From assembly GCF_900109885.1 (NCBI RefSeq), contig NZ_FOBS01000007.1, positions 62,001 to 126,000 of the forward strand: a stretch of DNA of 64,000 nucleotides, given 5' to 3'. The DNA is from Syntrophus gentianae (lineage in GTDB: Bacteria; Desulfobacterota; Syntrophia; Syntrophales; Syntrophaceae). Within the stretch, counting starts at the first letter, position 1, and the number at the start of each line of letters is the position of its first letter. The notes beneath the pieces were generated by a model. It saw only the letters and a list, made by a program, of their open reading frames with translations, was not told the DNA's origin and did not search any database. Below are positions 1 to 64,000 of the stretch, piece after piece. A program made the position numbers and the translations under genes.

Positions 1-3000
1 GATATATGTGTCAAATTCCACCGCGCCTATCCGGATTCACTTCGACGCTGCCAGGAGAGTGACGATTTCATCAAGGGCCGCCTTGTCGAAGGCGAGGCCT
101 GTCAGTATAAATGCAAAAACGGGCTCTGGGACATAGGCATACCGATCGTAGTAGCCCGACGTCATCTGGCAACCATGTTTCTGGGGCAGTTTTTTTATGA
201 AGGAGAGGCCCCTGATCGGGGCTTCTTTATCAACTTGGCTCATGAATTGAGTTTTGATGTTGATGAATATCTTGCAGCACTCGACCGGGTGCCGGTCTTT
301 AGCCGCGAAAAAGTCCATGACATAGTCGAATACGACAAGGCGCTGGTGCGTTTTATCAGTGATCTTGGAGAACATGCGCTCTCGAAAATCAAGGCGGACA
401 AGATAATTCGTGAAAATGAGCGGAGGTTTTACGCCATATTTGACCAGTCCTACCAATTGCTCTGGTCGATATCCATCGACGGCAGAGTCCTGGAAGTAAA
501 TAAAACGGCCTTGAAAGTTGGCGGCGTTGAAGAGGTGGATGTCATCGGCAAACCTTTCTGGGAAACTTCCTGGTGGGCGCATTCACCTGTACTGCAGGAA
601 AAACTCCGTCTGGCGGTTCAGCAGGTTGCGAATGGTGAGGTTATCCGATTTGAAGCAACCTACCCCGCCACCGATGGGAGTCTCTACTATTTTGATTTTT
701 CACTAAAACCAATAATAGATGAAGCAGGGAAGGTTGTTCTACTGATAGGGGACGGTCAGAATATCACCGAACGTAAGAGGGCGGAGGAGGAGCTTTCAGA
801 CAATTCCCGGTTCTTTGAAAATATGGATAGGGTCAACCGGGCCATGCAGGGGACGAATGATCTTGATCAGATGATGAGCAATGTTCTCGACGTCCTTCTT
901 TCGATCTTCGATTGTGACAGGGCGTGGCTGGTCTATCCGTGCGATCCCGAAGCCGCTTCGTGGCGAGTTTCGATGGAGCGTAACCGGCCGGATTATCCCG
1001 GTGCCTTGGATATGGGAGTTGATGAGGTTCCCATGGATTCGGATGTAGTCAAGGTGTTCCAAACAATGAGGGCCTCCAGCGAACCTGTGACATTCGGTCA
1101 CGGATCTGATCAGCCGCTGGTGGGAGAGGTTCCGGAGCGTCTCCGCGAACAGTCCCAAATTGCGATCACCTTGTACCCCAAAGTAGGCAAACCCTGGCTC
1201 TTTGGACTACACCAGTGCTCATACCAGCGGGTCTGGAGACTGGAGGAAAAGAAGCTTATACAGGAGATCGGCAGGCGTTTGACCGACGGTCTAACAAGTC
1301 TGTTGGCCTATCGCGAACTGCATGACAGCGAAGAACTCTACCACTCATTGTTCGATAACATGCTGAACGGATTTGCGTATTGCCGGATGATTTTTGATCA
1401 AGGGAGGCCAAAAGATTTCATCTGCCTTGAGGTGAACAATGCCTTTGAATCATTAACAGGGTTGAAGAATGTTATCGGGAAAAAAGTATCTGAAGTAATC
1501 CCGGGCATACAAGAGTCAGATCCGGAACTGTTCGAAATCTTGGGAAGGGTGGCTTCAACAGGCAACCCCGAGAGGTCTGAAATCTATGTGAAAGCCTTAG
1601 AGCAGTGGCTTGCGATCTCCGTGTACAACCCTGGAGAAGAATGCTTTACGGTTGTATTCGACGTTATCACCGAGCACAAGCGGTCTGAAGAGAAGCTGAT
1701 GAGTCAGATGGAGTTCGTCACAACGCTCCTGGATACTATCCCCAACCCTGTCTTCTACAAGGATTGTCAGGGTCGATATATCAGTTGTAATCGCGCCTTT
1801 GAGCAGTTCTATGGGATGTTGAGAGAGGAAATAGCTGGGAAGACTGTATACGAGATTGCACCAAAGGAAATAGCCGATGAATATCGCCGAAAAGACGATG
1901 AGCTCTTCGTGCACCCGGGGACGCAGACGTACGAGTGGGCTGTGCAGTCCGCCGATGGGGTCCGGCACGATGTCATCTACCACAAAGCCACCTTTGACGG
2001 GCCGGATGGGTCAGTTGCCGGTCTGGTAGGCGTGGTGGTTGACATTACCGAACGAAAACGGATGGAACAATCAATATGTGAGAGCGAAGGTCGTCTGCGC
2101 ACACTGCTGCAGACTATCCCCGATCTGATCTGGTTGAAAGACGCGCAGGGCGTTTATTTGGCCTGCAACACAATTTTCGAGCGTTTTTTCGGTGCCAAGG
2201 AAGAGGATATTGTCGGCAAGACAGACTACGACTTTGTGGAAAAAGATCTGGCGGACTTCTTCCGCGAACAGGACCGCAAGGCCGTTGCCGCTGGCAAGCC
2301 CAGTAGCAATGAGGAGTGGATCACCTTTGCCGACGATGGACATCGTGCTTTTTTAGATACGGTCAAGACACCGATGTTCGATGTCGAAGGCAAGCTTGTC
2401 GGAGTGTTAGGCATCGCCCGGGACATCACTGAACGTAAGCGGGCCGAGGAGGAGAAAGCCAAACTCGAAGGCCAGCTCCAGCAGGCCCAAAAAATGGAAT
2501 CGGTGGGCCGGTTGGCAGGCGGAGTGGCCCATGACTTCAATAATATGCTGAACGTGATCATCGGCTATACCGAGCTATCCCTGAGTCGGGTGGATACGGC
2601 GAACCCTCTCTTTGCCGCATTGCAGGAAATCCGGAAAGCCGCCGAGCGCTCCGCCGATCTGACCCGGCAACTTTTGGCTTTTGCGCGCAAACAGACTATC
2701 GCACCCAGAGTGATTGATTTGAACGTAACCGTGGAAAGCATCCTCAAGATGCTCCGGCGTCTCATTGGAGAAGACATCGACCTCGCCTGGCTGCCGGGAG
2801 CGAAGGTGTGGGCGCTCAAGGTAGATCCCTCCCAGATTGATCAGATCCTGGCCAACCTGTGCGTCAATGCTCGCGATGCCGTTGCCGGTCCGGGCCGGGT
2901 CACCATAGAAACGGGCAACGCAACCTTTGACGAGGCTTACTGCGCCGGGAAGCTGGGGTCTGCGTCAGGAGATTATGTAATGCTGGCGGTCAGTGACGAC

Positions 3001-3615
3001 GGCCACGGTATGGATAAGGAGACCATGGACAATATTTTCGAGCCCTTTTTCACCACCAAGGGAATTGGCCGGGGCACCGGCCTTGGGCTGGCCACGGTCT
3101 ACGGCATTGTAAAGCAGAACAAAGGCTTCATCAACGTCTACAGCGAACCGGGCCATGGAACAACGTTCAAGATATATCTGCCCAGACACGCTGCTGAAAC
3201 CGAGCAAATGGAGGAAGAAAGCCCGGCTACGCCAACGGCTCGGGGCCACGAAACCATCCTGCTGGTGGAAGACGAACCCACTATTTTGTATCTGGCGAAA
3301 CTGATGCTGGAGAGTTTCGGGTATCGGGTGCTGGCCGCCTCAACGCCGGGAGAGGCCATCCAAATGGCCAAAGAGCACGCCGACGAAATCAACCTGCTTA
3401 TGGTGGACGTGGTCATGCCTGAAATGAACGGCCCGGACCTGGCAAAATATCTGCTTTCTCTTTACCCGGGACTGAGGTGCCTCTTCATGTCCGGCTATAC
3501 AGCCAACATCATAGCTCACCGTGGCGTGCTCGACGAGGGAGTCAGTTTCATTCAAAAACCGTTTTCAATGCAAGCGCTGGCCGCAAAGGTACGGGAAGCT
3601 CTGGATAACCAATGA
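1..3615 (+). CDS. PocR/PAS/GAF hybrid sensor histidine kinase with C-terminal receiver (5' truncated by window edge)
   Basis: The reading frame is open from base 1, so the gene begins outside the window; the ATG at 175 lies inside a domain and is not the start. In window numbering (1204 residues), residues 1-125 match the end of a PocR ligand-binding domain, including the conserved [12 protein letters not shown] segment and [11 protein letters not shown]. There follow a PAS domain (about 140-255), a GAF-like region (about 275-435), three further PAS domains, a HisKA domain with GGVAHDFNN (phosphoacceptor His844), an HATPase domain with DGHGMD and GTGLGLA, and a receiver domain with phosphoacceptor Asp1136 in LLMVDVVMP. 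It is a soluble multi-input sensor kinase with no membrane segment in the visible part. The C-terminal receiver may act as a phosphate sink or pass the signal to a separate regulator. No partner gene is adjacent. Confidence 0.93.
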
Positions 3616-3726
3616 GGAAGGGTGCGATGGGGACGCTCTTAAAATGTTGAAATGTGATGAATATAAGATGTTATAATGATTTTCCAATCGGGTAGCCGAG
3701 AGGGAAATAGGGAAATAGGGGAAATA

Positions 3727-3744
3727 GGGGACACTTCCCGTATT
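3727..3744 (+). repeat. Left inverted repeat of RAYT element
   Basis: The 18 bases GGGGACACTTCCCGTATT are the exact reverse complement of 4464-4481. The GGGA/TCCC halves can also fold into a small hairpin, as REP sequences do. Confidence 0.85.
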
Positions 3745-3785
3745 TATGCTTGACAACTGGTGAGGATCAAGGCATAAAATTTTTC

Positions 3786-4465
3786 ATGCCGAGAATCGCC
3801 CGTATCATAGCGCCCCATTATCCACATCATGTCACCCAGCGGAGTAATAACCGCGTCGATGTCTTTTTGGATGATGAAGACAAAGCCAAGTACTTATCAC
3901 TGCTGAAAGACTACAACGAAAGATTGGCCGTTGACGTCTGGGCCTATTGCCTGATGACCAACCATGTCCATATCCTGGCCGTTCCAGCCAGGAATGTGTC
4001 ATTGTCCCGCTGCATCGGCAGGACAAATCTTCTGTACACACAGCACGTCAACCGGAAATACAACCGCAGCGGTCGATTGTGGCAGAACCGATTCTTTTCG
4101 ACAATTATTGATACGGAATCCTCCTATTTATGGGCAGTGGCAAGATACATTGAGCAAAATCCCGTAAAATCGGCGCTGGTGACACGTCCGGATGAGACTA
4201 TCTCTGGTCGAGTTGCCGAGCCAATATTAGGGGACAAGGAAACGGATTGGTTACAAGTAAAGGGTGGCTTGATGAAAAAGATCGGGAAGCCTACCGGACA
4301 TTCCTGATGCAGACAGATACGCTGATGGATCAAAAGATCAGGGTGAATACTTCAACTGGGCGTCCTTTGGGAAGCGAAGACTTCCTTTTGGAATTGGAAA
4401 ATAAACTTTGCCTAAAGATATTACCAGGCAAGGCGGGTCGCCCCAAAAAGCAGAAAGAAATTTAA
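3786..4465 (+). pseudogene. REP-associated tyrosine transposase, frameshifted
   Basis: The start is the ATG at 3786 (MPRIARII), which fits the family better than an upstream TTG. The first frame contains the HUH motif (TNHVHIL) and the catalytic-tyrosine region ARYIEQNP. At about 4264-4279 the family sequence moves to the -1 frame, which continues DEKDREAYRTFL, then TSTGRPLGSEDFLLELE and the basic GRPKK tail, ending at 4465. Neither frame alone makes a full protein; joined they give about 226 residues, the normal family length. The shift lies over G AAA AAG, phased as a possible -1 slippery heptamer, so recoding is an alternative to simple inactivation. RAYTs are not generally known to use frameshifting, so decay or a sequencing indel is the default reading. 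Confidence 0.8.
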
Positions 4466-4481
4466 TACGGGAAGTGTCCCC
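4464..4481 (+). repeat. Right inverted repeat of RAYT element
   Basis: AATACGGGAAGTGTCCCC is the exact inverted copy of 3727-3744. It overlaps the transposase stop codon at 4463-4465 by two bases and is followed by three imperfect CAAATTACCC units. Confidence 0.85.
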
Positions 4482-5050
4482 AAATTACCCCAAATTACCC
4501 AAATTACCCTTGACAAGTAAAAAAGCCAAACCGAGCCCCACTGTATCGGAAAGGTGAACGTCTAGAGAAGTTCCTTACAATGCATCCCATACGAGAACTC
4601 CGACCGTTCTCCCTATCCTCCTTCCGTAAAAGCAAGTTCTAAAAAAATTAATCTATGCAATCCTTGACATAAGGCTAAATATAACATATGTGTGTCTTTC
4701 GCCCAGTGTTAATGGATTATTCACTAGCATAGCTTCCACAATGTTACTCAGGAACCATGAAATTCCCGACTCACTCTGTTGAGATAATTTATTTACTGAC
4801 CGGTCAGACACATAAAGAATCAAAATGGAACCTGCAATTTCGTTGTCTGAGACAAAGTGGGGCTTTGAATAAGGAGGTGATGCAGACACAAAGATTTTGT
4901 AATAACAAGCTCATAAAGAAGGAGCATGCTGAGTTTGATATCGATATATTTGTAGCAACCATTCTCAGCGTAAGAGGAAGAAAAGTGTTAACTTGCATAA
5001 CTACCACGAGAACGTCATTTAAAAAAACTTTTGAAAGGAGTCACGTTTCA
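4482..5050. other. Intergenic region between RAYT element and PEP-CTERM gene
   Basis: About 570 bases with no convincing gene. An open frame runs from 4757 into the downstream gene, but its upstream part has no family-like sequence and the ribosome site lies just before 5051. A consensus -35 (TTGACA, 4664-4669) is followed after 17 bases only by a weak TATGTG, so the promoter is uncertain. A perfect 12-base palindrome lies at 4796-4807 and is listed separately. Confidence 0.5.
4796..4807. promoter_or_regulatory. CTGACCGGTCAG palindrome, possible repressor operator
   Basis: A perfect 12-base palindrome lies about 245 bases upstream of the PEP-CTERM gene. TGACCGGTCA-like palindromes are common as TetR-family operators, but no TetR gene is in the window, so the assignment is inference. 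Confidence 0.3.
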
Positions 5051-5716
5051 ATGAACAGAAAGAATATTTTAGTTATTTTAGCAATATGCTCATTGATGAT
5101 TGGCCTTGCAGTATCGGCCCACGCGAGCACCGCCGCTATTGCGAGCTACGATATACTGCACACTCCGGAGTCTGGCTGGCAGAATTGGTATCACACATAT
5201 AACGGAACAATCACTTCCGACGGTGGTGATTATTACAATTATTCGGGTGGGTCAGGCACGATTAACGACGGAGTAATCGGTACCTCAGAGTCAGTTGCGC
5301 ATCTATTTTCCATTCAGGCCTCTCCGGTAATTACCTTGAATCTGGACGGTTCCTATACTACCAACAGCATTGAGATTTATGGCGGAGATATGGAGAACAA
5401 TTGCATTCCAGGCAACCTGTTTAGCGTAAAGGTAACAATTGGCGGCATCTCAGCGGTGTTATTTAGCACACCGTCTGGTAACTCTAACGACCTGTTCACC
5501 ATAACGGGGAGTGCCTTAGACGGCTTGTTGACTAGCCAGATTGTGCTATCAGACTTTATCAGTGACAACCCTTACACGTTCATGCGTGATTATTTTGATA
5601 TCGCTGAAATTAAGATTGACGGAGGCAGTAACCCCGTTCCCATTCCCGCTGCCTTCTGGCTTCTTGGTACAGGTCTGGTCGGTTTAGTAGGACTTAGGAG
5701 AAAGTTTCAGAAGTAA
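5051..5716 (+). CDS. PEP-CTERM sorting domain protein
   Basis: This is a 221-residue exported protein. It has an N-terminal signal peptide (MNRKNILVILAICSLMIGLA, cleaved near AHA-S) and ends in the exosortase recognition tail VPIPAAFWLLGTGLVGLVGL followed by RRKFQK, with the proline motif, hydrophobic helix and basic end all present. The middle is low in charge and rich in Ser, Thr, Gly and Tyr, as expected for a beta-rich extracellular protein; no catalytic motif was recognised. The start at 5051 is set by AAAGGAG at 5034-5040. By family knowledge the tail is cut by an exosortase (EpsH type) and the protein goes to the cell surface or the exopolysaccharide matrix. No exosortase gene is in this window, so it must be elsewhere. 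An intrinsic terminator follows. Confidence 0.85.
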   Translation: MNRKNILVILAICSLMIGLAVSAHASTAAIASYDILHTPESGWQNWYHTYNGTITSDGGDYYNYSGGSGTINDGVIGTSESVAHLFSIQASPVITLNLDGSYTTNSIEIYGGDMENNCIPGNLFSVKVTIGGISAVLFSTPSGNSNDLFTITGSALDGLLTSQIVLSDFISDNPYTFMRDYFDIAEIKIDGGSNPVPIPAAFWLLGTGLVGLVGLRRKFQK

Positions 5717-5742
5717 CGAAACACATAATTGGTTTATTACGG

Positions 5743-5775
5743 AAAGGCAGGGTCAAATCGGCTCTGCCTTTTTTT
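5743..5775 (+). terminator. Intrinsic terminator after PEP-CTERM gene
   Basis: A 10-bp stem (AAAGGCAGGG with CTCTGCCTTT, one G-U pair) has a 9-base loop and is followed by a T run ending at 5775, starting 27 bases after the stop codon. Confidence 0.85.
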
Positions 5776-5885
5776 AAATTATAATTGGAAATCAACATCT
5801 TGAGTTCCTGCTATTGATGAGGACTCGTAGATGTAACCGAGTTTCTTAGTTAAATTTCATGATAAAGAGAATACGATGAATGCAC

Positions 5886-5915
5886 TTGCGAAATATATAT
5901 AAAAACTTATATAAT
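5886..5915 (+). promoter_or_regulatory. Possible sigma-70 promoter of the toxin-antitoxin module
   Basis: TTGCGA (5886-5891) and a perfect TATAAT (5910-5915) are separated by 18 bases. Transcription would start at or next to the GTG at 5922, which would make a leaderless message; alternatively the ATG at 5880 is the start and this is fortuitous. Confidence 0.35.
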
Positions 5916-5921
5916 ACTTTT

Positions 5922-6250
5922 GTGAGTACAAAGCCGTTAAAGTTTGTCGGATCGAGTCTCGATGACCTCCGGGGCTTTCCCGAAGAAGCCCGCCGTATTG
6001 CAGGTTTTGAACTTCGAGCAATCCAGAATGGGCTTGAACCAAGAGACTGGGAAAGCTATGCAGTCAGTCGGTCCCGGAGTGAACCGAGATCCGAATACAG
6101 ATACTTGGCGAGTGGCGAGTACTCTACGTCGCAAAACTGACCGATGCCATCTATGTTCTTCATGCCTTTCAAAAGAAGGGTCAGAAAACTAACAAAAATG
6201 ATGTTGAGTTGGCCCGCAAGCGGTTCAGACAAATTGGAGGAGCTACATGA
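5922..6250 (+). pseudogene. HigB/RelE-superfamily (Gp49-like) toxin, two frameshifts
   Basis: The family sequence is split over three frames. Frame one gives KPLKFVGSSLDDLRGFPEEA and FELRAIQNGLEPRDW. After one extra base near 6051, frame two gives KAMQSVGPGVN. After another extra base near 6085, frame three gives EIRI, then WRVLYVAKLTDAIYVLHAF, QKKGQKT and ARKRF, ending with TGA at 6248-6250. Joined, this is a 108-residue protein of the phage-derived Gp49-like (DUF891) toxin family, normal in length. The final TGA overlaps the ATG of the antitoxin gene, as in working HigBA-type pairs. Such toxins are ribosome-dependent mRNA endonucleases. With two shifts no active toxin should be made. An ATG at 5880 in the first frame is an alternative start. 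Confidence 0.8.
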
Positions 6251-6531
6251 ATGAGCCAATAACGAATTCATCCGGTAATGTCTTTCTCGACCTCGGATAT
6301 TCACCTGATGAAGCGGTAATTCTTCAAATGCGTGCCGATCTTATGGCGGATATTCGGAAATTCGTCAAAGCAAAAAAGCTTACACAGGCCAAAGCTGCCG
6401 AGATATTGGGTATAACCCAGTCTAGGGTATCCGACCTTACGAGAGGCAAATGGGAGAAATTCAGCCTCGAAATGCTGATTACTCTTGCGACAAAGGCTGG
6501 AATGCACGTGACGCTCAAAACAGCGGCTTAA
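6247..6531 (+). CDS. HigA-type XRE family antitoxin
   Basis: This 94-residue protein has one Cro/C1-type helix-turn-helix (about residues 38-80: LTQAKAAEILGITQSRVSDL, then the RGKWEKFS segment). It is the standard partner of Gp49-like toxins: it binds the toxin through its N-terminal part and represses its own promoter. Its ATG overlaps the stop of the toxin reading frame (ATGA), indicating translational coupling in the original operon. The gene itself is intact while its toxin is broken. The repressor could still regulate its own promoter or related sites elsewhere. Confidence 0.88.
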   Translation: MNEPITNSSGNVFLDLGYSPDEAVILQMRADLMADIRKFVKAKKLTQAKAAEILGITQSRVSDLTRGKWEKFSLEMLITLATKAGMHVTLKTAA

Positions 6532-6874
6532 AACAGGGATAACAATTAGTTGCACCGAACGTGGCGATAGGGCACGCCCCGCCGGTTATCACTGTGTTGA
6601 CTTTTCCTTATACTGAACTCTTTTAGACATCAAATTACCTCTGTTGATCAGTATTCCCAATTGTTGGGAGCAAATACGATTTATAGATTTCTTGATAGCT
6701 TGACACAGGGCCATGACAAAACTGCGCGATGGTTCCGTTATGCTCAGAGGAAATGTCTTTATAACTTATTTTGAATTGATCTGAAGCTCTTCCCCCATCT
6801 TGTGACCGGTTTTTGCATTGGTATTTACCTAAAATAAAAGGGGAAAAACATACCTGCATGGGGAGGAAAAGTTC
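6532..6874. other. Intergenic region upstream of pyrF-like gene
   Basis: About 340 bases with no open frame resembling a known protein and no clear hairpin. TTGACT at 6597-6602 lacks a good -10 at the right distance. Only the ribosome site of the next gene (GGGAGG near 6861) is clear. Confidence 0.4.
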
Positions 6875-7552
6875 ATGACGGGGATCATCGTGGCATTGGA
6901 TGGCGTGACCTTCAATTCGGCGCGCGAAGGAGGGACCCTTTCCGTCCTTTCGAAGGCTCGGGAAAAGGGGATGATCTGGGGCATTAAAATCAACGACATG
7001 CTCTACAGCGGCGACGTGACGAAGATCATGGCTTCTCTGAAGGATGAATTCAAACTGGGGGTCATGGTGGATGTCAAGCTCCACGACATTCCCTCGACCA
7101 TGGAAAACAGCATTTCAAAGCTTGTCAATGCGGGGGCGAATATCGTCACGATTCACTGCTCGTCCAATTACCGTCCCAGAAACACGGAGCTCTTGAAGTA
7201 TATTGCCGGGGTTACGGCCCTTACCTCCTTCACCAATCTGGAAATCAAATGGATTTATGACAAGACCCATGAGGAAATCGTCCGGGCCTTTTCGGACATC
7301 GCCCTCATGAACAACTACGGGTATGTCGTGGGATCCGTGAAGGACATGTCGTTGATCCAGGATAACCCCTTGAAGAAGATCTGTACGGGGGTCCGGCCCG
7401 CCTGGTACAGGGAGCGTCACGACCAGGTCCGGATTTCATCCATCCGCGAAGCGCTGCGACTTGATGCGGATTATGTCGTCATTGGCCGTCCCATCACCAC
7501 CGCCGACAATCTGATGGATGCCATCGAGAGGATTCACAAAGAACTGCAATAG
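6875..7552 (+). CDS. Orotidine 5'-phosphate decarboxylase family protein
   Basis: This 225-residue protein is a TIM-barrel of the OMP decarboxylase family. The catalytic array is visible as DVKLHDIPSTM, preceded by ALDGV (strand one) and KIND (strand two). The phosphate-binding end has TGVRP and VIGRPI near the C-terminus. PyrF makes UMP from OMP in the last step of pyrimidine synthesis. Length and motifs agree with an active enzyme, but no other pyr gene is nearby. The family also contains 3-keto-L-gulonate-6-phosphate decarboxylases and hexulose-phosphate synthases; the DxKxxDIP pattern and the final RPI favour PyrF. Start chosen at 6875 by GGGAGG upstream. It converges with the RND efflux operon. 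Confidence 0.78.
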   Translation: MTGIIVALDGVTFNSAREGGTLSVLSKAREKGMIWGIKINDMLYSGDVTKIMASLKDEFKLGVMVDVKLHDIPSTMENSISKLVNAGANIVTIHCSSNYRPRNTELLKYIAGVTALTSFTNLEIKWIYDKTHEEIVRAFSDIALMNNYGYVVGSVKDMSLIQDNPLKKICTGVRPAWYRERHDQVRISSIREALRLDADYVVIGRPITTADNLMDAIERIHKELQ

Positions 7553-7568
7553 AAAACCGGAAAAGTAT

Positions 7569-7585
7569 TCCGCCAGACTGGCGGA
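7569..7585. terminator. Hairpin between convergent genes
   Basis: TCCGCCA-GAC-TGGCGGA forms a perfect 7-bp stem with a 3-base loop between the converging pyrF-like gene and the efflux operon. There is no T run on either side, so its role as terminator is inferred from position only. Confidence 0.4.
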
Positions 7586-7616
7586 TGATCCAACCTTTTC
7601 ATCCTGCGGGAAAATT

Positions 7617-9035
7617 CTATTTCCTGGCGGCGGACATTTCGTCCGCCAGCGTCACCCAACCTCCGCCCATGGCCTTGTAGATATTGACCAGCGAGGTGAG
7701 CAGCGATGCGCGATACTGGGCGTAATTGAGCTCTGCCGGGAACAGCTGTTCCTGGGCCTGAAGCACGGTGGAGTAGGGGACATAGCCGCCATCATACTGC
7801 AGTTGCGCCAGACGGGTATATTCCCTGGCCGCATCGACCAGCCGCTTCTGGGCCTGGAGCTGCTCGGCAATCTTGGTCCGGGCGACCAGGGCATTTTCCA
7901 CATCAGAGAAGGCACTTTGAATGGACGATTGGTAGGACAGAAGCGCTGCTTCTTGCGCCGCCTCTGCCTGCTTCACCTGGCCGTAAATGGCCCCGGCAGT
8001 GAAGATCGGGCCAGATATTGATCCGCCGTAACTCCAGGTCCGGTTCGGACCCTTGAAAAGATCGGAAAGTTCGGAACTTTCATGACCATATCCTCCCGTG
8101 AGGGAAAGAGTCGGGAAATAAAGGGCCCTGGCTGCGCCGATCTGTGCGTTGGCCGCAATCAGGTTCTGCTCCGCCTGACGGATATCGGGGCGGCGTTCGA
8201 GGAGTTGCGAAGGCAGTCCGGCCGGGACAGAGGGCAGGGTCAGCTCGCTGAGCAACCGTCCACGGGGAATCGGTCCGGGATTGCGCCCGAGGAGAATGGA
8301 GAGGGCGTTTTCAGTTGAAGCGATCTGATTCTCAAGCTGCGGGATCGTTGCGGCGGCGGTCTCGTAGCGGGTGCGCGCCTGTTCAACGGTCATCTGGGAG
8401 ACCTGGCCGTATTGGAACTGGAGTTCGAAGAGATGAACGGAATCCCCATAGGATTTCAGGTTCTTCCGGGCAATCGCCAGTTGTTCGTCGAGACCGCAGA
8501 GCTGGAGGTAATTGGTTGCCACCAGGGAAACAAGGGAAAGGACCGTGCCGCGGCGCGCCTCTTCCGTTGCGAGGAGGTTTGCCCGGGCCGCCTCGGATGC
8601 CCTTCTCACACGTCCCCACAGATCTATTTCCCAGCTCGCTCCGGCGAAGACCGAATAGGTATTCCGGGGATTGTCTATGTATGACCAGATCGCCGAACCA
8701 TTCTGTTCACTGGATCGTTCCCGGGTTCCGCTGCCGCTGTAATCGAGCTGGGGGAACAACGGCGCCCGCGTCTGGATGAGGAGGCCGGCCGCCTGTTCAA
8801 CATGAGCGGCGGCGATCTTGACGTCCTTGTTGGCGGTAAGGGCCTCGGTTATCAGGCTGTCCAGCGTCGGGTCGCCGAACTGCTTCCACCAGGCCGTATC
8901 GACGGTTTCCGCGGCCTCTTTTCCTTCATACCGGTAAGTATCAGGCGTCGGGATGCCTGGCCGCGAATAATCGGGACCGACCATGCAGCCGGCCAGCAGA
9001 ATTCCATAAACAACGATAAGAAAAAGACGGCGCAT
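7617..9035 (-). CDS. RND efflux system outer membrane lipoprotein (OprM/NodT family)
   Basis: A 472-residue outer membrane channel of the TolC/OprM class, last gene of a tripartite efflux operon. The start at 9035 (MRRLFLIV) gives a lipoprotein signal with lipobox LLAGC followed by the family signature MVGPDYSRP; a longer in-frame extension to 9140 would bury this signal. It shows the two long repeated outer-membrane-efflux domains with periodic Ala- and Gln-rich helices, including LLERRPDIRQAEQNL and SYQSSIQSAFSDVENAL. The ATG follows the stop of the pump gene after a single base, so translation is coupled. It probably works only with the two upstream products. Confidence 0.93.
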   Translation of the reverse strand: MRRLFLIVVYGILLAGCMVGPDYSRPGIPTPDTYRYEGKEAAETVDTAWWKQFGDPTLDSLITEALTANKDVKIAAAHVEQAAGLLIQTRAPLFPQLDYSGSGTRERSSEQNGSAIWSYIDNPRNTYSVFAGASWEIDLWGRVRRASEAARANLLATEEARRGTVLSLVSLVATNYLQLCGLDEQLAIARKNLKSYGDSVHLFELQFQYGQVSQMTVEQARTRYETAAATIPQLENQIASTENALSILLGRNPGPIPRGRLLSELTLPSVPAGLPSQLLERRPDIRQAEQNLIAANAQIGAARALYFPTLSLTGGYGHESSELSDLFKGPNRTWSYGGSISGPIFTAGAIYGQVKQAEAAQEAALLSYQSSIQSAFSDVENALVARTKIAEQLQAQKRLVDAAREYTRLAQLQYDGGYVPYSTVLQAQEQLFPAELNYAQYRASLLTSLVNIYKAMGGGWVTLADEMSAARK

Positions 9036-9036
9036 G

Positions 9037-12000
9037 TCAGGCCTCCTCGATCTGCCGGGGTGGCGTCGGATCCGAAGGGGAGGGGGCATCGTCCTTTGGT
9101 GGCGGCGGAGGGACCTTTTTCTTTCCCAGGCTCCGCTCATGGAGCTGGTCGAAGAGATAGAAAAAGAGCGGCACGTAGAGCATGGCCAGGGTCGTTTCGC
9201 CGATCATTCCTCCGATGATGCCTGTTCCGATGGAGTGACGGGCATTGGCCCCGGCGCCCACCGCCAGGGCAAGGGGGAGCACACCGAAGATGAAGGCCAG
9301 CGAGGTCATGAGAATGGGCCGCAGCCTTTCTTCTCCGGCTTGGATGGTGGCCTCCATGACGGACAGCCCCTGCTTGCGAAGTTCGACGGCAAAGGTGACC
9401 CTCAGGACGGCGTTCTTGGCCCCCAGGCCGATGAGGACCAGCATGCCGATCTGAAAATAGACGTCGTTGTTCAGGCCGCGCAGCCAGTTGAAAATCAGGG
9501 CGCCGAGAATGCCGAAGGGGACCGCCGTCATGACGGAGCCGGGCAGGGTCCAGGATTCGAACTGGGCGGACAGCACGAGGAAAACGATAATCAATCCGAA
9601 GACAAAGGCGACGGCGGAAGTGCCCCCCGATTTCTTTTCCTCGAAGGCCATGCCGGACCAGGAGAAACCATAACCCTGGGGAAGGACCTCGCGGGCCACT
9701 TCCTCCATGGCTTTGATGGCGTCGCCGGAGCTGTAACCCGGTGCGGAGTTCCCGGTCAGCTGGGCCGCCGGGAACCCGTTGAAGCGGGGAACGAGATCCG
9801 GTCCGCTGGAATAATGGGTCGTCACCACGGCGGAAAGGGGCACCATCTCTCCACTGCGGGAGCGGACATAGAGCCGTTTGATATCGGAAGGATCCTGGCG
9901 GAACCTGGCATCCGACTGGAGGATGACGTTCCAGATCCGGCTGTACTGGTTGAACTGGCTGACCATGAGAGAGCCGAATTGGGCCTGAAGGGCGCTGTAG
10001 ACATCCTGCACCGGCACGCCGAGGAGATTGGCCTTGTCGCGATCGACATCGACCTTCAGCTGCCGGGAGATGGCACGGAAGGTGGTGTTCAAATCGGTGA
10101 GCTCCGGTCTCTTGCGGGCCTTCGCCAGGAACTGCTGAGTCAACTCATAGAGTTCGGCTGAACTCCCCGAACCCTTGTCCTGGATCCAGAATTCGAAGCC
10201 CCCGGTGGTGCCGATCCCCGGAATGGCGGGCGGCGCGATGGGAAGGGTGATCCCCGTTTTGATGGCACCGGCTTCGGCATAAACCGATTTGAGAATCGCC
10301 TTCGCATTTTCCCTGGCTGCCCGCTTCAGAGATTCGTAACGTTCTTCGAAATCCTTCAGGGTGACGAAGAAGGTCGCTGCATTCGTCTTGTATTGGCCGT
10401 CGATGAGGCTGTAGCCGGAAACGGCTGTCCGGTTCTGGACCCCCGATTCCTTTGCAAAGAGCTGGTCCAGCGAATCTGAGGCCGCTACGGTCCGCTTCAG
10501 GTTGGCTGCATCCGGCAGAATCAGGGCGGCCATCACGTATCCCTGATCTTCATTGGGCACGAAGCTGGTGGGGAGCGTGAAAAACAGCTGCACCAGCCCC
10601 CAGAGCAGAAAGCCGAGGAGAACAAAGGCCAGGACCATCCGTTTGATGATCAGGGTGACGGCGTTTCCGAAGGCCAGGGTGATTCGATCCACCTGGCGGT
10701 TGAACCAGGCGAAGAAACCCCGCTGCGGCTTTTCCGTGTGTTTGAGCAACAGCACGCACATCGCCGGCGTCAGGGTGAGAGCCACAAAACCGGAAAGGGC
10801 CACGGAGATGACGATGGTAATGGCGAACTGTTTGTAAAGCTGACCCGTCGTACCGGGCAGGAAGGCCGCTGGAACAAAAACGGAGGCCATTACCAGGACC
10901 ACCGCGATCAGGGACGTGCCGATCTCCTCCATCGCCCGGATCGTGGCTTCCCGGGGCGGAAGATGGTTTTTCGTCATGTTTCGTTCGACATTCTCCACCA
11001 CGACAATGGCATCGTCGACGACCATGCCGATGGCGAGAACGATGCCGAAGAGGGTCAGAAGGTTGATGGAAAAATTCAGGGCGAGCATTCCCGTGAAGGT
11101 TCCGATCAGGGCGACAAAGATGGCAACGGTGCAGATGATCGTGGAGCGGAAGCTTTGCAGAAAGAGATAGACGATCCCGATGACCAGGAGGATCGCCTCG
11201 AGGAGGGTATGGAGAACTTCCTTGATGGAAATCCGCACGAAATCGGTGGTGTCCAGAGAGATCAGGCATTCCATGCCGTCGGGCATGGTCTTCTTCATTT
11301 CGTCCAGCGCCTTCCTCACTTCCGAAGAAACCGTCAGCCCGTTGGAGCCGGCCTGCTGATAAACGGCGATGAAGGTCGCCGGCGCGCCGTTGAGCTTGTT
11401 TTCGGTGACATACTGTTTAAGCCCCACCTCGACCCGGGCGATGTCCTTGATGCGAACGATCGCACTGCCATCCTGGCTTGCCTTGAGAATGATGTTTTCA
11501 TACTGGGAAGGCTGGACAAACTGGGGCTGGGTTACCACGGGAAAGGTCTGCTGGACTTCTCCTTCCGTCGGCTGCTGGCCGATCTGCCCGGCGCCGAAGA
11601 GGGCATTCTGGTAGGCGACGGCCTGCTGGACATCCGATGTCGTGATCCCCAGGGAAGCCATCCGGTCCGGATTCATCCAGATGCGCATGGCCTGATCCGC
11701 TGCCCCTAAAATGGAAGCCTGTCCGGCCCCGTTGATTCGCTTGATGGTGTCCAGGACATAGACGTTGGCATAATTGGCGACATATTCCGGTTTGTAGCGG
11801 CCATCCTTGTTGTAGAGGGCAAGGATCATCAGGATGTTCGACGATTTCTTCTGCACGGAGACCCCGTTTTGAACGACGGTGTCGGGCAACTGCGGACTGG
11901 CGATATTCACCCGGTTCTGCACCTGCACCTGGGCGATGTCCGGATCCGTATCGAGGCTGAAATAGACGGTGATCGTCAACTGGCCGGAGCTGGAGCTCGT

Positions 12001-12243
12001 CGATGTCATGTAGAGCATGTTGTCCACGCCGTTGATCTGCGCTTCGATGGGGGCGGCAACGGAGTCGGCGACGGTTTTTGAATCAGCGCCGGGATAGTAG
12101 GCGGTAACGGTGACCTGGACAGGCGTGATGGAAGGATATTGGGCAACGGGGAGAAGCTTCAACGAAACCAGTCCGGCGATGACGATGATGAGGGCGATGA
12201 CGGTTGCAAAGATGGGCCGCTCGATGAAAAACCTGGAGAACAT
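9037..12243 (-). CDS. RND multidrug efflux pump permease (HAE1/AcrB family)
   Basis: At 1068 residues it has full AcrB length. It begins with MFSRFFIERPIFATVIALII (first membrane helix), contains the proton-relay pair in GMVVDDAIVVVENVERNM of helix 4, two large periplasmic loops and twelve predicted membrane segments in two halves. The second half starts at about residue 540 and ends with a Pro- and Lys-rich cytoplasmic tail. These pumps export hydrophobic compounds and antibiotics using the proton gradient, as a homotrimer in the inner membrane. It is the middle gene of the operon, 14 bases downstream of the fusion protein. Substrates cannot be read from sequence. No TetR-type regulator flanks the operon, which is unusual for this type. 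Confidence 0.95.
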   Translation of the reverse strand: MFSRFFIERPIFATVIALIIVIAGLVSLKLLPVAQYPSITPVQVTVTAYYPGADSKTVADSVAAPIEAQINGVDNMLYMTSTSSSSGQLTITVYFSLDTDPDIAQVQVQNRVNIASPQLPDTVVQNGVSVQKKSSNILMILALYNKDGRYKPEYVANYANVYVLDTIKRINGAGQASILGAADQAMRIWMNPDRMASLGITTSDVQQAVAYQNALFGAGQIGQQPTEGEVQQTFPVVTQPQFVQPSQYENIILKASQDGSAIVRIKDIARVEVGLKQYVTENKLNGAPATFIAVYQQAGSNGLTVSSEVRKALDEMKKTMPDGMECLISLDTTDFVRISIKEVLHTLLEAILLVIGIVYLFLQSFRSTIICTVAIFVALIGTFTGMLALNFSINLLTLFGIVLAIGMVVDDAIVVVENVERNMTKNHLPPREATIRAMEEIGTSLIAVVLVMASVFVPAAFLPGTTGQLYKQFAITIVISVALSGFVALTLTPAMCVLLLKHTEKPQRGFFAWFNRQVDRITLAFGNAVTLIIKRMVLAFVLLGFLLWGLVQLFFTLPTSFVPNEDQGYVMAALILPDAANLKRTVAASDSLDQLFAKESGVQNRTAVSGYSLIDGQYKTNAATFFVTLKDFEERYESLKRAARENAKAILKSVYAEAGAIKTGITLPIAPPAIPGIGTTGGFEFWIQDKGSGSSAELYELTQQFLAKARKRPELTDLNTTFRAISRQLKVDVDRDKANLLGVPVQDVYSALQAQFGSLMVSQFNQYSRIWNVILQSDARFRQDPSDIKRLYVRSRSGEMVPLSAVVTTHYSSGPDLVPRFNGFPAAQLTGNSAPGYSSGDAIKAMEEVAREVLPQGYGFSWSGMAFEEKKSGGTSAVAFVFGLIIVFLVLSAQFESWTLPGSVMTAVPFGILGALIFNWLRGLNNDVYFQIGMLVLIGLGAKNAVLRVTFAVELRKQGLSVMEATIQAGEERLRPILMTSLAFIFGVLPLALAVGAGANARHSIGTGIIGGMIGETTLAMLYVPLFFYLFDQLHERSLGKKKVPPPPPKDDAPSPSDPTPPRQIEEA

Positions 12244-12257
12244 AAACCGGCCCCCTT

Positions 12258-13499
12258 CTAGTTCCGGGCTGCAGGAGCGTTACTCCGGGAGGTGTCTGCG
12301 ACCGGTTTTCCGTCTCCCGAATGTGCAGGGGATCCCACGGTAACGGGCTTCGTCCGGACTTTGGCGTCCGGCTGCAGGGCCAATCCCCCCTCGACAACAA
12401 CCGTCTCACCGGCCTTCAATCCATCGTTGATGAACCAGTTGTTCCCATACCAATCACCCACTTCCACCGGGCGGGGCCGAACCGTGCCGTCGGGGCTGAC
12501 GATCCAGACAAAGTGCCCCTTGGCGCCCGACTGGACAGCCTGCTGGGGGATCAGGATGGCTGCAGGCCGGACGTTTCCTTTCACACGCACCCGCACATAC
12601 TGGTTGGGCCGGAGAATTCCCTTGGGATTCTGAACGCTGGAACGGATCAGAAAAGTGCCTGTCTGGGAGCTGTACATCGGATCGGCAAAGGTAATCCGTC
12701 CCGTATGGGGAAAGACCGTTCCGTCGACGAGGATGATTTCAACCTCGTAACTGTTGTTTGCAGGGGGCTTCAACAGCCCTTTGGCCATCTGATTGCGGTA
12801 ATTCTGCATCTCATTTTCCGAAAGACTGAAGTTGACCCAGATCGGGGAAAGAGCCATAACGGTCGTGAGCTGGTTGTTCCCCGTGCTGATATAGGCGCCG
12901 TCCTGCTGCATGGCGGCGCCGGTAATGCCGTCAATGGGCGAGGAAATCGTGCAGTACGAAAGATTGAGTCTTGACGTTTCAACCTGGGCTTTTGCCTGTT
13001 CCACCGCCGCCGCCGTCGAATGGGCGTTTCCCGTGGCATCATCGAGATCTCTCTGCGACAGCGCATTCAACGAAGTAAGGGGTTTGACGCGGGCAAGATT
13101 GGCTTGTGCGACTTTCAGGGCGGCCTCCTGTTGGGCAAGGGCGGCCTTGGACTGGTCGAGCTGCGCCTGAAAGGGTTTCGGGTCCATCTCGAAGAGAACC
13201 TGCCCCGCCTTGACGATCGTTCCTTCCGTATAAACGCGCCTGTTGAGAAACCCGTTGACTCTCGCCCGGATTTCGACCGAGTGGGAACTCTGGGTCTGGG
13301 CGACGAATTCGAAGCTCACGGGCGTATCTCGCGGTTCAATCTGGATCGCGGAAACTTCCGGCGTGGCGCGGGGGGGCGTCTTATCGTCTTTTTTACATCC
13401 GGTCATCGGCAACAAAACAGATAGGATGGCAGCGATCCAGATCAGTTTCAAAGGGAGATTGAAAGGAAAACGGAAGGAAAGTGGCTTCGAAATAGTCAT
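12258..13499 (-). CDS. RND efflux periplasmic adaptor (AcrA/MexA family lipoprotein)
   Basis: The first gene of the efflux operon encodes a 413-residue adaptor. A lipoprotein signal with LPMTGC (Cys about residue 34) anchors it to the inner membrane. The lipoyl half-motifs (SVEIRARVNGFLNRRVYTEG and later ISSPIDGITG) flank an alpha-helical hairpin rich in Ala, Gln and Leu, followed by beta-barrel and membrane-proximal domains ending near VVVEGGLALQPD. The adaptor links the pump to the outer membrane channel. The start is supported by AAGGAAAT just upstream. A Pro/Ala-rich C-terminal tail is variable in this family. Confidence 0.94.
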   Translation of the reverse strand: MTISKPLSFRFPFNLPLKLIWIAAILSVLLPMTGCKKDDKTPPRATPEVSAIQIEPRDTPVSFEFVAQTQSSHSVEIRARVNGFLNRRVYTEGTIVKAGQVLFEMDPKPFQAQLDQSKAALAQQEAALKVAQANLARVKPLTSLNALSQRDLDDATGNAHSTAAAVEQAKAQVETSRLNLSYCTISSPIDGITGAAMQQDGAYISTGNNQLTTVMALSPIWVNFSLSENEMQNYRNQMAKGLLKPPANNSYEVEIILVDGTVFPHTGRITFADPMYSSQTGTFLIRSSVQNPKGILRPNQYVRVRVKGNVRPAAILIPQQAVQSGAKGHFVWIVSPDGTVRPRPVEVGDWYGNNWFINDGLKAGETVVVEGGLALQPDAKVRTKPVTVGSPAHSGDGKPVADTSRSNAPAARN

Positions 13500-13963
13500 G
13501 GATATTTCCTTTTGCCGTTAGTGGGCCAAAAAGTATTCTACATCCGTGCGTTAAATCTGGAGAGAGATTTCCGCAGGCAACGCAACACGTCTCCTGACCT
13601 GTTGCCGAAGCGGAAGCTGGTATCTTGTGAAGTTTCCGATCATTAGTCATAATCGCTTTAAAAGTCAAGATAATGATTCCCGGATAGAATCCATTATTTA
13701 ACCGAAAAAAGGGGAAGAAAAATGTCATCGAGAAAAACTGGTCAGAATCATAAACGATTCTTACAGCCAAACCTTTATGTTAAGAAGTGTTAATGACGGA
13801 ATAATAACGGGTGAACTTTCAAAAAAAACTGTTATATAAGGAAGAATTATCCCTTACTGCGTAAAATGGACATGAAAAGGCGTACGGAAGGGGATTACGT
13901 CTGGTTCAAACTGGCCGTACAGTTTTAAGGAAGGGCGATCGTTTTTTGTAAAGAGAGGGACTC
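13500..13963. other. Divergent promoter region between efflux operon and DUF3300 gene
   Basis: About 460 bases separate the divergent starts at 13499 (minus) and 13964 (plus). It is AT-rich in the middle. I found no convincing -35/-10 pair, operator palindrome or regulator gene. Only the ribosome sites at both ends can be supported. Confidence 0.4.
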
Positions 13964-15268
13964 ATGAAGATGCGAACAATTTTTTGGAAACGGTTCAGCT
14001 GGATTGGAGTGATCCTGCTCCTGGCGGGCGGAATAACGGCGACTGCCGCCCAGGGGGCGTCACCAAAGGCGTTTTCCCAGGAACAGCTGGATTCGCTTCT
14101 CGCCCCGGTGGCCTTGTATCCAGATTCTCTCCTGACCCAGATTCTCATGGCCTCCACGTATCCGTTGGAAGTCGTGAAGGCTTACAACTGGACAAAGCAG
14201 AATAAGGATTTGAAGGGCAATGCTTTAACGGTGGCGCTGGAAAAGCAGAGTTGGGATCCCAGTGTCAAGTCGCTGGTGAATTTTCCCTCGATTCTGCAGA
14301 TGATGAATGACCAGATCGACTGGACGCAGAAGCTGGGGGATGCCTTTCTGGCGCAGAGGAAGGATGTCATGGACACCGTCCAGAGGCTCCGGGCAAAGGC
14401 TTATGCCCAGGGGAATCTGAAGTCGACGAAAGAGCAGAAGGTGGTTTCCGATCCGGCAACACAGACCATCATCATCGAGTCGGCGAATCCCCAGGTCGTT
14501 TATGTGCCGGCCTATAATCCGGTGGTTGTCTTCGGCGTGTGGTGGTACCCGGCCTTTCCGCCCTATGTCTTTCCTCCACCTTACCCGCCTCCTCCTCCAC
14601 CGCCCCCTCCTCCACCCCCTCCGCCACCACCGGGTCCTCCGGGACCTCCTGGGCCTCAACCACCCAAACCGCCCCCCGACCATCATGCCGGTCCGGCCCC
14701 TGGTCCATCTCCAGCGCCTGGCCCTGCCCCGGCTCCCCATCCCACACCGGTGCCAGGGCCGCCTTCAGGACATGCGCCCGTTTCTTATGCTTCGGGTGTC
14801 CCAAAGGGTTCGGCATGGGGTTATGCCTGGGGGCATTCCGACTGGCGGACAGGCAACGTGGACGTCGACGTCAACAGGAACGCCAACATAAACTCGAATA
14901 TCGACCGCTCAAAATATGCTCAGCAATATCAGAGCAGAGGGCAGGTCAACTCGGCCGGAAAAGGAGCGTGGCAGCACGATCCCGATCACCGGCAGGGCGT
15001 TGCTTACCGCGACAGTGCCACCGCCCAGCGGTACGGACAGCAGACGGGAAGTCCAAGCCCGATCCGCAGTTCAGCACGTGGGTATGAAGCGGCCCCTGGA
15101 AGTGGAGGAAGCCCGATGTCAAGTGTCGACAGGGCTGGAGGAAGGGAACCCGGCGGCGAAGGAAGGGAAAGCATCTTCAGTGGTGCAGGCAATGGGATGT
15201 TTGAGCGGAACGCGAGTGAACGCGGTTTGATGAGCCGTGGTGGCGGCGGCCGAGGATTCCGAAGGTGA
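13964..15268 (+). CDS. DUF3300 domain protein with polyproline linker
   Basis: A 434-residue exported protein. It has an N-terminal signal (MKMRTIFWKRF, then a hydrophobic stretch, then ATAAQGA) and a DUF3300 domain at about 38-185, starting SQEQLDSLLAPVALYPD with LLTQILMASTYPLEVV and ending in VYVPAYNPVVVFG. A polyproline run (about residues 205-225) and a Pro/Ala/Gly/His-rich linker lead to a C-terminal part rich in Gly, Arg, Ser and Asn that ends RGGGGRGFRR. DUF3300 has no known activity; in other bacteria it occurs with DUF2950 genes, as here. The low-complexity second half suggests a surface-exposed or cell-wall-spanning role (inference). Confidence 0.85.
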   Translation: MKMRTIFWKRFSWIGVILLLAGGITATAAQGASPKAFSQEQLDSLLAPVALYPDSLLTQILMASTYPLEVVKAYNWTKQNKDLKGNALTVALEKQSWDPSVKSLVNFPSILQMMNDQIDWTQKLGDAFLAQRKDVMDTVQRLRAKAYAQGNLKSTKEQKVVSDPATQTIIIESANPQVVYVPAYNPVVVFGVWWYPAFPPYVFPPPYPPPPPPPPPPPPPPPPGPPGPPGPQPPKPPPDHHAGPAPGPSPAPGPAPAPHPTPVPGPPSGHAPVSYASGVPKGSAWGYAWGHSDWRTGNVDVDVNRNANINSNIDRSKYAQQYQSRGQVNSAGKGAWQHDPDHRQGVAYRDSATAQRYGQQTGSPSPIRSSARGYEAAPGSGGSPMSSVDRAGGREPGGEGRESIFSGAGNGMFERNASERGLMSRGGGGRGFRR

Positions 15269-15279
15269 GGAGGTGCACG

Positions 15280-16275
15280 ATGGCATTACGGATGATGGAT
15301 CAAAACAGGATATTCCTGTCTCTGATTGGTTTCCTTCTGATTTCTGGCGCGGTCTTCCTGACTTCCAGCGCATTATACGCTCAGCCGGATCGGAGCGTGA
15401 AAACCTTTTCCGCTCCCGAGAAAGCGGTCAAGGCGTTTGTCGAGGCCCTGAAAGCCGGTGAACAGCAAGATTTGTCCGCACTTTTCGGGCCGCAGTCGGT
15501 CTCTCAACTCTCATCGGGAGATGCGGTACTCGACCGGGCCGATAAGGAGGCCTTTCTTAACGCCTATGGGGCCAGGAACTTTCTGGAAAAGAAAGGCCGC
15601 AACCGGGCTGTACTCCATGTGGGAGAAGACGACTGGTCCTTTCCCATTCCGATTGTAAAAAAGGGGAAAGCCTGGACCTTTGATTTCGAGGAAGGCAGGG
15701 AAGAACTCCTCAATCGCCGGATCGGCAGAAACGAATTACGCGTTCTTCAAACCTTGGAGGCCTATGTCGTGGCACAGCGCGAGTATATCGCCAGAGATTG
15801 GATGGGCAGTGGGGTTCACGCCTTTGCTAAGAGGCTCCTGAGCAGCCCCGGGAAAAAAGACGGCCTTTACTGGCCTGTTAAGGAGGGAGAGGAGGAAAGT
15901 CCCCTTGGGCCTCTGGCTGCGATGGCCAACCGGGAGGGATACAAAGGAAACACGACCGCACCTGCCCCCTTTCAGGGATACTATTTCCGGATTCTTACGG
16001 CTCAGGGGGAAAACGCACCGGGGGGAGCCTACGATTATGTGGTCAAGGAGAACATGATCCTCGGATTCGGCCTGATTGCCTATCCGGCAAAGTATGGCTC
16101 TTCGGGAGTCATGACCTTTCTCGTGAATCAGCAGGGTGCCGTTTATCAGAAGGATCTCGGGAAAAACACGGCAGAAGAGGCGGCAGCCATTCGGGCGTAC
16201 GATCCGGATAGGACCTGGCGCAAGGTCGAAGGGACAACAGGGGGAAACAAAGCATCATCCTTGAAGCTGAAATGA
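15280..16275 (+). CDS. DUF2950 family exported protein
   Basis: A 331-residue protein starting at the ATG at 15280, placed by AGGAGG at 15268-15273; a GTG at 15265 overlaps the previous stop and is less likely. It has a signal peptide ending near LYAQPD, then the DUF2950 region: FSAPEKAVKAFVEALKAGEQ, the LLNRRIGRNELRVLQTL segment, AQREY, and the aromatic FQGYYFRILTAQG and YPAKYGSSGVMTF motifs. The function is unknown. Its tight spacing to the DUF3300 gene (11 bases) indicates one operon, and this pairing recurs in other genomes by my recollection of these families. Confidence 0.85.
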   Translation: MALRMMDQNRIFLSLIGFLLISGAVFLTSSALYAQPDRSVKTFSAPEKAVKAFVEALKAGEQQDLSALFGPQSVSQLSSGDAVLDRADKEAFLNAYGARNFLEKKGRNRAVLHVGEDDWSFPIPIVKKGKAWTFDFEEGREELLNRRIGRNELRVLQTLEAYVVAQREYIARDWMGSGVHAFAKRLLSSPGKKDGLYWPVKEGEEESPLGPLAAMANREGYKGNTTAPAPFQGYYFRILTAQGENAPGGAYDYVVKENMILGFGLIAYPAKYGSSGVMTFLVNQQGAVYQKDLGKNTAEEAAAIRAYDPDRTWRKVEGTTGGNKASSLKLK

Positions 16276-16349
16276 AAATGGATTGCACTCAACCTGATCT
16301 GGAAATTACGGGTCAATATTTTAGAAAGAAAGGGAGGATGGAAAGAAGG

Positions 16350-16931
16350 ATGAAGAAAGGTTTGATTTCAGTACTGGTTTTCGTGATGGCGGCCGTCATG
16401 GTGATGGGGTGTGCCCATACCAACGGGACAGAGGGATCGACAGAGGGTTCCGGGATCGTGCGGGGAGAAGTGGCAATTTTGAAAGCCCAGGTCGTGGCCG
16501 TTGACTTGGACAAGCGTATTGTCACCCTCAAGGATGCGGCCGGAGATGTTCGTGATTTCAAGGTCGGCAAAGATGCCGTGAACCTGCCCCAGGTCAAGGC
16601 AGGGGACATCGTCACGATAAAATTCCTGGAGTCCGTCGCCGTGGAAGTGATCAAACCCGGTATGCCGGCAGGGGCAGGGGGAGCGACAACGATCGTCAGG
16701 GCGAAACCCGGCGAGATGCCCGGAGGAATGATTACCCGGCAGAGCTCGATAACCGCTGTCGTGAAAGCTCTCGATAAGGAAGCGGGGACCGTTTCTCTGA
16801 TGGGGCCGAACGGCAAGACGGTCAAGGTGAAAGTCCAGGAACGGGAAAATCTGGAGAAGGTCAAACTGGGAGATGAATTGCTGATCACCTTCACCGAGGC
16901 GGAGGCCATTTCTGTCAGTCGTCCGGAGTAG
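16350..16931 (+). CDS. Small lipoprotein with OB-like repeat regions, unknown function
   Basis: A 193-residue lipoprotein. The chosen start (MKKGLISVLVF) gives a clean signal with lipobox VMGC; a start at 16338 adds four residues. The mature part has two similar segments, each with a VVAVD or VKALD strand, a VTLKD or VSLMG strand, a short basic strand and a VKxGDxxxI(K/T)F segment. They look like an internal duplication of a small beta domain (about residues 46-100 and 130-190). It follows DUF2950 in the same direction after 74 bases and is probably part of the same exported set. I do not recognise a named family with confidence. Confidence 0.7.
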   Translation: MKKGLISVLVFVMAAVMVMGCAHTNGTEGSTEGSGIVRGEVAILKAQVVAVDLDKRIVTLKDAAGDVRDFKVGKDAVNLPQVKAGDIVTIKFLESVAVEVIKPGMPAGAGGATTIVRAKPGEMPGGMITRQSSITAVVKALDKEAGTVSLMGPNGKTVKVKVQERENLEKVKLGDELLITFTEAEAISVSRPE

Positions 16932-17305
16932 CAATCGATTCGATATTCAGGCCATCGCTGAGAAACGACCTGGCGGCCTGACCCGATCGTTAAAGAAATA
17001 TCGTTTTCATTTTCCGGCCCGGTTGTTGGTCGGGCCGGAAAATGTCGCGTATCAGACTTTTCTTCCGGAAGAATGGGTTTCGATTCCTTTGGACACAGGA
17101 GTACGCCAACTTTCCCCCAGTCAGTTATCTTCCCGGCCTTATCCAACCTCAAGCAAAATGCCGACAGGCTGCAAAGCATTCCATAATCCTAAAAATAGAA
17201 GACCAAAAGCAGCGGAATCCATGATATAAAGTGCAGAGACTGGAACAGCGAAACAGTTGTATCGCCGGCACACAGCAAGCTTCTTCTGGGAGAAAAGAGG
17301 CCAAA
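16932..17305. other. Intergenic region with long hairpin
   Basis: About 370 bases. It contains the perfect inverted repeat at 17008-17044 and no other recognisable feature. Short open frames across it do not look like proteins. Confidence 0.45.
17008..17044. repeat. Perfect 14-bp inverted repeat, T-less hairpin
   Basis: CATTTTCCGGCCCG (17008-17021) and its exact complement (17031-17044) enclose a 9-base loop. It lies 76 bases after a stop codon, as a terminator would, but lacks a T run on both sides. Confidence 0.6.
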
Positions 17306-18376
17306 ATGACCCTGAATAAATCTTCAACCTCGGATCTGACCCGTGTCGTACTGCAGATTCTATGGATCGTTATCCTGATTGTCGCATGCTTCTGGATTCT
17401 GAGGCCATTCCTGCTGTCGCTTATCTGGGCGATCATGATCGTATTGGCCACCTGGCCGTTCATGCTGAAAGTGGAGGCATGGCTGTGGAACAAGCGGGGG
17501 CTTGCCGTTGCCGCCATGACGGCTGCGATGCTGATCCTCTTCATCCTCCCCTGCACTCTGGCCATCATGGCCATCATCGATAACGCGGACAGCATCGCTG
17601 CCGGGGTAAAGTCCCTCTCGCAGCAGGCGTTGCCGGCCCTGCCCGGCTGGTTGTCCGGGATTCCCATTGCAGGACCGAAGCTGGCCGCTGCGTGGGAGAG
17701 CGTCAGAACGGGGCCGGAGGGGGTATCGGCACGTCTGGCCCCCTATGCCGGAAAATTGTTGACCTGGTTCCTGTCGCAGGCGGGAAGCATCGGGATCATC
17801 GCGCTGCAGTTTCTCCTCACGGTGATCATCGCCGCGATTCTCTACGCCAGTGGAGAGAGGGCTTCGACGGCTGTTGTCCGCTTTGCGTATCGGCTGGGAG
17901 GGGATCGCGGGGAGGAGGCCGCTCTGCTGGCGGCAAAAACCGTCCGGGGGGTTGCACTCGGTGTGGTCGGTACGGCCCTGGTGCAGTCGCTCCTGGGCGG
18001 CGTCGGCCTGGCCGTCTCCGGAGTGCCGGCCGCCGCGGTGTTGACGGCGGTCATGTTCATGCTCTGCATCGCCCAACTCGGCCCGAGTCTCGTCCTGGTT
18101 CCTTCGGTGATCTGGCTTTACTGGAGCGATTCTACGGTCTGGGGGACGGTTTTACTCGTTTTTACGGTATTGGCCAGCACGCTTGACAATCTCATTCGCC
18201 CGATTCTCATCAAGAAAGGTGCCAATCTGCCGTTGCTCCTGATCTTTGCCGGCGTCATCGGCGGCCTTGCCTCCTTCGGCATCGTCGGGCTTTTTATCGG
18301 TCCGGTGGTGCTTTCCGTTACCTACAGGCTCCTTGAAGAATGGGTGGGCGAAACGGATGCGGGGCCAACTCCTTAA
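17306..18376 (+). CDS. AI-2E family transporter (YdiK/PerM type permease)
   Basis: A 356-residue polytopic membrane protein. The ATG at 17306 has AAAAGAGG upstream. Segments visible include IVILIVACFWILRPFLLSLI near the start, an Ala-rich pair of helices around AAMTAAMLILFILPCTLAI, and the conserved C-terminal LDNLIRPILIKKGANLPLLLIF, then GVIGGLASFGIVGLFIGPVV. These are hallmarks of the AI-2E/PerM family, about eight membrane segments. Despite its name most members do not move AI-2; some are sodium/proton antiporters or have unknown substrates. The RecD2-like helicase gene follows after 9 bases, possibly co-transcribed but unrelated in function. Confidence 0.87.
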   Translation: MTLNKSSTSDLTRVVLQILWIVILIVACFWILRPFLLSLIWAIMIVLATWPFMLKVEAWLWNKRGLAVAAMTAAMLILFILPCTLAIMAIIDNADSIAAGVKSLSQQALPALPGWLSGIPIAGPKLAAAWESVRTGPEGVSARLAPYAGKLLTWFLSQAGSIGIIALQFLLTVIIAAILYASGERASTAVVRFAYRLGGDRGEEAALLAAKTVRGVALGVVGTALVQSLLGGVGLAVSGVPAAAVLTAVMFMLCIAQLGPSLVLVPSVIWLYWSDSTVWGTVLLVFTVLASTLDNLIRPILIKKGANLPLLLIFAGVIGGLASFGIVGLFIGPVVLSVTYRLLEEWVGETDAGPTP

Positions 18377-18385
18377 TCCGGCGTC

Positions 18386-20611
18386 ATGGAAAAATCTTTA
18401 AAGGGGAGATCCCCGACGGCGAACGCGATGGTTGACCTTCAGGGGCATATCGAGCGCGTCACGTTCATCAACGAGGAAAATGGCTATACCGTTGCCCGCG
18501 TGAAAGTTCCCGGCCGCCGGGAGCCGGTGACCGTCGTGGGCGGCATGATGAACCCCATGCCGGGTGAAAAAGTCCGGATGAAAGGGGAATGGACGAACCA
18601 TCCCCGATTCGGCGAACAGTTCCGCATCGTTTTCTGCGAGTCCTCCGTGCCGGCAACGGTCTACGGCATCGAGAAATATCTCGGGTCGGGGCTGATCAAG
18701 GGGATCGGACCCGTCATGGCCCGGCGGATGGTGGAGAGATTCGGCGAAGCGACCCTGGAGATCATTGAGTCCGAAAGCTCCCGCCTTCTTGAGGTGGAGG
18801 GAATCGGAGAAAAAAGGGTGGCCATGATCCTCAAGGCCTGGGAGGAACAGCGGGAAATCCGGGCCATCATGCTTTTTCTGCAGTCCCATGGGGTCAGCGC
18901 CTCCTATGCCTCCCGGATATTCCGGCAGTACGGCAATGCCGCCGTTAAAGTGCTTCAGGAAAATCCCTACCGTCTGGCCACGGACATCTTCGGCGTCGGT
19001 TTCCTCACCGCCGACCGGATTGCCGAAAAAATGGGCTTTGCCCGCGATTCCCGTCTGCGGGCGGAAGCGGGGATTCTCTTCGTCCTCCATGAGCTGGCCG
19101 ATGAGGGCCATGTCCTCTATCCCGCCGAACTCCTGATCCGTAAGTGTCAGGAAATCCTGGAGATCGATCCGGAAATCATCGCTGCGGCCCTTGAAGCGGC
19201 CGCCGGGGAGCGCCGGATCGTCATCGAGGAGGGACTGGCTTTCCCCGAGGCGCAACCGGAGTTGATCAGGGATCGGGCCGTTTATCTGGCCAAGTATCAC
19301 CTTTCCGAAACGCAGGCCGCCGCCCGGCTGAAAACGCTGCTGACCACCCCCTCGGCGCTTCGGCCGATCGATGGGGAGAAGACCCTGGTCTGGGTGCAGG
19401 AAAAACTATCTCTCCGTCTTGCGGATAACCAGATCGAAGCGATTCGCGCTGCCGTTTCAAACAAGGTCCTGGTCATTACCGGCGGGCCGGGGACGGGGAA
19501 AACCACGATCATCAACGCCATCCTCCGTATTTTCTCCGCCTCCGGGGCAAAGATCCTGCTGGCGGCGCCTACGGGACGGGCAACCAAACGGATGAGTGAG
19601 GCCACGGGCCGGGAGGCGAAGACGATTCATCGCCTGCTGGAATACAGCCCGCAGAAAGGCGGCTTTCAGAAAGACGAGACGTCTCCCCTGGACTGCCAGG
19701 TGCTTATTGTCGACGAGGCCTCCATGATCGACGTGATCCTGATGCACCACCTCCTCAAGGCGATTCCGGCCTCGGCGACATTTATCCTGGTGGGGGACGG
19801 AGATCAGCTCCCTTCCGTGGGGGCGGGGAGCGTCCTGACCGATGTGATGAAATCGCGCCGCATTCCGGTTGTTGAACTGCGGGAGATCTTCCGCCAGGCC
19901 AGGGAAAGCTCGATTGTCCTCAATGCGCACCGGATCAACCGGGGAGAGATTCCCCGCCTTCTATCCACCCAGGACGGGCTGGACGATTTCTATTTTGTGG
20001 AGCAGGAGGACCCGGAGAAGGTCCTGGAGCTGATTGTCCGTCTGGTAACGGAGCGTATTCCCCAGCGCTTCGGCCTCGACCCCCTGGAGGATATCCAGGT
20101 CCTGACCCCCATGCACCGGGGGCTCGTGGGGGCGGGAAACCTGAACAGCGTTTTACAGAAGGCGCTGAATCCGGGAGAGGAGGGCCTGCAGCGAGGAGGG
20201 CGTTTTTACCGCGTCGGGGACAAAGTGATGCAGATCCGCAACAATTACGACCGGGAGGTCTATAACGGCGATATCGGACGGATCGTCCGGCTGGACAGTG
20301 AACTACAGGAGGCCACCCTGACCTTTGACGGCCGTGAGGTCGTCTACGATTACGGCGATCTGGAGGAGATTGTCCTGTCCTACGCCGTTTCGGTGCACAA
20401 ATCCCAGGGGGCCGAGTATCCCGCGGTGGTCCTGCCGCTGCTCATGCAGCATTATCTGCTTCTCCAGCGGAACCTTCTCTATACGGCGGTGACGCGGGGA
20501 AAGAAACTGGTGGTGATCGTGGGAACAAAAAAAGCCCTGGCCATCGCCGTCCGCAACGACAAAACACGGCAGCGCTTTTCCCTTCTCAGTCAGCGCTTAC
20601 GGATGCCCTGA
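18386..20611 (+). CDS. recD2: RecD2-like SF1B ATP-dependent DNA helicase
   Basis: 741 residues, the usual length for stand-alone RecD2. The N-terminal region has an OB-like domain (LQGHIERVTFINEENGYTVA), helix-hairpin-helix segments (GIGPVMARRMVERFGEA; EVEGIGEKRVAMILKAW), then the helicase core. Walker A is GGPGTGKTT at about residues 366-374; motif II is VDEASMID; GDGDQLPSVGAG is motif III; and VSVHKSQGAEYPAV with LLYTAVTRGKK are motifs V-VI. RecD2 enzymes unwind DNA 5' to 3' and act in DNA repair in organisms with or without RecBC. No RecB or RecC gene is in the window. Confidence 0.93.
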   Translation: MEKSLKGRSPTANAMVDLQGHIERVTFINEENGYTVARVKVPGRREPVTVVGGMMNPMPGEKVRMKGEWTNHPRFGEQFRIVFCESSVPATVYGIEKYLGSGLIKGIGPVMARRMVERFGEATLEIIESESSRLLEVEGIGEKRVAMILKAWEEQREIRAIMLFLQSHGVSASYASRIFRQYGNAAVKVLQENPYRLATDIFGVGFLTADRIAEKMGFARDSRLRAEAGILFVLHELADEGHVLYPAELLIRKCQEILEIDPEIIAAALEAAAGERRIVIEEGLAFPEAQPELIRDRAVYLAKYHLSETQAAARLKTLLTTPSALRPIDGEKTLVWVQEKLSLRLADNQIEAIRAAVSNKVLVITGGPGTGKTTIINAILRIFSASGAKILLAAPTGRATKRMSEATGREAKTIHRLLEYSPQKGGFQKDETSPLDCQVLIVDEASMIDVILMHHLLKAIPASATFILVGDGDQLPSVGAGSVLTDVMKSRRIPVVELREIFRQARESSIVLNAHRINRGEIPRLLSTQDGLDDFYFVEQEDPEKVLELIVRLVTERIPQRFGLDPLEDIQVLTPMHRGLVGAGNLNSVLQKALNPGEEGLQRGGRFYRVGDKVMQIRNNYDREVYNGDIGRIVRLDSELQEATLTFDGREVVYDYGDLEEIVLSYAVSVHKSQGAEYPAVVLPLLMQHYLLLQRNLLYTAVTRGKKLVVIVGTKKALAIAVRNDKTRQRFSLLSQRLRMP

Positions 20612-20702
20612 ATGCGTAATATCTGCCAGGGAAATCATGGTGAATATCCAATCATTACGATGTTGCTCGTAGATTCTGTTTGAGGGGACAGAGGACCATA
20701 AG

Positions 20703-23138
20703 ATGCACGATCCATCGGGAACAAATCGGGAACTGCTCGAAGAAAATGACGCTTTAAGGCGGAAAATCAAAGAGCTGGAGTTCTCGGAAGCCGAACGCAG
20801 ACGGGCTTTGGGAGAACTGGACGTCATCAAATGCCGCCTGTCCAGGGCAGAGATCATTTCCCGATCAGGCAATTGGGAGTTCGATCTGAAGTTGAAGCGC
20901 GTATTTGCCTCGGAAGGAGCGCGAAAGATCTACGGGATCAGCGAGCGGGAATGGACAATTCCGGAAGTGCAGAAGGTCCCTCTTCCGGAATACAGAGGCT
21001 TACTCGATCAAGCTCTCCTAGAGCTGGTTCAAAAGGGCCGTCCGTACGATGTCGAATTTAAAATTCGCCGTCCCGATACCGGCGAGATTGCCGATATCCA
21101 CTCCGTTGCAGAATATGATCCCCATAGGAAAGTGGTCTTCGGTATTCTTCAGGACATCACCGAGCGCAAAAGGGCAGAGGAGGAGTTGCGCTGGAAAACG
21201 GCCTTGCTCGAAGCACAGGTAAACACTTCCATTGACGGCATCCTGGTGGTCGATGGAAATCACAAAAGGATTCTCAGCAATAGACAGTTCGTCGAATTGT
21301 GGAATATTCCCGAGTATCTGATTCATGAAGCGGACGATGCGACGCTCCTGAGTCATGTCGTCAGTATGCTCAAAGATCCTGGGGAATTTCTGGAAAAGGT
21401 CGGGTACCTTTACGAACATCCTCATGAGACCAGCCAGGACGAAATTGAATTCAAAAGCGGCAAGGTTCTGGATCGATATTCGGCTCCTGTTGCCGATGAG
21501 AAGGGACACTCCTATGGGAGGATCTGGGTGTTCCGTGATATTACGGAGCGCAAGCAGGCAGAAGAAGCCTTGATGTCCAAAAACCAGCAGTTGCTGGATA
21601 TTATCAATTTCCTTCCTGACGCGACTCTGGTCATCGACAGGAAAAATAGAGTGATTGCCTGGAACAAGGCGATGGAGACGATGACAGGGGTGAAAGCGGA
21701 AGAAATGCTCGGGAAGGATCACTATGAATACGCCATCCCTTTCTACGGGGAGAGGCGGCCCATCCTCGTCGACATGGCCCTTGGTCCGGTAAAAATGAAG
21801 GACAGCCATTACACGGCCCTTCGGCAGGCAGGCAGCATCCTTTTCGGAGAAGCCTATGCCCCGGCCCTTCCTGCCGGCGAAGTTTTCTTATCCGCGACAG
21901 CATCCGTTTTGCGCAATTCCAGGGGAGAGGCCATCGCCGCCATAGAATGCATCCGTGATATCACGGAACATAAGAGGATCGAGGCCCGTCTGAATCGAGC
22001 GGAAAAGATGGAAGCGCTGGGAACGCTTGCCGGAGGTGTGGCCCATGACCTGAATAATGTCCTCGGTGTGCTCGTTGGATACTCGGAGCTGTTGGTGGAA
22101 AAACTGCAGCAGAAGGACCCTCTGAAAAATTATGCGCAACATATTCTGAAATCCAGTGAAAGGGGGGCATCCATCATTCAGGACCTGTTGACGATGGCAA
22201 GACGGGGTGTGTCCGTTTCGGATGTTGTCAACCTCAATAAGGTCGTCACGGATTATCTGGAGTCTCCGGAGCATGAGAAACTTCAGTCCTATCACGAGAA
22301 GATCCGGGTCAAGGTGGAGCTTGCCGATGATCTATTAAATATCAAGGGATCGCCGGTCCACCTGGGCAAGACCGTCATGAATCTCGTTTCCAACGCCGCA
22401 GAGGCCATTCCCGGCGCGGGAACGATATCGATCAGAACGGAGAACCGTTATCTGGATTATGCGATCGACGGATATGATAATCTGCAGGAAGGCGATTATG
22501 CCCTTCTATCCGTTTCCGATACGGGAGTTGGAATACCGGCGAAAGACATCGGGAAGATCTTTGAGCCGTTCTATACGAAGAAGGTCATGGGACGCAGTGG
22601 GACGGGCCTGGGATTGGCCGTTGTCTGGGGAACCATGAAGGATCATCACGGATATATTGATGTAAAAAGCGGTGAAGGTGCAGGAAGCACGTTTACGCTT
22701 TATTTCCCTGTAACTCGGGAGGGATTGTTAAGGGAAAGAGAGAAAAGGGATATTGCTTCGTATAAGGGGCGGGGCGAGTCCATTCTCGTCATTGACGATA
22801 TGGAGTTTCAACGGGAGCTTGCCGATAATCTACTGACAAATTTAAATTATGAGGTCCATACCGTTTCCAGTGGAGAAGAGGCCGTTTCCTACCTCAGAAC
22901 CCATCAGGCGGACCTGTTGCTGCTGGATATGATCATGGACCCGGGCATTGACGGATTGGAGACTTTCAGAAGAATACGTGAGATAAAACCCGACCAGAAG
23001 GCCGTTATCGTGAGTGGTTTTGCAGAAACCGAGCGGGTCGGAAAGGCTCAGGAACTCGGTGCGGGTGAGTATGTCAGAAAACCCTACAGTTTGGAAAGGA
23101 TCGGCCTGGCCATAAGGAGGGAACTTGACCGGAAATAG
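20703..23138 (+). CDS. PAS-domain hybrid histidine kinase with receiver domain
   Basis: 811 residues. The N-terminus has a coiled coil (about 6-45, rich in Glu, Leu and Arg). Three PAS/PAC modules follow (about 50-160, 165-290, 295-425; each PAC ends with DITERK- or DITEHK-like sequence). The HisKA domain has the phosphoacceptor in GGVAHDLNN (His448), then an HATPase domain (NLVSNAAEAI, SDTGVGIP, GTGLGLAV), and a C-terminal receiver with phosphoacceptor Asp742 in LLLLDMIMDPG and conserved Lys in YVRKPYSL. No membrane segment is seen, so it is probably cytoplasmic. Architecture resembles the kinase at the left edge of the window but without PocR or GAF domains. Neither has an adjacent regulator gene. 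Confidence 0.93.
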   Translation: MHDPSGTNRELLEENDALRRKIKELEFSEAERRRALGELDVIKCRLSRAEIISRSGNWEFDLKLKRVFASEGARKIYGISEREWTIPEVQKVPLPEYRGLLDQALLELVQKGRPYDVEFKIRRPDTGEIADIHSVAEYDPHRKVVFGILQDITERKRAEEELRWKTALLEAQVNTSIDGILVVDGNHKRILSNRQFVELWNIPEYLIHEADDATLLSHVVSMLKDPGEFLEKVGYLYEHPHETSQDEIEFKSGKVLDRYSAPVADEKGHSYGRIWVFRDITERKQAEEALMSKNQQLLDIINFLPDATLVIDRKNRVIAWNKAMETMTGVKAEEMLGKDHYEYAIPFYGERRPILVDMALGPVKMKDSHYTALRQAGSILFGEAYAPALPAGEVFLSATASVLRNSRGEAIAAIECIRDITEHKRIEARLNRAEKMEALGTLAGGVAHDLNNVLGVLVGYSELLVEKLQQKDPLKNYAQHILKSSERGASIIQDLLTMARRGVSVSDVVNLNKVVTDYLESPEHEKLQSYHEKIRVKVELADDLLNIKGSPVHLGKTVMNLVSNAAEAIPGAGTISIRTENRYLDYAIDGYDNLQEGDYALLSVSDTGVGIPAKDIGKIFEPFYTKKVMGRSGTGLGLAVVWGTMKDHHGYIDVKSGEGAGSTFTLYFPVTREGLLREREKRDIASYKGRGESILVIDDMEFQRELADNLLTNLNYEVHTVSSGEEAVSYLRTHQADLLLLDMIMDPGIDGLETFRRIREIKPDQKAVIVSGFAETERVGKAQELGAGEYVRKPYSLERIGLAIRRELDRK

Positions 23139-23350
23139 AAGAGAAATTTTCTCCGCCGCTTCCCAAGTATTTTGATGGCAAAGATATCTTCCTCCTTAAG
23201 TAGCTTATCCCCCACTTTCCGGTACCAGACCTTTAAAATACTTCTGCCTTTATATTAACACTTCTGGTATATTTTCATCATGTAAAAGAAAGTTTTTTTG
23301 CTTTATTATCTAAAGAATTATAAAACTTTATTCAAAGAAAGGAGTCATTT

Positions 23351-24859
23351 ATGGCAAACATCACCTTTCATGTTCCTTACGATACAAGGGATTTCGAAAT
23401 AGCGGACCCGTATACGGAATCATACAAGGTCGTTATGACCTCGTCCAAGATTACGGTCTACTGGGATTCTGCCCACGAATACAAGACCATATTTTATGGT
23501 TCTTTCCATATATCCGGTGAAGATGTAGACGGAACTGTGACGAAGGTCGAAGATTACCGTGAGGGTGCAAAGGTTTACACCGCCAGCAATCTTAATTATG
23601 ATGTTGATACCTTCCTGAGTTACGCCGCAGCGGGGAACGCAAGAGGTTTTCTGACAGACGTCCTGAAGTACAATGATGCGGTCACGGGCTCATCCGGCTC
23701 CGATTACCTGGAATCCTTTGCCGGAAACGACACCATCTACGGAATGGGCGGCAACGATAAGCTGTATGGCGGCACCGGCAATGACATACTCGATGGCGGC
23801 GCCGGAAATGATTATATGGAGGGCGGGGCCGGCAACGACACCTACTATATCAACAGCACGGGAGATTCCGTCTATGAGGCTGCGGGCGCCGGGACTGATA
23901 GAGTCTATGCCTCTGTCAGCGATACCCTGGATGCCAATGTGGAAAATCTTTACCTTTCCGGCACGGCGGCCAATGGAACCGGCAATACACTGAACAATAG
24001 CATCCAAGGCACCGGCAATGTCAACAACCTCTATGGGCTTGCCGGAAACGACACCATCTACGGAATGGGCGGCAACGATAAGCTGTATGGCGACACCGGA
24101 AATGACACCCTTGATGGCGGCGTTGGAAATGATTATATGGCGGGCGGGGCCGGCAACGACACCTATTATATCAACAGCACGGGAGACTCCGTCTATGAGG
24201 CTGCGGGCGCCGGGACTGATAGAGCCTATGCCTCTGTCAGCGATACCCTGGATGCCAATGTGGAAAATCTTTACCTTTCCGGCACAGCGGCCAATGGAAA
24301 CGGCAATACCCTGAACAATATCATCCAAGGCACCAGCAAAGTAAACATCCTGTCTGGGCTTGCCGGCAACGATTCCCTTTACGGACTGGTCGGCAACGAT
24401 ACCCTCAAGGGCGGCAGTGGCAATGATAAGATTTATGGCGGCACCGGCAATGATGTCCTGTACGGCGGCGCCGGCAATGACATAGTAAAAGGCGGGGCAG
24501 GTCAGGACCGATTCGTGTTTTTAGAATCCGGCGCAACCAATAAAGACAGTATCAGCGGCTTTTCGCACACGGACGATACGATCGTGCTGAAGGACATTCT
24601 GGACGGTTTGGATAATGATTCAATACGGGGTCTTTCTTTTAATGTAAGTGATGTGCTGACGACCACCCATTATTTCGAAGGAGCCGGAAAAACGGGCAGC
24701 GGTGTTCACGATGCCAGTGGCATTTACAACGATACGGCGACCGGTAACATCTATTACAATCCCACGGGCAGTACCGCTGGAGATTCCGTTTTGATCTGCA
24801 CCGTAGGCGTCTCAACGGCCGCTTCGTTGAGTAATACGGACTTTGTCTACTCTGCTTGA
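23351..24859 (+). CDS. RTX (hemolysin-type calcium-binding repeat) protein
   Basis: 502 residues. The first 110 residues (MANITFHVPYDTRD...) match no family I recognise. From about residue 120 it has glycine-rich nonapeptides of the GGxGxDxUx type (GMGGNDKLYGGTGNDILDGGAGNDYM and similar, in blocks), separated by a 60-residue spacer YYINSTGDSVYEAAGAGTDR. The 107-residue unit is repeated almost exactly, with a third partial copy. After the last RTX block comes DRFVFLESGATNKDSISGF and an end domain typical for type I secretion substrates. Such proteins fold on calcium binding outside the cell. There is no signal peptide and no ABC exporter gene nearby. The start is set by AAAGGAG just upstream of 23351. 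Confidence 0.9.
   Translation: MANITFHVPYDTRDFEIADPYTESYKVVMTSSKITVYWDSAHEYKTIFYGSFHISGEDVDGTVTKVEDYREGAKVYTASNLNYDVDTFLSYAAAGNARGFLTDVLKYNDAVTGSSGSDYLESFAGNDTIYGMGGNDKLYGGTGNDILDGGAGNDYMEGGAGNDTYYINSTGDSVYEAAGAGTDRVYASVSDTLDANVENLYLSGTAANGTGNTLNNSIQGTGNVNNLYGLAGNDTIYGMGGNDKLYGDTGNDTLDGGVGNDYMAGGAGNDTYYINSTGDSVYEAAGAGTDRAYASVSDTLDANVENLYLSGTAANGNGNTLNNIIQGTSKVNILSGLAGNDSLYGLVGNDTLKGGSGNDKIYGGTGNDVLYGGAGNDIVKGGAGQDRFVFLESGATNKDSISGFSHTDDTIVLKDILDGLDNDSIRGLSFNVSDVLTTTHYFEGAGKTGSGVHDASGIYNDTATGNIYYNPTGSTAGDSVLICTVGVSTAASLSNTDFVYSA
23721..24362 (+). repeat. In-frame tandem repeat of 321 bp inside RTX gene
   Basis: Unit one (23721-24041) and unit two (24042-24362) are nearly identical. The conserved GCCGGAAACGA start recurs 321 bases (107 codons) later, and a diverged third unit begins at about 24363 in the same register. 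This is a recent duplication within the gene. Confidence 0.85.
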
Positions 24860-24885
24860 GCAGTTTCCAGGATCACATGATCATA

Positions 24886-24921
24886 CAACGGGGCGCAGTA
24901 AAAAGCGGCCCGTTGTTTTTT
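24886..24921 (+). terminator. Intrinsic terminator after RTX gene
   Basis: An 11-base arm (CAACGGGGCGC) pairs with 24905-24915 with one mismatch; loop of 8 bases; six T residues follow. It ends 62 bases after the RTX stop. Confidence 0.8.
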
Positions 24922-24973
24922 CGAAACATGTTGTGGCACTGCCAGAGAAAAGTCGTACGGCAAGTGCTTTCGA

Positions 24974-26119
24974 TTAAGGGATGAGGTCACCGGATGAAAC
25001 CTGCTTTTTCAGAAGAAAGCGACCCTCTTTATCCACCTGGTAGAGGACATAGAGATCGTTGACCACATCGCCCCTGGTGTTGAAAAAGATCTCCCCTGTC
25101 AATCCGGATTTTTTGAAATAGCGGCGGTGGAGATAATCGGATACCTTCGAAGCATCCGCTGACTGGATTGCTTGAATACTCTCCGAAAGAGCAAGAAGGG
25201 CGTTGCCCGCCAGGAGGCCATAAATGGAGGACGGCCGGTATCCATAAACCTGTTGAAACCGGTTGAGAAACGTCTTTGTCCTTGGGTTTTCCAGCTGGTC
25301 GGGATTCGGTGGGCTCAGGATGAAGAAATGGGCAGCCGCCCTGGTTCCGGCAACTGTAATCAAACCGGGATTGTTCGTTGCGTCTCCCCCCATGAAAGGG
25401 ACTTTCCAGGAGAGGCGTTCCCGTGCCTGGAGGAGTCGTCCGGCTTCAGGATAATAGCCGGCGAAGAAGACGACTTCCGGGGCCGTTTCCCGGACCTTTT
25501 CAAGAAGGCCCGAGTCATCTGCCTGGTTGGGTGTAAGAGCGCCATAAAAAACGGGCGGCATCATCCAGGCATTCAACTGGTCCTGGATGGCCTCTCCCAA
25601 GCCCTTTCCGTAAAGACTGTTGTCGTGAAGGAGGGCGACTTTCCGAAGGTTCGTTTTCCGTAGAATTTTGATCAGGGCCTTGGCCTGTTCGTCATCCCGG
25701 GGACAGGTGCGGAAGAAATAGGGAAAGCCCTTCTCCGTCAGGGAGACCTCTGTGGCGCCGTAGGCGATCTGCATTAGCCCGGCATCGGAAAAAACAGCCT
25801 GTACGGATTCTGTGCTTCCCGATTTAAAGGGGCCGACGACGGCGACTATTCCCTGCCGGACAAGCTTTTCCGCCGCTGCCTTGGCCGCTTGGGCGCTTTC
25901 TCCCTCATCCTCGAAGGCCAGCTCCACGTTCCGTCCCAGCAGACCTCCCTGGTCGTTGATGTCCGTGGTGAGGAGCGTCAGGACATGCCTCGCCTCTTTA
26001 CCCACATTGGCGTAGGATCCGCTCATCGGTCCAAGGACCCCGATCCTGAGCGGCGGTCCCGCGGCCCAAGCGCAATGGGCGAAGATCATCAGAAAGAGTA
26101 ACAGCAGCAATCTCTTCAC
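24974..26119 (-). CDS. ABC transporter periplasmic substrate-binding protein (branched-chain amino acid type)
   Basis: 381 residues, starting at a GTG (26119) that gives a good signal peptide (KRLLLLLFLMIF, cleaved near AWA-AG) and has AGGGGG seven bases upstream. A longer in-frame extension upstream runs over another gene and is rejected. The mature protein has the Peripla_BP_6 fold: RIGVLGPMSGSYANVGKEA at the N-terminus, then GRNVELAFEDEGESAQAA and VVGPFKSGSTESVQAVF. LivK-type proteins bind Leu/Ile/Val, amides or short acids. No permease or ATPase genes (LivHMGF) are next to it, so it is an orphan here and could instead act as a sensory binding protein. Confidence 0.87.
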   Translation of the reverse strand: MKRLLLLLFLMIFAHCAWAAGPPLRIGVLGPMSGSYANVGKEARHVLTLLTTDINDQGGLLGRNVELAFEDEGESAQAAKAAAEKLVRQGIVAVVGPFKSGSTESVQAVFSDAGLMQIAYGATEVSLTEKGFPYFFRTCPRDDEQAKALIKILRKTNLRKVALLHDNSLYGKGLGEAIQDQLNAWMMPPVFYGALTPNQADDSGLLEKVRETAPEVVFFAGYYPEAGRLLQARERLSWKVPFMGGDATNNPGLITVAGTRAAAHFFILSPPNPDQLENPRTKTFLNRFQQVYGYRPSSIYGLLAGNALLALSESIQAIQSADASKVSDYLHRRYFKKSGLTGEIFFNTRGDVVNDLYVLYQVDKEGRFLLKKQVSSGDLIP

Positions 26120-26153
26120 AAAATATCCCCCTTCTAAACAACCAGCAAAGGTT

Positions 26154-27473
26154 TTATGGTACGGCGGTCTCAAGTATCCCGTAGAAGGCTCGTCGCACGG
26201 ATTCATCGTTGAGAATACCCAAATGCGTCGTATCGTAACCATAAATCCGAAAGGCTTCCATCTGAATTCGAGTATCCAGTTGACTGCGCAGGGTAATCGT
26301 TCCGTCGCTGCTTTGTCCCGACCTGTTGCGGTAACCGAAAAACAGGTGAAAGGGAAGATCTGTCGGCAAGGCCGTTCGATAGATATTCTCCAGAAAGGGA
26401 CTGTCCGTCGCCACGTCGCGCCACGAAGGCACCATGACGGGGGCCGTTTTCGTGCCCGCGCGGGCAGCTTCGACCCCTCCATAGGGCGAGGACAGGGAGA
26501 TGGACATTTTCAGGTAGGAAGGCTTACCATCCCGGCATAACCGGTCAATGGCCGAGCGGGCAACGAGTCCCCCCATGCTGTGTGCCACGATCACCAGACG
26601 GTTGATGCCATTGCCGGGGGTCTTGTCCATGTTTAGAATGTAATAGGCCAGGAAATTGCCAAGCCTCTCCAGGGGCAATCCCGAGGGATAATAAAAGAAC
26701 CAGGGCTGAAAGCGCTTCCGGTCCAGCCCTTCGACGAAGTATTTCCAGTCCCGCGGGGTCCCTTCGACGCCATGGACGAAGATAATCATCGTCTTGTTGC
26801 GGTCATAATCCTCCAATTGAAAAAAGGCGCCCTGGGTATGGGCCAGAAACTCCGTCGGCCGATAAAGCCCCATCGTGCCATAATGGGGATCGAAAAATTC
26901 ATCGTCGAGAGATTCATATTTATTGCTTTGCAACATGACCCGCGCATGGACCGGCAGATCCGATGTGGTGGGATGACCCACGTCAATGCGTATTTCCGGA
27001 CCGTTCACCAGGGCATTGTCTTCGGCCTTTTCCACTGTGATTGAGATGGAATTGCCGGAATTCGTCCGGCCGACGAGTTCGTCTCCATCAAAAAAACCAT
27101 CTTTATTAAGATCGGCGAAAAAGGAAAGGTCGTAGTTCCCTTCCGGGAGGAAGAGAGAGTAATACAGAAGCGGGGGACTGATGCTCCGGCTGGCGACGAT
27201 TTCCCGCGTCTTAAACCTGTCTGATACGGCGACAACCAGGAGCGGACCATCAAAAGGCCGGTTCAGAACGAGCTTGCCTGCAATGGCAAGGCAGGATTCG
27301 GGGGAAAGTTCACGCAGGGTTTCCATACGTGGTTTGTTCTGAAAGCTGTTTTCCAGGATTTTTTGTCTTTCCCAGAAGTTGAGGTAATCGCATCCGGACA
27401 GGAAAAGGAGAACAGGCAGTATCAGGAACCGGAGGGTCATTATGCCCGGGGGCCTTCGCTTCAAGATCTCCAT
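26154..27473 (-). CDS. Lipoprotein alpha/beta-hydrolase (putative esterase/lipase)
   Basis: 439 residues. The ATG at 27473 has GGGAGG seven bases upstream and gives a lipoprotein signal ending in LFLSGC; the ATG at 27440 is possible but lacks a site. Residues 60-150 form a beta-rich domain with an EF-hand-like DLNKDGFFDGDEL loop. The hydrolase part starts near KTMIIFVHGVEGTPRDW (oxyanion hole), has the nucleophile motif AHSMGGLVA, and the C-terminal His may be in TTHLGIL. Such enzymes cleave esters at the periplasmic face of a membrane. The binding-protein gene follows 34 bases downstream on the same strand, so they may share a transcript. Confidence 0.82.
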   Translation of the reverse strand: MEILKRRPPGIMTLRFLILPVLLFLSGCDYLNFWERQKILENSFQNKPRMETLRELSPESCLAIAGKLVLNRPFDGPLLVVAVSDRFKTREIVASRSISPPLLYYSLFLPEGNYDLSFFADLNKDGFFDGDELVGRTNSGNSISITVEKAEDNALVNGPEIRIDVGHPTTSDLPVHARVMLQSNKYESLDDEFFDPHYGTMGLYRPTEFLAHTQGAFFQLEDYDRNKTMIIFVHGVEGTPRDWKYFVEGLDRKRFQPWFFYYPSGLPLERLGNFLAYYILNMDKTPGNGINRLVIVAHSMGGLVARSAIDRLCRDGKPSYLKMSISLSSPYGGVEAARAGTKTAPVMVPSWRDVATDSPFLENIYRTALPTDLPFHLFFGYRNRSGQSSDGTITLRSQLDTRIQMEAFRIYGYDTTHLGILNDESVRRAFYGILETAVP

Positions 27474-27516
27474 GGATCAACCTCCCGATGGGGAAAGAAT
27501 TCCCCTTCCATTATTG

Positions 27517-27553
27517 AAAGGCGCATTGCATCGTTTTCCGATAGCGCCTTTTT
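27517..27553 (+). terminator. Hairpin with T run in grd upstream region
   Basis: AAAGGCGC (27517-27524) pairs with GCGCCTTT (27544-27551), loop of 19 bases, T run to 27553. There is no plus-strand gene before it, so it could end antisense transcription or act as a leader attenuator. Confidence 0.4.
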
Positions 27554-27670
27554 GCTTCCCGGCTATATCCGCCTGCGTCTCATATGTCCAGCTATCATTT
27601 TTAATAAGAAATTGGAACCCCTTTGATCGGGGAAAGAGGGATACGAGCAGCACCTGAAATTCTTTCCAGC

Positions 27671-27699
27671 TTGACACAGGAGTCGCTGTAATTTATTCT
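27671..27699 (+). promoter_or_regulatory. Probable sigma-70 promoter of grdEBCA
   Basis: Consensus TTGACA (27671-27676), 17-base spacer, TATTCT (27694-27699). It gives a leader of roughly 120 bases before the grdE ATG at 27827. Confidence 0.45.
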
Positions 27700-27826
27700 A
27701 AATTAAACCTTTTACAAGACTTCGCAGGAAAAAACCTCATTTATGAAGCGCTTGGGGAAAGGGCTTGGTCGAGGCAGGTCCGACTTACTCCAATCCGCAC
27801 CCGGACACAGAGAAGGAGAACTTATC

Positions 27827-29116
27827 ATGCTTCTCGAACTGGGCACCATCCCTGTAGAGGAAATTGCCTGGGGTCGAAAGACCGCCATCGACGGCAAAGT
27901 CCTTTCGATCCACCGCGAAGAACTCATCGAAAAAACGAGGGGGGATGATCCCCGCATCGCTTCCGTCGGGGCCGACCTGGCGCGGCCCGGCGAGAGTGTG
28001 CGCATTCTTCCCGTCAAGGACGTCATCGAACCCCGCGTCAAGGTTGAGGGAAGGGGTGGAATCTTCCCCGGCTTGATTTCCGGCGTGGAGACCGTGGGAA
28101 CGGGACGGACCCACGTGCTTGCGGGGTGTGCCGTGGTGACTGCGGGGCAGATCTTGGGCTTTCAGGAGGGACTGATCGACATGAGCGGTCCGGGCGCCCG
28201 GTACAGCTCTTTTTCCCGTCTCCTCAACATCGTTCTGGCCATCGACGTCAACCCCGGCTTATCGTCGCATCAGCATGAAGAGGCCATCCGGATGGCCGGC
28301 CTGCGCGCCGCCGTCTATCTGGGCGAGGCAGGCCGCGACACCAGGCCGGCTTCGATGAGCCGGATCGAATGGCCCCGCCCCTCGATCCGGCAGGGAGACC
28401 CCACCGATCTTCCCGGGGTGGCTTATGTCTGCATGCTGCTGAGCCAGGGGCTGCTCCACGACACCTACCTCTACGGACGCGACGTGAAGACCCTTCTGCC
28501 CACCCTTCTTGGACCCACCGAAGGCATGGACGGGGCCATCGTCAGCGGGAACTGCGTTTCCGCCTGTGACAAGAACACCACCTATCATCACCAAAACAAT
28601 CCGGTCATCTCCGAACTTTTCCGGCGGGACGGAATCGATCTCCGCTTCCTGGGGACCGTTGTGACCAATGCCAACGTGACGCTTCTCGACAAGGTCCGCT
28701 CCGCGGAATATGCGGTCAAGCTGGTCGAAATGCTGGGCGCCGATGGGGGCGTTCTTTCCAAGGAGGGCTTCGGGAATCCCGATGCCGATGCCATGATGAT
28801 CTGTGCCGGGCTGGGAGAGAGGGGAATCCGGACCGTTCTGATATCCGACGAATTTGCCGGGAGTGACGGGGCGTCCCAGTCCCTGGCGGATGTGACCCCC
28901 CATGCCGATGCCATTGTGAGCGTGGGCAATGCCAACCAGCGGATTACGCTCCCTCCCGTGGATAAGGTGCTCGGCGATATCCGGGTTGCGGAAAAGCTGG
29001 CGGGAGGGCAGTCCGGCAGCCTTTCTAAGGAGGGCGGCCTTCAGGTTGAGCTGCAGGCGATTCTGGGCGCCACGAACGAACTGGGGTTTGAGTTGTTGTC
29101 GGCACGGGGAGCGTAG
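27827..29116 (+). CDS. grdE: Glycine/sarcosine/betaine reductase component B proprotein (GrdE type)
   Basis: 429 residues from ATG 27827 (AAGGAG nine bases before). An upstream in-frame ATG at 27743 has no family sequence. The protein is cleaved in the family between Asn and Cys; the site is visible as VSGNCVSACDKNTTYHHQN (about residues 243-258), and the new N-terminal Cys becomes the pyruvoyl group that binds the amine substrate as a Schiff base. The family signature MLLELGTIPVEEIAWG and KDVIEPRVKVEG is clear. With GrdB it forms the substrate-specific component B. Whether it serves glycine, betaine or sarcosine cannot be read reliably; I name it GrdE because of the neighbouring grdB/C/A. 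Confidence 0.9.
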   Translation: MLLELGTIPVEEIAWGRKTAIDGKVLSIHREELIEKTRGDDPRIASVGADLARPGESVRILPVKDVIEPRVKVEGRGGIFPGLISGVETVGTGRTHVLAGCAVVTAGQILGFQEGLIDMSGPGARYSSFSRLLNIVLAIDVNPGLSSHQHEEAIRMAGLRAAVYLGEAGRDTRPASMSRIEWPRPSIRQGDPTDLPGVAYVCMLLSQGLLHDTYLYGRDVKTLLPTLLGPTEGMDGAIVSGNCVSACDKNTTYHHQNNPVISELFRRDGIDLRFLGTVVTNANVTLLDKVRSAEYAVKLVEMLGADGGVLSKEGFGNPDADAMMICAGLGERGIRTVLISDEFAGSDGASQSLADVTPHADAIVSVGNANQRITLPPVDKVLGDIRVAEKLAGGQSGSLSKEGGLQVELQAILGATNELGFELLSARGA

Positions 29117-29125
29117 GGGGCTGCC

Positions 29126-30430
29126 ATGGGAAAATGGAAAGCGGTTCATTATCTGAATCAATTTTTCGGTCAGATCGGCGGGGAAGACAAGGCCGGCACG
29201 GAGCCGCTCGTCAGAAACGGCCCCGTGGGCCCGGGGGTTCTCTTTGCGGAGCTTCTCGGACCGGACGTGGAAATCATGGCAACGGTCATCTGCGGGGATA
29301 ATTACTTCAGCGAGCATGTAGAAGAGGCCACGGAAAGGCTGCTGGCCATGATTTCGAGCTACGGTCCCGATCTGGTCCTGGCCGGGCCGGCCTTCAATGC
29401 GGGAAGATACGGAATCGCCTGCGGCGCGGTCTGCACCGCCGTCGTCAGCCGCCTGGGAATTCCCGCCGTGACGGGGATGTTTCCTGAAAATCCCGGGGTG
29501 GAATTGTCCCGGAAGACGGTTTTTATCGTGGAGACCAAGGGGACCACAGCCGGGATGCGGGAGGCGGCACAGAAAATGAGCCGCCTGGCCGGGAAGCTGC
29601 TCAGGAAAGAGCCCCTCGGGTTCCCTGAAGAAGAGGGGTATCTCGCCCGGGGCCTTCGCCGGAATGTCTTTGTCGCACAAACCGGCGCGGAGCGGGCGGT
29701 GACGATGCTCCTGCAGAAACTGAAAGGGGAGCTCTTCGCCACGGAATATCCCCTGCCTGTCTTCGACCGGGTGCCCCCTCTGCCTCCGGTCGAGAAGGTG
29801 AGTGAGATTACCCTGGCCCTGGTTACCAGCGGCGGGATTGTCCCCAGGGGAAATCCGGATCGTATTGAAGCCTCCAGTGCGACCCGGTACGGAAAATACG
29901 ATATCGGCGCCCTCTCCCGGTTGACGCCGGAAACCCATGAAACCGCCCACGGGGGATATGATCCCACTTACGCCAATGCAGATCCGAACCGGGTGCTGCC
30001 TCTCGATGTGGCAAGGGACCTCGAAGGGGAAGGGGCCATCGGCAGGCTCTATCCCAGCTACTATGCCACGGTGGGGAATGGGACGTCCGTGGCCAGGGCC
30101 GGACAGTTCGCCCGGGAGATCGCCCGGGACCTGATCCGGGACGGCGTCCGGGCCGTGCTGATCACCTCCACCTGAGGAACCTGCACGCGTTGCGGGGCAA
30201 CGATGGCCAAGGAAATTGAAAGAGCGGGAATACCGGCCGTCCATATCTGCACAGTTGTTCCCATTTCCCGGACGGTGGGGGCAAACCGGATCGTTCCGGC
30301 CGTTGCCATCCCCCATCCCCTCGGTGATCCCGGCAGATCGGCAGCGGAGGAAAAGAAGCTGCGCAGGTCGATAGTGGAAAAGGCCCTGCGGGCGCTCGAA
30401 ACGAAAATCGAAGGGCAGACCGTTTTTTGA
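29126..30430 (+). CDS. grdB: Glycine/sarcosine/betaine reductase component B selenoprotein subunit
   Basis: The coding frame continues through an in-frame UGA at 30173-30175 to the stop at 30428-30430, giving 434 residues with selenocysteine at 350. The context LITST-U-GTCTRCGATMAKEIE matches the GrdB active site. GrdB forms component B with GrdE: the Sec attacks the alpha carbon of the bound amine and passes the carboxymethyl group to GrdA. A hairpin that can serve as SECIS element follows the UGA. A stop-based reading would cut the protein at 349 residues. The ATG follows the grdE stop by 9 bases. The downstream fragment alone has no good start before 30203. Confidence 0.93.
30173..30202 (+). 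promoter_or_regulatory. grdB UGA(Sec) codon with bacterial SECIS-type hairpin
   Basis: UGA at 30173-30175 is followed after 12 bases by CGUUGC-GGG-GCAACG (30188-30202), a perfect 6-bp stem with G-rich 3-base loop. Position and G-rich apical loop fit bacterial SECIS elements read by SelB. Confidence 0.75.
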
Positions 30431-30444
30431 AGAAGAGGCGAGCG

Positions 30445-31893
30445 ATGTCCGACCCCGTCATTTCAGCCTGTTCCTATATCCTGGTCCATGTCCCCGGCTT
30501 TGTCCGCTACGGATCGAAACCGAGGCGGGAAATCGCCGACCATCCCGGATCTGCCCTGTCTGCCATCGAAAACCATCTGCGCAGTTTTGAGGAGGTTGTG
30601 GCCTACCCCCCGAACCAGGTCTTCATCGGCAATCTCGCTCCCGATGCCCTGAACCAGATCGAGCAGCCCTGGTACCGCCATCCCCTTCCCGACGCTTCTC
30701 GATGGGGGCCCTATGGCGAGATTTTTCCGGAAGAAACGTTCCTGGGGGTGATGAAACTTGCCGACGACTTCGATCTGGTGGAGATCGAGGAGAAGGCGGT
30801 CCCCCTGCTGAAAAGCGCAATGAAGACCCATCCCTTCTGGAAGGACGCGGATCCGGGAAAAATCAGCAAAGGGGTCGATCCGGTGCGGATCGACGAGAAA
30901 ATCGAATCTTCCGGCTCGCTTCCCCTCTACTGCCGCGGGCGGAGAGTCGGCTGCATTTCCCGTCATCATGAACGGGATGAAAATCTCGCGGCCCAGGTCC
31001 TGATGGAGAACCTGCTGGCCAAGGCTTCCGGGACCCTCGCTTTGAAGAATCTCCTTGTAAAGGCGAATGTCCCGGCAGGGGAAATCGATCTTATCCTCAA
31101 CTGTTCCGAGGAAGCCGTGGGGGACCGGTACAACCGGGGAGGGGGCGGGCTTGCCAAGGCCATCGGCGAGCTGTGCGGGTGCGTTTCGGCCACGGGCTGC
31201 GACATCAAGGCCTTCTGCGTCGGTCCCCTTTATGCCCTCCTATTCGCTTTCGGACTGGTCAAGGCCGGCTTGTATCGGAGAGTCGCCGTGGTGGGGGGAG
31301 GGTCTCTGGCCAAGCTGGGTATGAAATTCCAGGGGCACGTGGCCAGGGGAATGCCCATCCTGGAAGATGTCCTGGGGGGGATCGCCTTTCTGGTGACCGA
31401 AAATGACGGAAAAAGCCCGATCGTTCGCCTGGACGGCATCGGCAAACACGATATCGGCGCCGGTTCGTCGCAGCAGAACATTCTGGAATCCCTCGTGCTG
31501 AAGCCCCTCGACAAGATGGGGAAAAAGATCACCGAGGTGGACAAATATGCCGTTGAACTGCAGAACCCGGAGGTGACCGTTTCCGGGGGGAGCGGCAATG
31601 TCCCCCTGGCGAACTACCGGATGATCGGCGCCCTGGCGGTCTTGAGAAAGGAAATTTCGCGGCCTGAAATCGACCGGTTTGTCCTGGAACATGGCATGCC
31701 GGGATTCTGTCCCACCCAGGGGCACATCCCGGCGGCGGTCCCGTTCCTGGGGCACGCCATGGACGCCATTCAGCGGGGAGATCTGAGCAGCGCCATGTTT
31801 ATCGCCCGGGGCAGCCTCTTCCTGGGAAGGATGACCCAACTTTCAGACGGCCTTTCCTTCCTCCTGGAAAAGAACCCCGGACAGACAAAGTGA
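30445..31893 (+). CDS. grdC: Glycine reductase component C beta subunit
   Basis: 482 residues from ATG 30445 (AAGAGG upstream), 14 bases after grdB. It has the GrdC signature: [23 protein letters not shown], then [17 protein letters not shown] and the C-terminal [19 protein letters not shown]. The fold is related to FabH/PlsX-type acyl transferases. In the complex GrdC accepts the carboxymethyl-selenoether from GrdA, forming an acetyl thioester that phosphate then splits to acetyl phosphate. Its partner GrdD, the alpha subunit usually encoded directly after it, is absent here: the next gene is grdA. Confidence 0.9.
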
Positions 31894-31919
31894 TGCATTA
31901 TCAGGGAAAGGAAAAAGGT

Positions 31920-32384
31920 ATGTTTCAAGGCAAGAAAGTCATTATTTTCGGGGACAGGGACGGCGTGCCGGGACCTGCCATCGCGGCGTGCATGAAGGCG
32001 GCTGGAGCGCAGATCGTTCTGACCGTAACGGAGTGTTTCGTCTGAACGTCGGCAGGCGCGGTGGACCTGGAGAAGCAGGAAACGATCAAGAAACTGGTGG
32101 ATGAGCTGGGAGCACAGGATCTGGTGGTGGTCATCGGGGCCGCAGATCCGGAAGTGGCTTCGATTACGGCAGAAACCGTGACGTTCGGCGATCCAAGCTT
32201 CGCAGGTCCACTGGCAGGAGTCTCGTTGAGACTTCCCGTCTATCATATCCTCGAACCGGTGGTAAAATCGGCCATTCCGGCGGAAATCTATGAAGAGCAG
32301 GCCGGATTTCTGGAACTGGTGGCCGACACGGAGGAGATCGGCAGAATATTTACGGAAATAAGGGAAAGGCTGGAGAAGGTCTGA
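31920..32384 (+). CDS. grdA: Glycine reductase selenoprotein A
   Basis: The frame runs from ATG 31920 through an in-frame UGA at 32043-32045 to the stop at 32382-32384, giving 154 residues with Sec42. The active-site [15 protein letters not shown] is the classical GrdA motif, with Cys two residues before Sec. GrdA carries the carboxymethyl group between components B and C and is re-reduced by thioredoxin. Start: the family begins [15 protein letters not shown], preceded by AAAGG. Without recoding only a 41-residue peptide would be made. It is the last grd gene in this operon; order E-B-C-A differs from the classic clostridial layout where grdA precedes grdB. Confidence 0.95.
32043..32066 (+). 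promoter_or_regulatory. grdA UGA(Sec) codon with weak SECIS-type hairpin
   Basis: After the UGA, GUC (32048-32050) can pair with GAC (32064-32066) and GC (32052-32053) with GU (32061-32062), leaving a G-rich loop (32054-32060). The fold is weaker than that of grdB; the protein context is the main evidence for recoding. Confidence 0.5.
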
Positions 32385-32461
32385 AAGGAACTGTTTTCTT
32401 TCTTTACAGAGTGTTCCAGTCAAAATTAAAAAAAGCTATCGTTAAAGAAAGGAGAAAAAAC

Positions 32462-32764
32462 ATGGGTACGTATATCATGATGACCAAGTTGTCGCCTGAG
32501 GCCGTAGCCAAGCCGCAGTCTTTGACGGAACTCAATGACCAGGTCGAAGCCCGCATTAAGAAGGAATGCCCCGAGGTGAAGTGGATTGCCAATTATGCCG
32601 TTCTTGGGGCCTGTGACTACCTGGATATCTTCGAAGCGCCCGATGCCGATGCGGCAACCAAGGTCGCCCTGATCGTCCGCTCCTTCGGTCATGCGACAAC
32701 GGAAACCTGGATTGCCACAAAGTGGGACCGTTTTGAGAATCTGGTCGCAAACCTGAAGACCTGA
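32462..32764 (+). CDS. GYD domain protein
   Basis: 100 residues, starting at ATG 32462 with AAAGGAG upstream. The sequence TYIMMTKLSPEAVAKPQSL at the start and CDYLDIFEAPDADAATKVAL in the middle are typical of the GYD (dabb-like ferredoxin-fold) family. Function of the family is unknown; members are small dimeric alpha/beta proteins. It follows grdA after 77 bases and could be in the same transcript. A role with glycine reductase is only suggested by position. Confidence 0.8.
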   Translation: MGTYIMMTKLSPEAVAKPQSLTELNDQVEARIKKECPEVKWIANYAVLGACDYLDIFEAPDADAATKVALIVRSFGHATTETWIATKWDRFENLVANLKT

Positions 32765-32828
32765 GGGCCTCCGCGAGAGGAAAACCTTTTCGTTGCCGGG
32801 AAGGGCTCCCTGTGGTAGAGGGGGTGGC

Positions 32829-33452
32829 ATGTTGAATATCGGTTTAACAGGCAGCATCGCCTGCGGAAAATCCACGGTTGCCCTTCTTCTCCAGGAAAAG
32901 GGGGCCTTCCACATTGACTTCGATCTTCTCGCCCATGAGGTGGAAGAGCCGGATCAGCCAGCCTGGCAGGGGATCGTCGATACCTTCGGGACGGAAATCC
33001 TCAGGGAAGACCACACTCTTGACCGGGCCCGGCTGGGGCAGATCGTTTTCTCCGACCGCCGGAAACTGGACAAGCTCAACGAGATCGTCCATCCGGCGGT
33101 TTTTTTGGCCTGGCAACGCCGGATCGAGGAGATCCGGGCCATCCGACCCGATGCCGTCATCCTTTCCGACATCCCGCTCCTCATCGAACTGGGAATGCAG
33201 AAGAGGGTTGATCTGGTGATGCTGGTCTACATCCCGCGGGAGGAACAGATCCGCCGTCTCATGCTGAGAAACGGTTACAGCCTTGACGAGGCTGTCCAGC
33301 GGGTCAATTCCCAGATGCCCATCGAAGACAAGTTGGACTTCGCCGACATTATCGTAAACAATTCGGGGACCCGGGAGCAGACGCGGGCCTACATTGAAAA
33401 AATCTGGCCCCGGCTCCTGGAAAGGGAACGGCAGAAAAAAGAATCCGCCTGA
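32829..33452 (+). CDS. coaE: Dephospho-CoA kinase
   Basis: 207 residues. It starts MLNIGLTGSIACGKSTV, with the P-loop at residues 8-15, then the family DFDLLAHEVEEP segment, GQIVFSDRRKLDKLNEIVHP and VILSDIPLLIELGMQ. CoaE phosphorylates the 3'-OH of dephospho-CoA, the last step of CoA synthesis, in the cytoplasm. Length fits. The start was set at ATG 32829; an in-frame upstream codon has no family sequence. It lies 64 bases after the GYD gene on the same strand. Confidence 0.93.
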   Translation: MLNIGLTGSIACGKSTVALLLQEKGAFHIDFDLLAHEVEEPDQPAWQGIVDTFGTEILREDHTLDRARLGQIVFSDRRKLDKLNEIVHPAVFLAWQRRIEEIRAIRPDAVILSDIPLLIELGMQKRVDLVMLVYIPREEQIRRLMLRNGYSLDEAVQRVNSQMPIEDKLDFADIIVNNSGTREQTRAYIEKIWPRLLERERQKKESA

Positions 33453-33468
33453 AAATTTTAAAAAAGAA

Positions 33469-34515
33469 TCAGAAAATCCGGAACTCTCTCAATGATGTAA
33501 AAGATGGATACGAGTGCATCGTTTGCTGAAAACGGGAGAGACTGTCTGATTGGGCCATCTTAACGGGCAAGTCGACCTGGGCGATAAGGGGAAAATGGTC
33601 GGAAGGATAGCACGTTTCCCCATGGCGGTGAATGATTTCCGCGTCTATGACCCGTGCGGAAGTAGGAACGAAAATATAATCGAGTTTCAGACGGAAAAAA
33701 TATCGATCATATCCATGATACGTGGCTACATTACGCATTTTCGGATAACGCTCCCGGAAACTGTCCATCAAGGGAACCGGATTTGACGCTTTGGCTTTCC
33801 TATTTATTTTCAAAGGAATTTTCCCTTTCAAATATTGAATGGGGACGCTCATCTCCCCGGCATTGAAATCCCCTGTCAGGATGATGGGGTCCGGAAAACA
33901 ACGCGTGGAGATGCGCTGGGTCAACAGAAAAGCGCTTTTTTTCCGCGAGTGGAGAGAAAGATGATCCAGATGGGTATTATAGAAATAAAAGGACTGTTGA
34001 GTATCTTTTTCAATCAGCCGCACCCAGGTGCAGATCCGCGGAATAATGTTTCCCCATCCTCTGGAGCCGGGTTCCTCGGGGGTATCCGACAGCCAGAAGG
34101 TCCCTTCATCCAATCGGAAAAAACGTCCGGCGTCATAAAAAACAGCATTGTGCAATCCTCTGCTGCCGCCTAAATTCCCAATGCCGACTCGTTCGTATCC
34201 GGGAAGCATGGAACGGACTTCGGCCATCTGAAAGTCTAATGCCTCCTGAAGACCCAGGACATCGGGACGATAGGTGTCCAGAATCTCATGGACAAGATCC
34301 CGACGATGGACCCAGGAATTTTTCCCGTCTCTTCTGGTTCCCCGTCGGATGTTAAAACTCATGACATTCAGGTTCAACCCGATGTCGGGAAGAGGCTCCT
34401 CAATAGAATCATTTATAATATCAGGCTCTTCATACCTTGCAGAGAAGTTGAAAAACCGCTCGATAGGCAGGCGGGTTGAATGGATGACATCCGTTGCGAA
34501 TTTGAAACTTTTCAT
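33469..34515 (-). CDS. Endonuclease/exonuclease/phosphatase family protein
   Basis: 348 residues. The EEP fold is shown by NVMSFNIRRG (strand one with Asn), LGLQEAL with the metal-binding Glu, YNTHLDH, LTGDFNAGE, LKLDYIF and YPSDHFPLIAQV with the final Asp-His pair: all catalytic positions of the DNase I/exonuclease III superfamily are present. There is no signal peptide. Members act on DNA, phosphoinositides, sphingomyelin or sugar-nucleotide phosphates; the close relation to the AP-endonuclease-like EEP-1 subgroup suggests a phosphatase, but the substrate is open. An N-terminal 50-residue extension is unlike known members. Convergent with coaE, 16 bases apart. Confidence 0.85.
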   Translation of the reverse strand: MKSFKFATDVIHSTRLPIERFFNFSARYEEPDIINDSIEEPLPDIGLNLNVMSFNIRRGTRRDGKNSWVHRRDLVHEILDTYRPDVLGLQEALDFQMAEVRSMLPGYERVGIGNLGGSRGLHNAVFYDAGRFFRLDEGTFWLSDTPEEPGSRGWGNIIPRICTWVRLIEKDTQQSFYFYNTHLDHLSLHSRKKSAFLLTQRISTRCFPDPIILTGDFNAGEMSVPIQYLKGKIPLKINRKAKASNPVPLMDSFRERYPKMRNVATYHGYDRYFFRLKLDYIFVPTSARVIDAEIIHRHGETCYPSDHFPLIAQVDLPVKMAQSDSLSRFQQTMHSYPSFTSLREFRIF

Positions 34516-34733
34516 GCTTTCTTATGACCTTTCATGACCTGTTTTCGATCATGTTTATTATCTGTCCCAAATAATTTCCTTATATTAAACATTGGATGTG
34601 AAAAATCAAGGCTGCGATCCGCTTTTTTTTGCTTTCTGGGACTCTGTTGCCGAAATCGATTTCTTAAAGATGATCGTCAGCTTGGCAAATGCACGCTCTG
34701 TGCCCGGCAGGAGACGATGGGGCTGCAGAAGCA

Positions 34734-35666
34734 TCAAGGTTTTAAAGGGTAGCCTTGACTCATGATTCTGCTCAAGGAGGGAATTCCCTTTCTACCCCCC
34801 ATTTCAAGACTCACCTGAGCCGCCGCCCAGGCGGCAAAATCAAGGCACAGGGCATAATCCCACTGTTGAATCAGCCCGAAGATAAATCCGGCGTGAAAGA
34901 TATCGCCGCAACCGGTCGTATCCACGGCGGCTACGGGATAGGCGGGTTTGCGGATCGCTGTTTTCCCGTAGAGGGCGCCATAACCGGCTGCTCCCAGCGT
35001 GACGGCAACGAGGCGGGGGCCCTGTTCGAGAAGAAAGGCACAGGCGTCCAGGGGATTCCGATCGCCCATCAACTGGCGGGCAAAGGTTTCCGAAGCGATG
35101 AAGTAATCGCTCAAGCGGGCCAGTTCCAGCATTCCGTCTCTAAGGGTTCCGGCATCAACGACCACGGGGACCCCTGCCTGACGGGCGATGCGGCAGGCCT
35201 GGAGAGAGGCGTCGATAAAGAGTCCGTCCGTATGGAGCACGGCGGCCTCCCGGATCTTCGCCTGCGGAATTTCCTCCGGCCCAGGGGGCTTGCCCGTGGG
35301 GCGCTGCCAGAAGATGGTCCGCCGTCCGGCATTCGGTTCAACGGCAATGAAGGCGAATTGAGAGGCGCTGTCCCGCCGGACGATCAGGTCCGACGTGTCG
35401 ATGCCTTCTTTCCGGAGGGAGGCTTCTATGGCCCCACCAAAGGCATCGTCACCGATCATTCCGGAAAAGGCGCAGCGCAGCTCCCAGCGGGAAAGGGCGG
35501 CCAATGCCGTGGCCACGGGGCCGCCGCCCTGAACGACCAATCCGGAAAATTCACATTTTACATCGGGGGGCGGATAATCGGCTATTCGGCCGAGGTAGTC
35601 CAAGGAACACTGTCCGAGGCCGAAGATCAGGGGGGGGGAAGGGGATGCTTGGATTTCCTTGGTCAT
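34734..35666 (-). CDS. PfkB family carbohydrate kinase
   Basis: 310 residues. N-terminal signature FGLGQCSLDYLGRIADYP and GGGPVATALAALSRW; the C-terminal PfkB signature DTTGCGDIFHAGFIFG contains the catalytic Asp. Residues about 125-145 (NAGRRTIFWQRPTGKPPGP) form the lid seen in sugar kinases. Members phosphorylate ribose, fructose, KDG, adenosine or tagatose phosphate; the substrate is not predictable. There are no sugar transport or catabolic genes nearby. Start at ATG 35666. Confidence 0.88.
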   Translation of the reverse strand: MTKEIQASPSPPLIFGLGQCSLDYLGRIADYPPPDVKCEFSGLVVQGGGPVATALAALSRWELRCAFSGMIGDDAFGGAIEASLRKEGIDTSDLIVRRDSASQFAFIAVEPNAGRRTIFWQRPTGKPPGPEEIPQAKIREAAVLHTDGLFIDASLQACRIARQAGVPVVVDAGTLRDGMLELARLSDYFIASETFARQLMGDRNPLDACAFLLEQGPRLVAVTLGAAGYGALYGKTAIRKPAYPVAAVDTTGCGDIFHAGFIFGLIQQWDYALCLDFAAWAAAQVSLEMGGRKGIPSLSRIMSQGYPLKP

Positions 35667-35988
35667 TTCAAAAAGCTTGAAATCAATTTCTACCTTTATA
35701 CATTGAGCTGAGCTGAAATAGGGATTTTAAAAAATTCTTCAAATTGCTGAAGACTTTACACTAAATTTTTAGAAATCTCAATTTTTATGAGACATGCCTT
35801 GCGGCGGTGTTTTTTAGATCCCCGCCAGATAGGCCTTGACTCTGAAAACGTGAACTGGTACAGGTCTTACCCCTGATTGACCGTCAAATAATGGAATGTT
35901 TTTGCGGTCCTGGAGCGTTTCGGCCAAAGTCTCAAGTTCTCAGGGAAACCTTTAAACGTTGACTAGGTATTAAACGGAAGGAGTTGAA
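35667..35988. other. Divergent region between PfkB kinase and folD
   Basis: About 320 bases with no gene. A short palindrome TTGACCGTCAA lies at 35877-35887; no convincing promoter pair was found on either strand. The grade of support for any regulatory site here is low. Confidence 0.4.
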
Positions 35989-36882
35989 GTGGCGGCAACA
36001 ATCATCCGCGGCAGTGAGATTGCCCAACAGATCCGGGAAGATTTGAAAAAGGAAACGGCCCGATTAAAGGCCAGGGGCGTGGTTCCGGGGCTGGTGACCA
36101 TCCTTGTCGGCCAGGACCCCGCATCCATGAGTTATGTTTCGGCGAAACAGAAGACAGCCTATGATCTCGGTTTCTACTCCCTTCAGGACAGTCTGCCGGA
36201 GGACATACCGGAATCCCTGCTCCTTGAACGGATATCGCAGTATAACGAAGATCCCCGGATCCACGGGATCCTGGTGCAGCTGCCCCTGCCTGAGCATATC
36301 AGCGAAGAGAAAATTCTTTATGCCATCGATCCGGGAAAGGATGTCGATGGTTTTCATCCCGTCAATGTCGGCAGACTCATGGTTGGACAGGCGGACTTTC
36401 TTCCCTGCACGCCGGCGGGCATTCAGCAGCTTCTCATCCGTTCCGGCGTCCGGATTGACGGGGCTGAAGTCGTTGTCGTGGGGCGGTCGAATATTGTCGG
36501 CAAACCCATCGCCAATATGCTCCTTCAGAAGCAGGAGGGGGCGAATGCCACGGTGACGGTCTGCCATACCGGGACGCGGGACATCGGCTTTCATACCCGC
36601 CGGGCCGACATTCTCATCGTCGCGGCAGGGAAGCCCAGGGCGATTACCGCGGACATGGTCAAAGAGGGGGCGGTGGTGATCGATGTCGGGGTCAACCGGA
36701 TCGGCGTTTCGCCGGAAGGCAAAGCGCAACTCTGTGGGGATGTCGATTTCGAGGCCGTCCGGCAGAAGGCGGGAGCGATAACGCCGGTTCCCGGTGGGGT
36801 CGGTCCAATGACGATTACCATGCTGATGGTCAATACCCTCAAGGCGGCCAGGATATCGGCCGGGCTGGAAAGAAAACCCTAA
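35989..36882 (+). CDS. folD: Bifunctional methylene-THF dehydrogenase / methenyl-THF cyclohydrolase
   Basis: 297 residues from a GTG start, supported by AAGGAG just upstream. Family motifs: VGQDPASMSYVSAKQKTA with catalytic Tyr and Lys, GILVQLPLPEHI, KDVDGFHPVNVGRLM, CTPAGIQQLL, VVGRSNIVGKPIANML (nucleotide fold) and PVPGGVGPMTITML at the end. FolD interconverts 5,10-methylene-THF, methenyl-THF and 10-formyl-THF. It is followed by metF after 21 bases, so one transcript gives the steps from formyl-THF to methyl-THF. Confidence 0.96.
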   Translation: MAATIIRGSEIAQQIREDLKKETARLKARGVVPGLVTILVGQDPASMSYVSAKQKTAYDLGFYSLQDSLPEDIPESLLLERISQYNEDPRIHGILVQLPLPEHISEEKILYAIDPGKDVDGFHPVNVGRLMVGQADFLPCTPAGIQQLLIRSGVRIDGAEVVVVGRSNIVGKPIANMLLQKQEGANATVTVCHTGTRDIGFHTRRADILIVAAGKPRAITADMVKEGAVVIDVGVNRIGVSPEGKAQLCGDVDFEAVRQKAGAITPVPGGVGPMTITMLMVNTLKAARISAGLERKP

Positions 36883-36903
36883 GAGGCCGTTACGGAGCAC
36901 GAT

Positions 36904-38490
36904 TTGGAGAATCTTTTTGAAAGATCCCTGAAGGACCCATCGGTCATGACGGTCACCTGGGAACTCGTCCCGGGCCGGGGGGCAAGGGAAAAAGCCCAGG
37001 AATCCGTCCTTCTGGAAGCGGAAAAAGCGGCCCGGGGAGGGAAGATCCAGGCGGTTTCCGTAACCGACAATCCCGGCGGACAGCCGGCCTTGATGGCGGA
37101 CAGCTTGGCCTGTGAAATCAAGGCGCTGGGCATCGAACCCCTTGTCCATTTTACCTGCAAGGACAAGAACCGCAGCCAAATCGAGAGTCAGCTCTACGCA
37201 CTGGAAAGGGCAGGGGTTCGCAATCTCCTCGTCATGTCCGGCGATTATCCTGTTTCCGGCTTTATGGGGCGTCCTCAGCCGGTCTTCGATCTCGATCCCA
37301 CCCATGTCCTGGCGCTAATCCGTGACATGAATTCTGGACTGGAATATCCCCTGCCGAAGGGAACAGGAAGGCTTCAGCCCGGTCATTTCTTCGCCGGGGC
37401 GGCCGTGTCTCCCTTCAAACAGACCGAGGCGGAACTTCTCGGGCAGTACTATAAACTCAAAAAAAAGATTGATTGCGGCGCCTCCTTTGTCGTGACCCAG
37501 CTCGGGTACGATATCCGCAAATTTCAGGAAGTCCTGCTCTATATGAAAAGGCGGGGCATCGAAGTCCCTGTGCTGGGAAATGTCTACATCCTGTCCTATC
37601 CGGTGGCCAGGCTGATGAAGGAAAACCGGCTGCCAGGGTGTGTCGTCACGGACGGGCTGATGGCCCAACTGGATCGGGAGCGATCCCTGCCGGATAAAGG
37701 GGTGGAAGCACGACTGCTGAGAGCCGCCAAGATGTATGCCCTGCTCAAAGGTCTGGGCTTCAGCGGCGCCCATATCGGCGGCCATCTGGTCACCTGTGAG
37801 CAGGTGGAATCGGTCATTGAAAAGGGGGAAGAACTGAGCGCCTCCTGGGAGACCCTGATCCGTGAATTTCAGTATCCCTTGCCCGGCGGCTTCTATTTTT
37901 TCCAGGAAGATCCCTATCGCAAGCTGAATCAGTCCGCACCCGAGAGCCGTCAGGGCCTATCCTCCGATGTTTCCGAAAAAGGGTTGTACGGCTTTTCCAT
38001 TTTCCTTCACAATCTGTTCTTCGAACCGGGAAGGAAAGGATTTGCCTTGATGCGCCTCTTTGCCCGAAAGCTGAAAGGAACCCGCCTGGAGAATTTCCTG
38101 CATAAACTGGAACACCTGCTGAAAACCCTGCTGTACGACTGTCGCGACTGCGGCGACTGCGCCCTGGTCGATGTGGCTTTTCTCTGCCCCATGTCGCAGT
38201 GTCCAAAGCAGCAGCGGAACGGTCCCTGCGGGGGAAGTTATCAGGGATGGTGTGAAGTCTATCCCGGCCGGCGCCGGTGTATCTACGTGAGGGCCTATTC
38301 ACGGCTGAAAAGCCGTCATCAGGAAAACCTTTTGGAAGAGATTCCGGTGGCACCCTGCAACTGGGATCTGAATTCGTCGTCCGCCTGGCTGAATTTCTTT
38401 CTGGGGAAGGATCATACGGCGAAGCGTCTGGGTATTTCAGAACTTCCCGATAAACCGGAGTCTTCCGGTTCTAATTCCAGATCAGCTTAG
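36904..38490 (+). CDS. metF: Methylenetetrahydrofolate reductase fused to a MetV-type zinc/cysteine domain
   Basis: 528 residues. TTG start at 36904 (GGAG seven bases upstream) gives the family-like N-terminus FERSLKDPSVMTVTWELVPGRG; ATG 36946 is an alternative. Residues about 15-295 are the MTHFR TIM barrel: SVTDNPGGQPALM, EPLVHFTCKDKNR, NLLVMSGDYP and AAVSPFKQTEAEL. The C-terminal 120 residues hold the Cys-rich MTHFR_C (MetV) domain, CRDCGDCALVDVAFLCPMSQC, then NGPCGG, GWCEVYP, RRRC and the final CNWD. In acetogens MetV is a separate subunit that connects MetF with other redox partners; here it is one chain. The product is methyl-THF. Confidence 0.92.
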   Translation: MENLFERSLKDPSVMTVTWELVPGRGAREKAQESVLLEAEKAARGGKIQAVSVTDNPGGQPALMADSLACEIKALGIEPLVHFTCKDKNRSQIESQLYALERAGVRNLLVMSGDYPVSGFMGRPQPVFDLDPTHVLALIRDMNSGLEYPLPKGTGRLQPGHFFAGAAVSPFKQTEAELLGQYYKLKKKIDCGASFVVTQLGYDIRKFQEVLLYMKRRGIEVPVLGNVYILSYPVARLMKENRLPGCVVTDGLMAQLDRERSLPDKGVEARLLRAAKMYALLKGLGFSGAHIGGHLVTCEQVESVIEKGEELSASWETLIREFQYPLPGGFYFFQEDPYRKLNQSAPESRQGLSSDVSEKGLYGFSIFLHNLFFEPGRKGFALMRLFARKLKGTRLENFLHKLEHLLKTLLYDCRDCGDCALVDVAFLCPMSQCPKQQRNGPCGGSYQGWCEVYPGRRRCIYVRAYSRLKSRHQENLLEEIPVAPCNWDLNSSSAWLNFFLGKDHTAKRLGISELPDKPESSGSNSRSA

Positions 38491-38498
38491 AAAGGATT

Positions 38499-38527
38499 GC
38501 CGGAGGACGAGCGTCGAGCCCTCCGGC
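38499..38527. terminator. Hairpin between convergent metF and CMD genes
   Basis: GCCGGAGG (38499-38506) and CCTCCGGC (38520-38527) make a perfect 8-bp stem with a 13-base loop right after the metF stop. No T run follows on the plus strand. It may serve both converging genes. Confidence 0.45.
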
Positions 38528-38547
38528 GGAAGGAATTTGCTTTGCGG

Positions 38548-38964
38548 CTAGAGGGTTGATGCGGGTTTATCTGGAATCGGCCATTCTCCCCGTTCTTTCA
38601 GGACTTCCCGGAAGACGTTCAGCGCCTCGTTGACGGCGGGCATACCCGCATAGGGGGCCATCTGAAAGAAAATTTCCGTCAGCTTCCGGGGGTCGCAGCC
38701 CACATTCAGGGCGGCATTGACGTGAAGCTTCAGCTCATCGGTCGCCCGAATGGCCCCGAGAATCGCGCAGGCTGCCATCTGCCGCTCCGGCAGGGTTAGC
38801 ACGGTTCGTGAGTAGAGATTCCCCGTGATGAACATGGAAAAATCATTGGCCAGATCCCGGTCAAAGGCCTTCCAGGTGAGGTAAGGCGGATCCATCTTGA
38901 TCCCCTTGCCGAAAAGTTTTTTTGCGGTTTCCTGTGTTCTGTTCCTGATTGCTTCCTCGTCCAA
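38548..38964 (-). CDS. Carboxymuconolactone decarboxylase family protein
   Basis: 138 residues from a TTG start (AGGAG about 12 bases upstream; no better ATG keeps the N-terminal helix). The core LTLPERQMAACAILGAIRATDELKLHVNAALN-type helices and PRKLTEIFFQMAPYAGMPAVNEAL belong to the CMD/AhpD family. The CxxC pair of AhpD peroxidases is not present (a single Cys in ACAIL), so the gamma-carboxymuconolactone-decarboxylase-like subgroup is more likely. The biochemical role is open. It follows the HDAC-like gene on the same strand after 86 bases. Confidence 0.82.
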   Translation of the reverse strand: MDEEAIRNRTQETAKKLFGKGIKMDPPYLTWKAFDRDLANDFSMFITGNLYSRTVLTLPERQMAACAILGAIRATDELKLHVNAALNVGCDPRKLTEIFFQMAPYAGMPAVNEALNVFREVLKERGEWPIPDKPASTL

Positions 38965-39050
38965 TGTTGTTTAAGTCTCCTTTCTGCTGTGAATCCTTTT
39001 TCGATTCTGAGATTGCGCCTCTTCCGCTAAGGATGCCCCTGTCCGTCCGA

Positions 39051-40361
39051 CTATTTGACCAGGAAGAGATCCTTATCTTTGTCCTGAAGATAGATATACT
39101 GGTATCCGTCTTTCTTGGCGGCTTTTTCGTAAGCATCCTCGCCTTCCCGGCGGCATTCCGGGCAGGCCTTCCAGGGGATCTGGACGGCTAGAATGCGGTT
39201 GCCCAGATCGGAACGGGAATCAATCTTCACCATTCCGCCGCAATCGTTGCAAACCCGGACAACCACTTCCTGCTGCTCCCGGATTCCGTCCGTATCATAG
39301 TAGATGCTCTTCCTTTGCGCTATGTATTTCTTGTCGCCGACCAGTTTCTCCCGGATCTCGTTCCGGCGTGACCAGAGTTCATAGATCTCTTCCGCCTCCT
39401 GGGCGATATAGCGGGAGATGTCCTGCGACTGCCGAAGGCTGGACGATTCGTATTCCGGCTCGCGGACGTGACTGTAATCGAGACCGGCCATGGCCAGGAT
39501 AATGCCCACATTCACATAGGGGAGCGCTTTTTCGATGGAATAGCCGCCCTCCAGGACGGCGATATCGGGTGACAGCATGTCGTTCAGCGTGGCGTACCCC
39601 TGAGCGCTGAACCGCATGTCCGTGATCGGGTCGGAAAAATGGTTGTCCTGTCCAGCCGAGTTGATCACGAGATCCGGCTTGAATTCACGGAGGATGGGGA
39701 GAATGGCCTGTTCCGTGATGTACAGGAATCCCTCGTCGGAGGTCCTGGGCGGCAGAGGAATGTTCAGGGTGGTTCCCAGGGCATTGGGCCCGCCGAATTC
39801 TTCATGAAAACCGGAACCGGGATAAAGAGTCCGGCCATCCTGGTGGATGGAGATGCAGAGGGTATCCGGGTCGTTCCAGTAGATGTTCTGAGTTCCGTCG
39901 CCATGATGGCAGTCCGTATCCACCACGGCTATCCGCTTGTGGCCGTAGTGGCAGCGGATATATTCAATCATGATGGCTTCGATGTTGACATTGCAGAATC
40001 CTCTTGCACCGTGAACGACCAGCATGGCGTGATGCCCCGGCGGCCGGACGAGGGCAAAGGCGTTGTCCACTTCCTTTTTCATGACCTTTTCCGCCGCGGT
40101 AATCGCCCCGCCGGCGGAAATCAGATGGGATTCCGTCGTTACGGCGCGGGCGTCGGGAACGCAGAAATGGGTCCGGTTAATATCCCCATAAGAGGCAAGA
40201 GAGGGCTTATATTCGACGATATTCTCCAGATCGAGCAGGCCTTCCTCGAATACCTGATCCTGAGTGTAAAGCAGGCGTTCCTCCCTTTCGGGATGGGTCG
40301 GCGAGATTGCCCAGTCAAAGGCCGGGAAAAAGATCAATCCGGTTTTCCTTTCTTTTTTCAT
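39051..40361 (-). CDS. Histone deacetylase-like amidohydrolase with C-terminal zinc ribbon
   Basis: 436 residues. The class II HDAC fold is shown by HPEREERL, RPPGHHAM, VDTDCHHGDGTQNIYW (metal-binding Asp, catalytic His pair), SAGQDNHFSDPI and LEGGYS. The last 100 residues add a zinc-ribbon-like pair CNDCGG and CPECRREG, which is not part of the usual HDAC fold. Bacterial members deacetylate polyamines, acetoin-related compounds or proteins (AcuC). The ATG overlaps the stop of the upstream hydantoinase gene by four bases, so both are translated together. Substrate unknown. Confidence 0.88.
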   Translation of the reverse strand: MKKERKTGLIFFPAFDWAISPTHPEREERLLYTQDQVFEEGLLDLENIVEYKPSLASYGDINRTHFCVPDARAVTTESHLISAGGAITAAEKVMKKEVDNAFALVRPPGHHAMLVVHGARGFCNVNIEAIMIEYIRCHYGHKRIAVVDTDCHHGDGTQNIYWNDPDTLCISIHQDGRTLYPGSGFHEEFGGPNALGTTLNIPLPPRTSDEGFLYITEQAILPILREFKPDLVINSAGQDNHFSDPITDMRFSAQGYATLNDMLSPDIAVLEGGYSIEKALPYVNVGIILAMAGLDYSHVREPEYESSSLRQSQDISRYIAQEAEEIYELWSRRNEIREKLVGDKKYIAQRKSIYYDTDGIREQQEVVVRVCNDCGGMVKIDSRSDLGNRILAVQIPWKACPECRREGEDAYEKAAKKDGYQYIYLQDKDKDLFLVK

Positions 40362-42034
40362 GACAGCTCTCCTGTTGAAAACCCTGCGATGAGGCCCGGC
40401 TTTACCTGCAGCTTGATTCGGATGTTTTTCCCCGTGGCGTAGAAATCTCTCACCATATTGAACTCCTGATCTTCAATGATCTCTATCTCCAGGTCCTCCT
40501 CTGAAGCGCCCATGCGGAGAGCCCGTTCCTTTAGCAGATCTCTTCCGGTTTCCAGGGCATCTCTTCGAGAAAAACGGGAAGGAAGCTTTATCGAAACGCC
40601 TTCCTCGCCGATGGTCATGGTACCCCGTTCGGTGTCGGCAAGGATCGTGATCTCGGCGGTTGTCCGGGCGAGGGCCGCGCCGATGGCGTTGGCGACCTCG
40701 GAATGGGGGGGGATAGAAACCGGGCACTCAAGCAGTTGGCCAAGTCGGCTGGACATGGGCTTTGCCGGTCCGCCGATGATGTGCAGGATTTTCGGGGAAA
40801 CCCGTTTCCCTTCCAGGAGCTCATGGATGGTATAGACCGGCTTGTTGTTGATATCTTCAATGACGGCGCGGACGTGGCGCGCAATGATCTGACAGGATTC
40901 CTCGAAGATGCTTTCTGCGGCCTTCTGCGCGGTGCATCCCATGGCTTCGGCGATGTCCTGCATCGCCCTTTCGGCCTTTGAACGATCGCCGATATCGGTC
41001 AGGCCGAGAAGAATCATGGCGTCTGTCGGGGTAGGGAAGGGTCCGTCGAAGGCGGCTGCGGGGCCTTCGCGCTGCGGTCCTATAAGAAGCTGGCCGCCTT
41101 CAAAGCGCACCCGGCTGTCACCGCCGATTCCAACGGGCTTTGAACGAAGACCCCGAATCAGTGTTTTATGACCTTCCATGGTTACGCCGAAGGATTCCAG
41201 GAGCGGGACGCCATCGGCAAAAACGGCGATGTCCGTCGTTGTTCCACCGATATCCAGGGCGATGGCATCCTCCTTGTTGGTCGGGGTCATGCTCAGAATC
41301 CCCATGATACTGGCCGCCGGTCCGGACAGGATGGTGTGGACCGGAAATTCCACGGATTGCTCAATGTTGAATGTGCCGCCGTCCGCCTTTAAAATATAGA
41401 CCGGAACGGAAATCCCCAAATTCCGGAAAAATTTCATGACCTCCTGTGCAAAGGTCGAATAAAGCTCCCAGACGGCCTCGTTCAGGTAGGTTGTGGCAAC
41501 CCGTCTTGGGAAATTGAGATGGCCTGACATCCGATGGCCCAGGGAAACATGCCGCAGGCCGTTGGAGATGATTTTTTCGATCTGAAATTCCTGATTCGGA
41601 TTACGGGTTGAGAATTTGCCGACGATCCCGACGTGCTTCAAGCCCTTCTGCCGGAAGTCATCGGAAATACGTCTCACTTCGGCAGGGTCAATGGGCGCCG
41701 TCTCAATTCCCCGGTGGTTGACATAACCGGTAAGAAAATGGGCGTGTTCCGAGTTTGAAATGTAAGAAGGAGGAAGGCCGGGACCGCTGATGACCAGAAG
41801 CCCTACGGGATCCACTTTGTTCTGTACGATCGCATTGGTTGAGAGAGTCGTGCTGAGGACGATGCGCTGAAGTTTCTCGAGGGACTCGCCCTTCAACAGT
41901 TCCGAGGCGATTTCGGAAAGAGAAACCACGATGTGCTCAGGATTCGTTATGACTTTCGCAGTTTTCTTGATTCGGCCGGAATCGATCAGAACGGCGTCCG
42001 TGTGTGTGCCTCCCACGTCAATGCCGAGAATCAT
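40358..42034 (-). CDS. Hydantoinase/oxoprolinase family protein (HyuA-like)
   Basis: 558 residues. ASKHA-type ATP-binding motifs: LGIDVGGTHTDAVLID at the N-terminus, LSTTLSTNAIVQ, and ALDIGGTTTDIAVFADGVPL as second phosphate motif, ending with LARTTAEITILAD and IIGGPAKPM. The family hydrolyses 5-oxoproline, hydantoins or carboxylates acetone/acetophenone, usually with a HyuB partner. No hyuB gene is adjacent; instead a histone-deacetylase-like amidohydrolase overlaps its end by four bases. The protein is shorter than oxoprolinases, consistent with a HyuA subunit. Expressed from a likely promoter at 42075-42103. Confidence 0.88.
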   Translation of the reverse strand: MILGIDVGGTHTDAVLIDSGRIKKTAKVITNPEHIVVSLSEIASELLKGESLEKLQRIVLSTTLSTNAIVQNKVDPVGLLVISGPGLPPSYISNSEHAHFLTGYVNHRGIETAPIDPAEVRRISDDFRQKGLKHVGIVGKFSTRNPNQEFQIEKIISNGLRHVSLGHRMSGHLNFPRRVATTYLNEAVWELYSTFAQEVMKFFRNLGISVPVYILKADGGTFNIEQSVEFPVHTILSGPAASIMGILSMTPTNKEDAIALDIGGTTTDIAVFADGVPLLESFGVTMEGHKTLIRGLRSKPVGIGGDSRVRFEGGQLLIGPQREGPAAAFDGPFPTPTDAMILLGLTDIGDRSKAERAMQDIAEAMGCTAQKAAESIFEESCQIIARHVRAVIEDINNKPVYTIHELLEGKRVSPKILHIIGGPAKPMSSRLGQLLECPVSIPPHSEVANAIGAALARTTAEITILADTERGTMTIGEEGVSIKLPSRFSRRDALETGRDLLKERALRMGASEEDLEIEIIEDQEFNMVRDFYATGKNIRIKLQVKPGLIAGFSTGELS

Positions 42035-42074
42035 AGGGATACCTCACTCATGTATTCTGAAAAATTGGACATTT

Positions 42075-42103
42075 TATATACCGATAATTTTTTGTCTTGA
42101 CAA
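42075..42103 (-). promoter_or_regulatory. Minus-strand promoter of hyuA/HDAC operon
   Basis: On the minus strand TTGTCA (42103-42098), 17-base spacer, TATATA (42080-42075). The -35 overlaps the -35 of the plus-strand promoter. Confidence 0.5.
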
Positions 42104-42124
42104 GGTAAAAAAAAGGCGTATGTT
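42097..42124 (+). promoter_or_regulatory. Plus-strand promoter of lipoprotein pair
   Basis: TTGACA (42097-42102), 16-base spacer, TATGTT (42119-42124), about 70 bases before the ATG at 42194. Its -35 is shared on the opposite strand with the divergent promoter. Confidence 0.5.
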
Positions 42125-42193
42125 TCGCTCTCACATGCATTTGAAAAATTGAAAAAAAAGTGAGTGTAAATGATTGAAAGGAGGTGACATTCG

Positions 42194-42436
42194 ATGAAGA
42201 AGGTCTTAGCGTTTGTTATTTCGGCGGTTTTCTTTGCGGCATTATCCTTTGCAGTCGTAGGTTGTAAGAAGGCAGAGGAACAGAAGCCTGCGGAAGAGGT
42301 GAAGAAGGAAGCCCCGGCACCGGCTCCGGCAGCGCCTCCAGCGCCCGCCCCGGCCCCGGAAGCTAAGGCTCCGGAAGGAGCAAAAGCTCCTGAAGCAGCC
42401 CCCGCGCCCGCACCGGCACCCGCTCCTGCAAAGTAA
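42194..42436 (+). CDS. Pro/Ala-rich small lipoprotein, copy 1
   Basis: 80 residues. A lipoprotein signal (MKKVLAFVISAVFF, lipobox VVGC) is followed by a charged KKAEEQKPAEEVKK segment and then an Ala-Pro repeat tail. AGGAGG precedes the ATG closely. It is a near copy of the next gene. The Ala-Pro tail resembles periplasmic spacers (TonB-like or cell-wall spanning). No known function. Confidence 0.8.
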   Translation: MKKVLAFVISAVFFAALSFAVVGCKKAEEQKPAEEVKKEAPAPAPAAPPAPAPAPEAKAPEGAKAPEAAPAPAPAPAPAK

Positions 42437-42492
42437 CATGATTTAAAGATATATGGTTCAACAGAAATTATTCGGAAGGAGGTGATATCTAA

Positions 42493-42729
42493 ATGAAGAG
42501 GATTCTATCCGTTCTGTTTTCAGTACTTTTCTTTGCGGCAATCTCCTTTGCAGTCGTTGGCTGTAAGAAGGCCGAAGAGCAGAAGCCTGCGGAAGAGGTG
42601 AAGAAGGAAGAACCGGCTCCGGCTCCGGCAGCGCCTCCAGCGCCCGCCCCAGCCCCGGAAGCGAAAGCTCCTGAAGCAGCGCCCGCACCGGCCCCTGCAC
42701 CGGCTCCGGCACCCGCACCGGCAAAGTAA
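42493..42729 (+). CDS. Pro/Ala-rich small lipoprotein, copy 2
   Basis: 78 residues, with the same layout as copy 1: signal MKRILSVLFSVLFF, lipobox VVGC, KKAEEQKPAEEVKKEE and an Ala-Pro repeat tail with a slightly different repeat number. AGGAGG lies upstream. The two genes are 56 bases apart and end at a strong terminator, so they form one transcription unit made by tandem duplication. Confidence 0.8.
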   Translation: MKRILSVLFSVLFFAAISFAVVGCKKAEEQKPAEEVKKEEPAPAPAAPPAPAPAPEAKAPEAAPAPAPAPAPAPAPAK

Positions 42730-42754
42730 TTTTATAAAAAAGCTTGAAGTAAAG

Positions 42755-42801
42755 AACCAACCGGTTATTTGTCTAATTCAAATAGCCGGTTGGTTTTTTC
42801 T
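42755..42801 (+). terminator. Strong intrinsic terminator after lipoprotein pair
   Basis: A 17-bp stem (42755-42771 with 42779-42795, one G-U pair) around a 7-base loop, followed by T residues. It is the longest perfect terminator stem in the window. Confidence 0.92.
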
Positions 42802-43027
42802 TTTTTGAGCCCGGATGAAGGTGAGTTCGCAAAACATCGACCTGCCACAGGTAACAAATTCTCCATAATTGAAATCATTTATAAATTTATTTGCTACGGA
42901 CAACGATTTCATGTTAAAAATGGTTGAAGAGTTATTTGAGGTTGGAGAGTTGATTCCTGAACGGTCCCTGTTTCGGGAATCGCTGAGAAAAGTGGAGACT
43001 GCAGACAGCGGGAAAGGAGGCTGGAAC

Positions 43028-43411
43028 ATGATCGAAAGAAATAATGATTTTATCACAGGGTTGCTCATAGGAGGCTTGGCGGGTGTCCTGATCGGCATTC
43101 TTTACGCTCCGAAAAGCGGCAGGGAAACACGGGATGATATCGGGAAAAAAACGGAAGAACTGATGGCGAAGGCCAAGGATGAGTATGATCAGGCCATGGA
43201 AAAAAGCAGGAAAGCCTATGAAACGGCTGTGAAAGCTATCACGGATGTTCGGAGGAAGGCGGAAGAGAAGGCGGAGGAAGTTGAAAAAACGGCGGCTGAG
43301 TTGAAAGAGCGCGGAAAAGAAACCCTGCAGGAGGGCGCCGGTCGGGTTAAAAGGGCCGTTGATGCGGGATTGGAAGCTTATCGGCAGGAGAAAGAAGCGC
43401 CGGCAGAATAA
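43028..43411 (+). CDS. YtxH domain-containing envelope protein
   Basis: 127 residues from ATG 43028 (AAAGGAGG upstream; in-frame codons before have no family sequence). One N-terminal membrane segment DFITGLLIGGLAGVLIGILY is followed by APKSGRETRDDI, the classical YtxH signature, and a long Lys/Glu/Ala coiled-coil helix to the end. YtxH-like proteins occur with general stress or envelope genes, and their action is unknown. The gene for a DUF948-like protein follows after 33 bases. Confidence 0.85.
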   Translation: MIERNNDFITGLLIGGLAGVLIGILYAPKSGRETRDDIGKKTEELMAKAKDEYDQAMEKSRKAYETAVKAITDVRRKAEEKAEEVEKTAAELKERGKETLQEGAGRVKRAVDAGLEAYRQEKEAPAE

Positions 43412-43444
43412 AAGAGACGTTCGTCTTTGGAATGGAGCCGTTGC

Positions 43445-43843
43445 ATGAATCTGGAAATCACGAATTATGTATTGCTCGGTTTTCTTCTGTTGCTGGCAAT
43501 ACTGGTTCTCCCATTGCTTTACCAGCTCTGGCGGACCGTAGAACAGCTTACTCTTACCCTCCGCACCTTGAATTCGAGATTGCCCGCAATTTTAAAGAAC
43601 CTTGAAGATATTACGGGTAATTTGAACGAGACGACGACCAGTATCAATATGCGTGTTGCAGAGTTGTCGCTGGTCCTTCAGCGGGTTTTTGCTTTTTTGG
43701 GCGCTTTTCGTGGCGCGGAGCAGCTGGTGCGATCACAGACGAAGTCTCCCTTGTTGCGACTTGTTAATAATGCCAGGCCCATTGTGAAAGGCGTAAAAAC
43801 CTTCTTTCAGGTCTTGAATACCAGTCCCAGGGATCCGGTTTAA
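43445..43843 (+). CDS. DUF948-like membrane-anchored protein
   Basis: 132 residues from ATG 43445 (GGAG seven bases upstream). It has one N-terminal membrane helix (YVLLGFLLLLAILVLPLLY) and a helical heptad-like part (LTLTLRTLNSRLPAILKNLEDITGNLNETT) as in DUF948/apolipoprotein-like proteins. It sits directly after the YtxH gene, a common combination in Firmicutes and deltaproteobacteria. Function unknown. Confidence 0.75.
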   Translation: MNLEITNYVLLGFLLLLAILVLPLLYQLWRTVEQLTLTLRTLNSRLPAILKNLEDITGNLNETTTSINMRVAELSLVLQRVFAFLGAFRGAEQLVRSQTKSPLLRLVNNARPIVKGVKTFFQVLNTSPRDPV

Positions 43844-44025
43844 AAGAAGTTAGCAAAAGAGAGGCGTCCTGGCATAGGAGAGAGAAAAGGGGAGGGGAAG
43901 GGATGCCCGGGGTTGGCGCTCCCTCTCCTCCCTTTAAATTCCCTTAGAAAAAAGACATTGCCCTGAGATCTATCCGAAGGGGCTGAATTTCCGAAGCGGT
44001 TCAGGATCAAAAAGGAGCGGTTTGC

Positions 44026-44499
44026 ATGGCCAAGGTCACGTTTGGCAATAAATGGGGACGTGTACGGGTAAAGAGTAACAGCGCAAAAGGGACTTCAGCG
44101 AGATCGCCTGAAGATGTTGTCCGGGAATTGAAAAAGGATGCGGAACGGCCGCCCGGGGAAGACTACCGTGAGCGGTCACTGGCCCTTCATGGCCTCATCT
44201 GCGCGCGATGCGGCCGGGAATTTGATGCGGCGAATCGTCATCTGCTGACGGTTCATCATAAGGACGGCAACCATCAGAACAATCCACCCGACGGGAGCAA
44301 CTGGGAAAATCTCTGCGCCTATTGCCATGAAGATGTCCACAGTCGGGAACTTCTTGGAGACTATTTGAAGGGAAGATCCGGGGAAAAGGAAGTCAGCCTT
44401 GTTTACTCCAACGATAAGGCCGGCAACAGAAGGGATGGCGACCTTGGTTCATTGGGGCAGCAATTGCTCAACGCCATGGAAAAAAAGAGAAAATCGTAA
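44026..44499 (+). CDS. YajD-type HNH nuclease
   Basis: 157 residues. The HNH core spans CARCGREFD (first Cys pair), TVHHKDGNHQNN (general-base His), NWENLCAYCHEDVHSRE (Asn, second Cys pair and final His): all catalytic and zinc positions are in place. A basic N-terminus (KWGRVRVKSNSAKG) could bind DNA. YajD proteins are usually near 115-140 residues; the 30 extra C-terminal residues have no known domain. Its biological role is unknown. Confidence 0.85.
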   Translation: MAKVTFGNKWGRVRVKSNSAKGTSARSPEDVVRELKKDAERPPGEDYRERSLALHGLICARCGREFDAANRHLLTVHHKDGNHQNNPPDGSNWENLCAYCHEDVHSRELLGDYLKGRSGEKEVSLVYSNDKAGNRRDGDLGSLGQQLLNAMEKKRKS

Positions 44500-44529
44500 G
44501 GTCAAAAAAATCAGAAATGAAAAGAAGGT

Positions 44530-44757
44530 CTATTTGAGAATGAGATTTGGCTCCTTCGTCGAACAGGTCTTTTCTCCCACTGAAGTCCCGCAGTAGATGC
44601 AGGTGTAATCGTATTTCTCCCCGTTGGCCAGGATAAGCAGCAGCCTTTTTCGGACAGGAACCGCCTGCTTGCACCGAGGGCAGTAAAGTTCCGTGGCGTC
44701 GAAATCCTGATAAGCCTCTTCCCCCCAATAATTCCCGTTCGATATCCTGTTAAACAT
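44530..44757 (-). CDS. Small zinc-ribbon protein
   Basis: 75 residues on the minus strand, from ATG 44757. Two CxxC knuckles (CPRC at about 26-29 and CIYC at 53-56) make a zinc ribbon; the rest is LLLILANGEKYDYT between them. It is convergent with the HNH nuclease and 30 bases downstream of the NAD synthetase gene on the same strand. No function is known. Confidence 0.65.
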   Translation of the reverse strand: MFNRISNGNYWGEEAYQDFDATELYCPRCKQAVPVRKRLLLILANGEKYDYTCIYCGTSVGEKTCSTKEPNLILK

Positions 44758-44787
44758 GGCGTGTATCCTGAATCTTTTCCTACGGGT

Positions 44788-46854
44788 TTAATCGTCATTC
44801 TCCGGAATTTGTTCCGCATTTTTCAGCCAGACCGTCGCTTCGCTGTCGCTGGGGGCCCTGTAATCCCCGCGGGGGGAAAGCGATCCGCCGGAACCGACCT
44901 TAGGGCTGTTGGGAATGCAGGAGCGCTTGTACTGACTCAACTTGAAAAATCGCAGCAGATAAACCTGAAGCCAATGCTTGATCTCGGCGATGGTGTATTG
45001 GTGCTGTTTCTCCTCCGGGATATCCGGCCACAAACCTTCCCTTTTATCCTTCCAGGTACAGTAAGCCAGAAAGGCGATCTTGGTCGGCAGATAACCAAAG
45101 CGCGTCGTATAAAAATTATTGAAATCCTGGAGTTCATAGGGACCGATGACCGATTCCGTCTTCTGGGCGGGCTGCTGGTCTTCTTCACCGGGAACGAGTT
45201 CCGGGCTGATTTCGGTTGCCAGGATGTCGAGAAGAACCTCCGAAGTTTCCCCGGAGAATTGTTTCGAGGAAGCCACCCAGCGGATAAGATGCTGAATCAG
45301 GGTTTTGGGGAGACTTGCGTTGACATTGTAGTGGGACATGTGGTCGCCGACGCCGTAGGTGCACCAGCCGAGGGCCAGCTCACTGAGGTCTCCCGTCCCG
45401 ATGACCAGGGCATTTCTCATATTGGCGATCCGGAAGAGGTGGGAGGTCCTTTCCCCCGCTTGAATGTTTTCAAAAGTAATGTCGTAAAGCCTTTCCCCTT
45501 CGGCAAAGGGGTGCTGGATGTCCTTGAGCATCTGCATGCAACTGGGGCGGATGTCAATTTCGTTGGCCTCCACCTCCAGGACTTTCATCAGCCGTAAGGA
45601 ATTCCGATAGGTTTTATCCGTCGTGGCAAAACCGGGCATGGTATAGGCCTTGATGCAGGATCGGGGAAATCCCAGCAGATCCATTGTTTTTGCGGCCACA
45701 ATAAGGGCGTGCGTCGAATCCAGCCCTCCGGAGATGCCGATCACCACATTTTTTATGCCTGCAGATTCAAGACGCTTCGCCAATCCCTGGACCTGGATGT
45801 TATAGGCCTCGTAGCAACGCTGATCCCGTGTGTTCGGGTCGGCCGGGATGTAGGGAAAGCGGGGATACTGCCTTTCCAGGAGGCGTCTGCCCTCCACAGG
45901 GGCGACTTCAAAGGCGATTCTGCGGAACCGGCAGAGGATATCCTTGTGGGCGCGGGCATTGTGACCGAAACTGGTCAAACGCATCCGATCCTGGGCCAGC
46001 CGGTCGAGATCGATATCGGCATGGACAATCTGAGGGGTTCGGGAGAAACGCTGCGATTCGGACAGAAGGTTGCCGTTTTCATGGATCATGGCATGTCCGT
46101 CCCAGGCGAGATCCGTAGTGGATTCCCCCGGGCCTGAAGCGGCGTATAGGTACGCAGAAACACACCGGGCGGATTGATTTGCGGCAAGGCTCTGGCGATA
46201 CTCGGCTTTCCCGATCGTAATGTTGGATGCCGACAGGTTCGCAATCACGGTTGCGCCCGCCATGGCCGCAAAACTGGACGGCGGAATGGGAACCCAGACG
46301 TCTTCGCAAATTTCAACGAAAAATTTGAAATCGGGAATATTTTTGACTTCAAAGACAAGATTAGCGCCGAAAGGGATGTCCTTCTGATCGCCCAGGTCAA
46401 TGGTTGCAGTGATGATCTGGTCGGCCGGGCTGAACTGTCTGAGCTCGTAGAATTCCCGGTAATTCGGGAGATAGGATTTAACGGCAATGCCGAGAATCCG
46501 GCCATGATAAAGAACGACCCCGCAATTGTAAAGGCGGCAGTCCACCCGGATGGGGGCGCCGACGACAAGAACCAGGTTCAAGGAGGCCGTTTCCCGGGCT
46601 ACCCGAAAGAGAGCGTCATAAACACTCTTCTGGAGGGTGTCCTGATGAAAGAGGTCTTCATTGGAGTAAGCCGACAGGTTCAGTTCCGGGAAGAGGGCGA
46701 AGATGGCCTTTCCCGCCGCCGCCTCCTTTGCCATCTGGATGGTTCTGTCCGCATTGAAATAGGTATCGGCAACACGGACCTCCGGGATGCAGATCGCAGC
46801 TCGAATGAAACCGTGGGAATACAGATTGAAGAAATCGAGAGGTCTTGAAAGCAT
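44788..46854 (-). CDS. nadE: Glutamine-dependent NAD+ synthetase
   Basis: 688 residues, the usual length of the two-domain enzyme. The nitrilase-type glutaminase (about 15-300) has Glu in [13 protein letters not shown], Lys in [13 protein letters not shown] and the nucleophile Cys in [10 protein letters not shown]. The synthetase domain has the P-loop [14 protein letters not shown] at about 365. It makes NAD+ from nicotinate adenine dinucleotide with Gln as nitrogen donor. The start at 46854 is placed near the folE2 stop; an upstream in-frame start would overlap that gene. folE2 ends 4 bases upstream, so they are one operon. Confidence 0.95.
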
Positions 46855-46858
46855 AGGG

Positions 46859-47626
46859 TCACTCTTTCTCCACGTAGGCATAGGCGTTGTGATTGTGAAT
46901 GCTTTCGAAATTTTCCGCTTCGACGCTGTACCATGTCAGGTTGGAATTGCTGTTGAGCTGTTCCGCGATGTTCCGGACGACATCTTCCACGAACATGGGG
47001 TTCGAATAGCCCTGTTCCGTTACATATTTTTCATCCACGCGTTTGAGAAGCGAATAGACCTCTCCGCTGGCGGATGTTTCAACGAGCCGGATCAGGTCCT
47101 CCAGCCAGAAGAACTTCCGGAATCTCACTTTGACCGTGACAAAACTTCGCTGATTATGGGCGCCCATGCTGCTGATTTCCTTCGAGCAGGGGCATACGGT
47201 GGTTACGGGGACGACAATCCCGACGAGAAAATCTTTCTGGTGTTCGGCGTTGCAGCCGCTGAAAAGGCAACGGTATTCCATCAGGCTTTTCGCACCGGAT
47301 ACCGGGGCGGTCTTCTCGATGAAATAGGGGAACTCGATCTCCATATGCGCCGATTCCGCGTGCAGCTTTTCCCGGACTTTCTCCAGAATCGTATGAAAGG
47401 TGCGAAGGTTGATCTCCCCCCGAAATTCGTTGAGCACTTCGATGAAGCGGCTCATATGGGTCCCCTTGAAGGAATGAGGGAGATTGACGTACATGTTGAT
47501 GGAGGCGTTTACGGGTTGCGTGCCTGCTGTCTTATCCAGGACGATGATGGGATACTTGATCCCTTTGACACCAACCTTCTGAATGTTGATTTTTCTATGG
47601 TCCTTCTGACTTTGAATATCGATCAT
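46859..47626 (-). CDS. folE2: GTP cyclohydrolase FolE2 (type IB)
   Basis: 255 residues. Family sequence: [19 protein letters not shown], then the metal/catalytic Cys in [23 protein letters not shown] and the C-terminal SIHNHNAYA. FolE2 makes 7,8-dihydroneopterin triphosphate from GTP, the first step of folate and also of queuosine-type pathways, and replaces FolE in some anaerobes. It is translationally close to nadE (4 bases between them). Confidence 0.95.
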
Positions 47627-47838
47627 GACAAATTTTCAAGGGGCTGGCCGTAATTGTCGCCCCATATGTATCCATCCTTTTGTTATTACTGATATTTGTA
47701 ATGGCATCCTCTGCTGCGATGAGAGGACCCAAAACCATAGACCAAAAGAGAAGATATTACAATGGAAAATCGATCAGAAAAAAGTAGGATACAGGAAAAA
47801 TCTCTATCACGAAATTTACGGAAAGACTCTCTTCAGAA

Positions 47839-48660
47839 CTAAGAGGGAAAGGCATTTCGAGCATTCCGGTCCCTGTTGCGTTGCAGGGTATGGGCCTGTT
47901 CGACCAGTTCCATGCTGATTTGCCAGTTCAGCTCGCAGAAGGTGCGGAACTTATTCAGATGCGGTCCTTCCTGCACAAGTTCCTTCTTTAAGGACGGAAC
48001 GCCGTGAGCTGACTGATATTCAGCTAGCGCCGTGATATAGTCATAACGCTTTTCCTTTGCAATGATGATCGGGGGAAAGCCGGCTTTCAGGCACGGTAAA
48101 TTGGAAACGAGACGGGCAATGCGACCGTTGCCATCCCAGAAGGGATGAATGCCGACGAATGATAAATGCAGCTTTGCATAGGCATTCAACACGTCCGGCC
48201 GTTCTTTTGAAGACTGATTTGCCGTATTCAGCATGTCGAGCCAGCACTCCATGAGCTTCGGCACTTCCCAGTGATTGGAATATTCAACCATGGTCTGCCT
48301 GCCGCCGACCGTTATGTTGGTGCTGTTATTCTCCCGTTTCCAGGCCCCTACAGGCTTGTAAAAGTCAAGAACATGCTCGCTTATCACAAGCCTGTGCAGG
48401 TCAAATAAATCATCGGCAGTGATCTCATCCTTCCGGACTAGATTATAGAGAACATCGACAGCACGGGCGTGGCTTTCAACCTCGCGGTGATCCTTGAGTG
48501 GCTTTCCGCCTATCGTCAAGCCCTCGCTTAGAACAAAAGCGGTTTCTCCAAGAGTAAGCGTGTTGCCCTCAATGGCTGTTGATGTGTGCGTCCACGACAC
48601 CCGGAGCTGTTCGAGAAGGTTCTTTTTAATATCGTCTGACAGTCCCTCAAGAAATTTCAT
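47839..48660 (-). CDS. Fic family protein (AMP transferase) with N-terminal inhibitory motif
   Basis: 273 residues. The Fic active-site motif HPFWDGNGRIARL (about residues 170-182) has all the conserved positions (His, Phe, Asp, Asn-Gly-Arg, Arg). The inhibitory motif [S/T]xxxE[G/N] is seen near the start as S27-TAI-E31-G32, so activity is self-inhibited as in class II Fic proteins. Fic enzymes transfer AMP to Thr or Tyr of target proteins. No HTH domain is fused. It is in the accessory stretch with DUF2235 and a toxin-antitoxin locus; it could itself be a FicT-like toxin, but no FicA gene is beside it. Confidence 0.92.
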   Translation of the reverse strand: MKFLEGLSDDIKKNLLEQLRVSWTHTSTAIEGNTLTLGETAFVLSEGLTIGGKPLKDHREVESHARAVDVLYNLVRKDEITADDLFDLHRLVISEHVLDFYKPVGAWKRENNSTNITVGGRQTMVEYSNHWEVPKLMECWLDMLNTANQSSKERPDVLNAYAKLHLSFVGIHPFWDGNGRIARLVSNLPCLKAGFPPIIIAKEKRYDYITALAEYQSAHGVPSLKKELVQEGPHLNKFRTFCELNWQISMELVEQAHTLQRNRDRNARNAFPS

Positions 48661-48864
48661 CTTCGATCTTCAATCTTCTTTGATAAAACATGGCCCAATT
48701 TAAACATAAAACAGGAAGAAAAGGCACCATGAAAAAAATCATATTCACTCCTGCAGGCATCAAGGAGCTGTATCTGATGTCGTTCGCAAAATATAGATGT
48801 CGCAATTGAGAGGAAACTCAGCATAGGAATTTCCGGGCGGAACTGCATCCCGACTTGTAATGCG

Positions 48865-50004
48865 TTACGAGGCAGTGTCCGTCTTGGCATAGCCAGGGTT
48901 TTTCGGTGAATAGCCGATGATTTTTTTGACAACAGGGCTGAGGCTCTCATTGCCGAATGTCGTTTTGCCAATTTCCCGGAAGTGTCGATCTTTGATCCTC
49001 CGGTAAACGCCGCCGAGGAATTCATTATAGGAATCGGTCGGGGTAAATGTTGCAAGTTTAGTTTCATCAACCGGTTGTAGTGCCGGTATGTCAAGTCCTT
49101 TGCCATTCAGTCTGGCTTTTTCCTGCATCCATGCCAGGGTCGCATCGGATAGAGGATGCTCAAGGGCTTCGTAGCCACCTCCTACATCCGCATGCGCGCC
49201 AACAAACCAGACCTGTTCTATTGTCTGATTGACTTTCTGTCTAGGATTCCAAAGAGTTACATCGTAGTTCTCGCGATGCTCGTCAATGGCGACGGCGTGA
49301 TAGGCGTATTCAACGATACCGCTCAATTCCTGGTCATGGAATTTGTACTGCTCAGCGTTAAACGACTCAAAAAGTTTAAAGGGGATCCCAAGTGCACCCA
49401 CCGTATCCCATAGCCCAAGAAGTTTAATTCTGACGTCTTTGTGGGCATAGGAATCACGGAACATAATGGCGAAATCCGTATCAGCGCTTCCATCTCGGTT
49501 ACGATAGAGTTGGTAAGCGTCCATAATATGGGGAATATCATCCGGCTTTAACTTCATGAAGTCAGATGTAGACGGTTTGCGCCAATAGTTGTATTTCGGG
49601 TCTTCAGCCTTCAGGATTTGTGCCTTATCCAATAGCCCGGAGTTACGGATAAGACCGACCAGGCTCCTTGCGGTATACGCGCCTCGACTGAAACCGAAGA
49701 TATAAATTTCATCGCCTTGTGCATATTGATCAATCAGAAATTTGTATCCTTGGCGAATATTGAGCGATAATCCATAGCCAAAAGCCCCGCCACGGATATG
49801 TTCATACCACTTTGTGCCTACCCCCGAGTCATACCATTTGACCGTGTCACCGTCTTTTGCAGAAGTAACCTTGCCCAACTTCGTTTTAATGCCCTTGATT
49901 GAGTTATAAAGACGTGCAACATTGGTGTTGCTTTCCTTCCCGTCACTCTTTTCGTCCGGTTTGTTCCAAGTACCGTCAAAACAGACCACCAGCTTTTTAC
50001 CCAT
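48865..50004 (-). CDS. DUF2235 alpha/beta-hydrolase domain protein
   Basis: 379 residues. It starts MGKKLVVCFDGTWNKPDEKSD, the DUF2235 signature, and has the nucleophile motif FGFSRGAYTARSL at about 105-117, and HADVGGGY with Asp-like partner. This is the fold of Tle1-type phospholipase effectors of type VI secretion. No T6SS genes, VgrG or immunity gene are in the window, so it may be a stand-alone enzyme. There is no signal peptide. The start is preceded by GGAGG. Confidence 0.85.
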   Translation of the reverse strand: MGKKLVVCFDGTWNKPDEKSDGKESNTNVARLYNSIKGIKTKLGKVTSAKDGDTVKWYDSGVGTKWYEHIRGGAFGYGLSLNIRQGYKFLIDQYAQGDEIYIFGFSRGAYTARSLVGLIRNSGLLDKAQILKAEDPKYNYWRKPSTSDFMKLKPDDIPHIMDAYQLYRNRDGSADTDFAIMFRDSYAHKDVRIKLLGLWDTVGALGIPFKLFESFNAEQYKFHDQELSGIVEYAYHAVAIDEHRENYDVTLWNPRQKVNQTIEQVWFVGAHADVGGGYEALEHPLSDATLAWMQEKARLNGKGLDIPALQPVDETKLATFTPTDSYNEFLGGVYRRIKDRHFREIGKTTFGNESLSPVVKKIIGYSPKNPGYAKTDTAS

Positions 50005-50091
50005 ATCGACCTCCTGTTAACGAATGTCGTTCTGTTCCAACTTGCATTAAGGGCGCGCGAAGCATCCGTTGTTATCCGATCTTTTCTCCTA

Positions 50092-50372
50092 CTACCGGTT
50101 CTTTAAATATTGTTTCAGGTCGCGGTAGTAGTTCTGTGAGGCCCAATCATCACCAGTTCCAAATTATCACCAACCTTCCGATAGGCAAGCAGGTGCAGGG
50201 TTGTTTTGAGCTTGAATTTATGAACGAATACGCCTTTCAGGTCACCTTTCTTTTCTTCCCCGATAGCCGGATTTTCGGTTATACTTTTCACTTCTTGATC
50301 CAGAGCTTCCTTTTCGGACTTCGACATCTGCTTTACTTTCTTCTCAAAGGACCTGGATTGGTAGATTTTCAT
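50092..50372 (-). pseudogene. RelE/ParE-type toxin with C-terminal frameshift
   Basis: The frame from 50372 gives MKIYQSRSFEKKVKQMSKSE and continues as a RelE-like protein (LKGVFVHKFKL, LLAYRKVGDNLELVMIGPH) but then reads RTTTAT and stops at 50115. In another frame the same DNA gives NYYRDLKQYLKNR and a stop at 50092-50094, the usual family end after GPH. One base seems to be missing between them. The antitoxin gene lies 6 bases upstream. The last 14 residues of such toxins include active-site positions, so the truncated protein may be weak or inactive. Confidence 0.75.
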
Positions 50373-50378
50373 TGCGGC

Positions 50379-50597
50379 CTATCCAAACTTGTATTCTGTC
50401 TTCTCATTCTCATCCAACTCATCCAGTCCAAGCAGGATCTCCTTTATCAGTGAGTATGGCAGATCAGGGTTCTCCTCAGCGCACTTGCCCAAGCGTGCCC
50501 AATGCTCTATTTGGCCAGCCAAAGATCTATGGTCGATCCGCCCAAATCTTCTTGCTTCCTCTACAAGTTTTTCAGATATTCTCACCGCTGTAGCCAT
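50379..50597 (-). CDS. ParD-like antitoxin
   Basis: 72 residues, first gene of the pair. The start ATAVRISEKLVEEARRFGRI, then SLAGQIEHWARLGK, matches the ParD-like antitoxin family with a ribbon-helix-helix domain. The C-terminal half, rich in Glu, Leu and Asp, would wrap the toxin. It is intact, whereas the toxin after it is frameshifted at its end. Such antitoxins repress their own promoter. Confidence 0.8.
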   Translation of the reverse strand: MATAVRISEKLVEEARRFGRIDHRSLAGQIEHWARLGKCAEENPDLPYSLIKEILLGLDELDENEKTEYKFG

Positions 50598-50936
50598 GCT
50601 CTTCCCTCCAAAAGTCTATGTTGCAATATGCGATCAATATATCTCACTATGCGACATACTGCAACCGTACTCCTTGATTTACGTCTTCTTTGGAGGATAA
50701 TGCCGGTCACCTGAGTGGCGGACAGGCTAAAATAAATCCGTCCCCTTTTTGTCCCAGAAAAATATATCCTGCCTGCGATTTCCACGCTGTGTTATATGAT
50801 GGGGATAATGCTCTGCAACGACTCTCGCAATACGTGACATACTTTGTTTCTATATCTTTCAACGCCTTCCGTTAATCAATAACTGGTATGGTGTCACCTG
50901 TATTTCCACCTGTATTTCCCCTCCTCTTTTTTCCCT
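50598..50936. other. Intergenic region in the accessory stretch
   Basis: About 340 bases without recognisable genes. Two direct copies of CACCTGTATTTCC occur near 50898-50930, and AAATCCGTCCCC near 50746 resembles REP-type sequence; neither is a clear element. Confidence 0.35.
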
Positions 50937-51851
50937 CTATTCGTCCCACGGAGAGAATACGTCAGCAGCTACAGCTAGAATAACTTCATGTGGCTTCTCA
51001 GATAGGATAAGCCTATTAGGAACGAAATAGCACTGGAGTTCAAAATCAATCCCGTTCGATTCGGGTGACCTCCCCATAAACATGATTCCATGGATGGTTT
51101 TCCTCAACCGTTCAAATCTATTCATGACGTCCTGAAACCTAGGTCGGCCATCGGGAGCTGAAATCTGAAAAAGGCCGAAGACATCACGCCGGCAATGAGG
51201 AGGCACGGATTCGTCACCGTAGCAGGCAAGGATGCAGTCATACTTGTCAATCATGCCGAGAATCGATTGAGAGACGTCGACCACGAGAACGTTGTAGTTG
51301 GGGGGCTCTGCCCTGAAAAATTTGACGGGCTCGCCCCGTCGATCTTGAACCTTCGCCAGTAAAACTTGTTGGAGCCTTACGACCTCGTGTTGCTCATCTG
51401 ATCCGTCCAGAATCGTCCCAAAATAGTCTGATGTTCGGAGCTGTTCTGAAAATAGCTGTGTAATTGCTTCTTGTTGCTGAAGGAGCCGCAATTCGTAATA
51501 GATATGCATCTCCTGAGTTGGGGTATACAGAAAATCGACAGTTGTCCTACCGGCCCGTTGCTGGGCCACTTCATAAAGCAAATGCCTTTGTTGCCTTTCA
51601 AAATGCCAGCAAAATACGGCCTCAAAAAGTGAGGCGTGAAGATTGGACTTATCATTGCAAGCAAACAGATCGCTGAGCAGCCGCCCGAAATCTCCATTGT
51701 TTGCTAGGAATTCCAGCTTGGAAATCATAGGCACAAGTCGGGCGTCCGAGGCTTCCACCTCATATCCTGAAGCTTTCATTGCGCTGGCTAGCCGCTCAGC
51801 TAAGGTTGACAATCTCCTTCCTACAACGTCTTCTTCTCGTCTTTTACGCAT
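50937..51851 (-). CDS. Unrecognised 304-residue protein
   Basis: 304 residues with an intact frame and no signal peptide or membrane segment. Lys/Arg-rich N-terminus (MRKRREEDVVGRRL) and alpha-helical first half (Leu/Ala-rich), then TTVDFLYTPTQEMHIYYELR, which loosely recalls a PD-(D/E)xK nuclease core but without a clear Lys, so I do not name it. The second half ends FVPNRLILSEKPHEVILAVA. I do not recognise a family. Neighbours are a toxin-antitoxin locus and a long inverted repeat. Confidence 0.55.
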   Translation of the reverse strand: MRKRREEDVVGRRLSTLAERLASAMKASGYEVEASDARLVPMISKLEFLANNGDFGRLLSDLFACNDKSNLHASLFEAVFCWHFERQQRHLLYEVAQQRAGRTTVDFLYTPTQEMHIYYELRLLQQQEAITQLFSEQLRTSDYFGTILDGSDEQHEVVRLQQVLLAKVQDRRGEPVKFFRAEPPNYNVLVVDVSQSILGMIDKYDCILACYGDESVPPHCRRDVFGLFQISAPDGRPRFQDVMNRFERLRKTIHGIMFMGRSPESNGIDFELQCYFVPNRLILSEKPHEVILAVAADVFSPWDE

Positions 51852-51917
51852 AAGTAATTCTATAGAATTGGATAACTCTACAAACGACAGATATGAGGAA
51901 AGAAAAGGAACTTTCCC

Positions 51918-51964
51918 TGGATCAAGCAGCTATGGGCAGGATATGCCCATAGCTGCTTGATCCA
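51918..51964. repeat. Perfect 21-bp inverted repeat
   Basis: The arms 51918-51938 and 51944-51964 are exact complements with a 5-base loop GGATA. It lies after the DUF35 gene on the minus strand and before the start of the 304-residue gene. There is no T run of terminator type. Confidence 0.7.
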
Positions 51965-52014
51965 TTTTATAAATCATGGGTGGGGATAAATCAAATTCTG
52001 ATTTGATGACGGGA

Positions 52015-52512
52015 CTATCTGGCGACCGGTTCAAAGGCGAAAAAGACCCGTTCGGACTGGATGGTTCCCTTTTTACCTTTTTCGATGGGATGAGAAGGCA
52101 CCTCAAAAACGACGAGACGCAGTTCATCCCCTTCCTTGAGCTGACCGGCCGGGCAATTCACTACTCGGATCAGCAGCCTTCTTACCGGGCTATCCTTCCC
52201 CAGGTCGATGGTGGCATGAATCAGGGGGGCGGAAAAGCCCAAGGGGACGCCCTTCAACGTTTCCGAAAAGACCACGACTTTGCCTTTTTCGGGCAGTTCA
52301 ATGTATTCGAGATCTTCGCTGTAACATTCCGGGCAGATGACCCTGGGGGGATAAGAGACTGCATCGCAGGCTTTGCAACGGGTGGTCGTCAGCTTCCCCG
52401 CTTTCAGATTTTCATAGAAGGGGTGAACTCGATTAAACTCTTTGGCCTGCACCGGCCACATATCCATGGTGACGGGGTATAAATCTTCAAGAACAGGAAT
52501 TGCGGATGACAT
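52015..52512 (-). CDS. DUF35 Zn-ribbon/OB-fold acyl-CoA-associated protein
   Basis: 165 residues. The rubredoxin-like ribbon CKAC..CPEC (TTRCKACDAVSYPPRVICPECYS) precedes an OB-fold half (GKVVVFSETLKGVPLGFSAPL). DUF35 proteins usually pair with thiolase-like enzymes and form hetero-complexes, binding acyl-CoA. The thiolase gene lies upstream with 10 bases between. They are one unit. Confidence 0.88.
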   Translation of the reverse strand: MSSAIPVLEDLYPVTMDMWPVQAKEFNRVHPFYENLKAGKLTTTRCKACDAVSYPPRVICPECYSEDLEYIELPEKGKVVVFSETLKGVPLGFSAPLIHATIDLGKDSPVRRLLIRVVNCPAGQLKEGDELRLVVFEVPSHPIEKGKKGTIQSERVFFAFEPVAR

Positions 52513-52522
52513 AAACTCCTCC

Positions 52523-53710
52523 TTAGTTTGCAGGCTCTCTGCCGTAGATGATGACGGTTTGTTCCGAATTCAGGCCGCTGAGGTTATGGGTCAGACCGAA
52601 GCAGGCATCCTGAACCTGATGGCGGGCGGTACCCTGAAGCTGCCTCATGATCTCCGTCCCCTGCCGAATGCCCGTGCCCCCGAAGGGATGGCCGACGGCA
52701 AGGAGGCCGCCATCCGTGTTGATCGGTATCCTGCTGCCTATCCGGTTCTGGCCCGAACAGACGAAAGCGCCCCCTTCTCCCTTTCTGCAGAAACCCAGTT
52801 CCTCGACTTCGATGATCTGAGAAATCGAGAAGCAGTCATGAACCTGAGCGACGTCAATCTGATCCGGGGTCAGTTTGGCCATTTTGAAGGCCTTTTCCGC
52901 CGCGCTTCGCAGAGCGGGCCAATCAGCCATGTGCTGGCCGCCGTGGTTTGCGGAAACACTGTGTTGAGAAGCCTGGGCGCAGCCTCGAAGATAGACCAGC
53001 GGTTTGTCGGTCAGCTCCTTCGCCTTGTCTTCACTGGCAACAATGCAGGCGGCAGCGCCGTCCGTGATGGGGCAGCAGTCGTAAAGGGTGAGGGGAGGCA
53101 CGACAGAGGGGGCGTTCATCGCCTCTTCCAGAGTGAGCACTTTCTGCATCTGTGCCTTGGGGTTGTCATGACCGAAAAAATAATTGGCAACGGAGACCCG
53201 GGCCAGTTGTTCCTTGGTGGTGCCGTAATGCCTCATGTGCTCCTTGGCGATCATGGCGAAATAGGGGGGAGGAAGGCCAAGGCCGTGAGGGGCATCCCAG
53301 TCGTGATCGATGGAGGCCAGTTCGCTGTAAAAAACCTCCCATTTTTGCGGGGTGAAGAGCTTTTCCCCACCGGCCACCAGAACGATCTCCGCATTGCCGG
53401 ATTCCACGAGGGCTTTTGCCAGTAGAATCGCCGTGCTTCCCCCTGCGCAGAGGACGTCGACTCTTGCACAGACAGAAGTCGGCTGCAATCCGCAGCGCTC
53501 CGCAATAACGGGAGCCAGATTGACTTGAAAAGAACATCTTCCCGAATACGCCGAGGAGACAAGAAATCCGTCGATTGCCTTTGGTTTTAATCCTGGGATG
53601 AAATCGAGGCAGTCTTTTGCCGCCTCCTGGAACAAATCCACGAGAGAGGCTTCTCTCATGCCCCATCGGGACATTCCCCCTGCAAGAATACATGCATTTC
53701 TGTTGACCAT
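52523..53710 (-). CDS. Thiolase family protein (SCP-x type acetyl-CoA acetyltransferase)
   Basis: 395 residues from ATG 53710 (GGAG upstream); an in-frame extension to 53764 is rejected for lack of a site. Active-site Cys in VDVLCAGGSTA, HDCFSISQ and GHPFGGTG with His/Cys near the C-terminus are thiolase motifs. This subgroup, typical in archaea and Syntrophus, works with DUF35 partners. It could condense acyl-CoAs or cleave 3-ketoacyl-CoA; the direction is not visible. Confidence 0.88.
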   Translation of the reverse strand: MVNRNACILAGGMSRWGMREASLVDLFQEAAKDCLDFIPGLKPKAIDGFLVSSAYSGRCSFQVNLAPVIAERCGLQPTSVCARVDVLCAGGSTAILLAKALVESGNAEIVLVAGGEKLFTPQKWEVFYSELASIDHDWDAPHGLGLPPPYFAMIAKEHMRHYGTTKEQLARVSVANYFFGHDNPKAQMQKVLTLEEAMNAPSVVPPLTLYDCCPITDGAAACIVASEDKAKELTDKPLVYLRGCAQASQHSVSANHGGQHMADWPALRSAAEKAFKMAKLTPDQIDVAQVHDCFSISQIIEVEELGFCRKGEGGAFVCSGQNRIGSRIPINTDGGLLAVGHPFGGTGIRQGTEIMRQLQGTARHQVQDACFGLTHNLSGLNSEQTVIIYGREPAN

Positions 53711-54066
53711 ACCGTAATACTCCTTTCCACATGAATAGTCGCTTGAACCTGAAATGAGATACAATAGAAATAAAAAAAGCCGCGGGTTTGAAAGTGCCCG
53801 CGGCTTCTAAGTTGGTATCAAGGTACCGATCAGCTCAAGGGCGTATGTCTCCCCTTAAAGCTAAAGCTAAAAAAGCTGAAAAAGACGAAAGCTGATGCGG
53901 AAAACAAATTTTGCATAATATCCTCGTTAAAAAATTTACGCCCCTATATCCGTTTTCAGCAGCCCTGTCAAGAAGAAGCTCGAAAATATCCTCTGTTATG
54001 GCCGCCACTCAACATGCCTCTGCCACGGCATCGCCTCAGTCCATCATGGCGGCTTCCCCCTCTCAG
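53711..54066. other. Intergenic region before thiolase gene
   Basis: About 355 bases containing the terminator for the oxidase operon at 53772-53805 and an imperfect A-rich repeat near 53858-53895 (AAAGCTAAAGCTAAAAAAGCTGA); no gene recognised. Confidence 0.45.
53772..53805 (-). terminator. Minus-strand intrinsic terminator
   Basis: On the minus strand AGCCGCGGG, a 10-base loop, CCCGCGGCT and a run of T from 53778 down to 53772. It closes the FAD-oxidase transcript. Confidence 0.85.
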
Positions 54067-55476
54067 CTAATCTTCGCCGAATATTTTGCCGGGATTCATG
54101 ATGCCGTTGGGATCGAAGGCTTTCTTGATTCTTTTCATGAGGTTCACTTTGCTCTCATCGGCAGCCAGCGTCAGATAATCCCTTTTCGCAAAGCCAAGAC
54201 CGTGTTCACCCGAAATCGTTCCACCCAAGGCGACCCCTTCCCGGCAGATCGCCTTCATGAGGTCTTTGGTCTTGCCGTAAAGCGTGCCGTCGGGATCCTT
54301 ACCCATGAGGCAGATATGCACATTGCCGTCTCCGGCATGACCGAGGGTAATAATCGGTATGCCGGAATCCACGCCTTTTTGCTTGATGGATTCCACGAAC
54401 TCGGCAATGGCGCTGCGAGGGACGACAACATCGGCGATATCCAGGGTGCCGTAAGACTGCAAGGCATAGTAGATCTTTTCCCGGAATTCCATCAGGTTTC
54501 TCTTGGCCCTTTCGGTTCCCGGAAGAAAAATATCAATGGCACCGTTACTCATGCAGATAGGGCTGATGGCATCCATCTGTTGCTGGATTTCATCCTCATT
54601 GGCCCCCTCAACGATAATGAGGAGAAAGGCCTCATGTTCACGAAAGGGAATTGTGGTGCCGCTGTATTGCTCCGTGATTCTGACGATGTCCTGCTCCATG
54701 AACTCGATTCCTGCCGGCAGAAGCCCCTGTCTCAATATTTCAGGGACACAACTTATGGCATCATGGAGACTGTGGAAGGGGATGAAGAGGATCTCCGTCT
54801 TTCCCGGAGGCGGCACCAGTTTCAACAGGACCCGGGTAATGACGGCCATGGTTCCTTCCGTACCGATAAGGAGCTGCGTCAGGTCGTAGGCGGTAGAACA
54901 TTTGACATACTTTCCCCCGGTCGAAATGATTTCCCCGCTGGGTAGAACGGCTTCCAGTCCCAGGACAAAATTCCTCGTGACCCCGTCTTTTACGGCCCTC
55001 ATGCCGCCAGCATTTGTAGCAACATTGCCGCCGATCGCCGAGCCGCTTTCACCCGGATAGATGGGATAGTGGAGTCCCTGTTCAGCCACTGCCTTGAGCA
55101 GATCGGCAAGGGTCACCCCCGCTTCGACATAGGCGGTAAAGTTGTTTCTGTCTATTTCCAGTATTTTGTTCATACGCTCCAGAGAGAGCACGATTCCACC
55201 ATAAATGGGCGCGGCGCCTCCGGAAAGACCCGTGCCGCTGCCGCGCGGGGTGACGGGAATCATGTTCCGCTCGGCTATCTTCAGGATGGCGGACACCTCA
55301 TCGCTTGTGGCAGGCCGGACGGCAACTTCCGGAGGAAATGATTTCCCGCCGAGCATTTCATCCCGTGCGTAATTTTCCAGGCCATCTCCGGTGAGGACAT
55401 GATTTTCACCGACTACAGCGGCCAACTGGGCCAGAATTTCAGCGGATACCTTACCGAATGGACTTTTGCTTTCCAT
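54067..55476 (-). CDS. FAD-linked 2-hydroxyacid oxidase (GlcD family)
   Basis: 469 residues, starting at ATG 55476 with AGGAGG upstream; earlier in-frame starts are not supported. FAD_binding_4 motifs: VTPRGSGTGLSGGAAPIYGG and YPGESGSAIGGNVATNAGG; the C-terminal FAD-oxidase domain has ITLGHAGDGNVH and GEHGLGFAKRDYL, ending NPGKIFG. The family oxidises glycolate, D-lactate or other D-2-hydroxyacids in a flavin-dependent way, usually with an Fe-S partner (GlcF) or electron-transfer flavoprotein. No partner is adjacent here. Confidence 0.9.
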   Translation of the reverse strand: MESKSPFGKVSAEILAQLAAVVGENHVLTGDGLENYARDEMLGGKSFPPEVAVRPATSDEVSAILKIAERNMIPVTPRGSGTGLSGGAAPIYGGIVLSLERMNKILEIDRNNFTAYVEAGVTLADLLKAVAEQGLHYPIYPGESGSAIGGNVATNAGGMRAVKDGVTRNFVLGLEAVLPSGEIISTGGKYVKCSTAYDLTQLLIGTEGTMAVITRVLLKLVPPPGKTEILFIPFHSLHDAISCVPEILRQGLLPAGIEFMEQDIVRITEQYSGTTIPFREHEAFLLIIVEGANEDEIQQQMDAISPICMSNGAIDIFLPGTERAKRNLMEFREKIYYALQSYGTLDIADVVVPRSAIAEFVESIKQKGVDSGIPIITLGHAGDGNVHICLMGKDPDGTLYGKTKDLMKAICREGVALGGTISGEHGLGFAKRDYLTLAADESKVNLMKRIKKAFDPNGIMNPGKIFGED

Positions 55477-55604
55477 CAATTCTCCTCCTTTATGGAGTTG
55501 CTGTTGATATTCGCACCCCATCATCTGGGGTAACCGGGATCGTATGTTGAATAAAGAGGCCTTGAGCTTATTGGGACGAAAAGAGGTCTGGTGCAGAATA
55601 AATG

Positions 55605-55654
55605 TTCCGGAAGGATGGGCGCTATCATCCATGCATACGCCCATCCTTCCGGAA
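55605..55654. repeat. Perfect 17-bp inverted repeat, hairpin after crotonase gene
   Basis: TTCCGGAAGGATGGGCG (55605-55621) and its exact complement (55638-55654) with a 16-base loop. It follows the end of the crotonase gene (minus strand) but has no T run. Confidence 0.6.
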
Positions 55655-55676
55655 AAAGAAGGAACAGGATCGGAGT

Positions 55677-56456
55677 TTACTTGTCTTTAAAATTCGCTTT
55701 CCGTTTTTCCAGCAGGGCCGTCATACCTTCGAACTTGTCTTCCGAAGCGCCCGCTAACGTAAAGCTGAGAATTTCAAAATCAAGCCCAGTTCCGAGATCG
55801 ACGTTCTGACCGGCGTTTATGGAAGCCTTCGCCATCTTCAGGCCGACTTTCGGCTTTGCCGCCAGTTTTTCCGCCAGCTCCAATGCCGCATTGTCAACTT
55901 CCGCCAAAGGAACCACTTTGTTGACCAGGCCATAACGTTCCGCTGTTGCCGCATCGATCATATCCCCCGTCAGGATCATCTCCTTGGCACGGGCCGCACC
56001 GACCAGTCTAGTCAATCGCTGCGTTCCGCCGGCACCGGGTAGGATTCCCAGATTGATTTCCGGCTGGCCGAATTTGGCATTGTCGGCTGCGATTCGCAGA
56101 TCGCAGGCCATGGCCAGTTCACAACCGCCTCCCAGAGTCAGTCCCTTGATGGCGGCAATCACGGGAAGAGGATAGTGATTGAGACTTTCACAGGCATTGC
56201 GGAAAGTCTGGAGGAAATCGTAAAGCTCAACGGGGGTCAGGTTGACCATTTCCTTGACATCCGCGCCCGCAGCAAAAGCCTTTTCCCCAACGCTGTTCAA
56301 GATGATGACCTTGACATTGCTGTCGGCTTCAATCTCACCTACGGCCTGTGTGATTTCCCGGAGGATGACACTGTTCAGGGGGTTCATGGGCGGCCGATTG
56401 AGCGATATTGTAGCAATCCTGCCTTCGGTCTTTACGATGATCGTTTCGTATGCCAT
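55677..56456 (-). CDS. Enoyl-CoA hydratase (crotonase family)
   Basis: 259 residues, typical length. The oxyanion-hole motif AFAAGADVKEM, then GLTLGGGCELAMACDLRIAA with the first Glu, and FGQPEINLGILPGAGGTQRL with the second. It hydrates crotonyl-CoA to 3-hydroxybutyryl-CoA. The upstream gene on the same strand is 3-hydroxybutyryl-CoA dehydrogenase, 19 bases before it. They share a promoter at 57366-57395. Confidence 0.95.
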   Translation of the reverse strand: MAYETIIVKTEGRIATISLNRPPMNPLNSVILREITQAVGEIEADSNVKVIILNSVGEKAFAAGADVKEMVNLTPVELYDFLQTFRNACESLNHYPLPVIAAIKGLTLGGGCELAMACDLRIAADNAKFGQPEINLGILPGAGGTQRLTRLVGAARAKEMILTGDMIDAATAERYGLVNKVVPLAEVDNAALELAEKLAAKPKVGLKMAKASINAGQNVDLGTGLDFEILSFTLAGASEDKFEGMTALLEKRKANFKDK

Positions 56457-56475
56457 TATGTATTGGTCCCCCTTG

Positions 56476-57330
56476 CTATTCGTATTTGTACCAGCCGGCG
56501 CCGGTCTTGCGGCCCAGCTGTCCTGCCTTCATCTTCAGTTTGAGGGCGAGGGGCGAATTCCAGCGGACTTCACCGGTTTCGGCAAATAAGTAATCCAGGA
56601 TGTGTTTGTTGATGTCCGCACCCACCAGATCCATCAGTTCGAAGGGACCCATGGGGTAATTGAGACCGAGTTTGACCGCCTTGTCGATGTCTTCCATCGT
56701 GGCCACGCCTTCTTCATAAAGTTTCAAGGCTTCCACGGCCGAGGCCATCATGATTCGATTGACGACGAAGCCGGGGGCATCCTTCTTGATGTCGACGGAA
56801 ATCTTGTTGAGCTGTTTGGTGAAGTCTTCCGTGGCCTTGACGGTCTCGTCAGAGGTAAAATAGCCCCGGATAATTTCAACAAGTTTCATGACTTGAGGAG
56901 GATTGAAGAAATGCATGCCGACGACCCTGTCCGGCCGCGTGGTGGCTGCGGCGATCTCGGTCAGAGACATGGATGAGGTATTGGAGGCCAATATGGCGTC
57001 TGCTCGGACAACTGAATCGAGTTTTGCAAAGGCATCCTGTTTGATCTTCAGGTTTTCGATGATGGCTTCGATAACGAAATCGCAGTCGGAAAAGTCTTCC
57101 ATCTGGACGGTTTTCTTGATTCTTCCAAGGGCCGCCTTCGCCTCGTCTTCGGTCATTTTTCCTTTTTTGATGGAACCGGCCATCAGTTTTTCCATCCGGG
57201 CAACACCGCCATCAACAAACTTCATATCAATATCGCCAAGAACGATTTCAACACCAAGTTGAGCCGCATGTTGGGCAATACCGCCGCCCATCGCACCGGC
57301 GCCAAGAACTCCAAGTTTTTTTACCGCCAT
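56476..57330 (-). CDS. 3-hydroxybutyryl-CoA dehydrogenase
   Basis: 284 residues from ATG 57330, nine bases after GAGGAGG; ATG 57336 is also possible but too close. The Rossmann motif VLGAGAMGGGIAQ, the catalytic His in GMHFFNPPQVMKLVE, and MIMASAVEALKLYEEGVA-like helical C-terminal domain are clear. It converts 3-hydroxybutyryl-CoA to acetoacetyl-CoA with NAD(P). It is the first gene of the two-gene unit with the crotonase. Confidence 0.95.
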   Translation of the reverse strand: MAVKKLGVLGAGAMGGGIAQHAAQLGVEIVLGDIDMKFVDGGVARMEKLMAGSIKKGKMTEDEAKAALGRIKKTVQMEDFSDCDFVIEAIIENLKIKQDAFAKLDSVVRADAILASNTSSMSLTEIAAATTRPDRVVGMHFFNPPQVMKLVEIIRGYFTSDETVKATEDFTKQLNKISVDIKKDAPGFVVNRIMMASAVEALKLYEEGVATMEDIDKAVKLGLNYPMGPFELMDLVGADINKHILDYLFAETGEVRWNSPLALKLKMKAGQLGRKTGAGWYKYE

Positions 57331-57909
57331 TTGCATAATCCTCCTCTAAGCTGATATTTTACGGGGTTATACATTCAGAGAAATAGAGCTGTCAAGGCTT
57401 TTATCCGAAAGTAGGTGCTGTTGCTGATATAATGGGAATATCTGCATTGTGTCACTTCAACAAATATCAGCAATCAACAAAATGTTTTCAATAGAAAAAT
57501 CAGCATCTCATACACGGACAAAGGCCGTATCATCTCAGAAAAGATGCAAAAGGGGATAATAATGTGTTATTATAAAAAAATAAGAAAAGGAAAGAGAGAT
57601 AAATGCTCCGATGCGCACGAAACGGCGCAGGAAGTGTATCTATATTATTTATGCTCAGGGTGGGGAACAAGGTCATGTCCAGGGAACGGGTAAATCGGCG
57701 GCAGAAGGATATTGCCCGGTTGCTGCGAGGGAAAAAACAGTCCGTCAAAGACAAATTTCGCAAAGAACGGGGTAAAAAGTCCGGTTCACGAAGCCGTCAT
57801 TTTGTTGATGGCGTATCTATAAACGGATGACCGCAATGATACACTTTGTTTAAGTCGTTCAAGATCATTTGACTGGGAAACCAGGAACTCAGGCAGAGGA
57901 ATACGATAT
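57331..57909. other. Divergent intergenic region before DUF4301 gene
   Basis: About 580 bases. It contains the promoter of the minus-strand unit at 57366-57395. A small basic open frame (57675-57830, MSRERVNRRQKDIARLLRGK...) could be a 51-residue protein, but I see no ribosome site or family, so I do not call it. Confidence 0.4.
57366..57395 (-). promoter_or_regulatory. Probable sigma-70 promoter of hydroxybutyryl-CoA dehydrogenase / crotonase unit
   Basis: Minus strand: TTGACA (57395-57390), 18-base spacer, TATAAC (57371-57366), giving a leader of about 30 bases. Confidence 0.6.
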
Positions 57910-59469
57910 ATGAATTCAGAAGTTTTATTCTCCGATAAGGACAAGGCTCAGATTGAGAGGCAGGGGTTATCCGTTGATCAGGTCATGGAACAGATCCAGA
58001 TATTTCGGGAGGGGGCTGCCCCGCTGAAATTGAACCGACCCTGCACGCTTCATGATGGAATCCGCGTCATCGGGGAAGAGGAAGGCAAAGCCCTGGAGAC
58101 CCTGCATGATGAAGAAGCCCGAGCCGGACGGATGCTGAAGTTTGTCCCGGCTTCAGGGGCGGCCAGTCGCATGTTTAAAGACTGGTATTGGATCATGGCG
58201 AAGGGGATCGAAGAATATACGGAGACAGGTTCAAAGATTGATTTCTTGAAGGAGATTAAAGACATCCTCTTAGGGGATCTAAAGAAATACGCTTTTTTTG
58301 AAGATTTGAAGGCCGTTGTCGCCGAAGGCGGACAGAATCTCGATGAACTCATGAAAAAAGGAGAAATTCGGACGATCCTGTCTTCTATTCTCACAGCGGA
58401 TGGTATGAATTATGGTCAACTTCCCAAGGCTCTTTTGAAATTTCATAAGTCTCCAGAAGGTTCTCGGGCAGCCATTGAAGAACATCTCGTGGAAGCAGCG
58501 CTTTATGCGAAGGATGCCGGAGGGAGGTGTCGGCTCCATTTTACGGTTTCCGTAGAGCACGAAAAGGCTGTTGCAGAATTCCTGAAGCAGAAGGCCGCAG
58601 TCTATGAAAAACGTCTGGATGCGTCTTTTGATCTTTCCCTGTCCGTCCAGCATGCGTACACGGATACTCTGGCCGTAGATATGAATGGTTTACCTTTCCG
58701 GAATCCGGATGGTACCCTGGTCTTTCGTCCCGGAGGTCATGGTGCGCTGCTGGAAAATCTGAATCTGTTGGATGGGGATATCATTTTCATCAAGAATATC
58801 GATAATGTCGTTCCCGATTCCCTGAAGTCTGTAACGGTTCTTTACAAGAAAATTCTGGGGGGGTACCTGATCAAGCTTCAGAAAGTCATCTTTGCTTATG
58901 CGGCCCAACTTGCCGCGGGTGGCGTATCTGAAAAAGAACTGGGGAGAATTGTTGAATTCTGCAAGAAGGACCTCTGTCTATCCTTCCCGGCGGATTTTCC
59001 TGAAAAACCCTTGTCGGTACGATGCGAGCAGGTCTTCCAGAAACTGAATCGTCCTCTGCGGGTTTGCGGCGTCGTTCGTAATGTGGGTGAACCGGGCGGT
59101 GGACCTTTCTGGGTTGAGGATGAAGACGGCGCCTTGTCTCTTCAGATTGTCGAGGAAGCTCAAATCAACCCGAACTCGGAGTCACAGCGTACTCTTTGGA
59201 AGACCGCGACGCATTTCAATCCCGTGGATCTGGTCTGCGGCGTTCGGGATTATTCGTCACAAAAATTTGACTTGAAACAATTCATAAATCGCAAAGCAAT
59301 ATTCATTGCACGGAAAACGGAAAAGGGACGGGAACTGCAGGCATTGGAGCTGCCTGGATTGTGGAATGGCGCCATGGCCGACTGGAATACCGTTTTCGTT
59401 GAAGTCCCCCTGGAGACCTTCAATCCCGTTAAAACAGTCAATGATCTCTTAAGACCACAGCACCAGTAG
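57910..59469 (+). CDS. DUF4301 family protein
   Basis: 519 residues. The family sequence runs over nearly the whole length: MEQIQIFREGAAPLKLNRP, FVPASGAASRMFKDW, YGQLPKALLKFHK, RCRLHFTVSVEHE, FRPGGHGALLENLN, DGDIIFIKNIDNVVPD, LRVCGVVRNVGEPGGGPFWV, and the end FVEVPLETFNPVKTVNDLL. The ASGAASRM and GDGIIF-like motifs recall nucleotidyltransferases with an N-terminal substrate binding loop, but the activity of DUF4301 is unknown. Start ATG 57910. Confidence 0.85.
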   Translation: MNSEVLFSDKDKAQIERQGLSVDQVMEQIQIFREGAAPLKLNRPCTLHDGIRVIGEEEGKALETLHDEEARAGRMLKFVPASGAASRMFKDWYWIMAKGIEEYTETGSKIDFLKEIKDILLGDLKKYAFFEDLKAVVAEGGQNLDELMKKGEIRTILSSILTADGMNYGQLPKALLKFHKSPEGSRAAIEEHLVEAALYAKDAGGRCRLHFTVSVEHEKAVAEFLKQKAAVYEKRLDASFDLSLSVQHAYTDTLAVDMNGLPFRNPDGTLVFRPGGHGALLENLNLLDGDIIFIKNIDNVVPDSLKSVTVLYKKILGGYLIKLQKVIFAYAAQLAAGGVSEKELGRIVEFCKKDLCLSFPADFPEKPLSVRCEQVFQKLNRPLRVCGVVRNVGEPGGGPFWVEDEDGALSLQIVEEAQINPNSESQRTLWKTATHFNPVDLVCGVRDYSSQKFDLKQFINRKAIFIARKTEKGRELQALELPGLWNGAMADWNTVFVEVPLETFNPVKTVNDLLRPQHQ

Positions 59470-59586
59470 AAAGAGATCCTTGATTTAAAGAAAGAAACGA
59501 ATCGTTTTGACAACTCGGTTGCCTGCTGATCAAAAACTTACCATGGCGGGTGAGGTTGCAGATTACAAACAAACAAAGGAATGGAA

Positions 59587-59634
59587 AAACAAAACACCAT
59601 CAGGACATGGCACGCAAGGGGCATGTCCTGATGG
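59587..59634 (-). terminator. Minus-strand terminator of HesB-like gene
   Basis: A 13-bp perfect stem (59597-59609 with 59622-59634, loop of 12 bases). On the minus strand it is followed by TGTTTTGTTTTT, ending near 59587. Confidence 0.75.
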
Positions 59635-59713
59635 GATGACTGTTATTGTTACCATGTAACCGGCGGAATTTCCCGGTTTGTCAACTCAGTCAACGAAGTT
59701 GCCGGAATCCTCA

Positions 59714-60061
59714 TCATTTAAAATCTTCACAACTTTCACAGATGTTCCTACATCCACCAAAAACGCCGCCCTTCCAGTGCTTCATGAGTTCCGAATTCAG
59801 AATGTAACCGGAACCAAAAGTGGAGTGCACATAGTCGATGCTTATGGGGTTTGCCTTTTCAAAAAGGGATTTTTCGACGAGGAACGTCACACCTCTATCC
59901 GTGAACACCTCATCATCTTCCTTTTGCTCATCCAGAGCCATCACAAGAAATGGTCCCCTCCATCCGCCTTCAGTTACCAAGATTCTGATCGCCTGAAGTC
60001 CTTTCTGCTCTGCCAGGAACTCTTTGATCTTTTTCGACGCCTCTTCGCTTACTTCAAACAT
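59714..60061 (-). CDS. HesB/IscA-like protein with Cys-rich tail
   Basis: 115 residues. It starts MFEVSEEASKKIKEFLAEQ and has the HesB/IscA beta fold (IRILVTEGGWRGPFLVMALDE, then YVHSTFGSGYILNSEL). The usual IscA CxC pair is replaced by GGCRNICESCEDF at the end, so three Cys near the C-terminus. This subfamily is found in anaerobic deltaproteobacteria and may bind iron or Fe-S clusters. AAAGGAG precedes the ATG. A consensus promoter is at 60126-60154. Confidence 0.8.
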   Translation of the reverse strand: MFEVSEEASKKIKEFLAEQKGLQAIRILVTEGGWRGPFLVMALDEQKEDDEVFTDRGVTFLVEKSLFEKANPISIDYVHSTFGSGYILNSELMKHWKGGVFGGCRNICESCEDFK

Positions 60062-60125
60062 GAGGAACTCCTTTCTGTAAAATGTGATCAGTTTCCATCA
60101 GATTACATTATATAACATTTTATTA

Positions 60126-60154
60126 CATATAATTCACTTATCCGACACTGTCAA
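60126..60154 (-). promoter_or_regulatory. Probable sigma-70 promoter of HesB-like gene
   Basis: Minus strand: TTGACA (60154-60149), 17-base spacer, TATATG (60131-60126), leader of about 58 bases to the ATG at 60061. Confidence 0.6.
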
Positions 60155-60248
60155 GGTCCGTTATTTCCGAGTGCCCATGTCACAGTTCAGCCTTGAAAAA
60201 ATCTGAATTGTAAAGGATTATTATTCCGTTGCTTGAAAGGAGGGGCAG

Positions 60249-60716
60249 ATGAAGAAGGCTTTGGTGATTTATTCAACCAGATCGAACGAGACGGGAAGGC
60301 TTGCAGAACTCATCGAGGTAGGAATAAAATCAGAAGGAATAGACGTAATGGTGGCTAAGGTTAGCGAGATCGAGAAAAAAGGCATCCAGCTTGAAAACTG
60401 TGACGCCCTCGTCCTCGGATCACCGACGTACAAGGGAGAGATGCTCCAGGAGATGAAGACCTTTCTCTTCACCCTGGAAGCGGCGGACTTGAGCTCTAAA
60501 GTGGGGGGAGCGTTCGGTGCTTTCGGATGGAGTGGAGAAGCGTCGAGGCGAATTTTTGATACCATGAAAAATATTTTCAAGATGAAAATGGTTGATAAAC
60601 CCTTAAGGGTAAAGTCATCTTCCGAAACAGGCGGGGCAATTGAGGCAAAGAAATATGGCAGGGACATCGCAAAAATAGTGAGATATGGAAGGGAAATTGC
60701 GCGAATGATGCAATGA
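60249..60716 (+). CDS. Flavodoxin-like protein
   Basis: 155 residues. The FMN phosphate loop is at the N-terminus (VIYSTRSNETGRLAELIEVG), then LGSPTYKGEMLQEMKTFL (50s loop) and GAFGAFGWSGEASRRI (90s loop), typical for the flavodoxin domain of FprA-type flavodiiron proteins, but without the metallo-beta-lactamase domain. It probably transfers electrons in oxidative-stress defence. GGAGG is upstream of the ATG. It overlaps no gene; the peroxiredoxin gene starts 56 bases after. Confidence 0.88.
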   Translation: MKKALVIYSTRSNETGRLAELIEVGIKSEGIDVMVAKVSEIEKKGIQLENCDALVLGSPTYKGEMLQEMKTFLFTLEAADLSSKVGGAFGAFGWSGEASRRIFDTMKNIFKMKMVDKPLRVKSSSETGGAIEAKKYGRDIAKIVRYGREIARMMQ

Positions 60717-60772
60717 GCCCTTACAATGGACCTCTGCAACATTTTCAAGGCCATCCCTGGGAGGTGTTCCTC

Positions 60773-61267
60773 ATGGCGGCAATCTTGAAAAAAGGTGATC
60801 AAGCACCTGATTTCATCCTTACCAATCAGTTCGGTAAGACCATAAAACTGGGAGATTTCAAGGGCCGGAAACTCATTGTCTATTTCTATCCCAGGTCGGA
60901 TACCACCAGTTGAATCAGGCAGATCGAAGCCGTGCAGGACGCACAGGCCAAACTGCATGACATGGGGGTGGAAGTGCTGGGGATCAGTCCGGATTCTTCA
61001 GATGTGCAAAAAAAGGTCAACGATAGACTTGATCTGAAATTTTCTCTTCTGTCAGATGCTGACCATTCGGTAGCCGATGCTTATGGTGTATGGGATAAGT
61101 ACACCGGAATCATCCGCTCTACCTTCTTCATCGATGAAAATGGCATGATCCTGGCGGCCTGGTACAAGACATGTCGAAAACACCGTCCCCAAGGCAGTGA
61201 TGGGTGTCCCAGGCATTGCCGAAGGTGGATCTCCAGCTTGAGTGATTCCGAACAGGATTATCGTTGA
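60773..61267 (+). CDS. Bcp-type peroxiredoxin, probable selenoprotein; C-terminal frameshift
   Basis: From ATG 60773 (GGAGG nine bases upstream) the frame passes an in-frame UGA at 60911-60913 and continues to 61265-61267. The sequence before and after the UGA is Bcp-like: KGDQAPDFILTNQFGKTIKL, YFYPRSDTTS-U-IRQIEAVQDAQAKL, LGISPDSSDVQKK, FSLLSDADHSVADAYGVW, RSTFFIDENGMI. The UGA is exactly where the peroxidatic Cys of the family sits, so Sec47 is expected; no resolving Cys follows at +5, so a 1-Cys mechanism. After WYKTCR the family end NTVPKAVMGV is found in another frame, ending at 61239-61241: one extra base or sequencing indel near 61177-61181. If translated as written, the last 30 residues are non-native. 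Confidence 0.82.
60911..60948 (+). promoter_or_regulatory. Peroxiredoxin UGA(Sec) codon with SECIS-type hairpin
   Basis: UGA at 60911-60913. GCC (60929-60931) pairs with GGC (60946-60948) and GUGC (60932-60935) with GCAC (60941-60944), with a single bulged A (60945) and loop AGGAC (60936-60940). Position, bulge and GG-containing loop resemble the E. coli fdhF SECIS. Confidence 0.6.
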
Positions 61268-61334
61268 CAGTGTTACAAACCTTAGTGAGGCAAACACCGG
61301 ATTAACAAGAAACAGGGATGAAAGAAGCTGCGAA

Positions 61335-62309
61335 TCAGATCATCCAGGCGGAAACGACTTCCGGGGAAACCGCTATGGCTTCGATTGATGAGCTCTGGCT
61401 TCCGAAAAGGCAGGTCACTGCGACGTTCACATCCTTCGGGGCGTCGCTGTAACGGGCGCAGATCGCTGCGGCAAGTTGAATCATTTCGGCGTTGCCTCCG
61501 CCGGGAATCAGGACGGTTGGCCCCCGGAAGGATGCCATGTAAACCGTGATATCCCCGTTTTTCGTCAACTTTTGAATCGCTTCATTATCAATCCGGTTCC
61601 TTCCGACAATGATCTTCGTTGTTTCATTGATCCGGAAGTGTCGGCCGAATTTCAACAGTTCGATATCCCAGCGGGAATAATCCTTCTTGTGATTGAAAAG
61701 ATCTCTGAGCCTTTTGCTGAACATTGGATCGGTGAGGAGGCAACCACCGGCAGGGGGGGCATAATCGGAGATGCCGTAATGTTCGGCCAGTTCGATCTGG
61801 ATTTTCCGACCCCGTCCTGAAATCGCCAGCAACAGCTCCCGCTGAACCTTCCCTTCGATTTCCGGCTTTGTTTCCGGCAGCAGCCTGGCGGACAATGGCC
61901 TCAGGATGAAATCGCGGTATCCGGAATTTTTCGCAACCACGCCCAGCATCTGTTTCCCCTGCGACATGGGGCGCTGTCCGAGAACTTCCCCCGTAAAGAG
62001 AAAATCGGCTTCCATTTCGCTCATCCTGTCCCCGGCAATTTTCAACATCAGGGTGTGACAATCAATGCAGGGGTTCAAGTTCTTTCCGTATCCGTATCGG
62101 GGAGACCGAAGCATCTGCAAATGTTCGTCGGTGATATCCAGAACGATCAGGGGAAGACCGATCTGCGCGGCTGCTTCCCTGGCCTTCCGGGCACTGAAGA
62201 AAGGGGTTTCGAAGGTGATCCCCAGGACATCGATCCCCTGATCCTGAATAACCTTCACAGCAAGGATGCTGTCCAGACCTCCGGAAAATACTGAAATTCC
62301 TCTGACCAT
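61335..62309 (-). CDS. PP-loop tRNA thiolation enzyme (MnmA/ThiI-like)
   Basis: 324 residues. The ATP pyrophosphatase P-loop SGGLDSILA is at residues 9-17, followed by CIDCHTLML (CxxC), FTGEVLGQRPMSQG and PPAGGCLLTD. This is the MnmA/ThiI-like group that transfers sulfur to uridine in tRNA (4-thiouridine or 2-thiouridine). Its length is shorter than MnmA and lacks the rhodanese domain of ThiI. The ATG shares one base with the stop of the LysM gene upstream, so they are co-translated. The exact tRNA position is not certain. Confidence 0.85.
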   Translation of the reverse strand: MVRGISVFSGGLDSILAVKVIQDQGIDVLGITFETPFFSARKAREAAAQIGLPLIVLDITDEHLQMLRSPRYGYGKNLNPCIDCHTLMLKIAGDRMSEMEADFLFTGEVLGQRPMSQGKQMLGVVAKNSGYRDFILRPLSARLLPETKPEIEGKVQRELLLAISGRGRKIQIELAEHYGISDYAPPAGGCLLTDPMFSKRLRDLFNHKKDYSRWDIELLKFGRHFRINETTKIIVGRNRIDNEAIQKLTKNGDITVYMASFRGPTVLIPGGGNAEMIQLAAAICARYSDAPKDVNVAVTCLFGSQSSSIEAIAVSPEVVSAWMI

Positions 62310-63964
62310 CAGTATCGAACCAGTTCCGCGTTCCAGTCCGTACGAAGCAGAGAATAAAGATTGGGGTCCAGGTTGCTGTCAATCAGATAAAGAGGGCCGT
62401 TCTTCCGGTCAATTTTGAAGGCGGACAGGGTGATGGTGATGGTCGCCTTGCGACCCTTTTCTGCAATGTAGAAGGCGTAACGACTGGATGAATTGGGAAG
62501 GCGAAGCGCCGAGAGAACCTGAACGAGGTTGGCCTTTTTAGAGAGCCGGGTATCGGTCACGAGAACCTCTTTTCTTTGCCGGGACAGAACATCGAGAATC
62601 TGTCGAGGCGGTTTCTTTGCGAAAATGAGGATTTCACGCGAATTCGTTTTCAGCAGGATATCAGGCTTTACAGAAAGGTTGAATCCTGTAGCGGTATTAT
62701 CCAAAAGCTTCAGCTCCTGATTTTTCACAGGAGAGTAACCAAGCTGAGTCAACAGGTTAAAAATCAGATCCATCCGATTGGCCGCGTCAATGGACGGCAG
62801 CGATTGGGGGGGAGGCGTCTTAACGGCAGGGGATGAGACGGGAATATCTCCATCCAGAATTTCCGTCAACTGCAATCCTTTTTGTTCGGCGTACTGCTTG
62901 ATCTGCAGGGGAAGGAGTCGTGTTTTGTCAGAAACCAGGAGGATGCCGTGAAAATAGGTCCTGTTTGCCGCGGGGTTTTTCTGTGAAACAATCCAGTCGA
63001 GAGAGATCAGGATCTCTGGTTCCTTTTCAAGGAGAACAGGTTTGAGTCCCTTTTTCATCGAATAAGAAGCCGAAGCATTGATGGTCCCCTGGAAAATCAG
63101 GAGAATATCTTGAGACGGCCTGACCTTGAGCACGGAATAGTTCTTCCAGTTCGCTCTAATCAGTTTCTCCAGGGATTTGGGTATACGGTTGGAAAAATCC
63201 AGCAGGACGGTACTGCCGTCATCAAATTCAACCACGGGAATAGCGCTGCAGTCGATGGAAACCCGGCCAGTCTGGGGGAGGGGAAGAAAATAGCTGCCTT
63301 TACGGATAAGGGTCCCATGATTTCTGCTGAGAAGTTGTTTCAGGAGATTCATGCCTTTCTCAGGAGGGAGAAGAGGTTTTATTTCCGCTTTCTGCTTTCC
63401 CTGCCAGTCGGAAGGAAGAGCCGTCGGAGAGGCTGTCAGAAGACTGATCGCCGGCAGCATAATCGTTTGACCGATCGAAAGGCGATTCAAATCCGCAACA
63501 CCTGGATTCATCTGTCGGACCATCGGCAACGTCTTAGGGATGTCCGCTTCTTTGAGGTTCAATTGCCGTTTCAGTATCCGACTCATTACATCGCCCTTTT
63601 TGACCTGGTAGGGCACAGCTTGCCCATTCTGAGCCGGAGCGAGGGGGACGTTTTCTTTTGCGCCCTCTTCCAGGACGGGAAGAATCAGGGTTTGACCGGG
63701 ATAAATCTTATGGAGATCCTTCAACTCAGGATTGAGTTCTTTGATCATGGTATAGCGGTGGGGGGCATTCTTGATAAACTTCTGCACGATGCGGTCGATG
63801 CTGTCCCCTTTCTGGACAACATACTCCTGTGTTGCTTTTTCGGTTACCGCGGTTTTCCGGAGACGCATATGAGCTGTATCTTCCTTGGCTTCGGAACTGG
63901 GAAGGGACAGAATCAGAGCGGGGCAAAGCCCTAGAAACAAAAACAGGAAGCGCCATTTGTTCAT
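62309..63964 (-). CDS. LysM domain-containing exported protein
   Basis: 551 residues from ATG 63964 (GAGGA upstream; an in-frame ATG at 63997 is near the window end). Signal peptide (NKWRFLFLFLGLCPALILSL, then PSSEAKED). Two LysM modules follow at about 45-95 (QEYVVQKGDSIDRIVQKF) and 115-175 (VPYQVKKGDVMSRILKR). The rest is a long region with no known domain; repeated DILLI/DILLK beta strands occur. LysM binds peptidoglycan, so it is probably periplasmic or attached to the cell wall. It overlaps the tRNA thiolation gene by one base. Confidence 0.85.
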   Translation of the reverse strand: MNKWRFLFLFLGLCPALILSLPSSEAKEDTAHMRLRKTAVTEKATQEYVVQKGDSIDRIVQKFIKNAPHRYTMIKELNPELKDLHKIYPGQTLILPVLEEGAKENVPLAPAQNGQAVPYQVKKGDVMSRILKRQLNLKEADIPKTLPMVRQMNPGVADLNRLSIGQTIMLPAISLLTASPTALPSDWQGKQKAEIKPLLPPEKGMNLLKQLLSRNHGTLIRKGSYFLPLPQTGRVSIDCSAIPVVEFDDGSTVLLDFSNRIPKSLEKLIRANWKNYSVLKVRPSQDILLIFQGTINASASYSMKKGLKPVLLEKEPEILISLDWIVSQKNPAANRTYFHGILLVSDKTRLLPLQIKQYAEQKGLQLTEILDGDIPVSSPAVKTPPPQSLPSIDAANRMDLIFNLLTQLGYSPVKNQELKLLDNTATGFNLSVKPDILLKTNSREILIFAKKPPRQILDVLSRQRKEVLVTDTRLSKKANLVQVLSALRLPNSSSRYAFYIAEKGRKATITITLSAFKIDRKNGPLYLIDSNLDPNLYSLLRTDWNAELVRY

Positions 63965-64000
63965 GAAAATATCCTCAATTTGCGGTACGAAATTCAAAGT

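Follow-up and report, generated by a model that had tools for sequence, protein, structure and literature searches.

Whether an in-frame UGA in a peroxiredoxin (Prx) gene of Syntrophus gentianae is read as selenocysteine (Sec), and whether the gene that carries it still encodes an enzyme, are the questions raised by positions 60773-61267 (+) of the window, the 64,000-nucleotide stretch of this genome that was analysed as a whole. The UGA-containing gene at this place, here called the window copy, has a single in-frame TGA ahead of its end, with family sequence flanking it on both sides (Table 1); translation from the ATG with this codon as U runs for 164 residues, up to a second TGA at 61265. 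The initial annotation had proposed a Bcp-type peroxiredoxin with UGA at the peroxidatic position, and both parts of this proposal hold. The AhpC-TSA profile (PF00578) scores 120.3 bits (cut-off 26), with its best stretch at residues 8-126, and the alignment column of residue 47 contains Cys or UGA in all homologues aligned. P40, T44 and U47 match invariant columns, and together with R115 they form what we take to be the catalytic set of peroxiredoxins, all of which is retained. In an AlphaFold model from a 30-row alignment, most blocks of residues 1-131 exceed a pLDDT of 90 (mean 86), and residue 47 lies at the N-terminus of a predicted helix spanning residues 45-63. The top PDB matches in a structure search with this model are Bcp structures, and the predicted fold matches that of Bcp.

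Table 1 Features at and around the window copy, in window coordinates
Feature	Position	Strand	Details and basis
Flavodoxin gene, upstream of Prx	60249..60716	+	PF12724, 40.2 bits
Shine-Dalgarno-like GGGAGG	60759..60764	+	8 nt upstream of ATG 60773; direct reading
Bcp/PrxQ-type peroxiredoxin coding region in family frame	60773..61168	+	Residues 1-132, MAAILKKG...AAWYK
In-frame UGA, predicted Sec47	60911..60913	+	Peroxidatic position of PxxxTxxU; alignment
SECIS-like hairpin	60929..60948	+	7 bp, bulged A, loop AGGAC; starts 15 nt after UGA
Seven-residue in-frame deletion	61093..61094	+	GVW joined to DKY, relatives GVWGEKTLYGKKY; alignment
Loss of frame, net -2	61169..61175	+	ACATGTC in place of the 9 nt for VSP in relatives; direct reading, alignment
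Frame-shifted tail read from ATG 60773, TCRKHRPQGSDGCPRHCRRW...	61169..61267	+	Non-homologous to family; pLDDT 39-68
Out-of-frame remnant of family C-terminus, ENTVPKAVMGVPGIAEGGSPA-stop	61176..61241	+	Stop 61239-61241; translation; compare ENTVPKALAALRAG in L075

The machinery for Sec insertion, which the initial annotation had asked to see, is present in the genome (3.7 Mb, 71 contigs): SelA (607 bits) and SelB (382 bits) both score over their cut-offs, and a tRNA-Sec with a UCA anticodon was detected with 77 bits. The grd genes of the window had also been taken as a sign that UGA is read as Sec, and this is borne out by a grdB gene that contains an in-frame TGA and matches SECIS_4 at 30176-30213 (49.5 bits), as well as by a GrdA-like sequence. 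Relatives of the window copy were sought in 155 genomes of the order. UGA occupies the same codon in three further Syntrophales genomes, at L023 in the congener G001, L075 in G497 and L084 in G509 (which starts at a contig end). Frame conservation after the UGA had been named as a test, and all three keep the frame unbroken downstream as far as their contigs reach. A scan of genome contigs found no relative nearer than the congener, and the tree places the window copy and L023 as sisters, a modestly supported grouping (89/52).

One alternative would make the window copy a plain pseudogene: a former Cys peroxiredoxin gene whose TGC or TGT became TGA, with Sec never present at the site. In its favour are the broken frame, the deletion and the faster protein evolution described below, and the intact Cys paralogue on contig C15 of the same genome. 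However, the UGA is shared with three other genomes in which the downstream frames are unbroken, and the nearest neighbour in the tree is itself a UGA copy. The hairpin behind the UGA also speaks against it.

The hairpin, with its bulged A and GG loop, was first noticed in the letters of the window copy (GCC-GTGC-(AGGAC)-GCAC-(A)-GGC), and both direct reading and folding confirm it with seven of seven pairs. A 50-nt stretch containing it folds at -15.8 kcal/mol (z -2.2), and 5 of 200 shuffles were equally stable. The pattern GCCGTGCrGGACGCACnGGC recurs in all four UGA copies, exactly 15 nt downstream of the UGA and with all seven pairs, whereas the Cys copies examined (UGC or UGU) retain between 0 and 6 of the seven; the paralogue in the same genome (L002) and the Cys copy of congener G002 (L024) have three each. 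Differences among the UGA copies are confined to the first loop base and the bulge, and these variable bases are second codon positions at which the amino acid is altered (Q/R and Q/L/R). Third codon positions across the hairpin, by contrast, are identical at six of six sites in every pair of UGA copies, compared with 35-63% over the rest of the gene. Ranked by third-position identity, the hairpin comes first (100%, median 47%) of the 75 six-codon windows that follow the UGA, and in this region only one of six third positions is common to L002 and L024, the orthologous Cys copies. The frozen third positions and the restriction of full pairing to UGA copies fit a SECIS constraint, and protein coding alone would not predict them. 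Given the protein and local codon usage, the chance of seven pairs is 0.046 for the window copy alone and 0.029 and 0.021 for the others of the three copies considered, values that are not to be simply multiplied because the copies are related. Rfam SECIS models did not match the hairpin of the window copy or those of L023, L075 and L084, a result that does not count against the hairpin because SECIS elements of this kind differ by gene. RsmY, the best Rfam match (13.8 bits, cut-off 57), was dismissed as chance.

With UGA in three relatives and a hairpin tied to UGA, we reject a nonsense mutation of a Cys gene; the conserved SECIS nearly refutes the plain pseudogene, which we find barely credible. 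The UGA of the window copy is very likely a Sec codon by origin, and the placement of Sec at residue 47 is well supported by the alignments. Comparison of the copies shows the UGA to be a Sec codon by descent in this lineage, and the frozen synonymous sites amount to comparative proof that these UGA codons of Syntrophales Bcp genes encode Sec.

The active-site context of the window copy is TTSUI, with S rather than G before U and I rather than T after it. The initial reading that a resolving Cys is missing from its usual place was correct, and the feature extends beyond this gene. At the +5 position, where 2-Cys PrxQ proteins have Cys, the window copy has E52 (60926-60928), as do the Syntrophus Cys copies. 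The whole clade around the Sec copies (the window copy, L002, L023, L024, L075, L084 and L060), Cys members included, is without a Cys at +5, with QTEAV at the place where QACSV is found elsewhere. This pattern suggests that Sec arose or persisted in a Prx branch without a +5 resolving Cys. In the mechanism we propose, SelB and Sec-tRNA(UCA) would bind the hairpin behind the UGA and insert Sec47, whose selenolate, activated by P40, T44 and R115, would attack peroxide to give a selenenic acid, as expected from the chemistry of the family. Because the Cys at +5 is missing in the clade, an outside thiol would be needed to reduce the selenenic acid. We infer that the UGA is still decoded in the window copy.

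The initial annotation implied an intact gene as far as 61267, and this part of the description stands up to 61168 and fails beyond it. After WYK (61160-61168) the window copy continues with ACATGTC GAA AAC ACC GTC CCC AAG GCA, where L075 has GTG AGT CCG GAG AAT ACG GTC CCG AAG GCC (VSPENTVPKA), and its frame is lost 33 codons ahead of its stop. Inspection by eye for a programmed frameshift at 61169 revealed neither a slippery site nor a known +1 context. The seven residues absent between W107 and D108 are present in all relatives compared, and the near-invariant G46, T48, R55 and F82 have become S, I, Q and V. The Bcp equivalog NF006960 (cut-off 140 bits) is passed by L023 (164 bits), L002 (157), L024 (161) and L075 (152), whereas the window copy scores 121.8 and, with its frame lost at 61169-61175, lacks the unbroken reading through the C-terminal helix that this family has.

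If the frameshift arose in sequencing or assembly and the remaining changes are ordinary divergence, the window copy would be an intact, working Sec peroxiredoxin. ENTVPKAV of the family C-terminus is readable in the other frame, which makes the break either recent or spurious, and the retained catalytic residues and SECIS hairpin, together with an omega significantly below 1, also favour an intact gene. However, when the window was compared with its orthologous regions in G002, G001 and G003, about 16 real genes showed no second frameshift, which indicates that the assembly is not generally error-prone, and the site is no homopolymer. (One frameshift-like match, L133:+9631, proved to be a shadow ORF lying antisense to real genes.) The clean genes argue against an assembly error at this site without excluding it. 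Moreover, the deletion, G46S, T48I, R55Q, F82V and the threefold omega would persist even with a whole frame, and we regard an intact gene as rather unlikely. A changed enzyme, in which TTSUI, the shorter loop and the frame-shifted tail are retained for a new job, could draw on the three Cys of the 33-codon tail (C134, C147 and C151), one of them as resolving thiol, and on the retained catalytic residues. Against this, the tail occurs in one genome only and is modelled at low confidence, and the old C-terminus, still readable, suggests that it is too young for selection; such a change of function through the tail seems to us very unlikely.

Rates of evolution also set the window copy apart. 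Its end branch in the tree measures 0.58 versus 0.17, and its protein is 66% identical to that of L023, compared with 76% and 82% between other copies of the genus. Third-position identity between the window copy and L023 (63%) is nevertheless not below that of other copies in the genus: 57% for L023 and L002, and 59% for L002 and L024. A two-ratio codon model gives an omega of 0.366 on the window-copy branch and 0.123 elsewhere, an estimate that is uncertain because synonymous branches are long. The one-ratio model is worse by 4.6 log units (2dlnL 9.3) and omega = 1 by 3.3 (2dlnL 6.5), and the omega of the window copy is significantly below 1 overall. Upstream and downstream of the UGA, omega takes similar values (0.31 and 0.40). 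Most simply, these patterns reflect long constraint, including downstream of the UGA, that was later relaxed; a phase in which function changed is possible.

The surroundings of the gene had been interpreted as a plausible small oxidative-stress and Fe-S gene set, an idea that finds no support. The HesB-like gene lies on the opposite strand, and the syntenic regions of G001, G002 and G003 lack the flavodoxin-Prx pair; on strand and synteny we reject a functional operon of HesB, flavodoxin and Prx. In G001 and G003 a gene for a 519-residue protein adjoins a thiI-like gene, with HesB, flavodoxin and Prx all absent between them, and in G002 a HesB-like gene lies between the two without flavodoxin or Prx. 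The gap (about 59690-61340 in the window) is, depending on the congener, empty, occupied by HesB, or occupied by HesB, flavodoxin and Prx. Flavodoxin and Prx occur together at this locus only in the source genome among the four congeners, and no close orthologue of the flavodoxin was found in the congeners. On the basis of this comparison, the pair is either a late arrival here or was lost from G002. The intact Cys paralogue L002 on C15 is 84% identical to L024 of G002, shares the same downstream gene with it and is the settled copy. G001 has the Sec form only and G002 the Cys form only; the source genome has both, and a single genome is thereby seen to hold Sec and Cys forms of this Prx.

The HesB-like gene of the window (59714-60061, -) belongs to the IscA_HesB_Se family (97 bits, cut-off 85). 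It has Trp (TGG) at a position occupied in most relatives by an in-frame TGA (EGG-U-SGPS) and in a few by Cys. The syntenic G002 orthologue, 88% identical, retains both the Trp and the Cys-rich C-terminus (GGCRNICESCEDFK), and this would represent a UGA-to-UGG change outlasting speciation. Matches to NF038090 in the same genome identify seven HesB-like genes, a large family for a single genome; several have an in-frame TGA (on C47, C38, C28 and C6) and some do not. The genome also encodes a second peroxiredoxin-like gene with an in-frame TGA (L003, G000:C1:101162-101536, +), in a UxxC context (FNRGFLUPFCRRH). This is probably the known Prx-like thiol:disulfide oxidoreductase selenoprotein.

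Given that the frame is lost, seven residues are gone and the protein is changing three times faster than its relatives, we consider it likely that the window copy is a 1-Cys-type Bcp/PrxQ Sec peroxiredoxin gene that has come under relaxed selection or begun to decay, in a genome whose Cys paralogue is intact. The retention of P40, T44, U47, R115 and the SECIS hairpin argues against long decay. The chance that the window copy is a working enzyme today is, in our judgement, slightly below even, and we give the same chance to its being non-functional or nearly so. A more specific and tentative proposal, to which we grant somewhat less, is that a selenoprotein has been caught mid-loss: the Sec peroxiredoxin would be wearing out as the Cys paralogue takes over, with SECIS and catalytic residues outlasting the rest. 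If true, the locus would represent an intermediate stage of Sec-to-Cys replacement, and if the damage is real it offers a snapshot of selenoprotein loss in bacteria. As a caution for annotation, a recoded UGA may occur in a gene whose later part is broken.

Sec-containing peroxiredoxins of the TxxU type (COG1225/PF00578) have been catalogued since at least 2005 (PMC1088965, PMC1794560, PMC13188914). One survey counts 12 Sec peroxiredoxins and five Cys-to-Sec events and lists S. aciditrophicus with one Sec peroxiredoxin (PMC1794560). The TxxU form is cited in PMC13188914 as described in a clostridial organism in 2001. The literature searched for bacterial selenoprotein pseudogenes yielded none for the TxxU Prx family. 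PrxU of Eubacterium acidaminophilum, in which Sec at the peroxidatic site was biochemically shown (Soehling et al. 2001, as cited in PMC13188914), represents another subfamily: its profile (NF040737) spans 233 residues, and the window copy reaches 72.6 bits where 270 are required. Among curated families, the best match is Bcp/thioredoxin-dependent thiol peroxidase (NF006960, PRK09437), which the intact Syntrophales Cys and Sec relatives pass, whereas the window copy falls under the cut-off and is without Cys at +5, the usual resolving site. The AhpE-type 1-Cys Prx of Mycobacterium tuberculosis (1xxu, 1xvw) likewise has no resolving Cys and resembles the predicted structure (TM 0.80), but it has Cys rather than Sec and is 27% identical. 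The closest correspondence is with the TxxU Sec peroxiredoxins themselves. The window copy shares with them the AhpC-TSA domain, PxxxTxxU with UGA at the peroxidatic site, a SECIS hairpin behind it with G in the apical loop and the Sec machinery of an anaerobic, Sec-decoding deltaproteobacterium; it differs in the S before U, the I after it, the shorter loop and the broken C-terminal frame. It thus adds a member to a known family, a damaged one that is probably under relaxed selection or decaying.
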